From positions 434,001 to 498,000 of the forward strand of contig NZ_FTPB01000004.1 of NCBI RefSeq assembly GCF_900155595.1: a DNA stretch of 64,000 nt, given 5' to 3'. Made by a program: the position numbers and the translations under genes. Origin of the DNA: Actinomyces mediterranea (GTDB lineage Bacteria > Actinomycetota > Actinomycetes > Actinomycetales > Actinomycetaceae). Shown piece by piece: positions 1 to 64,000 of this stretch. The notes beneath the pieces were generated by a model. It was not told the origin of the DNA and ran no database searches. It saw nothing but the letters and a program-made list of their open reading frames with translations. The stretch's first letter is position 1. Each line of letters opens with the position of its first letter.

Positions 1-1431
1 GCCGTTCCTATGCTCCCACAGCTGCAGAGTGCGCCCACCATGTCCACCGATTCGTCCCGCCCCGGCGGGGACGTCGAGCGGATCGGGGGTAAGTGTGTCC
101 GCGATGCCGACGGTGTCGAAGAGTTCGACTCCCCCGCCGTCGAGGAGGCGGCGCACTTGGTCGATGGTCTCGGCCACATGCGGCGAGCAGGTGATGTAGG
201 TGAGGATGCCGCCAGGGCGCACGAGGTCGAGCGCCCGATCGAGCAGGCCGCGCTGGAGACCGGTCAGTTCGTCAAGATCTTCGGTGCTGCGCCGCCACCG
301 GGACTCCGGGCGTCGTCTCAGTGATCCCATACCAGAGCAGGGCGCGTCGACGATGATCCTGTCGAAGGAGCCCAGCGGCCACGGGGTGTTCGATCCTCCG
401 AAGGAGCGACCATCGGCTGATACGACGTCGACATTGTCGAGTGCGGAACATGCCTTCTCGACGAGCCGGGCGCGGTGTGGGTGCAGCTCATTGGCGATAA
501 GCCTTGCCCCCCGCTGTATACCTGAAGCGGCCAGGAGAGACGCCTTGCCGCCGGGGCCGGCGCACAGGTCGAGCCATAGTCCGTCTGGGCCGTCAATGGG
601 CGCGTGGGCGGCGATGAGTGCCGCAAGTTGGGAGCCCTCGTCTTGGACTCCTGCTCTCGTTTCGCGGATGGACACCAACTTCGACGGATCACCCGATTCG
701 ATGAGTACAGCGTATTCGCTGACAATGCCCGGTGCGACACGGGTGCGGAGAATGTCTTCCGCCTCGTCGGCGAGCTCTGCGGGGTCGACGAGGCCGGGAC
801 GCGCTACGAGAGTCACCACGGGCGGTTCATTGTCCCCCCTGAGCAGATCGTCGATCTCAGATGTCGGGTAGCCGTGGGCTGCGAGGGCGTCCATGAAGGC
901 ATCGACCATCCATTCGGGATGCGATGTCTCCACCGCGCGTCGGAGTGACTCCGGCTCCAGCTGGGCGATCGCCATGTTGATCGCTCCGGCTCCTTCGCGG
1001 ATGATCGCGCGCAGCACAGCGTTCACCATGCGGGTCGGGCCGTCGGTGAGGTGGTGGTGGGCGAGGTCGACGCTGGTCGCCACGGCCGCATGGTCGGGCA
1101 CCCGCATGTCGAGAAGCTGATGCGCGCCCATTCTCAGCAGAACCTTCACAAGGGGATCGACCTCTGCCAGCGGGCGCGTGAGGTGGCGGGCGATCACCCA
1201 GTCGAGGCGCCCTTGGCTGCGCAGAGTCCCATTGACGAGTTCGGACACGAATGCAGCGTCGCGCGCATCGACATGGGAGGAGGTACGGGCGGCGCGCAGT
1301 GCCTTCGCCAGAGCAATATTCGCGAACGCGCCGTCGACCTCCACCTGGGAGAGCACGTCGAAGGCGATGACGCGGGCGGTGTCGACATCGGTGCGAGCCC
1401 GATACCCGTCCGAATACCGATGAGTCGCCAT
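1..1431 (-). CDS. rsmB: 16S rRNA (cytosine-967-C5)-methyltransferase RsmB, C-terminus cut by window edge
   Basis: This gene encodes the SAM-dependent enzyme that makes m5C967 in 16S rRNA. I read it directly from the minus strand: it opens with ATG at 1429-1431, overlapping the TAA of fmt, and stays open for 477 codons to base 1. The N-terminal third is the NusB-like RNA-binding helical domain. The C-terminal half has the SAM-binding motif LCAGPGGKASLLA, the DAPCSGMGSLRRRPE motif with its catalytic-site cysteine, and the second cysteine in YITCSPHVAE. The length matches the family, so probably only a few residues are missing. It is the last gene of the long pyr-to-rsmB array, and the fmt-rsmB pairing is conserved in actinobacteria. 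Confidence 0.93.
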   Translation of the reverse strand, partial: MATHRYSDGYRARTDVDTARVIAFDVLSQVEVDGAFANIALAKALRAARTSSHVDARDAAFVSELVNGTLRSQGRLDWVIARHLTRPLAEVDPLVKVLLRMGAHQLLDMRVPDHAAVATSVDLAHHHLTDGPTRMVNAVLRAIIREGAGAINMAIAQLEPESLRRAVETSHPEWMVDAFMDALAAHGYPTSEIDDLLRGDNEPPVVTLVARPGLVDPAELADEAEDILRTRVAPGIVSEYAVLIESGDPSKLVSIRETRAGVQDEGSQLAALIAAHAPIDGPDGLWLDLCAGPGGKASLLAASGIQRGARLIANELHPHRARLVEKACSALDNVDVVSADGRSFGGSNTPWPLGSFDRIIVDAPCSGMGSLRRRPESRWRRSTEDLDELTGLQRGLLDRALDLVRPGGILTYITCSPHVAETIDQVRRLLDGGGVELFDTVGIADTLTPDPLDVPAGAGRIGGHGGRTLQLWEHRNG

Positions 1432-2375
1432 TACTCCCCCGCCTTCCCGAATCGCGCCGCGTCATCGAGTCGGGCGCCGCGCGCCCACGCGGCGGCGTCC
1501 ATCCACCCGCGCCCCGCGGGGGCCACCCTGCCCAAGGTGACGGCCCCCTGGGAGCATCCAACATCGACACTGCGCTTCGAGATGCGCAGGCTCCCCGCTT
1601 CAAGGGTTTGCGAATCGTCGCACACCTCGACGGTGCTGAGTCTCATCCGCTTACCATCGGGCAGCATCGTCCACGCCCCGGGGTTGGGGGTGACGGCGCG
1701 GATACGCCGATCGACCTCGTCTGCGCTGAGCGTGAAATCGATGAATCCGTCCTCGTGGGAGAGCCTGCGCGCGTGAGATGCACGAGGATCGGCCTCGTCT
1801 TGCGCGATTGCGCGGGCTGTGCCCGCCTCGATCTCATCCACCACGCCGATGACCTGACCCGCCCCGAGCTCAGCCATCTTCTCAAGTAGTTCGCCGGCTG
1901 TTTCGTGACCGATGGTGACGGGGATTCTTGAGAAGACGGGACCGGTGTCAAGCCCCGCTTCGAGTTGGAAGACCGATGAGGCGGTCTGTTCATCGCCCGA
2001 CAGGATGGACCATTGGACGGGAGCCGCGCCCCTCCAGCGCGGCAGATCCGAGAAGTGGAGGTTCACCCACCCATGAGGCGGAGCATCGAGAAGCGCCTGC
2101 GGGATGAGGGCACCATATGCGACGACGACTCCCAGATCCGCGTTCAGCTCCGTGACCCTCCTGATCGTGTCCTCCCCCTTCAGACTCGATGCTTCAATGA
2201 GGGGAATCTCAGCGTCTCGGGCGGCGATCGCCACCGGCGATGACACGAGGGAGCGTCCCCGTCCGCCCCTCGCCGGGGGTCTCGTGATCACGGCGACGAC
2301 ATCGTGAGACGATTCGATGAGCCTCATGAGGGTCGGGACGGCGGGGGCGGGGGTTCCAGCGAAGACGATGCGCAC
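1431..2375 (-). CDS. fmt: Methionyl-tRNA formyltransferase
   Basis: The 314-residue protein transfers a formyl group from 10-formyl-tetrahydrofolate to Met-tRNA(fMet) in the cytoplasm. It has the N-terminal formyltransferase fold starting MRIVFAGTPAPAVPTL, the catalytic region HFSDLPRWRGAAPVQW (family consensus HxSLLPRWRGAAPI, with the usual Asn replaced by His-Phe spacing) and the family's C-terminal domain. The start is GTG at 2373-2375. Exactly six bases upstream lies TAGACT (2382-2387), a good -10 hexamer, and there is no Shine-Dalgarno. This suggests a leaderless transcript serving fmt-rsmB in addition to read-through from priA. Its TAA overlaps the ATG of rsmB. Confidence 0.96.
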   Translation of the reverse strand: MRIVFAGTPAPAVPTLMRLIESSHDVVAVITRPPARGGRGRSLVSSPVAIAARDAEIPLIEASSLKGEDTIRRVTELNADLGVVVAYGALIPQALLDAPPHGWVNLHFSDLPRWRGAAPVQWSILSGDEQTASSVFQLEAGLDTGPVFSRIPVTIGHETAGELLEKMAELGAGQVIGVVDEIEAGTARAIAQDEADPRASHARRLSHEDGFIDFTLSADEVDRRIRAVTPNPGAWTMLPDGKRMRLSTVEVCDDSQTLEAGSLRISKRSVDVGCSQGAVTLGRVAPAGRGWMDAAAWARGARLDDAARFGKAGE

Positions 2376-2404
2376 CCAGCCAGTCTAAGTGAGAGCGGCA
2401 GCGT

Positions 2405-4322
2405 TCAGAAAAGCTCGGGAGGATTAACTGTGATCTTCACCGGGCGCATCTTGCGCGAGGATCTGATCGCCTGCGCCCGGGCGAGGTTCTTGAGCACGTC
2501 GCCCGATTGCTCCCTCGGCGCGCGGATGAGGGTACGCACGCCGAGCTCCCCCTCTGCGGCCTCGCGCTCCACGGTGCCGATTTCTTCCGCCTTCGCGGCC
2601 TCGGCGACGGCGCGAACATCCTCGCGGCACCCATCGAGGGCGATGATCATCGCCGCAGGGAAGAAGCCGAGGGCTGCGCGTTCGTCGTACAGCCGCTGCG
2701 CCATATCCGCAGGATCCCAACGGATGAGGCACTGCGCCATCACCGCCTCAACGCCGCCAGCGAATAGTGCCCGTCCCTCGGGTCTGACGAGGGCTAGCGC
2801 GTTGAACCAGCGCCGCATCGCCTCTTCGGGCGCCCACAATTCGGGTCGGCCGCCGATCGCACGGGTATCGAGGATGATGGCAGCGACATATCCTCCCGTG
2901 GCGATGGGCTCCGCTCCGGCCGTCGACACGACGATCTGCGGGCGCGCATCAATGAATCGCGTGATCCTATGCGTCGATGAGGAGACGAGTACGGAGTTCG
3001 ATTTCAATGTGCGGGCGATCTCCTCGCCCGTGCGGTCGCTGCCGATTCGCGTCCGATGGATCCGCGTCGCCGAACAGGTGCGGCATCGCCATTGGCTGAC
3101 TTCACGCCCGCACCACTCACAGGACACAACCGAATCCGGTCCCACCGACAGGGTTCCCGAACAGGTGGAGCAGCGTGCGATGGAATGGCACCTGTCGCAG
3201 GAGATGACGGGAATGTATCCGGCGGAGGCAACCTGGATGAGGACGGGGCCGTCGGCCATGGAGCCGCGTGCGAATTCGACGACCTGGGGAGGGATCCTCA
3301 TACGTCCGCTGGGACCCGCGGCCTCGGCGTCGGATTCGTCGAGGACGCGGATGGAGGGGGTGAGGCTGCGGCGTATGGGATGGTCGTCCGTGAGGGAAAC
3401 CGCCCACCCGGTGGCGACGAGCGACTGGGCTTTGACCGAGCGCGAATAGCCTGCGGCAACGAGGCCGCATCCTTCCAGGTGAGCGCGGGTGACCGCCACG
3501 TCGAGGGCGTCGCAGCGCGGGGCACGCAATTCGTGGAGGTGATCGTCTCCGTCATCCCACACGATGATGAGGCCGAGGTCCTTAGCGGGCGTCCACACCG
3601 CGGACCTCGTGCCGACGATGATGCGGACCGAGCCAGCTAATGCGTCGAGGTGGAGGCGGTAGCGCTCTGACGCGGGGGTGTCGGACGAGGACAGTCCCAC
3701 GGGTTCGCTCATGGTCTTTTCGATGAGGGAATGCATGAGTTGCGCGTGGTGGGATGTGGGGACGACGACGATGACGCTGCGCCCGGATGCCCTGGTGGCG
3801 AGGACGAGCTCCATGAGGCGGGCGTCGCGGGTGGGGCCGAGCGCGCTCCACACGCTGCGGGGACCGTCCCCGTGTGCGAGGTGAGACAACAGCAGCGCCC
3901 CATTGCGGTGATCCGCCCAGGCGGTGCCCTCGGGCGGCGCGGGGGGGGCCTGCGTGGCGGGCGGGGATCGCCAGGGACAGGGTCTGGGGAAGGGTGGCGA
4001 CATGCCGATCCGCGATGGACCTCGCGATGGTGAGCAGCATCGGTGTCGTCACGGGGACACGGGACACGACGGATGCGATCGGTTGGAGCCTGTGCTCGGG
4101 AACCATCTGGCTCACTGACTCGATCCACCCGTTGTGGATCTTGCCCGCCAGGGGTACCCGGACGATGACTCCGACGAGGGCGCGCTCGACGAGGGATTCG
4201 GGGATGAGGTAGTCGAGTGGGCGGTCGAGGTGGGCGAAGTCGACGTCGACGATGACGCGAGCGACGGGGACGGGCTGGAGTCCAGGGGGTTCCAACCCGT
4301 CTAAGGCCGTCTGTTCATCCAT
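2405..4322 (-). pseudogene. priA: Primosomal protein N' (PriA, actinobacterial helicase-degenerate type), frameshifted
   Basis: PriA reloads the replisome at stalled forks. The N-terminal part reads from ATG at 4322 (DNA-binding domain, MDEQTALDGLEPPGLQPVPV) to about 3941. The rest reads in another frame down to the TAA-side end at 2405, with the helicase-like fold and eight zinc-binding cysteines (CDRCHSIARCSTC, then CEWCGREVSQWRCRTC). The switch falls in a run of eight G on the plus strand, 3941-3948 (C on the coding strand). Seven would restore one frame, ...PARHAGPPAPPEGTAWAD, of about 638 residues, the normal length. As in actinobacterial PriA generally, no Walker A is visible. It could be a sequencing error, a real mutation or slippage. 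It lies between the VKOR gene (43 bases upstream) and fmt. Confidence 0.85.
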
Positions 4323-4365
4323 GCCTCTATTGGACCACGGCGCGCGGTCGTTTGCGCGGATGGAC

Positions 4366-4980
4366 TCAGGTGAACAGCTCGACGCCGTAGCGCGCCGCGA
4401 TCATCGCAAGGATGATGAAGACCGCCAAACCGGTGATTGACCAGTCGAAGCCCTTCGACACGAAGTGGCGCACCGACTGCGACACGGGGAACACGTCTTC
4501 ACGGATATTGATGCGTGTGATTCCCGCGAAGAGGATGAGGGTCGTGATGAGTACGAGCAGGCACCATGGGCACAGCACGTGGATCACGAAGTAGGACTGC
4601 GAGAACAGCCACAGTGCAAAACCCAGCGCGATCGTATACAGCGCATTCGCCCCGATCATGTACCAGCGGGGGAATCGCACGCCTGTGATCAGCGCGAAGG
4701 AGATGGTGAGGACGACGGCCCCGAAGAAGATCCCAAGGAATGCATTGGGGAAGCCGAGCACGTGAGCCTGGGGGGTGAGCGCCACCGCTGAACATGACAA
4801 CAGCGACGACACGTCGCAGCCGAAGCTCATGGAAGAGTCTTTTGCGAGTTGCCATGCTTCAATGGACAAGATGAGTGATGCAACGAGGCCTGCGAAGCCT
4901 GAGAGGATCATCGCCGATGCCGTCCTTGCCCGCCAGGGCTGATCGACGGGCTCTAACGGGGTGTCGGTGAGGAAACTCAT
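4366..4980 (-). CDS. Vitamin K epoxide reductase (VKOR) family membrane protein
   Basis: The 204-residue polytopic membrane protein belongs to the bacterial VKOR family, which reoxidises DsbA-like partners and passes electrons to quinone. About five hydrophobic segments are visible. The two redox cysteine pairs of the family are present: the loop pair in CDVSSLLSC (about residues 55-63) and the active CxxC in CPWC (about residues 137-140). There is no fused thioredoxin domain, so the partner must be encoded elsewhere. Its ATG overlaps the metK stop as ATGA, so it is translationally coupled to metK. That neighbourhood has no obvious functional link. Confidence 0.9.
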
Positions 4981-6170
4981 GACACCGCTCCGATCAGCTG
5001 ATCAACCCGGTTGAGCTGCTCCCACGGAAGCCCCCCGCGTCCGAAGTGTCCATAGGCCGCCGTCTGGCGGTAAATCGGGCGCAGCAGGTCGAGTTCTTCA
5101 ATCATGCCCGCGGGTCGGAGGTCGAAGACCTCGCGAATCGCGTCGGCGATCGTCGTGTCGGGGACGGTGCCCGTGCCGAAGGTGTCGACGTAGAGGCCCA
5201 CGGGGCGCGCACGACCGATTGCGTAGGCCAGCTGCAGTTCGCATATGCGAGCGAGTCCGGCGGCGACGACGTTCTTGGCGGCCCAGCGTGCGGCATATGC
5301 CGCAGAGCGGTCCACTTTCGAGGGATCCTTGCCGGAGAAAGCTCCTCCTCCGTGTCTGGCCATGCCGCCGTATGTGTCGACGATGATCTTACGCCCCGTG
5401 ACTCCTGCATCCGCTGCGGGGCCGCCCAGGACGAAGCGCCCGGAGGGGTTGACGAGGACCGTCATGTCCGCCGTGGACAGTTCCAATCCGCACGAGTCGA
5501 GGACCGGCGCGATGACGTGATCCCTCACGAGTGAGGCGAGCGCCCTCTGTGAAAGGTCTTCGTCGTGCTGGGTCGACACGAGGACAGTGTCGATTGCGAC
5601 GGGGCGTCCGTCCTCGTAGGCGAGGGTCACCTGAGTCTTGCCGTCGGGCCTGAGGCCTTCGACCTCGCCTCGGTGGCGGACGGAGGCGAGTTTGCGGGCA
5701 AGGCGATGCGCAAGCCAGATCGGCGCAGGCATGAGATCGGGGGTGTCGTCGCAGGCGAAACCGAACATGATGCCCTGGTCGCCGGCCCCTTGAGAGTCCC
5801 TCGCATCGTGGGCGGTTCCCTCGCGCGCCTCAAGGGCACGATCCACACCTCCGGCGATATCGGGGCTCTGCTGATCGATCGACAGGGATACCCCGCATGA
5901 TGCGCCGTCGAAGCCGATGCGAGACGAGTTGTATCCGATGTCGAGGATCTCCTGGCGGACGATCGTCGGGATCTCCACATAGGCGTCGGTCGTCACCTCG
6001 CCGGCGACGTGGACGAGGCCCGTTGTCACCATTGTCTCAACGGCGACCCTGGCACGGGGGTCGACCGCGAGGAGGGCGTCGAGGATCGCATCGGAGATCC
6101 GATCGCATACCTTGTCCGGATGGCCTTCGGTTACTGATTCAGAGGTGAAGAGCTGTCGAGAAGAAGTCAC
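4977..6170 (-). CDS. metK: S-adenosylmethionine synthase
   Basis: This 397-residue cytoplasmic enzyme makes SAM from methionine and ATP with release of phosphate and pyrophosphate. All signature elements are present: [16 protein letters not shown] near the N-terminus, the adenine-binding [12 protein letters not shown] around residue 130, and the phosphate loop [19 protein letters not shown]. Its length is standard. The start overlaps the coaBC stop by four bases and its stop overlaps the VKOR ATG, placing it firmly inside the array. Confidence 0.98.
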
Positions 6171-7387
6171 TCAGCAATACTACTCAGTCGCGCTGCAATT
6201 GCATCCAGCAGAGCGCGCGCGACCTCCCGCTTCGAGCCCGATGCGTGTGCGACCTGAGCGCCAGTGGCATCGAGGAGGTGAATCTCATTGGCGACATCCC
6301 CGAATCCGAGTCCGCCGCCGACACGGTTCACGGCGAGAAGATCCGCTCCCTTTCGGCGCGCCTTGTCCGCCCCGAGTTCGAGGACGCGCGCGTCCTCCCC
6401 CGTTTCGGCCGCGAAGCCGACGACCACTGGGGGTCGATACGGATGTCGACACGCCTCGAAGAGGACGTCAGCCGTCCTCTCTAGAGCGATGACGGGGGCG
6501 TCGTTCGTTTCAGGATCTTTCTTGATCTTCTCCCCCGCTACGACCGCGGGACGGAAGTCCGCGATTGCGGCCGCCATGACGAGGGCGTCGGCGGATGCGA
6601 GGCGGCTCATCACTTCGCGCTCCACATCCGAGGCGCTCGGCGCATCGACGACTGTGACGGTATCGCCCAGCCCCGCTAGGAGCGAGGATTCAACATTCGA
6701 GGCGAGGAGGGTGACCTCGGCTCCCCGCTCCGCAGCCGCTCGCGCAATCTCAATCCCCTGGCGTCCAGACGACACGTTGCCGATGAAGCGCACCGGGTCG
6801 AGGGGCTCATGGGTACCCCCCGCGCTGACGAGAATGCGTCGTCCCATAAGATCGCGCGGGGCATTGAGAATGGACAGTACCCGTGCGGCGATCTCCTCGG
6901 GCTCAATGAGTCGTCCGATTCCGAAATCCCCGGACCCCAGGGCGCCGCTCGCGGGTCCGACGATCGTCGCGCCCCGGGAGGAAAGAACTGAAATATTGTC
7001 CTGCGTCGCGGCACTGAGCCACATCTGCGAATGCATCGCGGGCGCGATGACGAGCGGGCAGCGGGAGGCGAGAACAGTCGCCGTCAGGAGATCATCGGCC
7101 AGTCCGGCGCGCACGCGGGCAATGACATCAGCTGTGGCGGGCACGATCACGATGAGATCTGCGATGCGCGCGAGTTCCACGTGGTCGCCTCCGGGTTGGT
7201 CCGCGGGCGTCGCATGGACGGGACGACCGGTTAGGCCCTCCCATGTTGCGGCGCCGACGAAGTCGAGGGACCTGGGGGTGGGGACTACACGCACATCGTG
7301 ACCGGCGCGGATGAGTTCGCGTACAAGAATCGCCGCCTTATAGGCGGCGATTCCGGCGCTGACCCCGACGATGATCGTCCGGGACAT
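6167..7387 (-). CDS. coaBC: Bifunctional phosphopantothenoylcysteine decarboxylase / phosphopantothenate-cysteine ligase
   Basis: The 406-residue enzyme performs two consecutive steps of coenzyme A synthesis, ligating cysteine to 4'-phosphopantothenate and decarboxylating the product. The N-terminal flavoprotein domain (CoaC, about residues 1-180) starts with [19 protein letters not shown] and has the substrate motif PAMHSQMW, in which the usual PxMNxxMW Asn is His, a variant common in actinobacteria. The CoaB domain follows, with [19 protein letters not shown] and the lysine motif KIKKDPE. It starts five bases after rpoZ and overlaps metK by four. Confidence 0.96.
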
Positions 7388-7392
7388 ATTAC

Positions 7393-7659
7393 TCAGGCCT
7401 TCTCATCTGCTTCGAGGGTGAGCATCCCCTCATTGATCTCGCGCAGGGCAATGGCCAAAGGCTTCTCGTCGGGCTGGGTGTCCACCACCGGTCCGACGAA
7501 CTGGATCATGTTCTGTTCGAGTTGGAGGTTGTAGGAGTTGATCTGGCGGGCGCGACGCGCAGCGAAGATCACCAGAGCGTATTTCGAGTCGACGTGCTCA
7601 AGCAGGTCATCGATCGGTGGTGATGTGATGCCCTCAGGCTGTGCGACGATTCCGGACAT
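7393..7659 (-). CDS. rpoZ: DNA-directed RNA polymerase omega subunit
   Basis: The 88-residue omega subunit helps assemble and stabilise RNA polymerase by holding beta'. The conserved core is visible: [20 protein letters not shown], followed by ARRARQIN. The acidic C-terminal end is typical. It sits between gmk and coaBC, the usual gmk-rpoZ-coaBC order in bacteria. An AGGAGG-like Shine-Dalgarno precedes the ATG (complement of 7665-7670). Confidence 0.96.
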
Positions 7660-7705
7660 GCGGTTCCTCCTGAACTATCTCGACCGAACGGCCACCGGAG
7701 GCAGT

Positions 7706-8263
7706 CTACTCCAGGCCGATGATGCGAGCCAGCTGCGCCACCGCGACATCGAGGTCGTCATTGATCACAGTGACGTCGAACTCGTCTTCCGCGGCCATCT
7801 CGATCCGCGCTGTCGCCAATCTGCGCGAACGCTCTTCCTCATCCTCCGTTCCCCGCGTCGCGAGCCTCTCGACGAGGGCGTCCCACGAAGGCGGCGCGAG
7901 GAAGATGAAGCGGGCGTCGGGGAATGTCCGCTTCACCTGTCGGGCGCCGACCAGATCGATCTCGAGGAGCACATGGCGCCCCTGCGCGAGAGCACGATCC
8001 ACGGGACCCCGGGGGGTGCCATAACGGTGCGTCCCGTGAACAGTCGCCCATTCGAGCATCTGATCCGTGGCGATAAGCCGGTCGAACTCCTCATCGGAGA
8101 GGAAGAGGTAGTGGGTGCCGTCGACCTCCCCGGGGCGTGGCGCCCGCGTCGTCGCCGACACGGACACCACCAGTTCAGGGTGACGGGTGCGCAGCGCATG
8201 AACGACGGTGCCCTTCCCCACTGCCGTGGGGCCGACTAGAACTGTCAGTCGAGGAGTCTCCAT
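7706..8263 (-). CDS. gmk: Guanylate kinase
   Basis: The 185-residue enzyme phosphorylates GMP to GDP. It has the P-loop LVGPTAVGKGT (residues 9-19), the GMP-binding stretch SVSATTRAPRPGEVDGTHY, and the LID region with ERLATRGTEDEEERSRRL. The length is normal for the family. It follows mihF in the same direction. The mihF-gmk-rpoZ order is a well-known actinobacterial arrangement. Confidence 0.97.
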   Translation of the reverse strand: METPRLTVLVGPTAVGKGTVVHALRTRHPELVVSVSATTRAPRPGEVDGTHYLFLSDEEFDRLIATDQMLEWATVHGTHRYGTPRGPVDRALAQGRHVLLEIDLVGARQVKRTFPDARFIFLAPPSWDALVERLATRGTEDEEERSRRLATARIEMAAEDEFDVTVINDDLDVAVAQLARIIGLE

Positions 8264-8290
8264 GGAGACATCCTGCCACTACGGCACGAT

Positions 8291-8602
8291 TCAACCGAAT
8301 CTGGCGACGAGGGCCTCACATTGGACGTGGCCCAATCCGCGGATCCGGCGCGTCGACGCGATATTGTACTCCTCCATGAGAGCGGCGGCGGTGGTCACGC
8401 CGACGCGGGGCAAAGACTCGAGAAGCGACTGCACTCGCATTTTTGCAATCGCTTCATCGGATTCGGCGAGGTCGAGGACCTCGGAGAGCCTCAACTCGCG
8501 GTTCTTCACCTGCGTCTTGACCTCGGCGCGGCGCCTGCGCGCACGCGTCGCCTTCTCAAGGGCCTCTGCTCGTTGTTCAGGCGTCAGATGGGGTAGCGCC
8601 AT
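8291..8602 (-). CDS. mihF: Integration host factor, actinobacterial type (mIHF)
   Basis: The 103-residue nucleoid-associated protein is the actinobacterial integration host factor, unrelated in sequence to E. coli IHF. I place the start at ATG 8600-8602 (MALPHLTPEQRAEALEKATR), which fits family N-termini; an upstream extension to 8683 is not expected. The basic helical N-terminal part (RARRRRAEVKTQVKNREL) is followed by the helix-hairpin-like DNA-binding end RIRGLGHVQCEALVARFG. It lies between pyrF and gmk, its conserved location. Confidence 0.93.
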   Translation of the reverse strand: MALPHLTPEQRAEALEKATRARRRRAEVKTQVKNRELRLSEVLDLAESDEAIAKMRVQSLLESLPRVGVTTAAALMEEYNIASTRRIRGLGHVQCEALVARFG

Positions 8603-8692
8603 AGCTGTACTCTCCTTCACATCGGATGTGTTCCCGCTCGCAGTGTATCGTCGAGATCGCACGCGTGAAGGGAAAACGGGCACTCGTCTCGC

Positions 8693-9538
8693 CTAGTCGA
8701 TCAGCCCCTTGACGGCCTCGTCATAGGCCATTAGAAGGCCCTTCTTCTCAGGCCCTGCAGCGAGGATCGCCCTCGACGAGGAGGCGAGCACGCTAGAGCG
8801 CGCACCTGCGAAAACAGTGGCGATATCCGCAGGTCCCGCGCCCTGAGCGCCGACTCCCGGAGCGAGGATCGGCCCGTGGAGCGACCCCACATCCACTCCG
8901 AGATCGCGCACCGCGCCCCCAACGGTCGCCCCGATGACGACACCGGCGGGGCCGAGGCGATCGAAAGGGCACGAGGCGTTGAAGGCCCCGAGGCTGCGGA
9001 CCACTCCGGCGGCGACGGACTCTCCCCCAGCGTCACGCGAATGCTGGACCTCCGCCCCCTCGGGATTCGACGTGAGTGCGAGGACGAAGACTCCCCTGCC
9101 CGTCGCAGCCGCCATGTCGAGCGCGGGACGCAACGAACCGACCCCCAGGTAAGGCGACAGGGTAACGGCGTCTCCGGCCAGAGGCGAGTCATCGGCGAGG
9201 AAGGCCTGCGCGTAGCCGGTCATCGTCGACCCGATATCGCCGCGCTTGGCGTCGACGATGCACAGGCTCCCCGCCTCGCGGCATGCGACGATCACCTCTT
9301 CGAGGATCGCTATTCCGGCGGACCCGAAGCGCTCGAAGAATGCCACCTGCGGCTTGAAAGCGCCGACCCGCCCGCCGAGTGCGTCGACCACGGTGAGGCT
9401 GAACGACCTCAAGCCGTCCACCGAATCGTGGAGGCCCCAGGCGTCGAGGAGCCCCGGATGCGGGTCGATACCCACGCAGATCGCCCCGTGGTCGTCCATA
9501 GATGCGGCGAGGCGGTCGCCGAAGCCCCGTGTCGTCAT
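8693..9538 (-). CDS. pyrF: Orotidine-5'-phosphate decarboxylase (type 2)
   Basis: The 281-residue TIM-barrel enzyme converts OMP to UMP, the last step of pyrimidine synthesis. The catalytic motif [11 protein letters not shown] and the start region [16 protein letters not shown] mark the longer type 2 family used by actinobacteria. I chose the ATG at 9536-9538 ([14 protein letters not shown]), which overlaps the carB stop as ATGA, over an in-frame start nine codons upstream inside carB. It is coupled to carB and followed by mihF. Confidence 0.96.
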
Positions 9539-12500
9539 CTGGCCACCGCCCGCTTCGCATCCCACTCTTGGAGGGGGCGAACCCTGTACGGGCCGCGCAG
9601 GAGGACGTCGATCGCCTGGACCGCCGCGTTGAAGGCCTGCAGGGTCGTGATGATAGTCTTGTCCTGCGAGGTCGCCGCCGTGCGGATCTGATACCCGTCG
9701 TGGCGATTCGACGACTTCTGCGGAGTATTGACAATGATGTCGATGAGCCCGTCGTTGATGAGGTCCACGACGGTGGGCTCCCCATCAGGGCCCCGACCCT
9801 CGGAGGACTTGCGCACGACCTGCGCCTCGATACCGTTGCGGCGCAGCACCGACGCGGTACCCGCAGTCGCCATGATGTGGAAGCCGAGTTCCGCCATGCG
9901 CGCCGCCGGGAAGACGATCGCCCTCTTATCGGAGTCCGCAATGGAGATGAAAACATTCCCCTCGGTCGGCAGATCGCCGAAAGCGGCGGACTGGGACTTG
10001 GCGAAGGCGGTCGGGAAATCACGATCGATGCCCATGACCTCGCCAGTCGAGCGCATCTCGGGTCCCAGAATCGTATCGATAATGGAGCCGTCGGCACGCC
10101 TGAACCTGCGGAAGGGCAGGACCGCCTCCTTCACGGAGATCGCTCCACCGTCGGAGATGACGCGCGCGTCGTGCGCGGGCAGCACGTGGGCGGCGCGCAG
10201 GGACTCGATACTCTCCCCCACCTGGATGAGCGCCGCGGCCTTCGCAAGCGCCACCCCTGTCGCCTTCGAGGCGAAGGGCACGGTGCGCGATGCCCTCGGA
10301 TTCGCCTCGATGACGTAGAGGGTGTCGGACAGGAGCGCGAATTGGATATTGATGAGGCCCCGGACCCCGATGCCCTTGGCAATCGCCTCGGTCGAAGCGG
10401 TAATCCGCTCGACTTCGCGGACCGACAGCGTCATCGGGGGCAGCACACACGCCGAATCCCCGGAGTGGATGCCCGCCTCTTCAATGTGCTCCATGATGGC
10501 GCCCATGAACAGTTCGGTGCCGTCGTAGAGGGCGTCGACGTCGATTTCAATGGCGGCGTCAAGGAAGCGATCGATGAGGAGCGGGCCTCGCTCGAAGAGC
10601 GCGTCGAGATCGTCCCTATCGAGGTAGGAGGCGAGACCCTCGGAATCGTTGATAATCTCCATTCCGCGGCCGCCGAGCACGAAGCTCGGGCGGACGAGGA
10701 CGGGGAAGCCGACGGCGGCCGCCACCTCGTGGACCTGTGTCGGTGAATGCGCGACATCATGAGCCGGTGAGGGACAATCCGCGTCGGCGAGTACCTTCCC
10801 GAATTCTTCGCGGTCCTCCGCCAACTCGATTGACTTCGGGCCGGTGCCCAGGATCGGGACGCCCGCGGCTTGGAGCTCATCCGCGAGTGACAGCGGCGTC
10901 TGGCCTCCGAGTTGGACGATGACGCCCTTGACGGGGCCCGCAGCGCATTCGGCGCGGTAGATCTCGAGTGCGTCCTCCAGTGTCAGCGGCTCGAAGTACA
11001 GTCGATCCGAGATGTCGTAGTCGGTGGACACTGTCTCGGGGTTGCAGTTGATCATGATCGTTTCGAAATGATCGCGCAGCGCCATCGTCGCATGGACGCA
11101 CGAGTAGTCGAATTCGATTCCCTGACCGATGCGGTTGGGACCGGCGCCCAGGATGATGACCGCTTCGCGTTCGCGCGGGGCGACCTCGTTCTCGACGTCG
11201 TAGGTTGAGTAAAGGTAGGGCGTCTTCGCAGCGAATTCCGCCGAACAGGTGTCGACGGTCTTGAAGACCGGATGGATTTCGAAAGCACCGCGCACCTCGC
11301 GCACCGTCGTCTCCGACAGGTAGCGGATGTCGGCGATCTGCCGGTCGGAGAAGCCGTGACGCTTGGCCTCCATGAGGACATCGCGCCCCAGTGCCGGAGC
11401 CTCGGCGATACGGGTCGCGACCTCGTCGAGGAGGAGCATCTGGTCGAGGAACCACGGGTCGATACTCGTCGCCTCAAAGAGTTCCTCGAGTGATGCGCCG
11501 CCGCGGATCGCCTGCTGCACTTGGACGAATCGTCCCTCGGAGGGCGTCTTCGCGGCCTCGATGAGGTCGCGCGTCTCCTCGGGAGTGGGAACGGGACCGG
11601 TCCAGTGGAATTGCACTCCGCCCTTGTCGATGGAGCGCAGCGCCTTTTGGAGGGCCTCCGTGTAGTTGCGTCCGATCGCCATTGCCTCGCCGACGGCCTT
11701 CATCGAAGTCGTCAGTGTCGGGTCCGCCTGCGGGAACTTCTCGAAGGTGAAGCGCGGAACTTTCACCACGACATAGTCGAGGGTTGGCTCGAAGGATGCG
11801 GGTGTCGAACCCGTGATGTCGTTGGGGATCTCGTCGAGGGTGTATCCGGTGGCGAGGCGCGCCGCGATCTTCGCGATCGGGAAGCCCGTCGCCTTCGACG
11901 CGAGGGCCGAGGAGCGTGAGACGCGGGGATTCATCTCAATGACGATGACCCGTCCGGTCTCGGGGTGGACGGCGAATTGGATATTGCAGCCGCCCGTGTC
12001 CACGCCAACTTCGCGGATGACGGCGATGCCGATGTCGCGCAGGCGTTGAAGCTCCCGATCGGTCAGGGTGAGCGCCGGGGCGACGGTCACCGAGTCGCCG
12101 GTGTGGACACCCACCGGGTCGACATTCTCGATCGAGCACACGACGACGACGTTATCGGCCTTGTCGCGCATGAGTTCGAGCTCGTATTCCTTCCATCCGA
12201 GGATCGACTCCTCGAGGAGGACCTCATTCGTGATGGAAGCGGCCAGGCCCTGACTCGCGATCCTCTCGAGGTCTTCGGGGGTGTAGGCAAAACCGGAGCC
12301 CAGCCCGCCCATGGTGAAGGAGGGGCGTACGACGAGGGGGTAGCCGAGCTCGGCGGCCGCAGTGTGGCACTCCTCAATGCTGTGGGCGATGAAGGAGCGC
12401 GCGACCTGCGCGCCACAGCGCTCAACGACCTCTTTGAATTCGTCGCGGTCCTCACCCGCACGAATCGCATCGATCGATGCTCCGATGAGTTCGACGCCGT

Positions 12501-12831
12501 ATTCGTCGAGGATGCCGCGCTCAGCCAGGGCGACCGCCGTATTGAGCGCGGTCTGGCCGCCCAGCGTCGGCAGGATCGCGTCGGGGCGCTCCTTGGCGAT
12601 GATGGAGGCAACGACATCGGGGGTAATCGGCTCGACGTATGTGGCGTCGGCGAACTCCGGGTCGGTCATGATCGTCGCGGGGTTCGAGTTGACGAGGATG
12701 ACCCTCAGACCCTCCTCTTTGAGGACGCGGCAGGCCTGGGTGCCGGAATAGTCGAATTCGCATGCCTGTCCGATGACAATCGGACCGGATCCAATGACGA
12801 GGACCGATGACAGGTCGTTCCGTCTCGGCAT
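9535..12831 (-). CDS. carB: Carbamoyl-phosphate synthase large subunit
   Basis: The 1098-residue subunit makes carbamoyl phosphate from bicarbonate, ATP and ammonia delivered by CarA, feeding pyrimidines and arginine. The two tandem ATP-grasp halves are visible, each opening with a synthetase loop ([20 protein letters not shown], and about residue 560 [19 protein letters not shown]). The C-terminal allosteric MGS-like domain ends the chain. Its ATG and the carA TGA share one base. Long open frames on the opposite strand here are shadows of its codon bias. Confidence 0.98.
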
Positions 12832-14012
12832 CAGTTCTCCTTCTTCACAGCGAGCATCATGGCGAGGAAACGGTCGAAGATGTGTTCGCCGTCATGAGGG
12901 CCCGCTGCTGCTTCGGGGTGGTATTGGACGGAGAATGCGGGGATGTCGAGAGCCTGCAGCCCTTCGACAACGCCGTCATTGAGTCCGATATGACTGACGG
13001 CGATCCGCCCGTAACGACCAGAGTCGTAGGGGGCGATCGACGGCTCCCCGATGGGGGCGTCGACCGCAAAGCCATGATTATGCGAGGTGATCTCGACGTG
13101 TCCCGTCGCCAGGTCCTTAACCGGTTGGTTGACGCCGCGATGACCGAAATCGAGTTTGTAGGTGCCGTATCCCAGCGCCCGCCCGAAGAGCTGATGCCCG
13201 AAGCAGATCCCGAAATAGGGGATGCCCGCATCGAGGACTGCGCGCAGCACAGCGATCTCGTGCTCAGCGGCGGCAGGATCGCCGGGTCCGTTGGAGAAGA
13301 ACACCCCATCGGGTTCAAGTGCCTGGATATCGGCGAAGGTTACGTTTTGCGGCACCACGTGGACGTCAATTCCCCGGGCGGCGAGCTGTTCGGGCGTGCG
13401 GGATTTAATGCCCAAGTCGACTGCGACAATGCGTGCGATTGGCTCTGCGCCCTCATCGAGCCCCTCGGCGGGAATCACATAGGAGTGCGGGGTGGACACC
13501 TCCCGGGCGAGGGCGGCTCCACTCATCGACGGTTGATCGACGACTATCCGAATGAGGGCGTCGCGGACTTGCTCGCCGAGGTGCTCCGCACCTGCCGGAA
13601 GAGCATCTCCGGAGAAGATACCGGCGCGCATCGCCCCGAAGGAACGGATGTGGCGAGTGATGGCGCGGGTATCAACATCGCAGATACCGATAATGCCCTG
13701 GTCGATGAGTTCGTCCTCGAGTTCACGCCGGGCTCTCCAATTGGAGGCCCGCCTGGCGGGGTCTCGGACCGCGAAGCCCGCGACCCAGATCTTCGAGGAC
13801 TCGGTATCCTCGTCGTTGACGCCGGTGTTGCCGACGTGGGGCGCCGTCATGACGACGATCTGGCGGTGGTACGACGGGTCGGTGAGGGTCTCCTGATAGC
13901 CCGTCATGGCGGTCGAGAAGACGATCTCGCCGAGGGTGCGCCCCCTTGTGCCCCAGGCGCGCCCTTGGAATACTGTGCCGTCCTCGAGAACGAGTAGAGC
14001 AACATCTGACAT
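12831..14012 (-). CDS. carA: Carbamoyl-phosphate synthase small subunit (glutamine amidotransferase)
   Basis: The 393-residue subunit hydrolyses glutamine and channels ammonia to CarB. The class I glutaminase triad is present: Cys in [16 protein letters not shown], and His-x-Glu in [14 protein letters not shown] near the C-terminus. The start ATG at 14010-14012 ([20 protein letters not shown]) fits the family and follows the pyrC stop directly; the longer frame upstream lies in pyrC. Its stop overlaps carB. Confidence 0.97.
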
Positions 14013-14013
14013 G

Positions 14014-15336
14014 TCAGCGGTCTTCCTTCGCAATCGGCAGGCCATCGCGGACGGTCGTCTCGCCCCGGTAGAAGGTGAAGAGGACCTGCCCGGGCAGTTC
14101 CATGCCCTTATAAGGTGAATTCGTTGAGCGGGTCCATTGGACGGCTGGGTCGATGACGCGGCGCACGCTCGGGTCGACGAGTGCGATGTTGGCGGGCGCC
14201 CCGACCGTCAGCCCCTGCCCCTGTGCGGCGACGCGCCCGATCCTCGCGGGTGTGGTGGACAATACGCGCGCAATATCCGCCCACGTCATCCTGCCGGTGT
14301 TGACCATCGTCTCAATGAGGATGGGAAGTGATGTCTCCAGCCCCGTCATACCGAATGCGCCGGCCTGCCATTCGCAGTCCTTGTCCTCGAGGGGGTGCGG
14401 GGCGTGGTCCGTGCCGACGGCGTCGATCGTTCCATCGGCGAGTCCCTCACGGACGGCATCCACATCCTCGCGGGTCCTCAGCGGAGGGTTGACTTTGAAC
14501 AGCGGATCATAGGAGGAGGCGAGGTCCTCCGTGAGGAAAAGGTGGTGCGGTGTTGCCTCCGCGGTCACGTCCACGCCCATGCGCTTGCCCCAGCGGATGA
14601 GCTCTACGGAGCCCGCAGTGGACAGGTGGCAGACGTGCAGGCGCGATCCGACATGCTTGGCCAGGAGGATGTCGCGCGCGATGATTGCCTCTTCGGCCAC
14701 TGCCGGCCACCCCGCCAGGCCGAGTTCGCCCGACAGTGGGGACTCGTTCATCTGGGCGCCCTCGGTGAGCAGCGGGTCCTGGGAGTGCTGTGCGACCACT
14801 CCCCCGAAGGTCTTGACGTATTCGAGGGCGCGGCGCATGAGGACCGGGTCGGAGACGCACATGCCGTCGTCGGAGAAGACCCGCACTTGGGAGCGGGCAT
14901 TCGCCATCGCGCTCATGGCGGATAGGTGTGTGCCCTTGAGCCCATCGGTGACGGCGCCGACGGGGCGGACCTCCACCCATCCGCATTCGCGTCCGATCTC
15001 CCACACCTGGTCGACGACCGATGCGGTGTCGGCGACTGGGGTGGTGTTCGCCATCGCGTGGACTGCGGTGTATCCGCCGACGGCGGCCGCGCGCGTACCC
15101 GTTTCAATGGTCTCCGCGTCCTCGCGTCCCGGTTCGCGCAGGTGAGTGTGGATATCGACGAGGCCGGGCAGTGCGATAAGCCCGTCGGCATCGATGACAT
15201 CGGCGCCTGTTGCGCCTGATCGCGCCTCGTCGCCGATGGCGACGATCGTGGACCCTTTGATGAGGATATCGGCGCGGCCCTCACCGAGGATGTCTGCGGA
15301 TGCGATGAGCGTGGTGCGCTCGGTTGTTTCAGTCAC
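14014..15336 (-). CDS. pyrC: Dihydroorotase (class I)
   Basis: The 440-residue zinc amidohydrolase cyclises N-carbamoyl-aspartate to dihydroorotate. It shows the metal-binding [20 protein letters not shown], the FSDDGMCV segment and [14 protein letters not shown] set the start at GTG 15334-15336 ([10 protein letters not shown]). It is preceded by GGAAGGAAG at good spacing and overlaps the pyrB stop by eight bases. The upstream ATG-initiated frame would run about 37 codons into pyrB and is unlikely. Confidence 0.95.
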
Positions 15337-16330
15337 GGGGGCTTCCTTCCGGTGCGAGCAGGAGGTAGAGGGCTGCCATTCGAACGCAGACGCCGTTGGA
15401 CACCTGTTCAACGACGACGGAGTGCGGCGAGTCTGCGGCTTCGGCACTGATCTCGAGGCCGCGGTTCATCGGCCCGGGATGCATGACGAGGCAGTCGTCA
15501 GGCAGGGATTCAAAGCGCTGGCGGTGCAATCCGTATGCCGTGTGGTACTCGCCGGGCGAGGGGAAGAATCCGCCTCCGGCGGCGCTCATGCGCTCGCGCT
15601 GGACGCGCAGCATCATCACCGCGTCGGGCTCTTGGGCGATCGCGCGGTCGAGGTCGTAGTCGATGTCGCACGTCCAGTTCTCGATCCCCACCGGTAAGAG
15701 GGTCGGCGGTGCGACGAGGGTGACCTTCGCGCCCAAAAGGGTAAGCAGATCAACATTGGAGCGCGCGACCCGCGAATGCAGGACGTCTCCGACGATGACG
15801 ACCCTCGCGCCGCTCAGGTCGGTTCCCGGTGCGAGCGGTTCGACGCCCGGGTCGGCAGGGTTGCGCTTGAAGTGTCGCCGAAGGGTCATCGCATCGAGGA
15901 GGGCCTGGGTGGGGTGCTGGTGGGTGCCGTCGCCCGCATTGAGGACGGGCAGGTTCATCCATCCGGCGTGAGCGAGCCTGTGGGCGGCGCCCGATGAGGA
16001 GTGGCGCACGACGACGGCGTCCGCCCCCATCGCCTGCAGGGTGAGGGCGGTGTCCTTGAGGGACTCCCCCTTGGAAACGGATGAGCCCCTCGCGGAGAAG
16101 TTGATGACATCGGCGCTCAGGCGCTTGGCCGCTGCCTCGAAGGAGAGCCTGGTGCGCGTTGAATCCTCGAAGAAGAGGTTGACGACGGTCCGCCCGTGCA
16201 ATGTGGGAAGCTTCTTCACCCTGCGGGATTGGGTGGCCGCCATCTGCTCGGCGGTGTCGAGTAGTTGAATCGCCTCGCGGTATTCGAGGTCGCGGATGGA
16301 GATGAGGTGGTCGAGGCTCATGTCAGTCAT
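15329..16330 (-). CDS. pyrB: Aspartate carbamoyltransferase catalytic subunit
   Basis: The 333-residue enzyme condenses carbamoyl phosphate and aspartate. The carbamoyl-phosphate-binding motif [13 protein letters not shown] (around residues 53-65) and the [12 protein letters not shown] segment identify it as an ATCase. No regulatory subunit pyrI is nearby, consistent with actinobacteria. Two in-frame starts exist, ATG at 16330 and ATG at 16321; both are compatible with overlap of pyrR, and I kept the longer one. Confidence 0.96.
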
Positions 16331-16892
16331 TCCTTCCCAGCAGGACGCCGTCGCGGCCGTCGGTCTCTTCGAGCAAGATCGTCACAGTCTCGCTGCGCGA
16401 CGTCGGAAGGTTCTTGCCGACGTAGTCGGGGCGGATCGGCAATTCCCGGTGGCCGCGGTCGACGAGGACGGCGAGCTGGACGGCCTGCGGGCGCCCGATT
16501 CTGGATAAGGCGTCGAGAGCGGCTTTAATGGTGCGCCCGGTGTAGAGGACATCGTCGACGAGGACGATCGTGCGCGAGTCGACTCCAGCCGGGGGAATCA
16601 CCGTCTCGTGCGGGGTTCGCAGAGGATGTCTGCCCAGATCATCGCGGAACATCGTCGTGTCGATGATGGCGAGGTCCGAGTCGGGGCCGCCCACTTGCCT
16701 GATCTTGTCGACGAGTCTGCGCGCCAGGATCGCGCCGCGCGTCGGGATGCCCGCAATGACGAGGTCTTCTCCACCCGAATTGCGTTCGATGATCTCGAAG
16801 GCTATTCGCGTGAGGGAGCGGGCGATATCGTCGCCACCTAGGACCTCTCTGCCCCGTCGGGCCCGTTCGATGGCTGAATGCACTGATCCCAT
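16323..16892 (-). CDS. pyrR: Bifunctional pyr operon regulator / uracil phosphoribosyltransferase
   Basis: PyrR binds the pyr mRNA leader when UMP is high and also has weak uracil phosphoribosyltransferase activity. The 189-residue protein has the PRPP-binding motif [20 protein letters not shown] and the conserved [13 protein letters not shown] segment. It is the first gene of the pyr operon. A PyrR-binding RNA motif lies over its own ribosome-binding site (see 16899-16926), so autoregulation together with downstream pyr genes is likely. The start ATG at 16890-16892 has GGAAGGAG seven bases upstream. Confidence 0.95.
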
Positions 16893-16898
16893 GAGGAT

Positions 16899-16926
16899 CT
16901 CCTTCCCCGCCTCTCCGGACGGTCAT
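16899..16926 (-). promoter_or_regulatory. PyrR-binding leader motif overlapping the pyrR Shine-Dalgarno
   Basis: On the coding strand the leader reads GACCGTCCGGAGAGGCGG immediately before GGAAGGAG and the pyrR ATG. The stretch GTCCGGAGAGGC matches the known PyrR recognition loop (consensus around UCCNGAGAGGCU). Because it abuts the ribosome-binding site and no terminator/antiterminator pair is visible, translational repression, as described for mycobacteria, is the likely mode. Confidence 0.75.
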
Positions 16927-17041
16927 TAAAGGAATGCTTCCGCGCTCAAGGGTACACGTGCCCGAGACCCCGTCCGACCATTCATCCACACGACGGAATA
17001 GTGCGCCTCATCACCCCGATGCGGCGCGTTGACGCGAACCG

Positions 17042-17107
17042 GCCCGGCTCCGCTCTCGCCTCCCGCCGGGCTGGAGAAACAGCTGGAGGGAAGGAGCGGA
17101 ACCGGGC
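17042..17107 (-). terminator. Long hairpin between the transketolase genes and pyrR
   Basis: The arms GCCCGGCTCCGCTC (17042-17055) and GAGCGGAACCGGGC (17094-17107) pair over 14 positions with one G-U wobble, enclosing a further CTGGAG-rich region. It lies just beyond the stop of the split transketolase (17126) and upstream of pyrR. No T-run follows on either strand, so it is either a T-less actinobacterial terminator or an RNA-stability element. Confidence 0.5.
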
Positions 17108-17125
17108 TGGAGGCTCGATTTCTTG

Positions 17126-18073
17126 TCAGGCGAACAGTTCGCGCGAGGCAGCGACGATGCCGTCGACGGTGATGCCGTTCATCTCGAGGAGATCCTGGTA
17201 GGGGGCGGACTGGCCGAACTGGTCCCGGATGCCGATCTGGCGCACGAGGGCGCCGCCCTTGGCGGCCACCTCCTGCGACACCGCGGCGCCCAGGCCGGTC
17301 AGGATGGTGTGATCCTCGACAGTGACGATGCGGCCGATCGTAATGCAGGTGTCGACCTCGTCGACGTCGAGCGGCTTGATCGTGTGCATGTCGACGACGC
17401 GCACCGACATGCCTTCGTTTTCGAGGATCTGAGCGGCTTCGAGCGCGAGGCGCACGGTGTCGCCGTTGGCGATGATCGCGACGTCGCCGCCCTCGTTGAG
17501 GACCTTCGCCTTGCCGATCTCGAACTCCTCGTCGGGACCGTAGATCGCGGGCATCGCATCGCGGGTAAAGCGCAGGAACATCGGTCCGACCCAGTCGGCT
17601 GCGGCGCGGACGAGCTTCTTCGTCGCATTCGCGTCCGCGGGCATGACGACGGTCATTCCCGGCAGGCCGCGCATCGTGCCCATGTCCTCGATGGCCTGGT
17701 GGGATCCGCCGTCGTTGCCGGGGGTGAGTCCGCCGTGGGAGCAGGCGATCTTCACATTGAGTTTGGGGTAGCAGATCGATTGGCGGATCTGCTCGCCCAT
17801 ACGCAGGGATCCGAAGACCGCGTAGGTGACGACGAAGGGGATCTTGCCGGTGGTGGCGAGGCCCGCTGCGACGCCCGCACCGTTCTGCTCGGCGATGCCG
17901 ACGTTGACGTGCTGGTCGGGAAGCTCCTTGGAGAACCTCGTGGTACCGCACGACTTCGCGATATCGCAGTCGACGACGAAGATCTCGGGGCGTTCCTTGC
18001 CCAGCTCGACCATCTCTTCGCCGAAGGCCGCGCGGGTGGGGGTCTTGTCGTCGTAGTTGGGGAAGTACTTCAT
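17126..18073 (-). CDS. Transketolase, C-terminal subunit (pyrimidine-binding and C-terminal domains)
   Basis: The 315-residue polypeptide carries the second half of a split transketolase. It would pair with the upstream subunit to form a ThDP enzyme that transfers two-carbon ketol units. The pyrimidine-binding domain contains HVNVGIAEQNGAGVAAGLA, with the catalytic Glu of the family, and SHGGLTPGNDGGSHQAIEDM; the C-terminal transketolase domain follows. Its ATG (18071-18073) overlaps the upstream stop as ATGA, so the halves are translationally coupled in a 1:1 arrangement. It lies at the end of the TRAP/SDR operon, suggesting a dedicated catabolic rather than housekeeping role. Confidence 0.9.
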   Translation of the reverse strand: MKYFPNYDDKTPTRAAFGEEMVELGKERPEIFVVDCDIAKSCGTTRFSKELPDQHVNVGIAEQNGAGVAAGLATTGKIPFVVTYAVFGSLRMGEQIRQSICYPKLNVKIACSHGGLTPGNDGGSHQAIEDMGTMRGLPGMTVVMPADANATKKLVRAAADWVGPMFLRFTRDAMPAIYGPDEEFEIGKAKVLNEGGDVAIIANGDTVRLALEAAQILENEGMSVRVVDMHTIKPLDVDEVDTCITIGRIVTVEDHTILTGLGAAVSQEVAAKGGALVRQIGIRDQFGQSAPYQDLLEMNGITVDGIVAASRELFA

Positions 18074-18909
18074 CGGTCGAGTCCCTTCTCGAGTTCTTCC
18101 ATCGCCTGCTCGTACTGTTCGGTATTGGGAGCAGCCCCGTGCCATCCGGCGACGTCCTCCATGTAGGAGACGCCCTTGCCCTTGATGGTTTTGAGAACGA
18201 GGCCCTTGGGCTTGCCGTTCTTCATCTCGCGGAAGCGATCGAAGGCGTCGGAGATCGCCTGCATGTCGTGGCCGTCGATCTCGACCGCGTCGTAGCCGAA
18301 TGCTTCGAGCTTCTCAACGAAGTCGAGGTTCGGGCTCACCTCGTCGCAGTGGCCGTCGATCTGGAGGTTGTTGTCATCAATGATGACGGTGAAGTTGTCG
18401 AGCTTGTAGGTGTGGGCGCACTGGATGGCCTCCCAGACCTGACCCTCTTGGGTCTCGCCATCGCCGACGAGGGTGTAGACCCGCGAATCGCGTCCGTCGC
18501 GCTTGACGCCGATGGCCATGCCGACGGCGGTCGAAATGCCCTGTCCGAGGGATCCGGTGGAGATCTCAATGCCCGGGCACTTCTTCGAATCGGGGTGCCC
18601 CTGGAAGGGCGACCCCTTCTTGCGCAGCGTGTGGATCGTGTCCATCGGGACGAAACCGGTGATGGCGAGGGCGGCATAAACGATCGGGGCGACGTGTCCC
18701 TTCGACAGGACGAAGCGATCGCGATCCTCCCACTTGGGGTTCGACGGGTCGAATCGCATTTCGCGGAAGTAGAGGTTGGCCACGACGTCCGCCGCGGAGA
18801 GTGAACCGCCGGGGTGGCCGGACTGTGCCTCGTAGATCATTTGGACCGCTGTCTTGCGGAGCTGCTTGGCGCGCTCCTTGAGTTCTTCAGTGGTAACGCT
18901 TTGCACCAT
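18070..18909 (-). CDS. Transketolase, N-terminal ThDP-binding subunit
   Basis: The 279-residue subunit binds the thiamine diphosphate pyrophosphate. It has SGHPGGSLSAADVVANLYF near residue 30, LSKGHVAPIVYAALA, and the ThDP/Mg motif GDGETQEGQVWEAIQCAH followed by IIDDNNLQIDG. Such split transketolases occur in carbohydrate and polyol catabolic clusters (for example the apulose-type enzymes) as well as in unassigned operons. It follows dctM after 63 bases in the same direction. The true acceptor and donor cannot be deduced from the sequence. Confidence 0.92.
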   Translation of the reverse strand: MVQSVTTEELKERAKQLRKTAVQMIYEAQSGHPGGSLSAADVVANLYFREMRFDPSNPKWEDRDRFVLSKGHVAPIVYAALAITGFVPMDTIHTLRKKGSPFQGHPDSKKCPGIEISTGSLGQGISTAVGMAIGVKRDGRDSRVYTLVGDGETQEGQVWEAIQCAHTYKLDNFTVIIDDNNLQIDGHCDEVSPNLDFVEKLEAFGYDAVEIDGHDMQAISDAFDRFREMKNGKPKGLVLKTIKGKGVSYMEDVAGWHGAAPNTEQYEQAMEELEKGLDR

Positions 18910-18972
18910 GGTGGGTTTCGCTTCTTCCGTATAGTGTGTGAGTCGGGATAGTGAGGTGGGTCGGGGTGCGAG

Positions 18973-20253
18973 TCAGCCCCCGGACGGGATCATGAGAAGA
19001 GAGGGAAGATAGGCGACGGTAAGGACGAATGCGATGATGAGGGCGTAGAACAAGAGCAGTTCCCTCGTTACCTTGTTGATTCCCACGCGTCCGATACCGG
19101 CTGAGATGTAGAGCGTTGTCCCGACCGGCGGGGTGTATAGGCCCATGGCGAGGGTGCAGACCATGAGGATGCCAAGGTGGATGGTATTCATGCCGATCGC
19201 CGATGCCAGGGGCATGAGAACCGGAGTGAGCAGCAGGATGGCGGGCGCCATATCGAGGAACATGCCTGTGATGATCAGGATGAACACGATGAACAACACG
19301 ATGAGGTAGTAGTTCTCCGTCGTGGACAGCAGTGCAGTGGCGAGTTTCTGCGGGGCCTCTTGGATGGTGAGCAGCCAGGACAGTGCTGCGGAGAACATGA
19401 TGAGCACCATGACGACTGCAGTCGATGCTGCCGACTCCGCCATCGACCTCTTAAAGGACTTCCACGTCAAATCGCGGTACATGGTGACGCGAATGAGGAT
19501 CGCGTACACCGCGGCGAGCACCGACACCTCGGTAACCGTCGCCGTTCCCGTGAAGAGGAAGACTCGGATGAGGACGACGGGAATGAGGATAGCTGGTGTT
19601 GCGATGAGCAAGTCGATGAGGAGCTTCTTAAGGGTCAGTTTGGCGCGGACCCGGGGATAGTTGTGTTTCCAGGCGATGAACCAGCAAGCGAACATGAGAC
19701 AGACCGCCATGACGATGCCGGGAACGAGGCCCGCGTTGAAGACTGCGGCGACTGATGCACCAGAGGCCGCCGAGAAGAGGATCATCGGAATCGACGGCGG
19801 GATAATGACGCCGAGCACCGAGGATGATGCGTTAACCGCTGCCGCGTACTGCGCGGGGTAGCCGAGCTTCTTCGTCCACGGGATCATGACCTTGCCCAGG
19901 CCGGTTGCGTCGGCGACGGCTGAACCGGAGACGCCTGCGAACACCGCGTTGGTGAGGACCGACGTCATGCCGACGCCTCCGCGGAAGCGCCCGACGAGTC
20001 GTGTCGCCAGACCGATCACCTGTGCGCCGAGTTTGCCCGAGAAGAGCAGGTCGGCGGTCAGAATGAAGAAGGGGATGGCGAGCATCGAGTAGTCGGTTGC
20101 GCCTGCGAAAGACTGCTGGGCGAGGGCTTCCATCGGCAGCGAGCCGATGGCGAAGAGACCGACGATGGTACCTGCAATGACCGAGAAGGCGACCGGGACT
20201 CCGAGGAGGAGGAGTCCGACGAAGACAATGATGGCGAGTGCGACCTCAAACAC
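18973..20253 (-). CDS. dctM: TRAP transporter large permease (DctM family)
   Basis: The 426-residue membrane protein is the large subunit of a tripartite ATP-independent periplasmic transporter, which uses an ion gradient to import a ligand delivered by DctP. It is hydrophobic throughout, with about twelve membrane segments, beginning MFEVALAIIVFVGLLLLGVP. Conserved DctM features include GVSGSAVADATGLGKVMIP and GAASGASVAAVFN-like glycine/alanine loops. Its start overlaps dctQ by eight bases. Confidence 0.95.
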   Translation of the reverse strand: MFEVALAIIVFVGLLLLGVPVAFSVIAGTIVGLFAIGSLPMEALAQQSFAGATDYSMLAIPFFILTADLLFSGKLGAQVIGLATRLVGRFRGGVGMTSVLTNAVFAGVSGSAVADATGLGKVMIPWTKKLGYPAQYAAAVNASSSVLGVIIPPSIPMILFSAASGASVAAVFNAGLVPGIVMAVCLMFACWFIAWKHNYPRVRAKLTLKKLLIDLLIATPAILIPVVLIRVFLFTGTATVTEVSVLAAVYAILIRVTMYRDLTWKSFKRSMAESAASTAVVMVLIMFSAALSWLLTIQEAPQKLATALLSTTENYYLIVLFIVFILIITGMFLDMAPAILLLTPVLMPLASAIGMNTIHLGILMVCTLAMGLYTPPVGTTLYISAGIGRVGINKVTRELLLFYALIIAFVLTVAYLPSLLMIPSGG

Positions 20254-20887
20254 CGTGAACCTCCTGAACTGCCTGCTCCGGAGTCATATCGGAGCCTGCA
20301 TCAATGCTGTGGATGGCGCCGTTCTTGTAGAAGAACCATGCGCGTGCAGCAGCCTGAATGGACAGGCATGCCGTCATGACGACGAAAGCGGCGAAACTCC
20401 CGAGTTGAGGCCATTCCATGATCGGCGTGATCTGCTGCGACATGGGGCCGATCATGTAGGCGGCCAGGTAGGTCATGTAGGCCATGAGGATCGTGATGAA
20501 GATCCAAATGCCGACGGACATCCGTTGGAATGCCTTCCCCGAGAGTTTTTCGAGGAAGAAGTTCACGCCGACATGCGCCATCTGGGCCTGAGCGACGACT
20601 GCCCCGGCACAGATGAGCCACGGGAGGAAGTAGCTCGGCCCTTCGGAGGCCAGGTCGAGGCTCGCGTTGAAGACGTAACGCATGATGACCGAGAGGGTCA
20701 CGAGGACGACCATGACGATCGTCAGCGCGGACGCCGCCCACGCGGCGACTTTCAAGAAGACGGCGTTGACAGGGTCGGTCGCCTCAAGGGGTTCGTCGAG
20801 AACTGATTGGGTATCAAGGGCGGCAATGTCCTCTTCGGTGATGATGGCGCCCTGTGCGGGCGCATCCGGGTTGCGAGGGTCAGTCAT
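20246..20887 (-). CDS. dctQ: TRAP transporter small permease (DctQ family)
   Basis: The 213-residue protein is the four-helix small subunit of the TRAP transporter. After a hydrophilic N-terminal extension of about 45 residues it shows four hydrophobic segments, with SYFLPWLICAGAVVAQAQMA and the downstream MAHVGVNFFLE matching the DctQ pattern. It lies three bases after the dctP stop and overlaps dctM. The acidic N-terminal extension is somewhat longer than usual. Confidence 0.9.
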   Translation of the reverse strand: MTDPRNPDAPAQGAIITEEDIAALDTQSVLDEPLEATDPVNAVFLKVAAWAASALTIVMVVLVTLSVIMRYVFNASLDLASEGPSYFLPWLICAGAVVAQAQMAHVGVNFFLEKLSGKAFQRMSVGIWIFITILMAYMTYLAAYMIGPMSQQITPIMEWPQLGSFAAFVVMTACLSIQAAARAWFFYKNGAIHSIDAGSDMTPEQAVQEVHGV

Positions 20888-20890
20888 TGC

Positions 20891-21925
20891 TCACTCCTTC
20901 TGAGCGTAGTCGACGCGCTCGGCGTCGGCGGCTTGGGTGATGAGTGCGAAGAACTCAGGGAACTTCGCCTCCCACTGGTCGTAGACGGGGGCGGTCGCTT
21001 CGCGGAACGCTTCCTTGGCAGGGTGGGTCACGGTGAGTGCGTCCTCGAACTCCGCGTAGATCTCAGCGGTCTGGTCACTCATGAGTTGACGCTGGTAATC
21101 ACGCGCTTCATCTGCTGCCTCTTGGATGATCGACTGCTGCTCATCGGTGAGTCTGGCCCAGCGCTGGGTGGAGATCACGAAGGGGTTCGACTCGTACTTG
21201 TGTCCGGTGACCGCAAGATAGGGCTGAACCTCGTTGAGTTTGGAGCTCTTGATGTTGACAACCGGGTTCTCCTGCCCGTCAACGGCACCGGTCTTGAGCG
21301 CGAGGTAGAGTTCGCCGAAGGCCAGCGGTGTCGGATTCGCATTGAGCTGGTTGAAGATCGAAATCGTCATCGTGTCGTCGGGGGTGCGGATCTTGAGACC
21401 CGACAGGTCCTCCGGCGAGTTGATCTCGCGCTTCGAGTTCGATAGGTCTCGCATGCCGTTGTCCCAAAGCCCCAGGACATGGAACCCGCTCTTCTCCGCC
21501 TCTGTCGCGAGGAAGCCCTCGATCTCGTCGGAGTCGACGACGGAGTAGGCGTGCTGGGAGTTCTCGAAGAGGAAGGGCAATCCGATGAGCGCCGCTTCGG
21601 GGACGTAAGTCGCGAAGGGGCCTTGGGAGTTGATCGTCATATCGAGGGTACCGGCGGCGACAGAGACCATCATCTCGGTGTCGGAGCCGACAGTCTCCTG
21701 GCCAAGGATCTGGATGTCAATCGTGTTATTAGACTTCTCCTCGACGAGTTCTTCGAACTTCAATGCTGCTTCTGAGCGCGGGTTGCCGGGGGCGGCGCCG
21801 TGCCCCAAAATGATGCGGATGCTGTCGGTGTGCCGAGGGCCAGAGCCCCCCGCACATCCGGTGAGCAGCGCAATGACGGCGATGCTTGCGGTCATGCCGC
21901 GGACGATGTTTCTACGGTGAAACAT
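20891..21925 (-). CDS. dctP: TRAP transporter solute-binding lipoprotein (DctP family)
   Basis: The 344-residue protein captures the substrate outside the membrane. The N-terminus MFHRRNIVRGMTASIAV ends in a lipobox LTGC, so it is a lipid-anchored protein, as expected without a periplasm. The DctP family signature SPEDLSGLKIRTPDD, following the conserved Arg region, suggests an organic acid or acidic sugar ligand, since that arginine normally salt-bridges a carboxylate. The start ATG at 21923-21925 has AAGGAGA seven bases upstream; the longer frame is unsupported. It lies between the SDR gene and dctQ. Confidence 0.93.
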   Translation of the reverse strand: MFHRRNIVRGMTASIAVIALLTGCAGGSGPRHTDSIRIILGHGAAPGNPRSEAALKFEELVEEKSNNTIDIQILGQETVGSDTEMMVSVAAGTLDMTINSQGPFATYVPEAALIGLPFLFENSQHAYSVVDSDEIEGFLATEAEKSGFHVLGLWDNGMRDLSNSKREINSPEDLSGLKIRTPDDTMTISIFNQLNANPTPLAFGELYLALKTGAVDGQENPVVNIKSSKLNEVQPYLAVTGHKYESNPFVISTQRWARLTDEQQSIIQEAADEARDYQRQLMSDQTAEIYAEFEDALTVTHPAKEAFREATAPVYDQWEAKFPEFFALITQAADAERVDYAQKE

Positions 21926-21968
21926 GCATCGTCTCCTTTTGCTGTGTGTCGGGGTTGTGGGGAATCGA

Positions 21969-22745
21969 TCAGCAGATGTAGGCGCCACCGTTGATGGAGT
22001 GGGTGATGCCGGTGATGTAAGCCGAGTCTTCAGAGCTCAGCCAGCAGATCAGTGCGGCGATCTCCCAGGGTTCAGCCTGGCGCTTGAGCGGGACGGCCTC
22101 GGCGAGGGCCTTCTCCGTCTCTTCGGTCGTACCGGTGCGGATATCCGTATTGACGACGCCCGGTGCGACTGCGTTGACGGTAATGCCGTATTCGGCGAGT
22201 TCGCGCGCCATACCGCGCGTGAGGCCGAGGACGCCGGCCTTGGCGGCCGCGTAGGACGTCTTCGAGAAGACGCCCCCGCCGTGCTGGGCGGTGACGGAGG
22301 ATGTGTTGACGACACGCCCGTAGCCGCCCTCGATCATGAGGGGAACGAGCGCCTGTGCGAGCAAAAAGGACCCAGTGAGATTGATGGCGAGGACGCGGTT
22401 CCACTCTTCGAGTGAGATTTCGAGGAAGCCCTTCGGCGAGGGGATGCCTGCGATATTGGCAAGAGCGCCCACCGTCGGCAGGTCGGATGCCGTGATCGCT
22501 TCCACGACCGCCGCAACCGACTCGGGGTCGGCGACATTGACGGTGAATGCTTCGGCGGGAGCATCGGGCACCTCGGCCTTTACCGTGGCGGCAGCCTCTT
22601 TCGCCCCCTCTTCATTAATGTCGAGCATCGCGACTGCCCAACCTTCGCGAGCGAATCGCAGGGCGGTCTGATACCCGATCCCCTTCAGTGATGATGTCCC
22701 TGTAACAACAGCCGTGCGCTGTCCAACACCAGTGCCGTAGCTCAT
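21969..22745 (-). CDS. SDR-family NAD(P)-dependent oxidoreductase
   Basis: The 258-residue classical short-chain dehydrogenase has a Rossmann N-terminus (VVTGTSSLKGIGYQTALRFA), NIAG in place of NAAG, the catalytic Ser in VVNTSSVTAQHGG and the YAAAK active-site pair, then a family-typical C-terminus. An Asp at the end of strand 2 (AMLDINEE) favours NAD over NADP. It is the first gene of the TRAP-transketolase operon behind a clear promoter, so its likely role is to oxidise the imported polyol or hydroxy-acid before transketolase cleavage. The exact substrate is unknown. Confidence 0.92.
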   Translation of the reverse strand: MSYGTGVGQRTAVVTGTSSLKGIGYQTALRFAREGWAVAMLDINEEGAKEAAATVKAEVPDAPAEAFTVNVADPESVAAVVEAITASDLPTVGALANIAGIPSPKGFLEISLEEWNRVLAINLTGSFLLAQALVPLMIEGGYGRVVNTSSVTAQHGGGVFSKTSYAAAKAGVLGLTRGMARELAEYGITVNAVAPGVVNTDIRTGTTEETEKALAEAVPLKRQAEPWEIAALICWLSSEDSAYITGITHSINGGAYIC

Positions 22746-22791
22746 GGTAATTCTCCACCTTGTTGTGAAATCAGGCGCCGTCGCCTGTAAT

Positions 22792-22833
22792 TGTTAACAG
22801 TAGGTAGTCATCACCTGACTGTCAATACAATAG
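22792..22833 (-). promoter_or_regulatory. Promoter and operator of the SDR/TRAP/transketolase operon
   Basis: On the minus strand TTGACA (22820-22825) and TACTGT (22797-22802) are separated by exactly 17 bases, a near-consensus housekeeping promoter. The perfect 8-base palindrome TGTTAACA (22792-22799) overlaps the -10. The -35 is preceded by CTATTGT, resembling the dyad in front of the regulator gene (23708-23726). Binding by the adjacent GntR protein is inferred. Confidence 0.65.
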
Positions 22834-22923
22834 TATCTACACAACAGCACAGTTCTCACGCCTCTTCACAGCGAAAGCCGAAAAAGGTCCAAGGTCCCGG
22901 TGCGCTCAACCTCGCTCACAGGG

Positions 22924-22960
22924 GATGCGGGGTGCGAGGCATGGCCCCGCACCCCGCATC
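22924..22960 (-). terminator. Hairpin after the GntR gene
   Basis: GATGCGGGGTGCG (22924-22936) pairs perfectly over 13 bases with CGCACCCCGCATC (22948-22960), with an 11-base loop. It starts 13 bases beyond the end of the regulator gene and precedes the SDR promoter, so it probably separates the regulator transcript from the operon. No T-run follows. Confidence 0.6.
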
Positions 22961-22972
22961 ACACAATTCGAA

Positions 22973-23641
22973 TCACTCCTGACGAGTCTGAGCATCCGGG
23001 CTCTTCGCCGCCCAGATCTCCCCCGCATGACGCATATGCTCAACGAGAGTCGCTTTCACTTCGTCGGGGTCGCCTTTGCGCAGTCCCTCAACGATCGGCA
23101 TGTGATAACTCGAGTCCATGAGCCCAGTGTCAGTGCCCGCCGACCGCGACAGCACTGCGACGCGCATGCGGTCCTGCAACTCGCGCCAGATGGCGAGCAG
23201 CATCGCATTACCCGAGGCCTCGCACATCGCCTCATGGAAGCCGAGGTCGACATCGAGGCGCTCCCTCACGGACACGCCCTCGGGGAACGCGGGGAGCCTC
23301 TTCTCCAGCATGTCGGCAGCCTCGCCCCCACGGCCGGAGCGCACGATCGTCTCGGCGGCGAGCGCCTCCAATGCGGCGCGGACATCGAAGAGTTCTCGTA
23401 GCTGAGCGGAGGAGAATTCCGCAACGCGCAATCCGACGCGATCCTCGCCCTCGACGAGTCCGCTCTGTTGGAGACGGCGCAGCGCCTCGCGCACCGTCCC
23501 CCTGGAGACATTGAGTTGCTCGGCGAGGTCGACCTCGCCGAGGCGAGTCCCGGCGGCGAGGCGCCCCCCGAGGATCTCGGAGCGCAGGGTCATGTACACC
23601 TGTTCGCGCAGAGTCAATCGGTTCACTCCCGGCAACGGCAT
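22973..23641 (-). CDS. GntR-family transcriptional regulator, FadR/FCD type
   Basis: The 222-residue protein has an N-terminal winged helix (LTLREQVYMTLRSEILGGRL, then LNVSRGTVREALRRLQQSGL) and a C-terminal all-helical FCD ligand domain with the metal-site residues in DLGFHEAMCE, YHMPIVEGL and EHMRHAG. FCD regulators usually sense small organic or sugar acids. Its position just upstream of, and in line with, the SDR-TRAP-transketolase operon argues that it controls it. A dyad 67 bases before its start suggests autoregulation. Confidence 0.93.
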   Translation of the reverse strand: MPLPGVNRLTLREQVYMTLRSEILGGRLAAGTRLGEVDLAEQLNVSRGTVREALRRLQQSGLVEGEDRVGLRVAEFSSAQLRELFDVRAALEALAAETIVRSGRGGEAADMLEKRLPAFPEGVSVRERLDVDLGFHEAMCEASGNAMLLAIWRELQDRMRVAVLSRSAGTDTGLMDSSYHMPIVEGLRKGDPDEVKATLVEHMRHAGEIWAAKSPDAQTRQE

Positions 23642-23707
23642 GATCGTTCAACACCTCGTTCTTCGCAGCGCGCAGCACACCTGTTTGCGCTAGTCAACAC
23701 CCAACAT

Positions 23708-23726
23708 CTAATGTCAACGACATTAG
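23708..23726. promoter_or_regulatory. Operator-like dyad upstream of the GntR gene
   Basis: CTAATGTC-AAC-GACATTAG is a perfect inverted repeat with 8-base arms and a 3-base centre. On the minus strand it contains TTGACA and so overlaps a potential -35 element for the regulator gene. It is the kind of site FadR-type dimers bind. Confidence 0.6.
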
Positions 23727-23768
23727 TCGTCGTGTGCCCGTCGGTTCAAGACACAGTGAGGGATATCA

Positions 23769-23804
23769 AGAGGCGGTCCACGGGGACTCCCGTGGACCGC
23801 CTCT
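23769..23804 (-). terminator. Strong hairpin terminator after nusB
   Basis: A perfect 16-bp stem (AGAGGCGGTCCACGGG at 23769-23784 with its complement at 23789-23804) closes on a GACT tetraloop eight bases after the nusB stop. It ends the hisF/aro/efp/nusB transcription block on the minus strand; CTTGATAT follows rather than a pure T-run. Confidence 0.85.
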
Positions 23805-23811
23805 GCGCACC

Positions 23812-24417
23812 TCAGTACTCGTCGAGGAGTTCGTCGAGCTCCTCCATCTCCTCAGTCGTCATCTCATCCGCATCGGATTCGTCGTCGGCCTCCTCAAGAG
23901 GCTCCTCATCGAGGGGCTCTCCTCCCGGATCGTCCACCTCGTCGGCCTCGTCAGAGGTTCTGCGCGACCACGCAGGCGATTCGAGATCACGACGGATCGC
24001 ATCAAGAACGGCATTGACGAAGTTCGGCGACGCGTCGGTCGAAATCGACTTGACGATCGAAATGGCCTCATCGATCGCGATGATCGGCGCGACCTCATCG
24101 GAATTGACAAGCATCTCCCATACGGCGACCCGCATGACGGCGAAGTCCACTGCGGCAATCCGATCAAGGCCCGACACCTTCGCATGCGCGGCGATGAGGT
24201 CGTCGATCCGACGCAGATGATCCGCAACGCCCTCGATGATCTGAACCGAGTAATCCGGCAGGGGCGTTTGCGCGGCGGTGACGACCTTGCGCTGACGAAG
24301 CAGATCGCGCAGAACATCAGGGTTGCGGCCCATTCCACGCTGATCCGCCTCGAAGACGACATCTGCCGCCCGTTTGCGCGCCTTGGTGCGCGACGTAAAG
24401 CGGTATTTGCGTGACAT
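23812..24417 (-). CDS. nusB: Transcription antitermination factor NusB
   Basis: The 201-residue protein binds boxA RNA with S10 to support rRNA antitermination. Residues 1-140 are the all-helical NusB fold (RTKARKRAADVVFEADQRG, and the C-terminal FVNAVLDAIRRDL). The remaining ~50 residues are a very acidic low-complexity tail (repeated E/D, ending LDELLDEY) that goes well beyond the family core but is seen in other Actinomycetaceae-like NusB proteins. Its start overlaps the efp stop by one base. Confidence 0.93.
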   Translation of the reverse strand: MSRKYRFTSRTKARKRAADVVFEADQRGMGRNPDVLRDLLRQRKVVTAAQTPLPDYSVQIIEGVADHLRRIDDLIAAHAKVSGLDRIAAVDFAVMRVAVWEMLVNSDEVAPIIAIDEAISIVKSISTDASPNFVNAVLDAIRRDLESPAWSRRTSDEADEVDDPGGEPLDEEPLEEADDESDADEMTTEEMEELDELLDEY

Positions 24418-24980
24418 CAGTCAGTGACGCGACCGGAGTAGGAGCCATCACGAGTGTCGACCTTGACGCGGGTGCCCTGCTCCATGAACAGCGGTACCTG
24501 GATCTCGTAACCGGTCTCGAGAGTCGCCGGCTTGGTACCCGCAGAAGAGCGGTCACCCTGAAGGCCGGGCTCGGTATGAGTGATCTCGAGGACGACCGTC
24601 GCGGGCAGTTCGATGAACAGCACAGAACCATCGTGTTGGGAGACGATGACGTCCTGGTTCTCAACCATGAAGTTCTTGGCATCGCCGACTATCTCCGAAG
24701 GGACATTGATCTGCTCGTAGGTCGACTGATCCATGAAGACGTAGTCGGTGCCGTCCTGGTAGAGGTAGGTCATGTCCCGGCGGTCGACGGTCGCGGTCTC
24801 GATCTTCAGACCCGCGTTGAACGTACGATCGACGATCTTGCCGGACAGGATGTTCTTGATCTTGGTGCGCACGAATGCCGGACCCTTGCCGGGCTTGACG
24901 TGCTGGAACTCGACGACCTGCCAGAGTTGGCCGTCGATGACCATGACAAGGCCGTTCTTCAGATCATTCGTCGTTGCCAC
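24417..24980 (-). CDS. efp: Elongation factor P
   Basis: The 187-residue factor relieves ribosome stalling at polyproline. Three KOW/OB domains are present in order. The loop that contacts the tRNA reads [17 protein letters not shown], with the lysine at the position modified in other bacteria; the PGKGPAF form is the actinobacterial version, generally used without EpmA-type modification. It is followed by nusB in the usual efp-nusB pair and preceded by the shikimate-kinase-like gene after nine bases. Confidence 0.97.
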
Positions 24981-24989
24981 AGATATACC

Positions 24990-25538
24990 TCACTCTTGTT
25001 GTATAGAATCGCCCGCCAGTCTACACTCACGCGCCAGCTCAATGGCGACGTCAACGGGGGTCCTCCCCCGCGTATCGGCTGATGAATCCGCCACAGCCCC
25101 ATAGAGCTCGTGAAGCTGGGCGATCATATGCGACAGCATCGCGCGTGGCGCCCCCAGTCCGACAGAGCGGGGACGGTTGAGTCCCTCGCGCCTGGCGACC
25201 TCAGCCGTATCGGCATACAGCTCGACGACTCGCGCGCCGAGGAGTCTCGCCCGTTCCAGCGCATCGCGGGTGTCCTCATCGCTCGGCTGCGATGCCCCGA
25301 GTGTCACAATCGCACCCGGAGTTGCAAGCGCAGTGCGCGCGGCCCGGCGCCGCAGATCCTCCAGCCGCGGATCAGCCCCGATGATGAGCTCCCCGATCGG
25401 TACGCCTGCGGTCTCGCCGACGAGGTCATCCGCCTCGATGAGCTGCAGGCCGTAGCGGTCGGCGAGAATCCGCCCCACCGTCGTCTTGCCCGCGCCCGCC
25501 ACTCCGATGAGGATGAGGAGCGGGGCCTCATTCACCAC
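24990..25538 (-). CDS. Degenerate shikimate-kinase-like P-loop protein
   Basis: The 182-residue protein aligns along its length with the shikimate-kinase domain of its upstream neighbour. It keeps the Walker A loop GVAGAGKTTVGRILADRYG, an Asp in IEADDLV and an NRPRS segment like the LID. It lacks the shikimate-binding GGG motif (TLGASQP instead of SLGGGAV) and the last conserved Arg helix, so it may not phosphorylate shikimate. It starts at GTG 25536-25538, overlapping the aroKB stop by eleven bases, and is thus coupled to the aro genes. A different small-molecule kinase or a regulatory pseudo-enzyme is possible. Confidence 0.75.
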   Translation of the reverse strand: MVNEAPLLILIGVAGAGKTTVGRILADRYGLQLIEADDLVGETAGVPIGELIIGADPRLEDLRRRAARTALATPGAIVTLGASQPSDEDTRDALERARLLGARVVELYADTAEVARREGLNRPRSVGLGAPRAMLSHMIAQLHELYGAVADSSADTRGRTPVDVAIELARECRLAGDSIQQE

Positions 25539-27123
25539 TTACTCCGATCCGGCGCGCCGGATCGGACAACTCCGCCGGATCCACGGGCACAACGATCGGA
25601 TGCTGGAGCCCGTCAAGCAGTACAAAGCGCAATATTCCTGCCCGCACCTTCTTATCGGAGAGCATGATGGAGACGAGGTCGTCGAGTCGGGCCCTCGAAT
25701 AGGAGATCGGCAGTCCGACTTTGGCGAAGAGCTCCCGATGCAGCGCACACTCGTCATCGCCAAGAAGACCGCGATCACGAGCAAGCTCCGAGGCGAAGAC
25801 ACAGCCCACTGCGACAGCCTCCCCGTGGCGCAGCGTATAGTCCTCATGCCGTTCGATGGCGTGGGCGAAGGTGTGGCCGTAGTTGAGGATCTCGCGCAAC
25901 CCCGATTCCGTGAGATCTTCCCCCACGACCTTCGCCTTCACTGCGATCGCACGGGTAATGATGTCGAGGAGGGCATCGGACGACGGGTCTGCGAGTTCGT
26001 CCCGCGATGCGCCCGACACTCGCGTGAGGATCTCCCCGTCCTCGATGAAACCGCATTTGACGACTTCCGCGAGGCCTGCCGACAGGTCCTTCGGGTCGAG
26101 GGTCGCAAGCAGATTGAGATCGCACAGCACCCGTACAGGCGGGTGGAAGGAGCCGATGAGGTTCTTGCCCGACCGGGAGTTGATGCCCGTCTTCCCCCCG
26201 ACGGCGGCATCGACCATTGCGAGCAGCGTCGTCGGGATGTTGACGAGGTCGACCCCGCGCAGCCATGTCGCGGCGACGAATCCGGCCATATCGGTCGTGG
26301 CGCCGCCGCCGATGGCGATCACCGCATCGGCGCGCCCAAGGCGCATCTCGCCCGCAGCATCCCAGAGGCGCTCAACGACATTGAGGCTCTTCGCCGCCTC
26401 AGCATCCGGATGGGATTCGACGCGGACCTCAAGGCCTGACGCGCTCAGCTGTTCGGCGAGGCGGCGGGCGTACTCCGTCACGGGGCGGGCGTGGATGATG
26501 AGCGCCTTGGTCGTATCGGCGCGCAGGGCCGGGAGCACGGACGCGGCGCCGAAACCACGCCCCACGAGGACCTCATAGGGCCGATCACCGGAAACGGTGA
26601 TGGAGTGGCGTTCGGGTGCAACCATCTGAGAGATCCTTTCTGCAACGTCCTGCGCCGGACCGTCATCGGAGGACACGATGACGCTCGCGACCCGCCTGTA
26701 CAGGGGATCGCGTTCGCGGCGCAGTCGGGCGAGCACATCCGCGGGATCGTCCTTCAGCAGCGGACGGTGGTTCTTGCGAGAGACCCGGCGCACGAGTTCA
26801 TCGTGGTCGACGTCGATATAGACGACGCAGGCGTCCTTGAGAATGTCCCTGACCCCCTCAGAGACGACCGCTCCCCCGCCGAGGGAAACGACTGCGCGCC
26901 TGCGGGCCGCCTCCGCGGCCGCGCGAGCCTCCCTGGCGCGGAAGGAGACTTCGCCCTCGTCGGCGAAGATCTGCGTGATCGGCATCCCCGTGTCGGCCTC
27001 GATGAGGCTATCCGTATCGACGTGAGGGACCCCCAGGAGCTGAGCGAGGATTCTACCGACCTTCGTTTTGCCCGCACCTGGAAGACCGATGAGGAACACC
27101 GGGAGGGCAAGATCGGCGCTCAT
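25528..27123 (-). CDS. aroKB: Fused shikimate kinase / 3-dehydroquinate synthase (AroK-AroB)
   Basis: This 531-residue protein joins two shikimate-pathway enzymes. Residues 1-170 are shikimate kinase (Walker A GLPGAGKTKVGR, DTDSLIE, FRAREA, SLGGGAV, NHRPLL). Residues 180-531 are the NAD/zinc 3-dehydroquinate synthase (GGGATTDMAGFVAATWLRG, then LLAMVDAAVGGKTGIN and the metal ligands in GHTFAHAIE and RHGEAVAVG). I chose ATG 27121-27123 (MSADLALP), which overlaps the aroC stop as ATGA. The two activities catalyse non-adjacent steps of the pathway. Confidence 0.95.
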   Translation of the reverse strand: MSADLALPVFLIGLPGAGKTKVGRILAQLLGVPHVDTDSLIEADTGMPITQIFADEGEVSFRAREARAAAEAARRRAVVSLGGGAVVSEGVRDILKDACVVYIDVDHDELVRRVSRKNHRPLLKDDPADVLARLRRERDPLYRRVASVIVSSDDGPAQDVAERISQMVAPERHSITVSGDRPYEVLVGRGFGAASVLPALRADTTKALIIHARPVTEYARRLAEQLSASGLEVRVESHPDAEAAKSLNVVERLWDAAGEMRLGRADAVIAIGGGATTDMAGFVAATWLRGVDLVNIPTTLLAMVDAAVGGKTGINSRSGKNLIGSFHPPVRVLCDLNLLATLDPKDLSAGLAEVVKCGFIEDGEILTRVSGASRDELADPSSDALLDIITRAIAVKAKVVGEDLTESGLREILNYGHTFAHAIERHEDYTLRHGEAVAVGCVFASELARDRGLLGDDECALHRELFAKVGLPISYSRARLDDLVSIMLSDKKVRAGILRFVLLDGLQHPIVVPVDPAELSDPARRIGVSGE

Positions 27124-28331
27124 ATGCGCTCTCCCACGCGCTCGAGGTATCCGAGCAGGTTGCGACGCATCTCCCCCACAGAGTTGCCGCCTGCATGCGC
27201 GAAGAGTGCATCGGCGAGGACGAGGGCGCACTCCGCCTGCGCGATGAGCGCACCGGGCACGACCTGGCAGGTGTCGGATCGCTGGTGAAGTCCCACCGAT
27301 TCCTCGCCCGTCGCCAGATCAATCGAACGCAGCGCCTTGGGGACGGTGGAGATCGGTTTGAAAGCTGCACGCACAACGATCGGCTGACCATTGGAGGTAC
27401 CGCCCTCGATGCCGCCCGCACGATTCGATGAGCGAGTCAGATGACCATCGTCGCCGCGGATGATCTCATCGTGGGCGCGAGAACCTGGCAGGGCTGCCTG
27501 TGCGAAACCGTCGCCGATTTCGACGCCCTTAACGGATTGGATCGACATGATCGCCTGCGCGAGACGCGCATCGAGGCGACGATCGGCCTGCACATGGCTC
27601 CCCAGCCCGATGGGGACATTCCATGCAACGACCTCTCCGACGCCGCCGATCGTGTCCCCGGCCTTCTTCGTCTCATCGACGAGTTCGACGAAACGGTTGG
27701 AGAGTTCGGCGTCGAGTGTGCGCATGGGTGAAGCATCGAGGGCATCCTCGTCGTCGGGGACGGGAAGAAGTGCAGTGTCAGCGCGGAGGGCGCCCACCTG
27801 GACGACGTGGCTGACGAGCCGGATGCCGGCGACCTGGTCGACGATGGCCTCTGCGATTGCTCCGAGTGCTACCCTGGCGGCGCTTTCACGGGCACTCGCC
27901 CTCTCGAGGACTGGCCGCGCCTCCGCAAGGTCGTAGGACATCATCCCCGCAAGGTCGGCGTGACCGGGCCGCGGACGCGTCAAAGGCTTGTTCCGGGCGA
28001 TTTCCCTCTCGTCACCGGTGCCCGCATCGATGAGAAGATCGGCGGGGTCCACGGGGTCCGCCGACATGACGGTCTGCCATTGGGGCCATTCGGAGTTCGC
28101 GATTTCAACGGCGATGGGCGCGCCGGTGGAGAATCCATGCCTGATACCGCCGAGCATGCGTACGCGGTCCTTCTCGAAGGACTGGCGACCCCCTCTGCCG
28201 TGGCCGAGTCGGCGGCGGGCCAGTGCCTTCTCGATCGTCGCCGTTTGAATCGCCACTCCCGCGGGAACGCCGTCAATCGTCGCGATGAGGGACGGGCCGT
28301 GGGATTCACCTGCAGTAAGCCATCTCAGCAT
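27120..28331 (-). CDS. aroC: Chorismate synthase
   Basis: The 403-residue FMN-dependent enzyme converts EPSP to chorismate, the last shikimate-pathway step. It has the N-terminal signature GESHGPSLIATIDGVPAG, RRLGHGRGGRQSFEKDRV, and the C-terminal KPISTVPKALRSIDLATG. The length is normal. It is followed by the ATGA-coupled aroKB gene. A GGGAAAC sequence precedes the ATG; a consensus Shine-Dalgarno is not obvious. Confidence 0.97.
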   Translation of the reverse strand: MLRWLTAGESHGPSLIATIDGVPAGVAIQTATIEKALARRRLGHGRGGRQSFEKDRVRMLGGIRHGFSTGAPIAVEIANSEWPQWQTVMSADPVDPADLLIDAGTGDEREIARNKPLTRPRPGHADLAGMMSYDLAEARPVLERASARESAARVALGAIAEAIVDQVAGIRLVSHVVQVGALRADTALLPVPDDEDALDASPMRTLDAELSNRFVELVDETKKAGDTIGGVGEVVAWNVPIGLGSHVQADRRLDARLAQAIMSIQSVKGVEIGDGFAQAALPGSRAHDEIIRGDDGHLTRSSNRAGGIEGGTSNGQPIVVRAAFKPISTVPKALRSIDLATGEESVGLHQRSDTCQVVPGALIAQAECALVLADALFAHAGGNSVGEMRRNLLGYLERVGERI

Positions 28332-28374
28332 GTTTCCCAGTGTCCCACAGGGTCAGGCGTCGGCGCGGGATCGT

Positions 28375-29148
28375 TCAGATGCGGACCTGGTATCCGGCGG
28401 CGTCGAGGGCGGATTTCACTTCTGCGATCGTGACCTCGCCGAAGTGGAAGACCGAGGCCGCGAGGATCGCATCCGCGCCGGCCGCGGCGGCGGCGGCGAA
28501 GTGGGCGGCGGCGCCCGCCCCGCCCGAGGCGATGAGCGGTACGGAGACCGCTGCTCGGACCATGGTGAGCATGTCGATGTCGAAACCGGTTCGCACGCCG
28601 TCGGCGTCCATGGAGTTCAACAGGATCTCGCCGATGCCGAGGCTCTCGGCGCGAGTCGCCCATTCGAGGGCATCGATCCCGGTGAAGCGCTTTCCACCGT
28701 GGGTGGTCACCTCGAAGCCCGATTCGGTGTGCCTATCCCCCGTGCAGCGGCGCGCATCGACGGAGAGGACGAGGACCTGGTCGCCGAATCGGTCGGCGAC
28801 CCGCGAGATGAGGGAGGGATCCGCGATCGCAGCGGTATTGATGCCGACCTTATCAGCACCGCGTGCGAGCAGGCGCGCCACGTCGTCGACGCTGCGCACG
28901 CCCCCGCCCACTGTCAGGGGAACGAACACCTGTTCCGCGGTCGCTGACACCACGTCGAGCATCGTCGCCCTGCCCTGAGCGGAAGCCGACACGTCGAGGA
29001 AGGTGATCTCATCGGCTCCCTCGGCGCCGTAGCGGCGCGCCAATTCCACGGGGTCCCCAGCATCGCGGAGATTCTCAAAATTGACGCCTTTGACGACGCG
29101 CCCCGCATCGACGTCGAGGCAGGGGATGATGCGCAGTGCGACAGCCAT
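28375..29148 (-). CDS. hisF: Imidazole glycerol phosphate synthase cyclase subunit HisF
   Basis: The 257-residue TIM barrel makes imidazole glycerol phosphate in histidine synthesis, using ammonia from HisH. The catalytic Asp lies in [18 protein letters not shown] near the N-terminus and the second in VLSVDARRC; phosphate-binding glycines are present (VGGGVRS, IASGGAG). No other his gene is in the window. The ATG is preceded by TAGGAT-TCCGCT (29149-29160), a -10 followed by exactly six bases, pointing to a leaderless promoter, with TGACCC 17 bases further up. Confidence 0.97.
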
Positions 29149-29210
29149 AGCGGAATCCTACTGCGAGTGCGGACACGGGGTCATTTGACGCCGGATTGCG
29201 GCAATGCGCC

Positions 29211-30182
29211 TCAGGACGACTGCTCGGCCGCAGAGCCCCCGGATGCTCCCTGGCGCGAACCCGGTTCGGTTCCGAGCAGGTCGATGACGACGCACAGCGT
29301 GTCGTCCCCCGTTGCCAGATCAGGGGGGATGGAGATCGCCAGGCGAGATCCCACCCGCTGGTCGACCAGTGCCTCTTGCAGGCCCACCATTGCATCAGAC
29401 AAGACGATGAGTTCGGGCATACCGGTCTGCCACGTCGATGACCTGACGACGCCGTCGGTCCATCCGACGACGGTGAATTGGGCGACGATCTGATCGCCGT
29501 CGCGCAATTGCACGCCATCTCCCTTGATGAGGGTCTGAGTCGTCAAACCTCCGGGGACTTCCTGCGCGTGAGTGATGACCGGACCCTCGTCTCGCATCGC
29601 CACATGGAGTGCGCCCGAATCGGCATCGGCTTCCTCGGCTCCGTAGGCGATCGTCCCGAGGATGTCGACCACATTGACTTCGATCCGTGTCTTCGCCGAC
29701 GCCGTGTCGACAGGATGGAGGGCCAGCAGCCGGGTCCCCTCGGTGTGTCCGATGACGATCTGGGCGAGGCCAGAGCCGAGGCGCTCCTCAGTCGCAGTCC
29801 CCACAACCAGGTCGGGCCTTCCATCGGGCGACAGATTCTCCCCCGTCGTCCCATCGAAGGTCGTGATGGACAACAGCACCGGGGAGCCCTCGGTGATCGT
29901 GCGGCCCTCGCCGACCTCGACGGCCCTGGCCTTGAGGGAGTTGACCTCCAAGTCGCGCTCAATATCAACGACGGGGGTCGCCCCGACGCGCCCGGAAACC
30001 GCGACCGAATCGAGGGCCCCCGTGACCTGCCCGGGGGTGGCGTCTGGAGTGTCGGCGGACCACGGGGACCAGATGAGGATCCCCGCGATGAGGGCGATCA
30101 GCACCACGGCCGCGCCGATCCAGGCGGCAATCCGCTGACCGCCGATCCTCCGCACCGTGCGGGCGCGCGCGTGGTGGCTCAT
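29211..30182 (-). CDS. Membrane-anchored FKBP-type peptidyl-prolyl isomerase
   Basis: The 323-residue protein has an N-terminal signal anchor (AAWIGAAVVLIALIAGILIW, about residues 19-38) and two FKBP-like segments. The first (about 85-170) is weakly conserved; the second (about 220-305) keeps the FKBP outline, GDGVQLRDGDQIVAQF through GSRLAISIPP. It would act on folding of extracytoplasmic proteins. Its ATG overlaps the pafA stop by four bases. An FKBP gene directly downstream of pafA is a recurring actinobacterial arrangement, although a link to pupylation has not been shown. Confidence 0.85.
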   Translation of the reverse strand: MSHHARARTVRRIGGQRIAAWIGAAVVLIALIAGILIWSPWSADTPDATPGQVTGALDSVAVSGRVGATPVVDIERDLEVNSLKARAVEVGEGRTITEGSPVLLSITTFDGTTGENLSPDGRPDLVVGTATEERLGSGLAQIVIGHTEGTRLLALHPVDTASAKTRIEVNVVDILGTIAYGAEEADADSGALHVAMRDEGPVITHAQEVPGGLTTQTLIKGDGVQLRDGDQIVAQFTVVGWTDGVVRSSTWQTGMPELIVLSDAMVGLQEALVDQRVGSRLAISIPPDLATGDDTLCVVIDLLGTEPGSRQGASGGSAAEQSS

Positions 30183-31567
30183 GCGGGAAGGACCGGGGAC
30201 TGGCGCTGGATTCTCTCAATGAGCTCATCGACCCGGGGGTCCTCGAAGGCGAGGGGGTCGTTGAGGGACAAGGGCGCGGTGGATTGGTCGTCGAGGCGGA
30301 CGTGGACCCAGTCGACAGTGAGATCCGCGCGGGCGTCCTCGGCGGCCGCAATGATGCGGCCCCTCAGATGCGCGCGCGTTGACGCGGGAGCGCGGGTGAG
30401 TGCACGCTCCACATCCCCGAGTGAGGTCAGGCGCTTCATGATGCCCGCCTCCTCCAGGCGCGGAGCCAATCCGGCGGCAGTGATGTCGTGATAGGACAAT
30501 TCGAGCCTGGCGGTCCTGGGGTCCGCCAATGAAGCGCCGGTCTTCGCCATATAGCGTTCGAACAGCGTTTTCTTGATGGCGATGTCGAGTTCGGTCTCGA
30601 TCGACGACCAGTCACCCGATTCGATCGCATCAAGCCCGCGCTCCCACAAGTCTGCGACGTAGCGGTGGATGTCGTCGAGTTCGGACTCGTCGATGGCGGC
30701 GAGTACGCGGGATCTGATCTCCCTTTGGATCGCCACCGGGGTCATCGTCCTCCCATCGGCCAAATCGACCTCCACCGTCCCCGTCAGGTCCTTGTTGATC
30801 TCGCGGATAGCGCTCATCGGGTCGACGAGAGTGAGATCACCGATATGGATGCCGTCCTCGAGGGCCTGCAGGAGCATCTGCGTCATGCCGATTTTCAACG
30901 CGGTAGTCGGCTCTGCGACATTCGTATCGCCGACGATGACGTGCATGCGCCGGTAGGAAGCCGAATCCGCGAGGGGTTCGTCACGGGTATTGATAATGGG
31001 GCGCGTCCTCGTGGTCGCAGATGAGATCCCGTCCCACATTTGTTCGGCGCGCTGAGAGAAGCACAGCGCCGCTCCCCCCGCTCCCTTGCGGATCCACCCA
31101 TTGCCGACGAGGATCTGCCGCGTGATGAAGAAGGACAGCAGAGCGTCGGCAACTTGCCTAAAGTCGCGGCGCCGGTGGAGCAGGTAATTCTCGTGGCACC
31201 CACAGGAGTTGCCCCGCGAGTCGAGGTTATTGCGGAAGAGGTGGAGGCGGTCGGGAGCACCGATCTGGGCGAAGGAACGATCCGCTTCGACCGCCAACTC
31301 GGCGAGGATCACCGATCCGGCGCGGTCCTGCGCGAGGAGGTCTTCGAGGCGGTCGCATTCAGCGGTCGCGTATTCGGGGTGCGCGCCGACATCGAGATAG
31401 AGGCGACCGCCGTTTCTCAGGAACAGGTTCGAGGATCTGCCCCGCCGCACGAGGGGGTCGAAGAGTTGACGCGCGGCGTGTTCGGCATCCATCGAGGAGG
31501 CGGAACCCGAATCGGTCGCCGCCATCAGCCCGTATTCGGTTTCAATTCCGACGACGCGGCGCCTCAC
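30179..31567 (-). CDS. pafA: Pup-protein ligase PafA
   Basis: The 462-residue glutamine-synthetase-like ligase attaches Pup's C-terminal glutamate to lysines of target proteins using ATP. The N-terminal RRRVVGIETEYGLMA carries the Mg-binding glutamates. HENYLLHRRRDF, RPIINTRDEPLAD and RRMHVIVGDTNVAE are PafA/Dop family motifs. I start it at GTG 31565-31567 rather than a far upstream ATG inside pup. The GTG lies one base beyond the pup stop, so no room exists for the prcBA genes normally found there in mycobacteria. Confidence 0.95.
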   Translation of the reverse strand: MRRRVVGIETEYGLMAATDSGSASSMDAEHAARQLFDPLVRRGRSSNLFLRNGGRLYLDVGAHPEYATAECDRLEDLLAQDRAGSVILAELAVEADRSFAQIGAPDRLHLFRNNLDSRGNSCGCHENYLLHRRRDFRQVADALLSFFITRQILVGNGWIRKGAGGAALCFSQRAEQMWDGISSATTRTRPIINTRDEPLADSASYRRMHVIVGDTNVAEPTTALKIGMTQMLLQALEDGIHIGDLTLVDPMSAIREINKDLTGTVEVDLADGRTMTPVAIQREIRSRVLAAIDESELDDIHRYVADLWERGLDAIESGDWSSIETELDIAIKKTLFERYMAKTGASLADPRTARLELSYHDITAAGLAPRLEEAGIMKRLTSLGDVERALTRAPASTRAHLRGRIIAAAEDARADLTVDWVHVRLDDQSTAPLSLNDPLAFEDPRVDELIERIQRQSPVLPA

Positions 31568-31568
31568 C

Positions 31569-31751
31569 TCACTGGCCGCCCTTCTGGACGAAGCCCCGGA
31601 CGAAGGACTCGGCGTTCGTTTCGAGGACCGTGTCGATCTCGTCGAGCAGATCGTCGAGGGACTGCGCCCTGGCCTGTACCTGTCCCGCCTCGTCGCGCGA
31701 TTCGACGTCGTCATCGTCGCCCGACGGGGCGAAGAGCTGTGTGATATCCAT
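31569..31751 (-). CDS. pup: Prokaryotic ubiquitin-like protein Pup
   Basis: The 60-residue tag starts at ATG 31749-31751 (MDITQLFAPSGDDDD). It is acidic and disordered at its N-terminus, has the coiled-coil-forming middle that binds ARC/Mpa (QSLDDLLDEIDTVLETN), and ends SFVRGFVQKGGQ. The terminal Gln means Dop must deamidate it to Glu before PafA can ligate it. The start is followed by Dop-Pup-PafA order; a longer frame upstream lies within dop and is spurious. Confidence 0.97.
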   Translation of the reverse strand: MDITQLFAPSGDDDDVESRDEAGQVQARAQSLDDLLDEIDTVLETNAESFVRGFVQKGGQ

Positions 31752-31783
31752 GAGTTCCTCCTGATGCGTCGGCCCGTAGGCTT

Positions 31784-33301
31784 TCACGAAACGGGGCGCG
31801 TGTCGAGTGCGTCGGCAATGGGATAGCGGATGAGATCGCCGTGACCGGGGTCGATGACGATCGACGTCCACGAGGCTTTGACGAGGTCCGGGCGCTGGGC
31901 GACGGCCATGCCTCTCGCGTGGGCGCGCGTATTCGTCGGCGCTTTATCCGCTGCCTCCTCCACCTGCTCGTCGGTGAAGAGCCGTCTGATCCTCCCAGCC
32001 CCACCCAATGCGAGGGCGAGTGAATGATCGGGGCGCAGATCCGCCCACTGCAGGTCCATCGCAACCAGACGCGGATCGGACCATTCAAGGCCCGCGCGTT
32101 CTTTTTGGCGCGACAGCAGCTGGTACTTCGCGACCCATTCGACCTCGGCTGCGACGGAGAAGAGGTCGGCGCGCATGCGGTCGAGGACGTCTTGCCACAT
32201 GTCGAGAACGAGCCGGTCGACCTCATCGGGCTCTAGTCCCGAACGCTCGTAGGCGGCGAGCACGAGATCGAGGTAGACCTGTTGGAATTCCGCGGCCGTG
32301 TAGGAGCCTCCCCCGTCGGTCTGGATCTTGTGGTCGAGGTCGGGGTGGTGGCTGACATTCCAGGTCTCCTGCACGGGGTCGTCCATGCGCAGCGCATCCC
32401 ACTCGAGCCCGATCCCCTGTTCGATCGCCCACAGCACCAGCGAGGTCGCGCCGATCTTGAGCAGGATCGAGCAGTCGAACATATTGCCGTCACCGCCGAT
32501 GACGTGGAGGCGGCGGAACCTGGCGGGGTTCGCGTGGGGCTCGTCGCGGGTATTAATAATGGGACGGTTGAAGGTCGTTTCCAAACCGACCTCGTTCTCG
32601 ACGAAGTCGGCGCGCTGGGACATCTGGAAGCCGGGGATCTGCGATTTCTGCCCGATGCCGACGCGTCCGGCGCCACAGATGACGGGACGGGTCACGAGGA
32701 AGGGCGTGAGTCCGCGGATGATGTCGTCGAGGTCGACGTCGCGGCGCATCTGGTAGTTCTCGTGCGTGCCATAGGCCGCGCCCTTACCGTCGGTGTTGTT
32801 CTTGACGAGGACGATGCCGCCCTCCCCGCTGCTCGCCGCAGCCTCCATGATCCGCCGGGCGATGACTTCGCCCGCCCTGTCCCACAGCGTCGCGTCGAGG
32901 GCGCCGAGGGTCTCCGGGGCCGAATACTCCGGGTGCGCGTGGTCGACGTAGAGGCGCGCCCCATTCGTCAGCACCGCGGCCGTCGCCGCCGGGAGGGCGA
33001 GTTCTTCAGGGGTGGGTCGCGATATGCGCTCCGATCCTCCCGATGGGGCAAGGTGGTAGGGATCATCGGTGAGGAGGGAGGGGTCGGCGGCGGCACGCGC
33101 CATGCGCATGCCCCGCAGATCATTGAGCGGATCCTCCGCCGTGTAGTCCCACCTGACAGGCAGCTGGTCGCGGGTCGGGGTCGCAGCCCTCGACATGTCG
33201 GCGTAGTGGCGCACCGCCTGCGTCGACAGGGCGACCGGATTCGCCCAGGGGTCGCCCGGGCGGTAGATACCGTATTCGGTTTCGGTTCCGATGACTCTCA
33301 T
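31784..33301 (-). CDS. dop: Pup deamidase / depupylase Dop
   Basis: The 505-residue homologue of PafA deamidates Pup-Gln to Pup-Glu and removes Pup from substrates. It opens with MRVIGTETEYGIYRPGD and contains the family motifs HENYQMRRDV, RPIINTRDEPHANP and RRLHVIGGDGNMFD. A Dop-specific loop follows in the first ~100 residues. It lies three bases after arc and 32 before pup. The relation with PafA (same fold, insert positions) is clear from the sequence. Confidence 0.96.
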   Translation of the reverse strand: MRVIGTETEYGIYRPGDPWANPVALSTQAVRHYADMSRAATPTRDQLPVRWDYTAEDPLNDLRGMRMARAAADPSLLTDDPYHLAPSGGSERISRPTPEELALPAATAAVLTNGARLYVDHAHPEYSAPETLGALDATLWDRAGEVIARRIMEAAASSGEGGIVLVKNNTDGKGAAYGTHENYQMRRDVDLDDIIRGLTPFLVTRPVICGAGRVGIGQKSQIPGFQMSQRADFVENEVGLETTFNRPIINTRDEPHANPARFRRLHVIGGDGNMFDCSILLKIGATSLVLWAIEQGIGLEWDALRMDDPVQETWNVSHHPDLDHKIQTDGGGSYTAAEFQQVYLDLVLAAYERSGLEPDEVDRLVLDMWQDVLDRMRADLFSVAAEVEWVAKYQLLSRQKERAGLEWSDPRLVAMDLQWADLRPDHSLALALGGAGRIRRLFTDEQVEEAADKAPTNTRAHARGMAVAQRPDLVKASWTSIVIDPGHGDLIRYPIADALDTRPVS

Positions 33302-33304
33302 GCG

Positions 33305-34855
33305 CTATGCCTCCAGCGGCTTGATCGCCACGATTTCTTCGCGCAATCCGATGGTGCGCGCCCAGTCGTCGGGCGAGGAGGTCGCCGCCAATTCGATCGA
33401 CTCACGCATCTCCTCGTCGACTCCTTCAAGGACATGGTCGAGAGTGAGGCCGTATTCGCCGGTCGTCAAAGAGGCTTTGATCGCCTGCTTCTTCGCCCTC
33501 TCGACAATGCCCGCAATCATCGCGCCCGACACGATATCGGCGAGGTGGATGCGGCGGGTCTTGCCCGATGCGAAGGTCGCGTCGAAGAGGGCCGTTGACT
33601 CGTTCTCGGTGAAGAGCCGGTCCACGGCGGCATCGATCATGGCATCGATCGCTCCTGCAGAGCCCACCGATTCGCGTTCCGTCTGCTCATGGACGGGCAC
33701 ATCCACCGTCAGGTACTTCGTGAAAATGTCACGGGCCCCCTCACGATCGGGGCGCTCGACGCGGATGCGCACGTCGAGGCGCCCGGGACGCAGAACGGCG
33801 GGATCGATCATGTCGGCGCGGTTGGATGCGCCGATGATGACCACATTGTCGAGGGTTTCCACGCCGTCCATTTCGGCGAGGAGTTGGGGGACGATCATCG
33901 TCTCGACATCGCTGGACACGCCGGTACCGCGGGTGCGAAACAGGGCTTCCATCTCGTCGAAGAAGATGACGACCGGGACATCCCCCGCGGCCAGCGAGCG
34001 AGCGCGGGCGAAGATCGCGCGGATCTGGCGCTCGGTCTCGCCGACGAACTTGTTAAGCAGCTCGGGGCCCTTGATCGACAGGAAGTACGTTTTCGTGCCA
34101 CTCCCCTTGCGAGACAGGGAGTTCGCAACCGCCTTGGCGATGAGTGTCTTGCCCGATCCGGGAGGACCGTACAAGAGGATCCCCTTGGGCGGGCGCAGCC
34201 CGTAGGCGCGGTAGAGCTCGGGATGCTTGAAGGGCAACTCGATGGTGTCGCGGACCTGCTGGATCTGCGAGTCGAGGCCGCCGATATCGGCGTAGGTCGT
34301 GTCGGGCGTCTGGGGGGTCAAGAGCTGTTCGACATCGGAGCGGACGATCCTCTCGATGGCGACTCCGGAACGCAGGTCCACCATGAGTGAGTCCCCGGGG
34401 CGCAGGTTCCCGTGACGCAGGGGGCCCGCAAGCGTGAGGAGGTGCTCTTGTCCAGCCTCGCCCGTGATGAGGACCCGGTCGTCTCCAACAAGTTCAAGAA
34501 TCGATGCGATGGAGCCCGTTCTGGGGAACCTGTCGGGGGCGACGGCCACGAATGAGTCGTCGATGCGGACCCACTGCCCATAGGACAGGGCATTGAGGTT
34601 GAGGTCGGGTGAGACGGCGAGGCGCATGCGCCGACCGTTGACGACGGCTTCGATCTGGCGCATGGAGACGTCGGCGCGGATGAACATGGCGAGCGTCTGC
34701 GGAGGACGAGTGACCTCGTGCAACTGCGCCTGCATCTTCACAACCTGGCCGCGCACCTGCGTCAACGCCTTCGACAGCCTCTCATTCTTCTCCTCGAGTG
34801 AGATGACGAGGCGCTGCATCTCTTCAAGGCGCGGCTGTTGCGTCTCATCATTCAT
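33305..34855 (-). CDS. arc: AAA ATPase forming ring-shaped complexes (ARC/Mpa)
   Basis: The 516-residue hexameric unfoldase recognises pupylated substrates. Order: N-terminal coiled coil that captures Pup (RLVISLEEKNERLSKALTQV), two OB-fold domains, then the AAA module with Walker A GPPGSGKT, Walker B IIFFDEMEALFRTRG and the second-region arginines in RPGRLDVRIRVERPDR. The C-terminus reads LREEIVAIKPLEA and lacks the GQYL tail that opens the 20S proteasome in mycobacteria. Its start overlaps the trmI stop by eight bases (ATGAATGA). Confidence 0.95.
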   Translation of the reverse strand: MNDETQQPRLEEMQRLVISLEEKNERLSKALTQVRGQVVKMQAQLHEVTRPPQTLAMFIRADVSMRQIEAVVNGRRMRLAVSPDLNLNALSYGQWVRIDDSFVAVAPDRFPRTGSIASILELVGDDRVLITGEAGQEHLLTLAGPLRHGNLRPGDSLMVDLRSGVAIERIVRSDVEQLLTPQTPDTTYADIGGLDSQIQQVRDTIELPFKHPELYRAYGLRPPKGILLYGPPGSGKTLIAKAVANSLSRKGSGTKTYFLSIKGPELLNKFVGETERQIRAIFARARSLAAGDVPVVIFFDEMEALFRTRGTGVSSDVETMIVPQLLAEMDGVETLDNVVIIGASNRADMIDPAVLRPGRLDVRIRVERPDREGARDIFTKYLTVDVPVHEQTERESVGSAGAIDAMIDAAVDRLFTENESTALFDATFASGKTRRIHLADIVSGAMIAGIVERAKKQAIKASLTTGEYGLTLDHVLEGVDEEMRESIELAATSSPDDWARTIGLREEIVAIKPLEA

Positions 34856-35891
34856 CGCCGTCTCCTCTGCCTTCTACCCAAGTGTCGGCTGTCGTCGTCG
34901 CATCGCGGCGAACCTTGCGAAGCTTCTTTTCGGAGGCCGTGCGCACCCCGACGGCGCGCTCGTTCCAGTCGTCCTCGTCATCCCACTGTCCGCCGAGCCC
35001 CTCCGATGACTTCGCGGGTCTCGTCGATCGTTCTTGGGAGGCGATGCCGGGGGCGAGTCTGCGCGCCATCACGAGGAAACCCGTGTGGGCGACCATGCGG
35101 TGCTCGGGCCTGACGGCGAGCCCATCAACGTGCCACTCGCGGCGCATGTCCTCCCAGGCGATGGGGTCGGTAAAGCAGTCGGCTCCGCGCAGGTCCTCGA
35201 TGAGGCGGGACAGCTGGGTGACTGTTGCGACATAGCAGACGAGGACTCCGCCGGGGACGAGGGAGTGGCACACCCCATCAATGTTCTCCCAGGGGGCGAG
35301 CATATCGAGGATGATGCGGTCAACGCTGCCCTCTTCGAGGGAGGCGAGCACGTCGTCGAGGTCTCCGACGCGCAGATCCCAGGCGGGATGGGGGGCGCCG
35401 AACCACAGCTCGACATTCGCGCGCGCGATATCGGCGAATTCTTCGCGCCTTTCAACGGAGATGAGGCGCCCATTGGGTCCGACCGCATTGAGCAGCGCCA
35501 TCGACAGCGCACCGGATCCGGCACCCGCTTCGACGACGGTCGCTCCGGGGAAGACATCGCCCATATGTGTGATGACGCCCGCATCCTTGGGATAGACGAC
35601 GGCGGCGCCGCGCGGCATCGACATGACGTAGTCGACCATGAGGGGGCGCAGGATCTGGAACTGGCGCCCCTCGTCGGTCGTAATGATCTGACCATCGGGC
35701 TTGCCGATGATGTCGTCGTGTTCGAACTGGCCCCGATTCGACTGGAAGCGGCCTCCACGGACCAGAATGATCTGGTGGAAGCGGCCCTTCGGATCCCGGA
35801 CCTGGACTCGATCGCCCTCGGCGAATGGCCCCCGCCTATTCTGTTGGCCGATCGGGGCGGGAGGAGACGCGGAGTTATCACTAGTGCTCAT
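34848..35891 (-). CDS. trmI: tRNA (adenine(58)-N1)-methyltransferase TrmI
   Basis: The 347-residue SAM-dependent enzyme makes m1A58 in the tRNA T-loop. An N-terminal OB-like region (GDRVQVRDPKGRFHQIILV) is followed by the class I methyltransferase fold with motif I VVEAGAGSGALSMALLNAVG and the LDMLAPWENI motif IV. The last ~70 residues are charged and low complexity. It is the first gene of the pupylation operon, the conserved actinobacterial order trmI-arc-dop-pup. A TAGAAT -10 lies at 35901-35906, nine bases upstream of its ATG. Confidence 0.94.
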   Translation of the reverse strand: MSTSDNSASPPAPIGQQNRRGPFAEGDRVQVRDPKGRFHQIILVRGGRFQSNRGQFEHDDIIGKPDGQIITTDEGRQFQILRPLMVDYVMSMPRGAAVVYPKDAGVITHMGDVFPGATVVEAGAGSGALSMALLNAVGPNGRLISVERREEFADIARANVELWFGAPHPAWDLRVGDLDDVLASLEEGSVDRIILDMLAPWENIDGVCHSLVPGGVLVCYVATVTQLSRLIEDLRGADCFTDPIAWEDMRREWHVDGLAVRPEHRMVAHTGFLVMARRLAPGIASQERSTRPAKSSEGLGGQWDDEDDWNERAVGVRTASEKKLRKVRRDATTTADTWVEGRGDGDE

Positions 35892-35971
35892 CGTCTCCGC
35901 ATTCTATCGCGCCCGGCTCGCCGGCCTATGGATGATCCGCAGACGACACAGGTGCGCGCTAGCGTTGACCC

Positions 35972-36841
35972 ATGAACCCCCAACCGACCGATGCCCCAAT
36001 CTCGGCCAGCAGCGCCCGCGGGCGCAAGGCGCCCGCCCTATCCGCCTCGCGTGCAAAGGAATACGAGCGCTGCCCCCTGCAATACCGGCTTCACGTCGTC
36101 GATCGCATTCGAGAACCGCCCACGCGGGCGACCGCGCTGGGCACCCTCGTCCACTCCGTCCTCGAGCACCTCTTCGACCTCGACGCTGCCCAACGCACAC
36201 CGCAGGCCGCATTCGCCCTCCTCGACGACCATTGGACGCGCACCCTCCGGGACAATCCACAGGTTCTCGACCTGTTCTCCGATCGCGCTGACACTGACTC
36301 GTGGCTGTCCTCCGCGCGAAACGTCGTCACCTCGTACTTCGCCATTGAGGACCCCCAATGGCTCTCCCCCGCCGCACGCGAGGAACTCATCGACGCCATC
36401 ACCCCCGACGGCATCCGGCTGCGCGGTTTCATCGACCGCATCGATGCAGCCCCTTCAGGAGCGTTGCGGGTCGTCGACTATAAGACGGGCAAGGCCCCGT
36501 CGCCGCGATTCCAGGACGAGGCGCTTTTCCAGATGCGCTTCTACGCCCTTTTGCTGTCCTTGACATCAAGGCTGCCCGCGCGCACGCAGCTGCTCTACCT
36601 CAAAGCGGGACGGGTCCTCACCTTCGATCCTACCCCCGATGACATCGACCGTTTCTCCGATCAAATCACTGGGCTGTGGGAGCGCATCGAGGCCGACGCC
36701 CGTCGCGGTTCATTCGAACCCCGGCGCAACCCCCTGTGCAATTGGTGCGGCGTCCAATCGATGTGCCCGCTCTTCGACGGGCAGACCCCCGCCCCGCCCG
36801 AAGGCGGCTTCGAGTGGCTGTTATCGACGCGGGTCGGCTGA
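35972..36841 (+). CDS. RecB-family PD-(D/E)XK exonuclease with Fe-S cluster motif
   Basis: The 289-residue protein is a stand-alone Cas4/RecB-like nuclease. The fold begins ALSASRAKEYERCPLQYRLH with the first cluster cysteine, continues with the His of LGTLVHSVLEHLF and the metal-binding GFIDRIDAAP and VVDYKTGKAPS, and ends with three more cysteines in CNWCGVQSMC. Four cysteines in this spacing bind a 4Fe-4S cluster in AddB/Cas4. It is widespread in actinobacteria, usually next to trmI/arc; no CRISPR array is in the window. TAGCGT-TGACCC precedes the ATG (35960-35971), indicating a leaderless start. Confidence 0.9.
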   Translation: MNPQPTDAPISASSARGRKAPALSASRAKEYERCPLQYRLHVVDRIREPPTRATALGTLVHSVLEHLFDLDAAQRTPQAAFALLDDHWTRTLRDNPQVLDLFSDRADTDSWLSSARNVVTSYFAIEDPQWLSPAAREELIDAITPDGIRLRGFIDRIDAAPSGALRVVDYKTGKAPSPRFQDEALFQMRFYALLLSLTSRLPARTQLLYLKAGRVLTFDPTPDDIDRFSDQITGLWERIEADARRGSFEPRRNPLCNWCGVQSMCPLFDGQTPAPPEGGFEWLLSTRVG

Positions 36842-36850
36842 GCGGGCTGA

Positions 36851-37705
36851 TCAGACTGAGACGGTGGAGGTCGCGGTGAGGACGCCTGTTGCGAGAAGAG
36901 CGGCAACGACCACGGCCAAGGCGATCCGGTACCACACGAAGGGCCTGTAGGACTTCGTGGACACGAGCTTGAGGAACCAGATGATGACCGCCCAGCCGAC
37001 GAGGAATGCGATGATGGTCGCCGCAATCGTCGGGCCGACGTAGATGTGGTCGCCGCCCGAGAACACCTTGTACACCTTGTAGAAGCCGGACGCGAACACT
37101 GCGGGCATCGCGAGGAGGAAGGAATAGCGGGCGGCCGCCTCGCGCGTATAGCCGAGCGCGCGCCCCATGGTGATGGTCCCGCCAGAGCGCGACACCCCGG
37201 GGATCAGCGCGGCGGCCTGAGCGAAACCGTAGAGGATCGCATCCTTCCACGTCATCCGGTCAAGGGTGCGTTCTTGGCGCGCATAGTGATCTGCAATTCC
37301 AAGGAGGATGGCGAACACTGCGAGCATCACGACAGTCACCCACAGGTTCCTGAATGTCGTATCGATCCAGTCTTCAAGCGCGAGTCCGAGGATTGCGATC
37401 GGCAGTGAGCCGACGATGATCATCCACCCCATGCGCGCATCAGGATCCGAGGACTCTACCCGTGCGGGGCCCGTGATGAAAGGAAGGGATCTCGCCCAGC
37501 GGCTGATGATCCTCACAATATCCCGCCAGAACACGATGACAACTGCGGACTCGGTGCCGATCTGGGTGATAGCGGTGAAAGCCGCACCCGGGTCGGATGT
37601 TCCGAAGAGTTCGCCGAAGATCCTCAGGTGTGCGGAGGAAGAGATCGGGAGGAACTCCGTGAGCCCCTGGAGCAGACCGAGAAGAATCGCATCAAACCAC
37701 GTCAT
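36851..37705 (-). CDS. uppP: Undecaprenyl-diphosphatase UppP (BacA)
   Basis: The 284-residue polytopic membrane enzyme recycles undecaprenyl pyrophosphate to the monophosphate carrier for peptidoglycan synthesis and contributes to bacitracin tolerance. Motif 1 [19 protein letters not shown] and motif 2 [20 protein letters not shown] are intact; eight membrane segments are apparent. I start it at ATG 37703-37705 (MTWFDAILL), because TACAGT lies seven bases upstream and the family rarely extends further. It converges with the RecB-like gene with only nine bases between them. Confidence 0.96.
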
Positions 37706-37790
37706 GCCTGCCACTGTACGGGCAAGCACGCCCGAGTCACCATCGGAGTGCCATATGTCATGCGCGACGGCACGGGGCTAGGCTGTGGGC

Positions 37791-38729
37791 ATGCAGCAGC
37801 GCCAATGCGGTTCCAGTGGATTGCGGGTCTCCGATCTGGGCCTGGGAACCCTGACATGGGGCAGGGACACAGATCCAGTTGAAGCGAGCGACATGCTCAC
37901 CGCATTCGTCGATGTCGGCGGCACACTCGTCGAGGGCTCTCCGCTTCACGGCGACGGCAGGGCCCCCGATGTCATCGGCTCCGCCCTCGAACGCATCGGA
38001 CGCCATCGGGTCGTCCTCGCCTGGCGGGGCGCCTCCCGCCGAGAGCCGACCGGATCGTGGACTTCGACGGGCGCGCGCGGAGACATGCTCCGCTCTCTCG
38101 ATGACTCCCTCGCCCGCCTCGGCACCGACTACGTCGACCTGTGGCTCGCCGAATACGACCCCTCGGTGCCCCTTGAAGAGACCCTCAATACCCTTGAAGC
38201 GGCTCACCGGTCCGGCCGGGCCCTGTACATCGGACTATCACATTGGCCGATGTGGGAGAGTGCCGTCGCCCTGACGCGAGAGTTCCTCACAGGCGGGCCG
38301 ACGCCTGCAGCCGCCGAAATCGAGATGTCACTCTTATCTGCGGCCCAGTCCGCCACTTACCGGGAGAAGTTGCATGAACGGGGCGTCGGGATCCTCGCTC
38401 ATTCACCGCTGGCGGGTGGGGTTCTCACGGGGAAGTACAGGCATTCGACTCCCCCGGATTCACGTGCCGCATCGCCGCACATGGTGGCGACGGTGTTGCC
38501 CTTTTTCACCGACGACTACGCGGGGATTCTCGAAGCAGTCGTCCGAGCGGCGCAGGGCCTCGACCGCACGCCGATGGATATCGCCCTGTCCTGGGTGCGC
38601 GACCACGCGGACGTCTCCGCGACGATCATCGGTCCGCGCTCGCTGCGTCAGTTGGAGCAGCTCCTCGACACGGGTGCGCCGCTGCCCGATCCGATCCGCC
38701 AGGTGCTCGACGAGGTCGCAGTCCGTTGA
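37791..38729 (+). CDS. Aldo/keto reductase family protein lacking most catalytic residues
   Basis: The 312-residue protein has the AKR (beta/alpha)8 layout: GLRVSDLGLGTLTWGRD at the start, SLARLGTDYVDLWLAE, AHRSGRALYIGLSHW and IIGPRSLRQLEQLL at the NADPH site. The active-site tetrad is mostly gone. Asp41 is kept, but the Tyr position is Leu-His (PLHGDG), the Lys is Arg79 (VLAWRG) and the His is Glu121 (LWLAEYD). It may be a non-catalytic paralogue. TAGGCT lies six bases before the ATG, a leaderless promoter; an in-frame GTG at 37785 is the alternative start. Confidence 0.85.
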   Translation: MQQRQCGSSGLRVSDLGLGTLTWGRDTDPVEASDMLTAFVDVGGTLVEGSPLHGDGRAPDVIGSALERIGRHRVVLAWRGASRREPTGSWTSTGARGDMLRSLDDSLARLGTDYVDLWLAEYDPSVPLEETLNTLEAAHRSGRALYIGLSHWPMWESAVALTREFLTGGPTPAAAEIEMSLLSAAQSATYREKLHERGVGILAHSPLAGGVLTGKYRHSTPPDSRAASPHMVATVLPFFTDDYAGILEAVVRAAQGLDRTPMDIALSWVRDHADVSATIIGPRSLRQLEQLLDTGAPLPDPIRQVLDEVAVR

Positions 38730-38765
38730 TCGGGGCGCCCGATCGGCTTTCGCATCGTTGACACA

Positions 38766-38796
38766 GTGCGGGGGCCGACTGAGTCGGCCCCCGCAC
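38766..38796. terminator. Bidirectional hairpin terminator
   Basis: GTGCGGGGGCCGA (38766-38778) pairs with TCGGCCCCCGCAC (38784-38796) around a five-base loop. It lies between the convergent aldo/keto reductase-like gene and the acidic-protein gene and can serve both. Confidence 0.85.
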
Positions 38797-38815
38797 ACGG
38801 TCTCACAGTCGACGA

Positions 38816-39097
38816 TCAATCATCAACGTCAATGAAATCGTCATCATCGCCGTCGTCGTCATCCTCATCAAACTCGTCCTCGTCGTCGTCCATGTCATCG
38901 ACAAACATGTCGAAAGGGAGCTCGACGCCGAACTGGGTGAACAGCTCGTCGTCGTAGGTGAAGAAGGCGTCTCGCAGACGCTCTTCAGCGTGCTCCAGCG
39001 ACTCCTCATCGGCGTCCTCCCCCTGCCGGGCGATGACATAGTGCTCTTCGAAGGCTGAGATGAGACGCTCAAGGGCGTGACGCGGGTCGTGTGTCAT
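38816..39097 (-). CDS. Acidic small actinobacterial protein of unknown function
   Basis: The 93-residue protein begins MTHDPRHALERLISAFEEHY, has a helical first half, and ends in a ~35-residue Asp/Glu run (positions ~60-93). Proteins of this shape occur across Actinomycetales, sometimes named 'primosomal' or 'DNA primase' without evidence. I can assign no function. The acidic tail could bind a basic protein or nucleoprotein surface. It is a single gene with its own terminator, followed by the flavoprotein gene 34 bases upstream on the same strand. Confidence 0.75.
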   Translation of the reverse strand: MTHDPRHALERLISAFEEHYVIARQGEDADEESLEHAEERLRDAFFTYDDELFTQFGVELPFDMFVDDMDDDEDEFDEDDDDGDDDDFIDVDD

Positions 39098-39130
39098 GAC
39101 AGTGATCTTAGCGTGATGCGAGCGACACCA

Positions 39131-40228
39131 TCACGGCAGATTGAGTTGCGACCGGATAACAGAGACCATCAGGTCGGCGCCCTTGATCTCCCGGGTCTGG
39201 TCCGCGCCGACGATGCGGGTGACACCCTCAGAGTCGACGAGTTGTGAGGCTCCCATATTCGGCCCCAGCGGGAGGACCACCCATTCCTTGGTCGGCTCGT
39301 ACACAGCACTCGGGGCCTGTCCCGCGATCTGGGCGGAGATATTCGCAATGACGACGCGCGCCTGCTGGCGGGCGGCGTCGGCGCGCTTCGATTCGCGCAC
39401 ATCCGTTACATCGCCGACCGCGTAGGTCGTTTCGAAGCCCGTCACCTGTTGGGTGGAGTCGACTCGGATCGTCCCATCCGGATGCAGCATCGGCTCATAT
39501 TCGGTACCGGCGAGATAGCCCGAATTGGCGCGGGTGCCGTAGCACTGGAACCAGATGTCGCCTTCGATCTCCTCGCCGTTCATCGTCGTGACCTGGAAGT
39601 GGCCGAGTTCGCCGACGTTCTGCGGCGGCAGGAAGGCGAGCTCCGAACCGGTGACGACGCGAATGCCGAGTTCGTCGAGCTGCGAAGCGATCTCCTCGCG
39701 CAATTCCTCCGCATAGGACGGCGACGCCAACAGCGTGTCGCCCTTCTCAACGATCGTGATATCGAGGTCGGGGAAGGCATGAGCGAGCTCGCCTGTCAAT
39801 TCGAGACCAACTGTCCCGCCTCCGACGATCATCGCCGAGCGGGCGCCGCGCAGATTCTCGTGGAGCTGTTCGAGGCGCGCCTTGGAGACGAGGGACTTCG
39901 AGGAGGAGTATTTGGCCGGGAAGGGGTACGTCGATCCGGTCGCCAGGACCACGTAATCCGCGTCAATGGGGTCGCGCCCGTACACGTGGACGGTGGTCCC
40001 ATCGACTCGTGCGACGGTACCTTGAACGTGTTGCCCCCGGGTGAGGAGGTTGGAGTAGGGCATGAAGATTGCCTGCTCCCACACTTCGTCAACGGCCGCG
40101 CGAAGCGCCGCAGCATGGTGGACGAATTGGTCCTTCTGCTCCACGAGAACAACATCGGCAATGGGGTCGAGCCCCTTGGCGACAGTCACACCGCCGTAAC
40201 CGCCGCCAATGACAACAACACGAGTCAC
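39131..40228 (-). CDS. FAD-dependent NADH dehydrogenase/AIF-like oxidoreductase
   Basis: The 365-residue flavoprotein has two dinucleotide folds, FAD in VVVIGGGYGGVTVAKGL (residues 4-20) and NADH in AMIVGGGTVGLELTGELA (about 132-149), and the FAD-closing motif TYAVGDVTDV. It lacks a C-terminal membrane anchor typical of NDH-2 and looks closer to AIF/ferroptosis-suppressor-type quinone reductases. The likely reaction is NAD(P)H oxidation with a quinone acceptor at the membrane face. An AAGGAGAAG Shine-Dalgarno precedes the ATG. Confidence 0.85.
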   Translation of the reverse strand: MTRVVVIGGGYGGVTVAKGLDPIADVVLVEQKDQFVHHAAALRAAVDEVWEQAIFMPYSNLLTRGQHVQGTVARVDGTTVHVYGRDPIDADYVVLATGSTYPFPAKYSSSKSLVSKARLEQLHENLRGARSAMIVGGGTVGLELTGELAHAFPDLDITIVEKGDTLLASPSYAEELREEIASQLDELGIRVVTGSELAFLPPQNVGELGHFQVTTMNGEEIEGDIWFQCYGTRANSGYLAGTEYEPMLHPDGTIRVDSTQQVTGFETTYAVGDVTDVRESKRADAARQQARVVIANISAQIAGQAPSAVYEPTKEWVVLPLGPNMGASQLVDSEGVTRIVGADQTREIKGADLMVSVIRSQLNLP

Positions 40229-40301
40229 ATTCTTCTCCTTCGAGGTGATGCGCCTATTGTGTCAAAGACGCGCCCGTCGCGCGCGGCACACTCGTCAAGC
40301 T

Positions 40302-41342
40302 TCAGGTGTCGGATCCCATACCGAGTGCGCGCCGGACATTCGGCGCGAAGAAGTCCGGTCCCTTGAGCACCTTGCCGTCCTCGCGGAGCCTGACGGTGCC
40401 GTCAGGCATGAGCTTGGACAGATTCGACGCCTGAACCTCCGCCAGGACCCGATCCAGGTCGATCCCGGACTCGATCGCCATGCCGTAGATCACATAGACG
40501 AGATCGGCGAGAGCGTCGGCGGTCTCCACGATGTCGCGCGTCCGATCGTCCTGAGCGACCGCCTGCACAATCGCGCTTTCAATGATGTGGCGGGCGTGAG
40601 CACCGTAGACGGCACCCATCAGCTCGGAGAACTCTTCGCCGATGAGCGACATCCTCATATCGAGCCGCTCATAGTCGATCGTCGGAGCGGCGGCCCCACC
40701 CAGGCGGATCGGCATCGAGTAGGTCCGGTGGAATTGCTCGACAAGGGCCTGCGGCTTCGAGGGGTCGAGGGCGGGGCCGTGTCCGGCACACGGCCCGTCC
40801 CACGGGGTCGCGGGTTCCATGGGGTCGCTCTTGACGAGTCCCGCCTTCCACATATCGCCCTCGTCGAAACGCCTTTCGATGCCCTCGCGCCTGAATCCGC
40901 AACGCCACACAGGCTTCCACGACCCCCAATTGCCCACGTGGGCGTACCATTCGATCCGCGTTGCGCCGAGACGCTCGAAGGCGGTTGAGGCGGCGAGGCG
41001 GACGGCCTCGCTCATCAGCCCCTCACCCCAGCGCTTCGTAGCCGTCCAATAGCCGATCTCGAAGCACCCGGCCTTGCGATTGAGCGCAGTGAGGCTGATC
41101 GCAGCGACCATTCTCCCGTCCTGTCGGTCGATGATGGCCCAGTCGGGGCTCCCCGAGCGCCAATTACCCTCAGAGGCTCCGGTCCACTGTTGCGCCATCT
41201 CCATCGAGTAGGGGAAGGGGATGGTCGTCGTCTTCGAAATCGCAGGATCTTGAAGGATCTCATAAACGTCGACGGCGTGCTCGGGGCCGACGGGAATGAG
41301 GGCGATGCGCTCGCCCTCGACTGTGAAGGGTTCGGTGCTCAT
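40302..41342 (-). CDS. GNAT acetyltransferase fused to an all-alpha NTP pyrophosphohydrolase domain
   Basis: Residues 1-185 are a RimJ/RimL-type GNAT domain (IEWYAHVGNWGSWKPVWRCGFRREG is its characteristic C-terminal part). Residues 215-346 are an all-alpha NTP-PPase of the MazG/DR2231-PRA-PH kind, with the metal motifs LIGEEFSELMGAVYG and DALADLVYVIYG. I start at ATG 41340-41342, overlapping the frnE stop as ATGA. Such a fusion could couple acetylation of a small molecule or protein with clearance of a modified nucleotide; the substrate is unknown. The longer frame upstream lies in the frnE gene. Confidence 0.8.
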   Translation of the reverse strand: MSTEPFTVEGERIALIPVGPEHAVDVYEILQDPAISKTTTIPFPYSMEMAQQWTGASEGNWRSGSPDWAIIDRQDGRMVAAISLTALNRKAGCFEIGYWTATKRWGEGLMSEAVRLAASTAFERLGATRIEWYAHVGNWGSWKPVWRCGFRREGIERRFDEGDMWKAGLVKSDPMEPATPWDGPCAGHGPALDPSKPQALVEQFHRTYSMPIRLGGAAAPTIDYERLDMRMSLIGEEFSELMGAVYGAHARHIIESAIVQAVAQDDRTRDIVETADALADLVYVIYGMAIESGIDLDRVLAEVQASNLSKLMPDGTVRLREDGKVLKGPDFFAPNVRRALGMGSDT

Positions 41343-42025
41343 GAGGGCTCCTTCGCGGTGGCGCTCCAGGCTCCTGCGAGGATGTTCCCCATCGCAGTGA
41401 GGCTCTGATGGTTCTGGACGACGAGTCGGCGGTCGAAGAGATAGGTGGGGACGAGGTCGATGCCCATCTGGATGCCGATCTGATAATCGGAGAAGACCTG
41501 GGCCGCCCATCGCTCATCGGCAAGAGCGGCGACTGCCTGTTCGACAGGCATCCCGATGTTCTGCGCACAGCCGATGCACACATCCGGGTCTGACACGTCG
41601 AACCCCGTTTCGAAGTAGGCGCGCCCGAGGGCCTCGGCGACCCTGAGCTGAGTCGTATCGGCTCCGGTGACCGTGTCGCATTCGAGGTCGAATTCGTGGG
41701 CGGCGGCGATGACGCGGTGGGCGTTCGATGTTGGCGCGACGATTGCGTGATCGAAGTCGAAGGCGACTCCTTCTTGGCTCCCCAGAGCAATGAGCCTTTC
41801 ATCGGCGGTCACCGCCTCGTCGAGGGTCATCCCCGCTTCTTCGATGAGGTAGACGCGCCGTGGCGCGTCGTCGAGCACCTCGTCGAGTTCGGGGTCAAGG
41901 AAGTAAGCGTGCAGGCTCACCTCGATTTCGTCGCGGTGGTCGAAGGCTGCGAGGGCGGAGCGCAGATGCCGCAGGCCGAGGTAGCACCACGGGCAGGCGA
42001 CATCGCTCCACACGTCGATATGCAT
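41339..42025 (-). CDS. FrnE-like DsbA-family thioredoxin-fold oxidoreductase
   Basis: The 228-residue cytoplasmic protein is a DsbA-family (FrnE/2-hydroxychromene isomerase superfamily) enzyme. The active site CPWC lies at residues 11-14 (DVWSDVACPWCYLG), and the cis-proline loop region VPTYLFDRRLVVQNHQS is present; a second CxxC, CIGC, occurs near residue 150, as in FrnE. There is no signal peptide. It is the upstream partner of the GNAT fusion. Confidence 0.88.
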   Translation of the reverse strand: MHIDVWSDVACPWCYLGLRHLRSALAAFDHRDEIEVSLHAYFLDPELDEVLDDAPRRVYLIEEAGMTLDEAVTADERLIALGSQEGVAFDFDHAIVAPTSNAHRVIAAAHEFDLECDTVTGADTTQLRVAEALGRAYFETGFDVSDPDVCIGCAQNIGMPVEQAVAALADERWAAQVFSDYQIGIQMGIDLVPTYLFDRRLVVQNHQSLTAMGNILAGAWSATAKEPS

Positions 42026-42047
42026 GACCCGGCCCTTCCTCTATGAC

Positions 42048-42078
42048 AAAACCCCGGAGCCGACAAGCTCCGGGGTTT
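42048..42078 (-). terminator. Terminator of tRNA-Leu
   Basis: AAACCCCGGAGC (42049-42060) pairs with GCTCCGGGGTTT (42067-42078) around CGACAA. On the minus strand it follows the tRNA by seven bases and ends in TTTT, a classical intrinsic terminator. Confidence 0.9.
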
Positions 42079-42084
42079 CCCTTG

Positions 42085-42170
42085 TGCGCGGAGGGGGACT
42101 TGAACCCCCACCCTCTGAAGCGAGGACTAGCACCTCAAGCTAGCGCGTCTGCCTATTCCGCCACCCGCGC
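42085..42170 (-). tRNA. tRNA-Leu (anticodon GAG)
   Basis: The minus strand folds as a class II tRNA: acceptor GCGCGGG / TCCGCGC (one G-U), anticodon stem CTAGC with loop TTGAGGT giving anticodon GAG, a variable arm CCTC-N6-GAGG, and a T arm GGGGG-TTCAAGT-CCCCC. A73 is the discriminator base and CCA is not encoded. It reads CUC/CUU leucine codons and sits between frnE and the marR gene. Confidence 0.96.
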
Positions 42171-42316
42171 AGGTGACTCGTTCCCGTCGAACGATTCCGC
42201 TCGCGTCGAACGAGGAAGACTGTAGCACGAGTGCACTGGTGCGCACCAAATCGAATGCCCTCGACCAGATGCGCCCACGGACTCGGCGTTTGAGGGCGCG
42301 CGAATCCGCGTGTGGG
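42171..42316. other. Intergenic region upstream of tRNA-Leu
   Basis: On the minus strand it holds a possible tRNA promoter with TACAGT as -10 (complement of about 42219-42224). A perfect 12-base palindrome TGGTGCGCACCA (42237-42248) lies over the -35 region. Two copies of CGTCGAACGA (42186-42195, 42207-42216) form a short direct repeat. I see no ORF. Confidence 0.4.
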
Positions 42317-42835
42317 TCACAAGAAGGAGGAGTCGACGAGGGCCTCAGTATTCACCCGCGTGCGGGACTCGAGGGTGGCGAAGACGGAGACGAGCTGGTC
42401 GATCTCCTCATCTGACATGTCGTCGAGGAGGTACTGGCGGATGATCGTCTGATGGAGTTGCGTCGCCGCCTGGATCGCCTTCTCCCCCTGTGGTGTCAGG
42501 CATGCTTCGAAGCCTCTGCGGTCGAATTGAGAGGGGACTTTTTCAACGAGTCCATCCCGCACGAGATTCGTGATGAGGTATGTCACCCGCGATGGCGAGA
42601 ATACGACGCGCTCAGCGATCTCCCCCATGCGCTGGGTATGACTGGGAGCCTCCCACAGCGACAGGAGGATGTTGTAGTCGGACAAGGACAGCCCGAAGTT
42701 GTGCTTGAGCTGTTTTTCGAGGATTCCGTTGACTCTTCCCGAGGTATCGAAGAACCCTTTCCAGGCGCGCGCAATCATCTGTTCACGATTGACGGGAGCC
42801 ACAGTTTCTGCCTGGTTCGCATTATCGGACGCCAT
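42317..42835 (-). CDS. MarR-family transcriptional regulator
   Basis: The 172-residue protein has the winged-helix core (LKHNFGLSLSDYNILLSLWEA, then RMGEIAERVVFSPSRVTYLI and GLVEKVPSQFDRRGFEACLT, the wing with the conserved Asp-Arg-Arg) flanked by dimerisation helices. MarR proteins usually repress efflux, detoxification or redox genes and themselves. A dyad lies 62 bases upstream. Its neighbours (tRNA and, across 220 bases, the divergent HAD gene) do not reveal a target. Confidence 0.93.
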   Translation of the reverse strand: MASDNANQAETVAPVNREQMIARAWKGFFDTSGRVNGILEKQLKHNFGLSLSDYNILLSLWEAPSHTQRMGEIAERVVFSPSRVTYLITNLVRDGLVEKVPSQFDRRGFEACLTPQGEKAIQAATQLHQTIIRQYLLDDMSDEEIDQLVSVFATLESRTRVNTEALVDSSFL

Positions 42836-43055
42836 TATGTCTCACAGCCGTCGTCGGTTGATTCTTAAAAAGGAAGAATACACAGTAATCATCATACGAT
42901 AGTTATCGAATCATCTATCAGACAGTTTTGTACGAATGTCGAATGGAAGGTGGAGGATGTGCACCTCATCTCCATTGCCTGCCCGGCTTCGACCGCTGAC
43001 AGGGGGATGAGATCATGACATCAATTCCAGATATATGCGAGAGGCGGCATGACAC
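42836..43055. promoter_or_regulatory. AT-rich intergenic region between marR and the HAD gene
   Basis: This 220-base gap between divergent genes is noticeably AT-richer than its surroundings. It contains the inverted repeats TTCTT-N7-AAGAA (42862-42878) and CGATA-GT-TATCG (42897-42908). These are plausible MarR operators controlling marR and possibly the HAD gene. No ORF is evident. Confidence 0.5.
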
Positions 43056-43709
43056 GTGTCTTCCACCGGTGAATGGACCTGCATTCTTTTCGATGTCGAC
43101 GGGACGCTGGTCGATTCTGCACCCCAGGTGACGAGGGCGTTCAAAGAGGCCCTCGTCTCCATCGGCGAACCCTGCCCGACAGATGATCGCCTGCGCCGCT
43201 ACGTCGGCCCGCCGCTGTGGTGGTCCTTTTCAGACCTGGGGTACGAGGGCGATCTCCTGACCGAACTCGTCGAGACCTACCGGCGGATCTACCACCGCTC
43301 TTTCCTCGAGCCCCTCCCCTTTCCCGGTATCGGCGAGCTTCTCCACGGCCTGCACGCCAACTCGGTGCCCTTGGCGACTGCAACATCGAAACAGCTGTAC
43401 ATGGCGCGCGAGCAGCTCGACCATCTGGGGCTCCTCCCCTGCTTCGATGTCGTCGCCGGGGCGACCCCCGGTCCGGGGTCGACGAAGGCGACGGTCATCG
43501 CTGATGCGCTCGCCCAGCTCGAAGCGCTCGGACACGATGTCTCCCGCCCCGTATTAGTCGGCGATTCGATCTGGGACGTCCAGGGCGGAGCAGAAGCCGG
43601 AATCGAGGTGATCGGCGTGACGTGGGGGTATTCATTCCCCGGAGACCTCGATTCCTGTGTCCGCGTCGTCGACGCCCCGCACGAGCTCCGCCGTCTCGTC
43701 GCAGGCTGA
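43056..43709 (+). CDS. HAD-superfamily hydrolase, phosphoglycolate-phosphatase-like
   Basis: The 217-residue enzyme has all four HAD motifs: FDVDGTLVDSAP (nucleophile Asp), the Thr/Ser of LATATSKQ, the Lys in PGSTKATVIADAL and the paired acids in VLVGDSIWDVQGG. The cap is of the Gph/PGP type. It starts at GTG 43056, with GAGAGGCGG upstream. It dephosphorylates a small phosphorylated metabolite, most likely phosphoglycolate or a nucleotide. Confidence 0.9.
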   Translation: MSSTGEWTCILFDVDGTLVDSAPQVTRAFKEALVSIGEPCPTDDRLRRYVGPPLWWSFSDLGYEGDLLTELVETYRRIYHRSFLEPLPFPGIGELLHGLHANSVPLATATSKQLYMAREQLDHLGLLPCFDVVAGATPGPGSTKATVIADALAQLEALGHDVSRPVLVGDSIWDVQGGAEAGIEVIGVTWGYSFPGDLDSCVRVVDAPHELRRLVAG

Positions 43710-43729
43710 AACACCTGCAGACGCAGCAT

Positions 43730-46700
43730 TCAGCGAAAGTCTCGCGAGCTCACACCGACGGGGAGGCGCAGCGGCCTCATCCAATAGCCGACGATATTGA
43801 CGGCCCCGTCGCAGTACTCGACTCTTCCGCGCATCTCCACCGCCTGCGATTCGAGGGCGACTCTCCCATTGGCATCCCACATCCCGCGCGAGCAGCTGAC
43901 ATTGATGAGTCCGGTCTCGTCCTCGAGGGAGAGGAATGTCGTCCCCCCGGCGGCGGGAGGGCGCTGACGATGGGTAATGATCCCGGCGACTGAAACGATC
44001 CGCCCGGCCTCCTCCCCGCCGATCTCCCCCACAGCCCTAACCCCCCGAGTGCGAAGATTCGCGCGGAGGAACTCCATGGGGTGAGCAGATACCGACGCCC
44101 CCGATGCCTCGTAGTCCGCCTTCAGAATGTCGATATCCGTCATCACCGGCAATTGCGGCGTCTCGGGAGCGAGTTGCAGCCCCGGCAGAAAAGGCTGGCC
44201 CCAGTCCTCTTGCCCGATCGCGCCCGCCGCCCACAGGCCCTGTCTGCGCCCGATGCGAAGGGAGGCCAGAGCACCGGATTTGGCCAATCTTTCAAGCTGC
44301 GATGCGGACAGCTCCGCCCTCACGGCCAAATCGTCAAGGGATCGAAAAGGGCCATCGGCTCGGGCTGCGACGATGCGCGGGACCGCCTCCCCGAGGCCGC
44401 GAATCTGCTTCAATCCGAGGCGCACCCTCAAGCGGGGATTCACATCGAGTGAGACACCGCTCGCGCGAGGGGCCTCCTCCGAGCCCTCAGCCTCTTCCAC
44501 TGAGGCGTCGGCTAATGATGAAGACACATCCGGGCCCGCAACCGCGACTCCGTGGCGGCGCGCATCGTGGATCAGTGACGCTGGGGAACAGAAACCCATG
44601 GGCTGGGCCGCGAGGATCGCCGCATAGAAGTGCTCCGGGTGGTGGACTTTGAGCCAGGCGGAGGCATAGACGATATGCGCGAAGGAAAAGGCGTGGGACT
44701 CGGGGAATCCGAAGTCCGCAAACCCTCTGAGCTGCTCGAATATCTGTTGACGCTCCTTCGGGCCGACGCCGCGTTCCTCCATTCCGGCCATGAACGCCGG
44801 GCGCAGCTCCTCCATTCGATCGATGGACCTCTTCGATCCCATGGCCCGGCGCAGCTGATCGGCCTGAGCAGGGGTAAAGCCCGCGACGTCAATCGCGATC
44901 TGCATGAGCTGCTCCTGGAAGAGGGGGACCCCGAGAGTCTTCTCCAGGGCCGGTTTCATCAGCGGATGCAGATAGGTCACCTCTTCTCGGCCCCGTCGGC
45001 GTCGCAGGTAAGGGTTGACCGCATGTCCTTGAATGGGACCCGGCCTGATAAGGGCCACCTCGACGACGATGTCGTAGAAGCATCGCGGGGCCATGCGCGG
45101 GAGGGTATTCATCTGCGCGCGGGATTCGACTTGGAAGACTCCGACGGTGTCCGCTGCACTGAGGAGATCGTAGACGCGCGGATCCTCTTGTGGGAGGTTG
45201 TGCAACCCGAGGGGCTTCGAGTTGCGTCCCCGTTCCCCCTCGAGCACGAGTTCGTCGAAAGCGATGCGCAGAGCGGTCAGCATCCCCAATCCGAGGAGAT
45301 CGAATTTCACAAGCCCCGCATCCGCGCAATCGTCTTTGTCCCATTGCACAACAGAGCGCCCCTCCTTCGCCGCCCACACGACGGGGCAGATCCTGGAGAC
45401 GGGGCGGCGGGTCAGCACCATCCCCCCTGAGTGGATCCCCATATGCCGGGGAAGACGGACCAGCGAGTTCGCAACGCTCCCCACGAGCGCGGGGATCTCA
45501 TCGCGCTGATTCCCCCCTCTCCCCTTCGTCCATGCCGCAGCAGTGGCGGAGTCGTATCCGAGTGCGCGGGCGGCGTCCCGGATCGCCGAGCGGGGGCGGT
45601 AGGTGATGACGGTGGCAACCTGGGCCGCGCACTCGCGCCCATAGCGCTCGTAGACATGTTGGATGACTTCTTCCCGGCGCCCCGCCTCGATGTCGATATC
45701 GATATCGGGCGGGCCTGATCTGTTCGTCGATAAGAAGCGTTCGAAGAGAAGACGGTGTCTGACCGCGTCGACGGCGGTGATGCCCAGGCTGAAGCAAACG
45801 GCAGAGTTCGCCGCAGATCCACGACCCTGGCAGAGTATCCCCCGCTCCTGGCAGAAATCGACGATCTCCTTGACGATGAGGAAGTATCCGGGGAAATCGA
45901 GGGTGCAGATGATGTCGAGCTCGCGGTCGATGGTCTCCCAGGCGCGCGGATGCTCCTCTCGGCTCCCGTAGCGCTCTCGAGCGCCCCGGTGAGCGAGTTC
46001 TGTGAGCCATGAGCCGGGGGTGTGCCCATCGGGAACGCGTGTTGTGGGCAACCCGGGCGCTAAGAGTCTGAGGTCGAATGCGGTCTCGCGGGCGATTTCG
46101 GCGCTCGCGGCGACGGCGCGGGGGTGGCGCGAATGGATCTGGAGCATTTCAGCGCCGGCGCGTAAGAAGCTGCGCAGCGCGGATGAATGGGGTTCCGCCT
46201 CGGTGAGGCTCACTCCCAGGCGGGTCGCTGCGAGGACGTCCCCGACGGCGTGGGAGCGTGGTGTTGCACATCGCACCGCTCCAGTGGCGATGAGCGGCAA
46301 GCTCCTCTCATCTGCGAGGAGGCAGAGGGCATCGGCGAGTTCTGGGGGATCCGCAGGGCCGAGGGCGCTTTCAATGACGAGGTGGTCCTCCCCGAAGGCA
46401 TCAATGAGCCCGTCGCGGGCCCTCCTAGCGAGGTCGATCCCCCCTGCGTCAAGCGCTCTGCGCACGATTCCGCGGGCGGTTCCCGTCATGACGAGCCAGT
46501 CCCCGCATTCATCGGCGAGGGCCTCGAGGGTGTGGGCGGCGCTGCGCCGCCCCGGTCTCGACAGGGCGTGGGAGCTCATCGCGTGGCAAAGGGCCTCATA
46601 TCCGGCCGGGGATGCGGCGAGGATCGGGAGGCGGATCCCGGGGTCCTCCGCGCCCTGCGCGAGCCCCCAGCCCGGGCGGGTCGTGTCATCTGCGAGGAAG

Positions 46701-46945
46701 AGGAGGGCGTGTCTCGAGAGGGTGAGTTCTGCGCCGTGCACGATAGGCATGCCCCGCGATCGTCCCGCGACGGTCGTCTGCACCGTCGAGTGCATGCCGT
46801 CGACGTCGAGGACGGCAAGGGCGTCGAGCCCGAGGTCTGCGGCGGCGACGACGAGGTCGGCGGGCTGATCCGCCCCATCGAGGAGGGTGAAGGCGGAGTG
46901 GGCGTGCAATTCTGCGTAGGCGGTCGCTCCGGCGATGGGTGTCAC
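43730..46945 (-). CDS. dnaE2: Error-prone DNA polymerase III alpha subunit DnaE2
   Basis: The ~1071-residue C-family polymerase performs SOS-induced translesion synthesis with ImuA' and ImuB. It has the PHP domain (AELHAHSAFTLLDGADQPAD), palm motif PDIDIDIEAGRREEVIQH, the third catalytic Asp in GLVKFDLLGLGML, the HhH tandem and an OB domain. The chain is about 100 residues shorter than DnaE1, as is typical of DnaE2. I prefer GTG 46943-46945: TATTAT-GAGGTG precedes it, so the message may be leaderless. ATG 46964-46966 would lie inside the LexA box. It follows the SNF2 gene. Confidence 0.93.
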   Translation of the reverse strand: MTPIAGATAYAELHAHSAFTLLDGADQPADLVVAAADLGLDALAVLDVDGMHSTVQTTVAGRSRGMPIVHGAELTLSRHALLFLADDTTRPGWGLAQGAEDPGIRLPILAASPAGYEALCHAMSSHALSRPGRRSAAHTLEALADECGDWLVMTGTARGIVRRALDAGGIDLARRARDGLIDAFGEDHLVIESALGPADPPELADALCLLADERSLPLIATGAVRCATPRSHAVGDVLAATRLGVSLTEAEPHSSALRSFLRAGAEMLQIHSRHPRAVAASAEIARETAFDLRLLAPGLPTTRVPDGHTPGSWLTELAHRGARERYGSREEHPRAWETIDRELDIICTLDFPGYFLIVKEIVDFCQERGILCQGRGSAANSAVCFSLGITAVDAVRHRLLFERFLSTNRSGPPDIDIDIEAGRREEVIQHVYERYGRECAAQVATVITYRPRSAIRDAARALGYDSATAAAWTKGRGGNQRDEIPALVGSVANSLVRLPRHMGIHSGGMVLTRRPVSRICPVVWAAKEGRSVVQWDKDDCADAGLVKFDLLGLGMLTALRIAFDELVLEGERGRNSKPLGLHNLPQEDPRVYDLLSAADTVGVFQVESRAQMNTLPRMAPRCFYDIVVEVALIRPGPIQGHAVNPYLRRRRGREEVTYLHPLMKPALEKTLGVPLFQEQLMQIAIDVAGFTPAQADQLRRAMGSKRSIDRMEELRPAFMAGMEERGVGPKERQQIFEQLRGFADFGFPESHAFSFAHIVYASAWLKVHHPEHFYAAILAAQPMGFCSPASLIHDARRHGVAVAGPDVSSSLADASVEEAEGSEEAPRASGVSLDVNPRLRVRLGLKQIRGLGEAVPRIVAARADGPFRSLDDLAVRAELSASQLERLAKSGALASLRIGRRQGLWAAGAIGQEDWGQPFLPGLQLAPETPQLPVMTDIDILKADYEASGASVSAHPMEFLRANLRTRGVRAVGEIGGEEAGRIVSVAGIITHRQRPPAAGGTTFLSLEDETGLINVSCSRGMWDANGRVALESQAVEMRGRVEYCDGAVNIVGYWMRPLRLPVGVSSRDFR

Positions 46946-46950
46946 CACCT

Positions 46951-46982
46951 CATAATAATCGAACATTTGTTCGATTATTATG
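46951..46982. promoter_or_regulatory. Perfect LexA/SOS box of dnaE2
   Basis: TCGAACATTTGTTCGA (46959-46974) matches the actinobacterial SOS consensus TCGAAC-N4-GTTCGA with no mismatch. The symmetry extends to 14-base arms (CATAATAATCGAAC and its complement, 46951-46982), far beyond the core. It includes the likely -10 TATTAT, so LexA would block promoter access. Confidence 0.92.
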
Positions 46983-47030
46983 TGCCTCACCCGCTATCCC
47001 GTCCAGTGCGGCGGGCGATCACCCAGTCAT

Positions 47031-50000
47031 TCAGTCGAGCAGCGCTCGCAGGTCATCGAGATCGAGGGCGCGACCCGCGCCGCCCTCGATCACCGTAGTG
47101 ACCAATTGCCGTTTCTTCTCCTGCAGGGCCACGACCTTCTCCTCGACCGTCCCATTGGCGACGAGGCGATAGACATTCACCTTCTTCGTCTGCCCGATGC
47201 GGTGCGCGCGGTCCACGGCCTGCGCCTCCGCAGCAGGATTCCACCACGGATCCATGAGGTACACGTAATCCGCCTCTGTCAGCGTCAGACCGACACCTCC
47301 GGCCTTGAGCGAAATGAGGAAGATCGGGCACTCCCCCGATGTGAAGCTGTCGATGACGCCGTCCCTATTCGTCGTCGATCCGTCGAGTTGAACGATCCCC
47401 TTCAATCCGCGGCGCTCGAGGGCCTCGCGGATCCTCGCGAGGAAGGAGGTGAATTGGCTGAAGACGAGGACTCTGTGCCCACGGGGGATGATCTCGGCGA
47501 GTTGATCGGCCAGGTACTCCGTCTTCGCAGAGCCCACATGAGCGTGGGCCTCTTCGACGAGGGCGGGATCGAGGGCCAATTGGCGCAGGCGCGTGATCGA
47601 CGCGAGGATGTCGATCCGATGGTTCGGGTAGTCGTCCATGAGGGTGAGGATCGCGGCCCTCTCGCGCATGAGGAATTGGTCGTAAATCCACCGGTGCTCC
47701 TCCCCCAGATCGATGCCGACGAGCGACTCCACCTTGTCGGGAAGATCGCGGGCGACCTCTTCCTTCGAACGGCGCAGCATGAAGGGGGCGACAAGCCTTC
47801 GCAGGCGGGCGAGAGCCTCCTCATCACCGTCGTTCTCGATGGGGCGGCGGATCGCCTCGTTGAAAACCCTCCACGTCGGCAGCAGACCGGGCGTCGTCAA
47901 TGCGAGGATCGCCCACAGGTCGGATAGGGAGTTCTCCACCGGGGTGCCGGTCACTGCGAATGCCCAGGGGGTGTTCACCGATCGCAGGGCCCGGTGCGTC
48001 GCAGTATTCGGATTCTTCGCGGCCTGCGCTTCGTCGATGATGAGTCCCGAGAAGGGGGTCGCCGCCCATTCCTCGGCGTCATTACGCAGAATCGTGTACG
48101 ACGTGACGACGATATCTGCTCCGAGTGCGAGCTGAGAGACATCGTGATCGCGCCGCCTGCGCGTCTGCGGTATTACGACGATTCCGAGGTCGGGGAAGAA
48201 CCTGTCGGCTTCCCGCTTCCATGTGCTGAGCACTGATGTCGGGGCGACGACGAGGACAGGGGCGCCGCTCGTCTGCGAATCCGGATCACCGGGCGGATTC
48301 TCTTTGAGGGCGGCGACGGCGGAGAGGATCTGCAGCGTCTTGCCCAGGCCCATATCGTCGGCGAGGATGCCGCCCAGTCCGGCCCGGGCGCGCTCGGTGA
48401 GCCACCGATGCCCCAGTTCCTGGTAGGGGCGCAGGACCGCCCGGCAGGCATTGGAGACCCCGAGGCCGCCCATGTCTGCGTCGGTCAGCGCACGGATGCG
48501 GTCGCGCCACATGCGCGGCGCCTCGATATCGTCGGCAATGTCCTCGATCTGTTCCCACAATCCCGCATGAACGGGCGCTAGGCGCGGTGTCGTCCCGCCC
48601 GTCAGGAGGCGCACCTCGTCCAGGAGTTCTTTCAGGCGGCGGACCGCGTCCCCACGAAGATGCACCCACCGTCCATCGATCTCGAGGTACTCCTCGCCGC
48701 GCGAGAGCGCCTCAAGGACATCCGCGATCGCCACTTCGACCCCCGCCAGCTCGATGCGCGCCTCGAGATCAAACCAGTCGCACTCAGCGGAACTCATGCG
48801 TATGCCGATCCTCATCCCATCGGGGTCAACGCTGATCGACGCGACGTCCTCCGACACATCCCAGACGAGGTCGGGGTCTTCGACGCGGGCCACGACCTCG
48901 TTAAGGAATCGGGGGGCCTTCCACGTCGGCATCCGCTGATCGGAGGGGCCCGGAGACCACAGGCCAGCGGGGGCGCGTGATACGCCGAGGGCGTTGATGC
49001 GCGCCACGATTGCCGCAATGCCCGGGGTGTTGAGCGCCCGGGCCAGCGGGATCCTCGACACGGTCCCCGAGTAGTCGTATTCGGCCCACCACCTGACGAC
49101 GACGCCTCCTCGCGCCTCGGGGCGCACCGTCGCGATGAGTCGCGCCGGCGGCTCTTCCTCGAAGTCGACCGATTGATCAGAGGAGACGACGATGAACTGG
49201 CGGCGCAGCCGCGGCAGGAAGGAGGCGGTGAATTCAGCGATGTCCTCCCCCGGGATGACGAGGCCCTTCGAGGGAATCGCGTCGATGAGGGAGGAGCCGG
49301 ATAGCGCGGCGATGCGCGTCCCGCCGTCGGCGATGAGCAGGCGCGTAGGCGCATTGATGCGCGGAAGGGTGATGAGGTCAGAGCCGTTGCGCGCAATCGG
49401 TGCGAGTGTGAGTTCCCCGCCGTCGTAGCGCGCATCGAGGTCGAGATCCCAGGTCGACGAGTCGAGGATCAGCGGCGTATACGGGTTGAGTGAGGCGATG
49501 AGGGTGACGCCTGCATGGTTGAGGCGCGTCAGCCATGCCCAGGCCTCGCGTCCCAGGGAGTCGAGGGATACCTCGTTGCGCGATTGCCATGTCGATGTGT
49601 CGCGGGAGAGGCGGTAGCCTTCGCGAATGAGTGCGACGTGCGTGGGATTGAGCCCGTCAGTGACGGACTCCCATTGCGTGGAGACGAGGTCGGGCCAGCT
49701 CGCCCGCTTCGCAGTCCAGGCCACTGTGACTCCACGGCGCAGCGGCGTCATCCACAGGGGCGCTGCAACGTCGTGCGCGTCGATGAGGAGGGCGAGGGGC
49801 TCCCCATGTCCATCGGATTCTCCAATGAGGCGGACGAGGTCGCAGCGCCACTGAGCGGGCGAGTCCGCCTGGGAGTCGCGGGTGCGCTCCCTGGCTGCGA
49901 GGAGGGTCGCAATGCAGTGGAAGCAATCACGTCCGACGGTGCAGGCGCAGGTCATGTCCCATGCGCCCCCGGTGAGCTTCACGCGGGTCCTATAGGTCAG

Positions 50001-50177
50001 ACCCGAGTCCCTGACGCGCCCGATGAGCACGGAGTCGGAGTCGTATTCGAGATCGAGGACTCTCCCGTTGTTCCAGGCGCTCACCCCTTTCGCCCAGGCC
50101 GCCGGTCCGACGCGGGTCATCAGGTCATGGTCGTCGATGCGCGCGAGGAGGAGTACAAGGGCCTGAGGAATACGCAT
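47031..50177 (-). CDS. SNF2-family DEAD/H helicase with SWIM zinc finger
   Basis: The 1048-residue protein opens with a SWIM-type zinc site (CACTVGRDCFHC at about 75-86), then a long middle domain. The RecA-like ATPase follows: Walker A ILADDMGLGKTLQ, Walker B LIIDEAQ, motif III VTGTPVENSLSDLW, and the C-terminal FSQFTSFL and DRAHRIGQTKK. It is an ATP-driven DNA or nucleoprotein translocase. It starts four bases after imuB, between imuB and dnaE2, so it is probably co-expressed with the SOS mutasome. Confidence 0.92.
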   Translation of the reverse strand: MRIPQALVLLLARIDDHDLMTRVGPAAWAKGVSAWNNGRVLDLEYDSDSVLIGRVRDSGLTYRTRVKLTGGAWDMTCACTVGRDCFHCIATLLAARERTRDSQADSPAQWRCDLVRLIGESDGHGEPLALLIDAHDVAAPLWMTPLRRGVTVAWTAKRASWPDLVSTQWESVTDGLNPTHVALIREGYRLSRDTSTWQSRNEVSLDSLGREAWAWLTRLNHAGVTLIASLNPYTPLILDSSTWDLDLDARYDGGELTLAPIARNGSDLITLPRINAPTRLLIADGGTRIAALSGSSLIDAIPSKGLVIPGEDIAEFTASFLPRLRRQFIVVSSDQSVDFEEEPPARLIATVRPEARGGVVVRWWAEYDYSGTVSRIPLARALNTPGIAAIVARINALGVSRAPAGLWSPGPSDQRMPTWKAPRFLNEVVARVEDPDLVWDVSEDVASISVDPDGMRIGIRMSSAECDWFDLEARIELAGVEVAIADVLEALSRGEEYLEIDGRWVHLRGDAVRRLKELLDEVRLLTGGTTPRLAPVHAGLWEQIEDIADDIEAPRMWRDRIRALTDADMGGLGVSNACRAVLRPYQELGHRWLTERARAGLGGILADDMGLGKTLQILSAVAALKENPPGDPDSQTSGAPVLVVAPTSVLSTWKREADRFFPDLGIVVIPQTRRRRDHDVSQLALGADIVVTSYTILRNDAEEWAATPFSGLIIDEAQAAKNPNTATHRALRSVNTPWAFAVTGTPVENSLSDLWAILALTTPGLLPTWRVFNEAIRRPIENDGDEEALARLRRLVAPFMLRRSKEEVARDLPDKVESLVGIDLGEEHRWIYDQFLMRERAAILTLMDDYPNHRIDILASITRLRQLALDPALVEEAHAHVGSAKTEYLADQLAEIIPRGHRVLVFSQFTSFLARIREALERRGLKGIVQLDGSTTNRDGVIDSFTSGECPIFLISLKAGGVGLTLTEADYVYLMDPWWNPAAEAQAVDRAHRIGQTKKVNVYRLVANGTVEEKVVALQEKKRQLVTTVIEGGAGRALDLDDLRALLD

Positions 50178-50181
50178 CCCT

Positions 50182-51822
50182 TCAGTCTATTCCGGTCGGC
50201 CATCTGCGCGCGGCGGTCGAGTCACAGGAGTAGACTCCCTCGATCCACCAGGATCCAGCCCTCCACACGAGGAGGATCTCACCTCCCCCGTCGATTCTCG
50301 CCGTGAGGTAGGCCCGGCTTGCGCTCCCTTCTTCCCACCACCTGCCGATGATCGCCCAGGGGCCCGCCGTCATCTCGATATCTGCCCGACGCCCCCTATC
50401 CGCTGAAGAGGAGAAGAGCCCTTGGAGTATGCCGACGTGCGCGGGTGGCTCCTCGCGGATGCGGATAGACCGGGGCAGCGCGTCGATCGATCCCCTGTCG
50501 GTCACCGTGACGGGGCGCACGAGGCCACCGCCGCTCAGCACATCGACGCGAATCGGATGATCAAGGAGGACGGCGGGCGCGCGCCTAAGTGAGCCCTCCC
50601 ATTCCCCGCCGATCGGCACGAGGGGGGCGCCCTCATCATTCCAGGGCAGGCGACATATCCGCGAGCGGGGATCGAATCCCCCTTGAAGATGTGGAATCGT
50701 CACGGCCTCGTAACCGAGGATGGCGTCAATGCGGTGGACTGTGCGCTCAACGCGCTCGCGCGAATCGCTGGGGCCCCATAGGACTGCGGCCCCTGGGCGG
50801 CGATAGGGCTGGAGGGCTGTGATGATGATGCGGCAAACGGCTCTGTCGGCGCTCACTCGTGCATCGAGCCAGCCCGAAAACTGCCATCTCACGCGATCAA
50901 CGATCTCGTCGACGGCCTCGTCACTGATCCCGTTCCATGTCCGCTGCCTCACGTCTGAGTTCGTCAATTCGATGACGACCCTCACGGAATCGGAATGCAG
51001 TCCCTTGGCGGCGAGCACTTCGGCGAGCTCGATCACCCGTCTTCTCACGGGCAGAAGGATCTGGTCGAGTGAGAAGGCGCCCTCGTCAAAAAGAACCTCC
51101 ACCGATTGATCCTCATGCGCGCGCTCACGTGCGGGCACGTAGACATCAAGCCCATTACACAGGTCCCACAGTGGTTGAGCGACGGCTCCGAACCGGGCAT
51201 AGAAGGGGGCATACCCCAGATGCGTGAGGTCTGCGCAGGTTGTGATTCCCAGTGTTGCGAGGATCTCGATGACCCTCCCCGCTTCTTCTTGCAAGCGCGA
51301 GGGAAGTAGGGGTCGAGCGCTGCCGATGGGGAGATCGGCGAGGAAGAGGGCGGTGTCCTTAGCGGGGATGACGAGTCCGCGGCGCGCGGCCTCGACGCCG
51401 ACGAGAGGGCCCGACGCGATGCCTGTGAAGCATTCGACTCCGATAGTGTCGGTGATCGCTTCGACGACGGTGCGGGCGGCGGCCTCCTCTCCACCGTTCC
51501 ATCGCGAGACCGGTGCTGCGGGGGCCCAGGCGAGTCCCGGACGCAGGCAACTCACCTTGGCGGCGACGGACTCGAATGCGTCGAGGACGGTGTTGAAGGC
51601 CCTCCCCTCGCGGTCGGGGTCGTAGGGGAGGCAGATGAGTTCTGGGCAGAGGTATCGGGCCACCGCCTCTTTCATTCCCGATCGCACCCCGGCTCTACGG
51701 GCACGCACAGTCGCATACTCGATGCGGTCGCGACCGACGACGGCTCCCGCGCTTCCGGGTGGAAGGTCGACGGCGTGACAGGTCACCGGCCAATCGGGGA
51801 TCCACAGAACGAGGAGTCTCAT
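50182..51822 (-). CDS. imuB: ImuB, Y-family polymerase-like scaffold of the SOS mutasome
   Basis: The 546-residue protein has the Y-family fold (MRLLVLWIPDWPVTCHAVDL, then the fingers/palm region with LICLPYDPDREGRAFNTVLDAFE and the little-finger LSRW-like segment) but lacks the acidic catalytic residues, as ImuB proteins do. It links DnaE2 to the clamp. The C-terminal SIDALPRSIRIREEPPAHVG region is also typical. A WG-type clamp motif may be present as AAVLWGPSDS, though I am unsure. Its ATG overlaps the imuA' stop (TGATG); the SNF2 gene follows after four bases. Confidence 0.9.
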   Translation of the reverse strand: MRLLVLWIPDWPVTCHAVDLPPGSAGAVVGRDRIEYATVRARRAGVRSGMKEAVARYLCPELICLPYDPDREGRAFNTVLDAFESVAAKVSCLRPGLAWAPAAPVSRWNGGEEAAARTVVEAITDTIGVECFTGIASGPLVGVEAARRGLVIPAKDTALFLADLPIGSARPLLPSRLQEEAGRVIEILATLGITTCADLTHLGYAPFYARFGAVAQPLWDLCNGLDVYVPARERAHEDQSVEVLFDEGAFSLDQILLPVRRRVIELAEVLAAKGLHSDSVRVVIELTNSDVRQRTWNGISDEAVDEIVDRVRWQFSGWLDARVSADRAVCRIIITALQPYRRPGAAVLWGPSDSRERVERTVHRIDAILGYEAVTIPHLQGGFDPRSRICRLPWNDEGAPLVPIGGEWEGSLRRAPAVLLDHPIRVDVLSGGGLVRPVTVTDRGSIDALPRSIRIREEPPAHVGILQGLFSSSADRGRRADIEMTAGPWAIIGRWWEEGSASRAYLTARIDGGGEILLVWRAGSWWIEGVYSCDSTAARRWPTGID

Positions 51823-52313
51823 CAGACTGCCCGGATGAGTCGCGCGCTGCGCCAGGGATGCGAGATACCGGGCCAAGGAACAGTGGTGATCAGGGTGTGG
51901 CGGTGCATATGGGCCCTGACGCTTAATCGGCGCTGTTGGGTGGGGGTGATGAGCGTCGATTCGACGCAGACGAGGTCGAGGGTTTCGAGGAGTAGGGCGC
52001 AGATCTGAGCGGCGTGACTTCCGGGCTCTTCCACGATCAAGGTGTGCGACAGGTCGAGGCCGCGCTCGTGGGCCGCCTCCCAGCCGATATCGCGCAGACC
52101 GACGAATCCCGCCCACCCGCACGCGGGCAGGCCCTCAATCGCGGCCGCCATGAGCTCTGCCCTGTCGGGGGAGATGTGGAAGGCGCCCCCTGATGCACCG
52201 GTACGCCCGTCACCGATGAGGGTGCGACTCGCCAGGCCGACATTCTCCTCTGCCGCGGCGAGTACGAGGCGAGCGTGCGCGAGTCGCTGCGCGGCGGGAT
52301 CTTTCTCCACCAT
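51822..52313 (-). CDS. imuA': ImuA'-like SOS mutasome accessory protein
   Basis: The 163-residue protein corresponds to the accessory ImuA' of the SOS cassette and is shorter than in mycobacteria. It begins MVEKDPAAQRLAHARLVLAA and has a RecA-like fold fragment with TLIVEEPGSHAAQIC. The start ATG at 52311-52313 has AAGGAGAGG six bases upstream and a perfect LexA box 11 bases beyond it. It is translationally coupled to imuB. Identification rests mainly on position and the LexA box; the sequence similarity is modest. Confidence 0.78.
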   Translation of the reverse strand: MVEKDPAAQRLAHARLVLAAAEENVGLASRTLIGDGRTGASGGAFHISPDRAELMAAAIEGLPACGWAGFVGLRDIGWEAAHERGLDLSHTLIVEEPGSHAAQICALLLETLDLVCVESTLITPTQQRRLSVRAHMHRHTLITTVPWPGISHPWRSARLIRAV

Positions 52314-52323
52314 TCCCTCTCCT

Positions 52324-52346
52324 TCGAACACCTGTTCGATAGTGTA
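52324..52346 (-). promoter_or_regulatory. LexA/SOS box and -10 element of imuA'
   Basis: TCGAACACCTGTTCGA (52324-52339) is a perfect SOS box. On the minus strand TACACT (52341-52346) lies immediately upstream as a likely -10, so LexA would cover the transcription start. It controls imuA'-imuB-SNF2. Confidence 0.92.
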
Positions 52347-52432
52347 GAGGGTTCGACAGGCAGATGCGTCCGCACCCGAGATCCGCCCGAGAAGAGCACA
52401 CTGGAGGGGAGAACCCACAAAGGAGGACCGCC

Positions 52433-52972
52433 ATGAACCTGAACGCCCGCCCAATCGCCCCCGACCCCTACGACTCTCTGCCCCCTCTCCCCTCATTCAC
52501 CCTCACATCCGCCGACATGACGGACGGCGGACGGATGCCCGAAACGGCGACCGCTGTCGGCGGATCGACCTCGCCCCACCTCCATTGGGAGGACTTTCCC
52601 CCTTTGACCCGCAGTTTCGTCGTCACCTGCTTCGATCCAGATGCCCCTACCCCTTCCGGATGGTGGCATTGGGCGGTCGTCGACCTTGCACCCCATCAGA
52701 CGGCCCTCCCCCGAGGAGCGGGCCGTTCCGATCTCGAACTCGACGGGGCGGCATTCCACCTGCGCGTTGATCACGGGGAGGCCTCATATCTCGGCGCCGC
52801 CCCTCCCGTCGGCGACCGCCCCCACCGCTACATCTTCGTCGTGCACGCCCTCGACATCGACACGATCGGCCTCGACGATGACGCAACTCCCGCGGAGTGT
52901 TCGATGAGGATGCTCGACCACACGATCGCACGCGCCCGCCTGACGGTGACTCACGAGATCCCCGGCCGCTGA
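52433..52972 (+). CDS. YbhB/YbcL family Raf-kinase-inhibitor-like (PEBP) protein
   Basis: The 179-residue cytoplasmic protein has the PEBP fold with its anion pocket: the DPDAPTPSGWWHWAVVDL motif and the downstream HRYIFVVHALD. The start ATG 52433-52435 has AAAGGAGG (52418-52425) upstream. It is divergent from imuA' across a 119-base gap and shares no SOS box. Its biochemical role in bacteria is not settled. Confidence 0.92.
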   Translation: MNLNARPIAPDPYDSLPPLPSFTLTSADMTDGGRMPETATAVGGSTSPHLHWEDFPPLTRSFVVTCFDPDAPTPSGWWHWAVVDLAPHQTALPRGAGRSDLELDGAAFHLRVDHGEASYLGAAPPVGDRPHRYIFVVHALDIDTIGLDDDATPAECSMRMLDHTIARARLTVTHEIPGR

Positions 52973-53014
52973 CACGATTGTCCATCGGGGCATTCGCAGT
53001 GGCAGGATGGGCCC

Positions 53015-53476
53015 GTGCTTCACATCATCTTCTTCGAGCCCGAGATTCCGGGGAACTCCGGAGCCGCCATCCGTCTGTCCGCATGCACCGGCTCCATGCT
53101 CCACCTCGTCGAGCCGCTCGGATTCGATATGGAGGACGCGAAGCTGCGGCGCGCGGGCCTCGACTATCACGATCTTGCGCATGTGAAGATCCATCCCGAT
53201 CTCGACGACGCCCTGAATGATGTGCCAGGAAGGATCTGGGCGTTCACGGGGCGCGCATCGACGATGTACACGCAGGTCTCCTACGCCGACGGTGACGGAC
53301 TGCTCTTCGGGCGCGAATCCGTGGGACTATCCGAGGAGGCGATGACTCATCCGAGGGTCTCCTCACTCGTGCGCATCCACATGCTCAATTCCGTCCGCTC
53401 GCTCAACCTCGCCAACTCCGCATCGATTGCGCTCTACGAGGCGTGGAGGCAGCTCGGCTTCCCCCGCGGAGTGTGA
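53015..53476 (+). CDS. trmL: tRNA (cytidine(34)-2'-O)-methyltransferase TrmL
   Basis: The 153-residue SPOUT enzyme methylates the wobble ribose of tRNA-Leu isoacceptors. It has the trefoil-knot features: MLHIIFFEPEIPGNSGAAIRL with the substrate/RNA motif, LLFGRESVGLSEEAM and the C-terminal SLNLANSASIALYEAWRQ. It is a family-typical length. It starts at GTG 53015, exactly six bases after CAGGAT (53003-53008), a leaderless layout. It is downstream of the PEBP gene. Confidence 0.95.
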   Translation: MLHIIFFEPEIPGNSGAAIRLSACTGSMLHLVEPLGFDMEDAKLRRAGLDYHDLAHVKIHPDLDDALNDVPGRIWAFTGRASTMYTQVSYADGDGLLFGRESVGLSEEAMTHPRVSSLVRIHMLNSVRSLNLANSASIALYEAWRQLGFPRGV

Positions 53477-53498
53477 CGGGCACGCTCCCCGGAGCACG

Positions 53499-54002
53499 TC
53501 ACCGCTTCTTGGGCCGCTCCACCTGCTCGGCGAGTTCGACGATCCTCCTCGGGTTCGACACCCACATCCAAACAAGGCCGATCATCGACACGATGAGGGG
53601 GATGCAGTAGAAGTCGACCCCAAGTCCGGTCCAGGCCGAACGGGCCCGACTCAATTCGGGGATTCCTAGCCCCGCGATCCACAAGACGATGGGCACAACG
53701 ATGCTGAGCCCGATGCACGCCCACCCGAGTATGCGCATCCGCCGACCATTGTGAGTAAGGCCGAGTGCCGCCGCGAGGTAGACGATTCCCGCGACGAGGG
53801 CGACGATCTGGGGTCCCCAGGGCGAGTCGTTGTGATGGTGGAAGAGATCGACGATGGCGGTGGCGGTGGCCCAGATGCCGACCGCCCAGAAGAACACCAT
53901 GACGATGCGCCCGAGGCCGAGTGCGGGGGGACGCGTGTCCTCCACCTGCTCGACGAGTCCGGATGGGTCCGTAGGCGCATTCGCCCTCGCGCGATCTGAC
54001 AT
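53499..54002 (-). CDS. Hypothetical four-helix membrane protein
   Basis: The 167-residue protein has a ~30-residue polar N-terminus, then four hydrophobic segments (about residues 33-52, 66-83, 91-112 and 133-149) and a basic C-terminus ending ERPKKR. No family motif is recognised. It is convergent with trmL across 22 bases. Conservation and function cannot be judged from the sequence alone. Confidence 0.75.
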   Translation of the reverse strand: MSDRARANAPTDPSGLVEQVEDTRPPALGLGRIVMVFFWAVGIWATATAIVDLFHHHNDSPWGPQIVALVAGIVYLAAALGLTHNGRRMRILGWACIGLSIVVPIVLWIAGLGIPELSRARSAWTGLGVDFYCIPLIVSMIGLVWMWVSNPRRIVELAEQVERPKKR

Positions 54003-54192
54003 ATGAGCGATCCTAGCGGTCTCACCCCGTCATGCGCGTTCACGCCCGTCCAGCGCTCTCTTCTTGCCTTGTGTGTGCGGTTGCACCTCTCGGATCGGGA
54101 CCGATAGGGCGACACGCACCCACGCACATGGGACAATAGGCCTAGATGATCTACCCGATCACCATTCTTCCACTTTCGCAAGGAGTGAATAC

Positions 54193-55566
54193 GTGAGCGA
54201 ACGTACCTACGACATCGTCGTCCTGGGAGCAGGATCCGGTGGATACGCCACCGCACTGCGCGCGTCTCAATTGGGTATGACCGTCGCCCTCATCGAGGGG
54301 GACAAGGTCGGCGGGACCTGCCTCCACCGCGGCTGCATCCCGACCAAGGCCTACCTCCACGCCGCGGAAACCGCCGATGCGGTGCGCGAATCGGAGTCCT
54401 TCGGCATCTTGTCGACCCTCAACGGCATCGACATGACGAGGGTCGGCGCCTACCGCGATTCAGTCGTCGCCAAGCTCTATAAGGGGCTCCAAGGCCTCCT
54501 CTCATCGCGCAATGTCGATGTCATTACCGGTTGGGGGCGCCTCGTCGATACCGAGACCGTCGAGGTGGGGGGCGAGCGCATCCGCGGGCGCCATATCGTC
54601 CTCGCCACCGGTTCGTATTCGCGATCCCTTCCAGGACTCGAGATCTCCGGGCGCATCATGACCTCGGACCAGGCCCTCCAGATGGACTGGATCCCCTCAT
54701 CCGCCGTCATCCTCGGCGGTGGCGTCATCGGCCTCGAATTCGCATCGGTGTGGCGCAGCTTCGGCGCAGAGGTGACGATCATCGAGGCCCTGCCGCATCT
54801 GGCGAATAACGAGGACGCATCCGTGTCCAAGCAGCTCGAGCGCGCCTACCGCAAGCGGGGCATCTCATTCCACACGAATACCCGCTTCGCGGGCGCGACC
54901 CAGGACGAGTCCGGCGCCCATGTCACTACTGAGAACGGCTTGAGCTTCGATGCGGATCTCCTGCTCGTGGCAGTCGGACGCGGCCCCGCCACTTCCGGAC
55001 TCGGATATGAGCAGGTCGACATCCGCATGGACCGCGGTTTCGTCCTCACCGATGAGCGCCTCCACACGGGAGTCGGCAATATCCACGCCGTCGGCGATAT
55101 CGTTCCCGGGCTCCAGCTCGCCCACCGCGGATTCCTCCAGGGGATCTTCGTCGCCGAGGAGATCGCGGGCCTCAACCCGGTCGCCATCAATGAGTCCGGC
55201 ATCCCGCGCGTTACCTTCTGCGAACCGGAGATCGCCTCAGTCGGCCTGACTGAAGCCCAGGCCCGCGAGAAGTACGGCGACGGAGTGCGCACAGTCGAGT
55301 ACAACCTCGCAGGCAATGGCAAGTCCACCATCCTCGCCACTTCGGGGTTCATCAAGCTCATCAGCGTCGAAGGGGGTCCGATCGTCGGATTCCACGGCAT
55401 CGGCGCCCGCGTCGGCGAGCAGATCGGCGAAGGGGAGCTTATGGTGAATTGGGAGGCGCATCCCGACGACATCGCCTCCCTCATCCACGCCCACCCCAGC
55501 CAGAATGAATCCATCGGCGAAGCGGCGATGGCACTGGCCGGTAAGCCCCTGCACGCGCATAACTGA
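54193..55566 (+). CDS. lpdA: Dihydrolipoyl dehydrogenase (E3)
   Basis: The 457-residue flavoprotein reoxidises dihydrolipoamide on E2 with NAD+. FAD binding VVLGAGSGGYATAL, the redox disulfide GGTCLHRGCIPTK, NAD binding VILGGGVIGLEFASV, and the C-terminal His-Glu pair in HAHPSQNESIGE are all present. The start is GTG 54193 with AAGGAGTGAATAC upstream; the longer upstream frame is spurious. It is directly followed by the E2 gene in the same direction. Confidence 0.96.
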   Translation: MSERTYDIVVLGAGSGGYATALRASQLGMTVALIEGDKVGGTCLHRGCIPTKAYLHAAETADAVRESESFGILSTLNGIDMTRVGAYRDSVVAKLYKGLQGLLSSRNVDVITGWGRLVDTETVEVGGERIRGRHIVLATGSYSRSLPGLEISGRIMTSDQALQMDWIPSSAVILGGGVIGLEFASVWRSFGAEVTIIEALPHLANNEDASVSKQLERAYRKRGISFHTNTRFAGATQDESGAHVTTENGLSFDADLLLVAVGRGPATSGLGYEQVDIRMDRGFVLTDERLHTGVGNIHAVGDIVPGLQLAHRGFLQGIFVAEEIAGLNPVAINESGIPRVTFCEPEIASVGLTEAQAREKYGDGVRTVEYNLAGNGKSTILATSGFIKLISVEGGPIVGFHGIGARVGEQIGEGELMVNWEAHPDDIASLIHAHPSQNESIGEAAMALAGKPLHAHN

Positions 55567-55596
55567 CCACCCTCCCACCTTCCAAGGAGAAACACC

Positions 55597-57216
55597 ATGG
55601 CAACCGCAGTGTTGATGCCCGCTCTGGGCGAGTCGGTGACGGAGGGAACCGTCACCACTTGGCTGAAGAATGTCGGCGACACCGTCGCTCACGACGAGCC
55701 GATCGTCGAAGTGTCGACGGACAAGGTCGATTCCGAGGTCCCCTCCCCCGCCTCGGGCGTCCTGCTCAAGATCCTCGTCGCCGAAGACGAGACGGTGTCA
55801 GTCGGCACCCAGATCGCCCTCATCGGGGATTCCTCCGAAGCGCCCGCGCCTCCCGCTGCAGAAGCCGCGCCTGAGCCCGCCACCCCCTCGGGCGGAGTCG
55901 GCACCGAGGTCCTCATGCCCGCATTGGGCGAGTCGGTGACGGAGGGGACCGTCACAACCTGGCTCAAGTCGGTCGGCGACCCGATCGAAGCCGACGAGCC
56001 GATCGTCGAAGTGTCGACGGACAAGGTCGATTCCGAGGTCCCCTCCCCCACCTCGGGCTTCCTCGCGGAGATCCGCGTCGCCGAGGATGAGACGGTGTCA
56101 GTCGGCACCGTTGTCGCTGTGATTTCGTCGTCCGCTCCCGCAGCACAGCCGACCCCCGCCCCGTCCGCGCCCGCCCACGCGGCCGATCCATTCCCAACAG
56201 CGGACACCCTCGCCCCGAAGGCGACCGAGGGCGCCCCCGCACAGTTGACACCCGCCGTCGTCACCAATGCGGGTTATGTGACGCCGATCGTCCGCAAGCT
56301 CGCCCGCGAGGCTGATGTCGATCTTGCGACGATCGTGGGTACAGGCGTCGGCGGGCGCATCCGCCGCGAGGACATTGAAGCCGTCGTCACGGCTCGCGAG
56401 GAAGCCGCTCGAGCCGAGGCTGCGGCGAAGGCTGCGGCTGACGCCGCCGCCCATGCGGCGCCCGCCGTCGCAGCGGCCGCAACCCGCGAGCCCTCTGCGC
56501 TGCGCGGCACGACTGAGAAGATGTCGCGCCTGCGCCAGACCATTGCGACCCGCATGGTAGATTCCCTTCAGACTGCCGCACAGCTCACGACGATCATTGA
56601 AGTCGATGTCACGAAGGTGGCGGCGCTGCGCGCACGCTCGAAAGACGCTTTCGCCGCCAAGCACGGTACTAAGCTCACCTTCCTACCCTTCTTCGTCAAG
56701 GCGGCCACCGAGGCCCTCCTCTACCATCCGAAGATCAACGCGACGATCAATGACAAGCAGGTCACCTACTTCGATCACGAGAACATCGGGATTGCCGTCG
56801 ATACGCCGCGCGGTCTCCTCGTCCCCGTCATCGTGAACGCCGGGCAGAAGGATCTGGCGGGCATCGCCGCGTCGATCAATGATCTTGCGGCGCGCACCCG
56901 TGACGCGAAGGTGGATCCCTCGGAGCTGTCCGGTTCAACCTTCACCATCACGAATACCGGTTCGGGCGGAGCCCTCTTCGACACGCCGGTCCTCAACATG
57001 CCCGAGACGGCGATCATGGGCGTGGGCGCCATTGTGAAACGCCCGATGGTCATTAAGGCTGCGGACGGACAGGAGGCTATCGCCATCCGCTCGATGGTCT
57101 ACCTGTCCTTGTCCTACGATCACAGGCTCGTTGACGGTGCGGATGCCTCCCGCTACCTCATGGACGTCAAAAAGCGCCTCGAAGAGGGCGCATTCGAGAC
57201 GGATCTCGATCTCTGA
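55597..57216 (+). CDS. sucB: 2-oxo acid dehydrogenase E2 component with two lipoyl domains
   Basis: The 539-residue acyltransferase is the core of the pyruvate or 2-oxoglutarate complex. Two N-terminal lipoyl domains, each with the lipoylated lysine in STDKVDSEVP, are separated by Ala/Pro linkers, then a peripheral-subunit-binding domain (YVTPIVRKLAREADVDLATI, GTGVGGRIRREDIE) and the catalytic domain ending SYDHRLVDGADASRYL with the active His. The encoding DNA of the two lipoyl domains is nearly identical. AAGGAGA precedes the ATG. Whether it serves PDH or OGDH cannot be told here; actinobacterial E2 proteins are often shared. Confidence 0.9.
   Translation: MATAVLMPALGESVTEGTVTTWLKNVGDTVAHDEPIVEVSTDKVDSEVPSPASGVLLKILVAEDETVSVGTQIALIGDSSEAPAPPAAEAAPEPATPSGGVGTEVLMPALGESVTEGTVTTWLKSVGDPIEADEPIVEVSTDKVDSEVPSPTSGFLAEIRVAEDETVSVGTVVAVISSSAPAAQPTPAPSAPAHAADPFPTADTLAPKATEGAPAQLTPAVVTNAGYVTPIVRKLAREADVDLATIVGTGVGGRIRREDIEAVVTAREEAARAEAAAKAAADAAAHAAPAVAAAATREPSALRGTTEKMSRLRQTIATRMVDSLQTAAQLTTIIEVDVTKVAALRARSKDAFAAKHGTKLTFLPFFVKAATEALLYHPKINATINDKQVTYFDHENIGIAVDTPRGLLVPVIVNAGQKDLAGIAASINDLAARTRDAKVDPSELSGSTFTITNTGSGGALFDTPVLNMPETAIMGVGAIVKRPMVIKAADGQEAIAIRSMVYLSLSYDHRLVDGADASRYLMDVKKRLEEGAFETDLDL
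55692..56049 (+). repeat. Duplicated lipoyl-domain sequence within sucB
   Basis: A 58-base block (55692-55749) is repeated without a mismatch exactly 300 bases later (55992-56049), and the flanking lipoyl-domain sequence is very similar. The 300-base period equals 100 codons, so the copies stay in frame. Confidence 0.9.
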
Positions 57217-57230
57217 TCCTCTTCACTGGT

Positions 57231-57258
57231 GTGGGGCGCGGACATGTCCGCGCCCCAC
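57231..57258. terminator. Bidirectional terminator between sucB and the kinase-like gene
   Basis: GTGGGGCGCGGACATGTCCGCGCCCCAC is a perfect 28-base palindrome 15 bases beyond the sucB stop. The genes converge and the hairpin can serve both strands. Confidence 0.85.
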
Positions 57259-57289
57259 AGTCGTGTTCTCTGCGCCCCGCTTCGCGCTC

Positions 57290-58459
57290 TCAGTCGACGC
57301 CCCGCGCGTCGAGTGCGATCCAGGAGCCGGAGGCGAAGACGATATCGAGGATCACCGCCTCACCCGGGCTCTGGACACTGCAGCCCGCCGCCGAACACGT
57401 GACGAGTTCATCCACTTCGAGGCGCGATCGGACAACCGTGGTCTGGGCGGAGCATGCGGGCTCATCGACTCCGACCACTCGGGTCGACAGGGAGGAGATG
57501 GTGATCCCCGTATCGGCGAGGTCCTTCATCCTCGCCCGATCCTGATCCGCCAGTGCTTCGCCCACATATCCGTCGAGTACCTCCGGATCTGCTGCGAGGA
57601 ATGCCCGATCGCGGGTCGCCATAATCTCTTCGAGCCTCGACTGTGCTTCTTCGACGCTCGGGCACTCCCCGCTTACTGAGGGGGATCCTCCGCCCGCGGA
57701 TTCGGCATTCGACGCATCCGACATCGACAGGAGCACTGCCGCCCCTGCCGTGCATATCACGAGTGCGAGGACTGCGACGCCCCACATGCTCGCACGCTGG
57801 CGGCGATGGTGTGTCACCGGGACGGTGGTGGTCGCGCGGTGGGCGACTCTTCGCATCACTGCGATCACCTCGTCATCCCCATCGTCGTCGGCGACGGGTG
57901 CGAGCGCATTGGGCTCCGCGGTCGAATCGATGGCCCGACAGATGCGCTCGCAGGCCTCGCGGTCACTGTGCTGGTTCTTCTCGTCGCTCAGCGACCATTG
58001 CGCAGTTCCGGCCCCCGGGGGCGCCTCATCGATGAGATCAATGATGACCGGCCGCCCCTGGGGTGTCACGATGATATTCGCGGGCGAGAGGTCGCCGTGC
58101 ACCATGCCTGCGCCGTGGATGGAGTCAAGGCCCGCGCGGATCCCTCGGGCTACGCGCTCCCTGGTCTCTCTCATGCGTAGGAAGTCCGTGCCGAGGAGCA
58201 CATCGAGGGGGCGTCCTTCGATGCGCTCCATAACGATCGCCCAGCGCCCATCCCTGTGGCGCACGACATCAATGAGTCCGACGACATTGCTCGAATCGAT
58301 AGCCGCCCATGTTCGCCATCTGTCCACGCACCTCTCGCCCTCGTCAGATGAGCGCAGGGCGAGAAGCGCGCGCTGCCCCGCGGGTGCGGTGGTCGACCAG
58401 AGGGGCCCGCCCGAGGTCATATGAGCGATTGATCCCAATTCGTAGCCGTTGATATCCAT
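57290..58459 (-). CDS. Degenerate protein-kinase-like membrane protein
   Basis: The 389-residue protein has an N-terminal kinase-like domain, a transmembrane helix at about 225-246 and a ~140-residue extracellular domain with several cysteines. The catalytic loop reads HGDLSPANI (121-129), an HGD form, but the metal-binding DFG is replaced by DLI (141-143), no glycine loop is recognisable and the VAIK lysine position is Arg (LLALRSS). It is probably a pseudokinase or an unusual phosphotransferase. No PASTA repeats. It converges with sucB behind a shared terminator. Confidence 0.75.
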   Translation of the reverse strand: MDINGYELGSIAHMTSGGPLWSTTAPAGQRALLALRSSDEGERCVDRWRTWAAIDSSNVVGLIDVVRHRDGRWAIVMERIEGRPLDVLLGTDFLRMRETRERVARGIRAGLDSIHGAGMVHGDLSPANIIVTPQGRPVIIDLIDEAPPGAGTAQWSLSDEKNQHSDREACERICRAIDSTAEPNALAPVADDDGDDEVIAVMRRVAHRATTTVPVTHHRRQRASMWGVAVLALVICTAGAAVLLSMSDASNAESAGGGSPSVSGECPSVEEAQSRLEEIMATRDRAFLAADPEVLDGYVGEALADQDRARMKDLADTGITISSLSTRVVGVDEPACSAQTTVVRSRLEVDELVTCSAAGCSVQSPGEAVILDIVFASGSWIALDARGVD

Positions 58460-58578
58460 AGATATCAGTGTGTATGATTTTCCGTCCTCTGGGAAGACTT
58501 CCGCGTATCCTGTGGATACAGACGAACACGCGGACCGGTCCGGCGAACCGGCCCTCTTACAGGTAGAATTGGCGCGCT

Positions 58579-59274
58579 ATGAGTGAGAATAACGCCCCCG
58601 CAAAGAAGCGTCGCTGGTACCACAACCTTGCTGACGCCTACCGCATCACCGCGCGCACCTACCCGTGGATCGGGTGGCTACTCGCGGCCTCTGCCGTCGT
58701 CACCATCTGTCTTGCACTGGTCGTCGCGTGGGCGACGAACGGCAATTGGATCGTCTGGTCCATCCTCGGGGTGCTCCTCGGCGCAACAGTTGCAATGTCC
58801 ATTCTCTCCCTGCTCGTGCGCCGCGCGATGTATGCGCAGATCGATGGGACCACCGGCGCGGTCTACGCGGTACTGTCACAGATCCGCTCGGGGTGGATCA
58901 TCTCCGAACAGCCCCTGACCGTGACCCGGGAGCAGGACGTCGTATGGCGGATCATCGGGCGCCCCGGCATCGTCCTCATCTCCGAGGGCCCCTCATCGCG
59001 CGTCAAGCAGATTCTCGGCCACGAGCGCTCTCGCGTGTCGAAGGTCATGAAAAATGTCCCAGTGCACGTCATCCAGGTCGGCAATGATGATGGCCAGGTC
59101 TCACTCTCCGCACTCCAGTCCCGACTGCGCAAGCTCAAGAAGGTTCTCACCAAGGAAGAGGTTCCCTCCGTCGCGGCCCGCATCAATGCGCTGCAATCGA
59201 GCGCGCCACCGATCCCCAAGGGCATCGATCCGACGAAGGTGCGCCCCAACCGCAGGGCGATGCGCGGACGCTGA
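58579..59274 (+). CDS. DUF4191 conserved actinobacterial membrane protein
   Basis: The 231-residue protein begins with basic residues (AKKRRWYHNL), has two membrane segments (about 31-50 and 57-80) and a soluble C-terminal domain with GRPGIVLISEGPSSRVKQIL. DUF4191 is nearly universal in Actinobacteria, often near lpd, sucB and glnA, with no known function. TAGAAT lies nine bases before the ATG. It precedes the amino-acid ABC genes in the same direction. Confidence 0.9.
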   Translation: MSENNAPAKKRRWYHNLADAYRITARTYPWIGWLLAASAVVTICLALVVAWATNGNWIVWSILGVLLGATVAMSILSLLVRRAMYAQIDGTTGAVYAVLSQIRSGWIISEQPLTVTREQDVVWRIIGRPGIVLISEGPSSRVKQILGHERSRVSKVMKNVPVHVIQVGNDDGQVSLSALQSRLRKLKKVLTKEEVPSVAARINALQSSAPPIPKGIDPTKVRPNRRAMRGR

Positions 59275-59293
59275 TCGGCGACACATATTGAGA

Positions 59294-59322
59294 CACCTCT
59301 CTGCATATTATGCAGAGAGGTG
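59294..59322. promoter_or_regulatory. 29-base perfect dyad before the amino-acid ABC transporter
   Basis: CACCTCTCTGCATA and its complement TATGCAGAGAGGTG form 14-base arms around one central T. It lies 20 bases after the DUF4191 stop and 43 bases before the binding-protein ATG. There is no T-run, so an operator is at least as likely as a terminator. Confidence 0.6.
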
Positions 59323-59364
59323 CATACTGTTGGGCGTATTCGACAATCCTCTGGAAGGTCCATC

Positions 59365-60300
59365 ATGCGCGCCCTGCCCGCCTCCATGGCACTCATCGCA
59401 CTTGCGTCCCTGTCTCTGGCCGCCTGTTCCGATCCTGAAGCGACCCCGTCCCCATCGGCGTCGGGCGCGAGCGACTCTATGGCGTCGACCGAGGTCACCG
59501 CATTCGACACCTCGACGCTGTCCGCCGTTGACGAGATCGCGGCACTCGTCCCCGCAGTGGTGAAGGAGCGCGGCGTGCTGCGCAACGGCGCCTCCACCGA
59601 CTACGCCCCCGGCGAGTACCGCGCGGCTGATGGCCAGACTCCCGTCGGCTACGACATCGATATCGTCAAGGCGCTCGCCGCCGTCATGGGCCTAGGCGAG
59701 GGCATAACCACTCACGCGGAGTTCCCGACGATCATCCCCGCCCTCGGAACGAAGTTCGACGTGGGCGCCTCCTCGTTCACCATCACGCCCGAACGCGAGG
59801 CCGAGTCCAATATGATCTCCTACGTCGAGGTCGGCTCCGCATACGCGGTCGCAGCGGGCAACCCGAAGGGCTTCGACCCCCTCAATGTTTGCGGCACCAC
59901 AATCGGCGTCCAGAACGGCACTTTCCAGCAGAAATACGCCCAGACCCTGTCGGATGAGTGCGTGGCCGACGGCAAGGACGCTGTGAAGATCATGCCCCTC
60001 GATCTTCAGTCCGATGTGGCCACGAAGGTCATCGGCGGCCAATACGACGCGACCCTCGCCGATTCCACCGTCATCGGTTTCACCGTCGAGGTGGCCGGCG
60101 GTCAGCTCGAACAGGTCGGCGACGTCATCGAATCCGCCCCTCAGGGCATCGTCGTCGCCAAGGACGATGCCGAGCTCGCGGAGGCCGTTCGCGCCGCGAT
60201 GCAGTATCTCATGGACGAGGGGATCCTCACTGAGATCCTCGCAGCCTACGGCGCTGAGAATGCTGCTCTGACCACTGCGGAGATCAATCCCGCTCTGTGA
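59365..60300 (+). CDS. Polar amino-acid ABC transporter solute-binding lipoprotein
   Basis: The 311-residue protein has a lipoprotein signal (MRALPASMALIALASLSLA followed by the AACSD lipobox), a ~40-residue Ser/Ala/Pro spacer and a type II binding-protein fold of the SBP family 3 (TPVGYDIDIVKALAAVMGL, DVGASSFTITPEREAES). Ligand is likely a polar amino acid such as Glu, Gln or Arg. GGAAGG precedes the ATG at 59365; an earlier ATG at 59320 lies within the 29-base dyad and is unlikely. It is the first of three transporter genes. Confidence 0.92.
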   Translation: MRALPASMALIALASLSLAACSDPEATPSPSASGASDSMASTEVTAFDTSTLSAVDEIAALVPAVVKERGVLRNGASTDYAPGEYRAADGQTPVGYDIDIVKALAAVMGLGEGITTHAEFPTIIPALGTKFDVGASSFTITPEREAESNMISYVEVGSAYAVAAGNPKGFDPLNVCGTTIGVQNGTFQQKYAQTLSDECVADGKDAVKIMPLDLQSDVATKVIGGQYDATLADSTVIGFTVEVAGGQLEQVGDVIESAPQGIVVAKDDAELAEAVRAAMQYLMDEGILTEILAAYGAENAALTTAEINPAL

Positions 60301-60356
60301 TACTCCGCGTGGGCCGTTCTCTACAATGGGGGCGGCCCACAACCTATGAGGATTCC

Positions 60357-61265
60357 ATGGCACATATCAAAGACGGCATCGAACTGATCGACGCCACACC
60401 CGTACCCAGGCCCGGCAGGTGGGCGAGCGCCGTCGTCGTCGCTCTCATCGCCGCCATGATGGGCCACTACCTGGTGACGAACCCGAACTTCAGATGGGGC
60501 GTCGTCGCTCAATGGCTCTTCTCGAAGACGATCATGTCGGGCGTCGCCTATACGCTGCTGCTCACCGTGCTCGCCATGGCGATCGGCACCGTCCTCGCCA
60601 TCATCATGGCGGTGATGCGCCAGTCGATCAATCCGGTCCTGCGGTGGGTGGCCACCGCCTATATCTGGTTCTTCCGCGGTACGCCGATCTACACCCAGCT
60701 CATCTTCTGGTCGCTGTTGCCGACCCTGTCCCCCCAGATCGGGATCGGGATACCGTTCCTGCCGCCCTTCGTCTCCATTGACACGGCCACGTATTTCACG
60801 CCGTTCTGGATGGCGTTCATCGGCCTGGGACTCAATGAGGGCGCCTACCTCGCCGAGATCATGAGGGCGGGCCTCCTCTCCGTCGACTCCGGCCAGTGGG
60901 AGGCCGCGACCGCCCTGGGCATGCCGAGATCGCTGATCTTCCGCCGCATCATCCTCCCCCAGGCGATGCGCGTCATCGTGCCGCCGATCGGCAATGAAAC
61001 GATCTCCATGCTCAAGACGACGTCGCTCGTCTCCGCGATCCCCTTTACCCTCGAATTGACATTCGTCGCGTCGACGAAGGGCCAGTCGTTGTTCCAACCC
61101 GTGCCTCTGCTCATCGCGGCGGCCTTGTGGTATCTGTTCATCACGACGATCCTCATGTGGATCCAGGCCCATATCGAACGTTATTTCGGCAAGGGTTTCG
61201 ATCGGCGCGACTCCGCTGCCCCCGCTCAGTCCTCCTCCGCTCAATTCCTGGATGTGACACCGTGA
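60357..61265 (+). CDS. Polar amino-acid ABC transporter permease (HisM/GlnP type)
   Basis: The 302-residue membrane protein has an extra N-terminal helix and the conserved permease core with the EAA loop [40 protein letters not shown] marks the start of the core. The start ATG at 60357 has GAGGATT upstream. Its TGA overlaps the GTG of the ATPase gene. Confidence 0.94.
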
Positions 61266-62035
61266 CCGATACTCAACCCATGGTGAGCGTACGTGGAGTC
61301 CACAAGTTCTTCGGCGATCTCCACGTGCTCAAGGGCATCGACCTCACGATCGAGTCTGGCGAGGTGTGCGTGATCCTCGGCCCCTCCGGATCGGGCAAGT
61401 CGACCCTGTTGCGCTGCCTCAATCAGCTCGAGGAGATCAGCGCCGGACGCGTGCGCGTCGAGGGCGAACTCCTCGGCTACCGCGAGGACGAGGCGGGCCG
61501 ACTCCACGAACTCCCGGACAAGGTCATCGCCTCCCAGCGCTCCCGAATCGGCATGGTCTTCCAGCGCTTCAACCTCTTCCCCCACAAGACGGCCCTCGAG
61601 AACGTCATGGAGGCGCCGGTCCACGTCGCCAAGCTCCCGAAGGACCGGGCGCGCCAACGCGCACTCGCCTTGCTCGAGCGCGTCGGCCTAGCCGACCGTG
61701 CCGACCACTACCCCTCAGAGCTCTCCGGCGGCCAGCAGCAGCGCGTCGCCATCGCCCGCGCACTCGCCATGGACCCCGAGATCATGCTCTTCGACGAGCC
61801 GACCAGTGCCCTCGACCCCGAACTCGTCGGCGAGGTCCTCCAGGTGATGAAGGATCTGGCGGCGGAGGGAATGACAATGGCCGTCGTCACCCATGAGATC
61901 GGTTTCGCCCGCGAGGTCGCCGACACGGTCGTCTTCATGGATGAGGGCGTCATCGTCGAGGCGGGCGCCCCGGCTGAGGTCATCGACAATCCTCGCGAGG
62001 CCCGCACGAAGGAGTTCTTCTCGAAGGTCTTGTGA
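61262..62035 (+). CDS. Polar amino-acid ABC transporter ATP-binding protein
   Basis: The 257-residue ATPase belongs to the GlnQ/HisP type. Walker [20 protein letters not shown], the Q-loop [12 protein letters not shown], signature [16 protein letters not shown], Walker [15 protein letters not shown] and the H-loop VVTHEIGF are all present. It starts at GTG 61262, overlapping the permease stop as GTGA. It converges with the truncated gene at 62060. Confidence 0.96.
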
Positions 62036-62059
62036 CCCTGTCGCCATCGCCCCTCGGGG

Positions 62060-62500
62060 CTACTCTTCGAGAACACGATCCGGGTCGAGGACCGGCGCAC
62101 TCATCTCGATGAGTTCCTTGCCGCCCTCACAGCGCAGCTGGATGGAATAGTTCTCGGCGAGCGCCGGGATCTGTGAGACGGATTCCCCCATCTCTTCAAG
62201 GACCTGCCGGTCGGCAAGGAGCTTCGAGTTTCGAACCTCCATCCTGCGGCCCCCGCCCTCGCTGTCTTCAGATCCTTCGGGAACAACGAGGAAGCCCTTC
62301 GGATCATCAGGAATGACAACACCCGAGGCCAGGTAGGGATCGAGGGCGGGGTCTGGGACCGAGAGAGCGTGAAACGCCTCGAAAGTCTGATCGGAAACGT
62401 TCTCCACGGTGAAGTACCACGAGATCCTCTGCTCGCCGCACAGATCCGACACCGTCGTCGGGTAGACCTCCACCCGGAAGTAGCCTTCCCGGTCGGCCAC
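62060..62500 (-). pseudogene. 5'-truncated hypothetical protein
   Basis: The open frame gives 146 residues from GTG 62500 (MADREGYFRVEVYPTTVSD) and includes ISWYFTVENVSDQTFEAFHA, a beta-rich domain found in some secreted proteins, and CGEQ/RCEGG cysteines. There is no signal peptide, no Shine-Dalgarno and a stop codon just upstream. The gene borders decayed transposon DNA, so its 5' part is probably lost. I cannot name its function. Confidence 0.55.
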
Positions 62501-63051
62501 CTCGGATGCTGCAACCCATCACTACTGAAACGAAGACCGACGCTGATCAGCTCTTCACAGATCTCATCTATTCCTTCGGCGATGTGTCTAGACTCGCATC
62601 CCAAGGGTATGACGGGCCCATCGAGGCCATGAGCCTCACTCGCACCAGCCCCTGCGACTGTAGCAGCTGCGCATCAATCGCGCCAACGTCATGCGGTCAA
62701 ACGTATGGCGCAGCCGCTCAGTGTCCGTATTGCTGACCCTTTACACAACTTCCAAGGCAAACCCCAGCAGCGGTCTGCTTCCTGATACGAGCCAAGAAAC
62801 CAAGCGATGGTCAACTCCATTGTGCGCAAACCTTTGTCTGGAATCTATGCACGTCGATTCAGCGCGTTGTCCCACTCCGAAGCTTGGCGCTTATGCCTTG
62901 AACTAGCTTCCATTATCGACGCTCATGATCAGACGGCGTTTAACGAGGCTCGAAAGAACAATCAGCTGCTACTTATAATTCAATTCGCCAGTCCAGATCT
63001 TTACGCTTCGATCGAACGCCAGTTTTCTCCAAGTTTTTCAGTCAACACAGC
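62501..63051. other. Decayed intergenic stretch
   Basis: Only short, unrecognised frames occur here, e.g. 62506-62736 and the beginning of 62807-63080 on the plus strand. Base composition is lower in GC than the rest of the window. It appears to be transposon-associated debris. Confidence 0.5.
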
Positions 63052-63366
63052 GTCGACTCCCAGAACAAACGGTATCCGGCGATCGTGCAGCTATGGCGCT
63101 CTTCCTGGGCGGAGTTCGTGCTGTTCATTGGCCTACGACGTCGAAATCCGCAAAGTGATCTGCACGACCAACGCGACCGAGTCGATCAACGCCCGCCACC
63201 GCCGAGCCGTCCGGGCGCGCAGGCACTTCCCGAACGAGGCCGCGGCGATCAAGTGCTTGTACTTGGTGACACGCTCGCTTGACCCCACCGGCGGCGGGAG
63301 GGCACGCTCGATGATCAGGTGGAAGCCCGCGCTGAACGCGTTCGCGGTCACCCTTGCTGGACGGGT
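63052..63366 (+). mobile_element. IS256-family (mutator) transposase remnant, frameshifted
   Basis: The C-terminal part of an IS256 transposase is preserved: YPAIVQLWRSSWAEFVLF in one frame (63078 onward) and, one base out of frame, AYDVEIRKVICTTNATESIN followed by ARRHFPNEAAAIKCLYL and RWKPALNAFAV in the next. The catalytic N-terminal half is missing. An inserted A near 63125-63127 explains the frame change. It is not functional. Confidence 0.88.
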
Positions 63367-63537
63367 TCGAGAGAACCACTTACTGAAAACCGCCGGGCCT
63401 CACACACCGATCATCGGACAGACCCCCTCCTGCCCTGTTGGGCGATGGAGCCACTTACACCGTTTCCTAGGACAGTCCCGTGCTACTAGGCCACGTAAGC
63501 CCTTTCCATACGAGGTAACGGTATGAGATACTGAAGC

Positions 63538-63729
63538 ATGGCTGTTGTTGAATGGATTGTGCTCGCGATTCTTGCGGTGGTTGGGATTGCCATTTGGTGG
63601 CATTTTTCTTTGCGAAGGAGAATTGACAAACGAATGCATGAAGCTCTGCCTGAAGAGCGTGAAGCATTGATGAGTATCCAACGGGACATTGATCGTGGCA
63701 AGGCGGCGCGCCAGGGGTTCTTTTTCTAA
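63538..63729 (+). CDS. Small single-span membrane protein
   Basis: The 63-residue frame begins MAVVEWIVLAILAVVGIAIWW, a clear transmembrane helix, followed by basic and then charged helical sequence ending KAARQGFFF. It lies between two transposase fragments and is less GC-rich than core genes. No family is recognised and the ribosome-binding site is weak, so it may be a real small gene or a remnant. Confidence 0.5.
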   Translation: MAVVEWIVLAILAVVGIAIWWHFSLRRRIDKRMHEALPEEREALMSIQRDIDRGKAARQGFFF

Positions 63730-63779
63730 ATGCCGCGGACTGCGACTCTTCTAATAGGAAATGCCCTCCAACTGGAATG

Positions 63780-63881
63780 TTCAGGGTCCCGACGGGCCTC
63801 CAACACCATCCGAGTCGCACGCTCACGCAGTTCATCGGGATACTTCCTCGAAGCCGGGGCGCTCGACAGCGCATCCTCCAC
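63780..63881 (-). mobile_element. IS3-family transposase OrfA, N-terminal fragment
   Basis: SRKYPDELRERATRMVLEARRDPE matches the start of IS3-family OrfA helix-turn-helix proteins; a GTG start at 63879-63881 is plausible. The similarity ends abruptly at about 63780, where another sequence takes over. It is a truncated remnant. Confidence 0.75.
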
Positions 63882-64000
63882 CCCGCCGGTGTTCGGGAGC
63901 TCAGGGCCGAGCCCCGAACACCGGCCCGAGTCAGTCGGTCCGCGCCTCAGAATCGAGCCCGTCACCACGGCGCGTCTCACCTCCGGATCGTCGCAGATCA

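Follow-up and report, generated by a model that had tools for sequence, protein, structure and literature searches.

The window is the whole stretch of 64,000 nucleotides of Actinomyces mediterranea DNA that was analysed. The initial annotation described in it a minus-strand block SDR-dctP-dctQ-dctM-tktN-tktC with a GntR/FCD regulator. Genes, order, strand and Pfam families were all confirmed, and each of the seven products scores over the curated Pfam cut-off for its family. The GntR/FCD-family transcriptional regulator (222 aa, 22973..23641, minus strand, as are all features below) matched Pfam GntR with 65 bits and FCD with 67 bits. The SDR-family dehydrogenase (258 aa, 21969..22745) gave 197 bits to adh_short_C2 and carries the glycine motif TGTSSLKGIG with a two-residue insertion. 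The TRAP transporter is complete, with all three parts over cut-off: the solute-binding lipoprotein DctP (344 aa, 20891..21925, Pfam DctP 288 bits), the small permease DctQ (213 aa, 20246..20887, Pfam DctQ 61.5 bits) and the large permease DctM (426 aa, GTG start, 18973..20253, Pfam DctM 341 bits and TIGR00786 377 bits). A split transketolase follows. TktN, the ThDP-binding half (279 aa, 18070..18909), matched Transketolase_N with 199 bits, and the adjacent TktC (315 aa, 17126..18073) contains the pyrimidine-binding and C-terminal domains (Transket_pyr 130 bits, Transketolase_C 98 bits; family cut-offs passed) and has the canonical sugar-phosphate residues. The dctP start is most likely ATG 21925, which is preceded by AAGGAG and gives a lipobox LLTGC (by eye); tktC most likely starts at 18073.

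The six genes from SDR to tktC form an operon and the regulator gene is spaced apart from it. Coupling of stops and starts, previously claimed for the entire block, was found at dctP/dctQ (3 nt), dctQ/dctM (8-nt overlap) and tktN/tktC (4-nt overlap) but not at the SDR-dctP (43 nt) and dctM-tktN (63 nt) junctions. Five further genomes of the genus carry all seven genes whole, in unchanged order and likewise at the nusB-pyrR site; therefore the arrangement is not due to chance. The regulators at the equivalent place in these five are 58 to 73% identical.

The regulator gene is probably its own transcription unit, because the 227-nt gap between it and the SDR gene contains a promoter-like site and similar sites (spacer 17 to 18) lie 5' of the SDR gene in the other five members. 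The putative sigma-70 promoter of the six-gene operon (22797..22825) consists of TTGACA (22825-22820), a 17-nt spacer and TACTGT (22802-22797). TTGACA and TACTGTT(A/G)ACA were found 5' of the SDR gene in six of six genus members, and TACTGTTxACA is invariant in the alignment. The palindrome TGTTAACA (22792..22799) overlaps the -10 element and is a candidate operator for the GntR protein; it is intact in five of the six members and replaced by the variant TGTTGACA in L038. The GntR/FCD protein would switch the operon, probably at this site. A short leader stem, CAGGC-GACGGC-GCCTG (22772..22787), keeps its five pairs in 30 of 30 cells over six sequences, with two pairs changed on both sides. Its covariation score was matched by 4 of 500 shuffles; the count of pairs changed on both sides was reached by 259 of 500 and the count of pair types by 464 of 500.

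Importer-SDR-transketolase modules in other bacteria

By sequence comparison, the window operon belongs to a widespread module of importer, SDR, TktN and TktC. The TktC of the module elsewhere (43 of 43 rows) is of a distinct type with remodelled phosphate-site residues (R-type). Among the best 80 of 577 DctP loci, a module-type SDR and both R-type halves were found at 26 of the 31 loci whose DctP reaches 40% identity and at 1 of the 49 loci below that value; these counts come from tblastn. An MFS importer replaces the TRAP transporter, with SDR and transketolase kept, in Klebsiella pneumoniae, Pantoea, Acinetobacter, Paraburkholderia and Arthrobacter. In the first four the MFS proteins are nearest to the D-galactonate-transporter family TIGR00893 (below cut-off). 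Of 72,556 plasmid records, 189 contain R-type halves (TktC E ≤ 1e-90), among them plasmids of Klebsiella, Acinetobacter, Pantoea, Burkholderia and rhizobia; in the records examined they are annotated plainly as "transketolase" beside "SDR" or "glucose 1-dehydrogenase". Many bacteria from soil, plants and clinical material carry close versions of the module.

Three other loci differ in context and were set aside. A Collinsella tktNC pair has neither an SDR nor a TRAP gene annotated alongside; in Solidesulfovibrio, SDR-tktN-tktC is part of a pseudaminic-acid-type cluster; and the tktN-tktC genes of S. meliloti Rm41 are accompanied by SDRs, an ABC importer, an FGGY kinase and aldolases.

The window SDR and DctP are orthologous to those of the module. 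In a tree of 63 rows (the short fragments L061, L074 and L117 were left out) the window SDR clusters with the module SDRs, and it shares with 39 of 39 of them the two-residue insertion, giving the motif TG-x5-G(I/L)G. An Asp after beta-2, a residue that favours NAD in SDRs, was found by pattern in 38 of 40 sequences and by eye in L073 (L061 is a fragment), so the enzyme is probably NAD-type. Against the 25 NCBIfam models listed for it the SDR stayed below every cut-off, the best matches being FabG-like, and curated SDR families were thus rejected as proof of substrate. DctP is the only protein of its family in the host genome. Its two arginines R160 and R181 (numbered as in the 10-row alignment) are invariant in alignments of 10 and 21 rows and lie at acid-binding motif positions; the binding position was assigned from the SiaP motif rather than from a structure. 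The role of carboxylate-coordinating arginines in TRAP solute-binding proteins is described in PMC7660916. The closest solved relatives of DctP include sialic-acid binders. Together the nearest structures presumably cover many ligands, and they were rejected as proof of substrate for that range.

Exchange of the transketolase halves

R318, S345, H416, D424 and R474 (human numbering) are the sugar-phosphate residues of transketolase, and all five are kept in TktC of six of six genus members. The phosphate motif is named RSFHR in PMC11659671; the window TktC reads RSYHR (F to Y), and its clade has E to N beside D424 in 6/6. R-type TktC is characterised by S345 to Y, H416 to L and deletion of D424; D424 and most phosphate residues are missing in 43/43. 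The 43 R-type rows form a clade with 100/100 support (rows below 35% identity to the best query and proteins over the length limit were dropped). The window clade falls outside, and the window transketolase was rejected as an R-type member on this ground and for its canonical residues. No R-type match at E ≤ 1e-90 was among the candidates scored in G000. Since the SDR groups with the module while TktC lies outside the R-type, the tree indicates that the transketolase halves were exchanged in the window genus and the SDR and importer retained. The best match of TktN in the plasmid collection is from Fusobacterium vincentii (57%), and TktC has its best solved relative in the split transketolase from Carboxydothermus (E 1.6e-88).

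This relative, the canonical phosphate site and the Collinsella pair annotated without SDR or TRAP neighbour would all suit a role of TktNC as an accessory pentose-phosphate transketolase, which would only keep in balance the sugar phosphates that other enzymes form further down the route, while SDR and transporter serve one pathway. We consider this unlikely: the transketolases of the other modules form a specialised clade that occurs together with SDR and importer, and the host already has another transketolase, a single open frame of 703 aa matching both halves. A mere housekeeping role, one of the refuting outcomes named beforehand, was rejected in view of that full-length enzyme and of the conserved module.

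Proposed route and substrate

We propose, with a probability of about 0.6, that the operon serves the catabolism of a polyhydroxy carboxylic acid. The acid would enter through DctPQM, and the SDR would oxidise one of its hydroxyls to give a ketose-like keto acid, HOCH2-CO-CHOH-R-COO-. TktNC would then move the two-carbon ketol end onto glyceraldehyde-3-phosphate or another sugar phosphate, forming xylulose-5-phosphate. A shortened aldehyde acid would be left over: a tetronate would give glyoxylate, a pentonate tartronate semialdehyde and a hexonate a tetruronate. Such a route would need neither kinase nor aldolase, because the transketolase delivers xylulose-5-phosphate. The lack of both had earlier been taken to mean an incomplete or novel pathway. 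The absence stands, but a core free of kinase and aldolase recurs: the Klebsiella, Pantoea, Acinetobacter and Paraburkholderia modules have neither locally, so the module is probably complete without them. Import, oxidation and transketolase cleavage, as first suggested, are supported as a class by the conservation of the same parts across phyla and by the TRAP/MFS swaps; the exact substrate is still a prediction. The glyceraldehyde-3-phosphate acceptor cannot be read off the R-type enzyme, since most phosphate residues and D424 are missing there; in the window genus the acceptor may have changed along with the enzyme.

A kinase of the dihydroxyacetone type is encoded close to some modules. 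Next to the R-type modules of Pararhizobium, Aestuarium and the Arthrobacter-type loci L050 and L152 it is of the DhaKL type and accompanied by a xylose-isomerase-like TIM barrel, and the host encodes DhaK and DhaL outside the operon. These genes would fit a branched-chain substrate of the apulose/apionate type. Transketolase cleavage would then yield either hydroxypyruvate or dihydroxyacetone, the latter being taken up by a dihydroxyacetone kinase. Such a substrate is decidedly improbable, as DhaKL was found in only 5 of 43 module loci (by a composition-scored gene caller that misplaced some frames) and not in the window operon, and for the TIM barrels tested no isomerase family scores over cut-off. 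Hydroxypyruvate is a classic transketolase donor. It could be formed here by import and oxidation of a D-glycerate-like acid and used irreversibly with CO2 release, which requires no further enzyme; we rate this as highly improbable, because the host glycerate kinase offers a cheaper route and the sugar-type ABC importer and lactonase-like genes that adjoin several modules point to larger, lactone-forming acids.

Within the polyhydroxy-acid reading, a tetronate (threonate or erythronate) is our tentative first choice, a pentonate is somewhat unlikely, some other acid unlikely and a hexonate quite unlikely. The tetronate choice draws mainly on R-type loci such as the Klebsiella aerogenes cassette, which has an LtnD-like dehydrogenase and no SDR match in its 19-kb stretch. 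A leaving glyoxylate would be in keeping with the absence of D424 from the R-type. LtnD-like genes beside modules were rejected as proof of substrate, those tested all being below the curated family cut-off. The Pararhizobium module adjoins a DenD-OtnK-aldolase-OtnI-like cluster. Glyoxylate is disfavoured as a product in the host, because its genome gave no malate synthase match and no glyoxylate carboligase over cut-off, and for the same reason tetronate was not rated higher. In support of the polyhydroxy-acid reading, the host carries a parallel operon, GntR-SDR-transaldolase-like-epimerase-like-tartronate semialdehyde reductase-GntP-like-glycerate kinase. Orthologues of its transaldolase (71 to 75% identity) are present in three of the five other genus members with the transketolase operon and in 0 of 20 without it; the absence from G167 and G175, which have the operon, speaks against the reading.

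A wider reading is possible, if on balance doubtful: an undescribed and widespread phosphorylation-free sugar-acid route (importer, NAD dehydrogenase and dedicated split transketolase) would convert tetronate or pentonate to xylulose-5-phosphate plus glyoxylate or tartronate semialdehyde. The R-type would be a new subfamily with a rebuilt head-group pocket, swapped in the window genus, and the transaldolase sister route would carry out the same chemistry one carbon further. If true, a short cassette confers sugar-acid use without kinase, dehydratase or aldolase, and a swap of the transketolase inside a fixed operon reveals a part that can be replaced while the rest stays unchanged. The prediction is directly testable with a few purified proteins.

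Comparison with known systems

In the literature searched, no paper recognisably assigns the six-gene order to a substrate, the other refuting outcome looked for. In L-threonate/D-erythronate catabolism (LtnD, OtnI, OtnK, OtnC, DenD) the known route phosphorylates 3-oxo-tetronate. Some modules share an LtnD-like dehydrogenase with it; the proposed transketolase split of unphosphorylated 3-oxo-tetronate differs. The apulose-4-phosphate transketolase AptAB is likewise split and encoded in a sugar catabolic cluster, but its substrate is phosphorylated by a kinase, and no apulose kinase (in its usual family definition) lies beside the transketolase in the window operon. The stand-alone split transketolase of Carboxydothermus (6yaj/6yak) has four of the five RSFHR residues in common with window TktC; what sets the window clade apart is Y in place of F, N in place of E beside D424 (6/6) and a catabolic-operon setting.

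The Haemophilus L-gulonate system GulPQM-GulD is TRAP-fed, and its first dehydrogenase gives the 5-keto acid fructuronate (PMC5788505). A TRAP solute-binding protein for a sugar acid (predicted in the window) and a first-step dehydrogenase are common to both. The gulonate route goes on through a second dehydrogenase, a dehydratase, a kinase and an aldolase, and the main text of PMC5788505 nowhere uses the word transketolase.

The window route is best read, by analogy, as a carboxylate counterpart of the sulfo-transketolase pathway of sulfoquinovose degradation. There the donor of the split SqwGH is sulfofructose and its acceptor is glyceraldehyde-3-phosphate (PMC11659671). The pathways differ in the sulfonate substrate, in the first step (an isomerase there, a dehydrogenase in the window) and in import, which is most likely by ABC transporter there (PMC11659671). 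The SqwGH-type motif is RAFDR (PMC11659671) and window TktC has RSYHR; neither a sulfoquinovose isomerase nor a sulfonate exporter is among the operon genes. In both, as proposed for the window, a split transketolase moves the two-carbon ketol of an acidic ketose onto glyceraldehyde-3-phosphate to form xylulose-5-phosphate, and the substrate itself is not phosphorylated by a kinase (PMC11659671).

Operon layout and its site in the genus

The initial annotation had described a minus-strand block with genes for GntR/FCD, SDR, DctP, DctQ, DctM, TktN and TktC, and the ORF list and Pfam bear this out. In the operon (17126..22745, minus strand), SDR and dctP are separated by 43 nt, dctP and dctQ by 3 nt and dctM and tktN by 63 nt, while dctQ/dctM overlap by 8 nt and tktN/tktC by 4 nt (strand read). 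The regulator gene (22973..23641) lies 227 nt upstream. DctP is encoded once in the host genome, which comprises 2.40 Mb on 4 contigs; its further transketolase is a single open frame of 703 aa, which also matches TktC.

The whole operon is found between nusB and pyrR in five other genus members (G157, G167, G169, G171 and G175), whose seven proteins share 58 to 91% identity with those of the window. A DctP match is absent in at least 20 further members among the genomes listed. In the nusB flanks of these 20 DctP-less members, pyrR follows next after nusB, 0.2 to 1.0 kb on, in eight (L188, L189, L190, L192, L197, L199, L202 and L204), and was not found within about 1.5 kb in the other 12. Longer stretches were examined for four of the 20. 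G009, which belongs to the eight, has an interval of about 0.9 kb, and other ORFs fill it in G114 (5.4 kb) and G161 (6.6 kb); in G102 pyrR was not found within 7.6 kb of nusB. The interval (16893-23811 in the window) is therefore a variable cargo site in the genus, taken up by the transketolase operon, by other genes or by a spacer of just 0.2-1.0 kb. In G169 there is an additional TRAP system of distant kinship (DctP 24%, DctM 30%), which is placed between regulator and nusB and runs divergently to the operon (L035:11881-14841).

TTGACA, a 17-18-nt spacer and TACTGTT(A/G)ACA precede the SDR gene in all six genus members. The palindrome TGTTAACA, overlapping the -10, is a candidate operator. 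Between this promoter-like site and the SDR gene lies a five-pair leader stem (22772-22787), two pairs of which are changed on both sides among six sequences from six species. Three of five measures on these six sequences were equalled by only 4/500 shuffles, and the remaining two by 259/500 and 464/500. Upstream of the GntR gene is a perfect inverted repeat, CTAATGTC-GTT-GACATTAG (23708-23726), which is absent among the repeats listed for the upstream stretches of the five other members.

Module membership and transketolase exchange

The window operon truly belongs to a common module consisting of an importer (TRAP or MFS), SDR, TktN and TktC, but its transketolase has been exchanged. Scanning genome contigs with a DctP alignment gave 577 confirmed loci, of which the best 80 were kept. 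Among these 80, 26 of the 31 loci with DctP identity of at least 40% have the module SDR and both halves of the R-type transketolase, the clade found in the other modules. The exceptions are L059 and L074 (both transketolase halves), L055 (SDR only), and L054 and L078 (neither SDR nor halves; L078 lies on a 3.3-kb contig). Below 40%, SDR and both halves occur in 1/49 loci (L091). Brachybacterium is the nearest module locus of the 80 (DctP 66%).

R-type TktC was found in 189 of 72,556 plasmid records (E<=1e-90); among 396 genomes from the phylum of the host, 2 have it. Twenty-five plasmid stretches were examined, 22 carrying gene annotation. The annotated order is LysR, SDR, MFS, TktN, TktC in Pantoea vagans, Acinetobacter baumannii and Paraburkholderia, and LysR, MFS, SDR, TktN, TktC in Klebsiella pneumoniae, where MFS is ahead of SDR; no kinase or aldolase is annotated between the module genes in these four. 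Arthrobacter has SDR, MFS, TktN, TktC, GntR. Six module loci (L052, L058, L062, L063, L068 and L075) carry a further transketolase-like gene right after TktC, whose product resembles the two halves at about 35% and 29%.

Five residues separate TG from G(I/L)G in all 39 module SDRs counted (in L051 the motif closes with SIG). Among 20 other SDR rows, 14 have three residues, five are unmatched by the pattern (among them L061, a module-SDR fragment that lacks the start) and the last, L074, is a shortened module-like SDR (45%) with five. A tree was built from 63 SDRs. In it the window clade groups with Brachybacterium (99/96) and with Arthrobacter (100/99), next to the module SDRs of proteobacteria; L091_7893, a very long non-module row, is placed with the module, though support there is weak (40/90). 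In a tree of 85 TktC rows, the 43 R-type rows (L041:6796-7833 and 42 further rows), Brachybacterium and Arthrobacter included, form one clade, set apart by a branch of length 1.71 with 100/100 support. The window TktC clade (host and five genus members) lies outside it, among other split transketolases; its nearest row is L156 (100/96), with long branches flagged by the program. The window SDR and DctP are therefore orthologues of the module proteins, unlike the transketolase. The operon of this nearest non-genus TktC (L185:482-13609) holds, by eye, a FadR-like regulator, two SDRs, an ABC sugar importer and TktC/TktN together with an E1-alpha/E1-beta-like pair.

Predicted chemistry and candidate substrates

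No substrate assignment for the module was found in the literature searched. The mechanism that best fits every component would start with import of the substrate by the TRAP transporter, followed by NAD-dependent oxidation by the SDR and transfer of the ketol end by the transketolase. We surveyed accessory genes at 43 module loci. A LysR cluster occurs in 28, an LtnD-like beta-hydroxyacid dehydrogenase in nine and DhaKL in five; TIM barrels occur at several. Six of the nine LtnD-like genes were scanned, and L-threonate dehydrogenase was the top family for each, all below the cut-off of 350 (five at 281 to 328 bits, the shortened L043 call at 215). Modules of rhizobia, Aminobacter and Paraburkholderia have a fuconolactonase-like amidohydrolase and a sugar ABC importer; two such amidohydrolases scored 112 and 141 bits (cut-off 400). 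Upstream of the Pararhizobium module (L042), two genes exceed the cut-offs for D-erythronate dehydrogenase and for 3-oxo-tetronate kinase, and another resembles 2-oxo-tetronate isomerase (301 bits against a cut-off of 325). A Klebsiella aerogenes plasmid cassette (L228:8111-12182) comprises TktN, TktC, MFS and an LtnD-like gene, which scores 204 bits and is 42% identical to its L057 counterpart, with no SDR match in L228. The LtnD-like, tetronate-type and other accessory genes lean toward tetronates as substrates of R-type modules.

The host has a second, predicted sugar-acid operon of transaldolase type (G000:C3:1145810-1153174, = L151:5811-13175), with an ABC importer upstream by eye. After GntR and SDR come genes for a transaldolase-like protein, an IolO-like epimerase, tartronate semialdehyde reductase, a GntP-type permease and glycerate kinase. 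The reductase (448 bits against a cut-off of 397) and the kinase (395 against 168) exceed their model cut-offs, and the transaldolase-like protein (79 against 367), the epimerase (213 against 300) and the permease (257 against 293) score below theirs. The operon looks like a carboxylate counterpart of the sulfo-transaldolase route. Orthologues of the transaldolase (71 to 75%) are found in G157, G169 and G171, thus in four of the six genomes with the transketolase operon, host included, and in none of 20 genus members without it (matches of 27 to 39% identity, best E 8e-33, or none). The co-occurrence of this transaldolase with the transketolase operon is suggestive only, because the species are related. 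A pentonate is expected to yield tartronate semialdehyde, for which the second operon would provide the enzymes. Malate synthase was not found in the host, and the best match to glyoxylate carboligase (308 bits) is far below cut-off (711).

Transketolase active site

TktC residues were counted at human-numbered positions in 6 window-clade, 43 R-type and 35 other split transketolases. We take R318, S345, H416, D424 and R474 to be the sugar-phosphate residues. The window clade keeps all five (6/6 each), with Y at the F-position and N replacing E423 (both 6/6). Every R-type row (43/43) has lost R318, carries S345->Y, F->Y and H416->L, has a gap at D424 and retains R474. The other split transketolases have R318 in 35, S345 in 24, F in 31, H416 in 33, D424 in 33 and R474 in 35. 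No function assigned to the R-type clade was found in the sources covered.

In PMC11659671, RSFHR/RAFDR is the transketolase head-group motif, and sulfofructose transketolase also lacks the motif S and H, yet glyceraldehyde-3-phosphate is described as its substrate. Because that enzyme, as described there, uses it without S and H, the R-type remodelling is compatible with a glyceraldehyde-3-phosphate acceptor. Of the two remodelled sites, that of the R-type is changed more.
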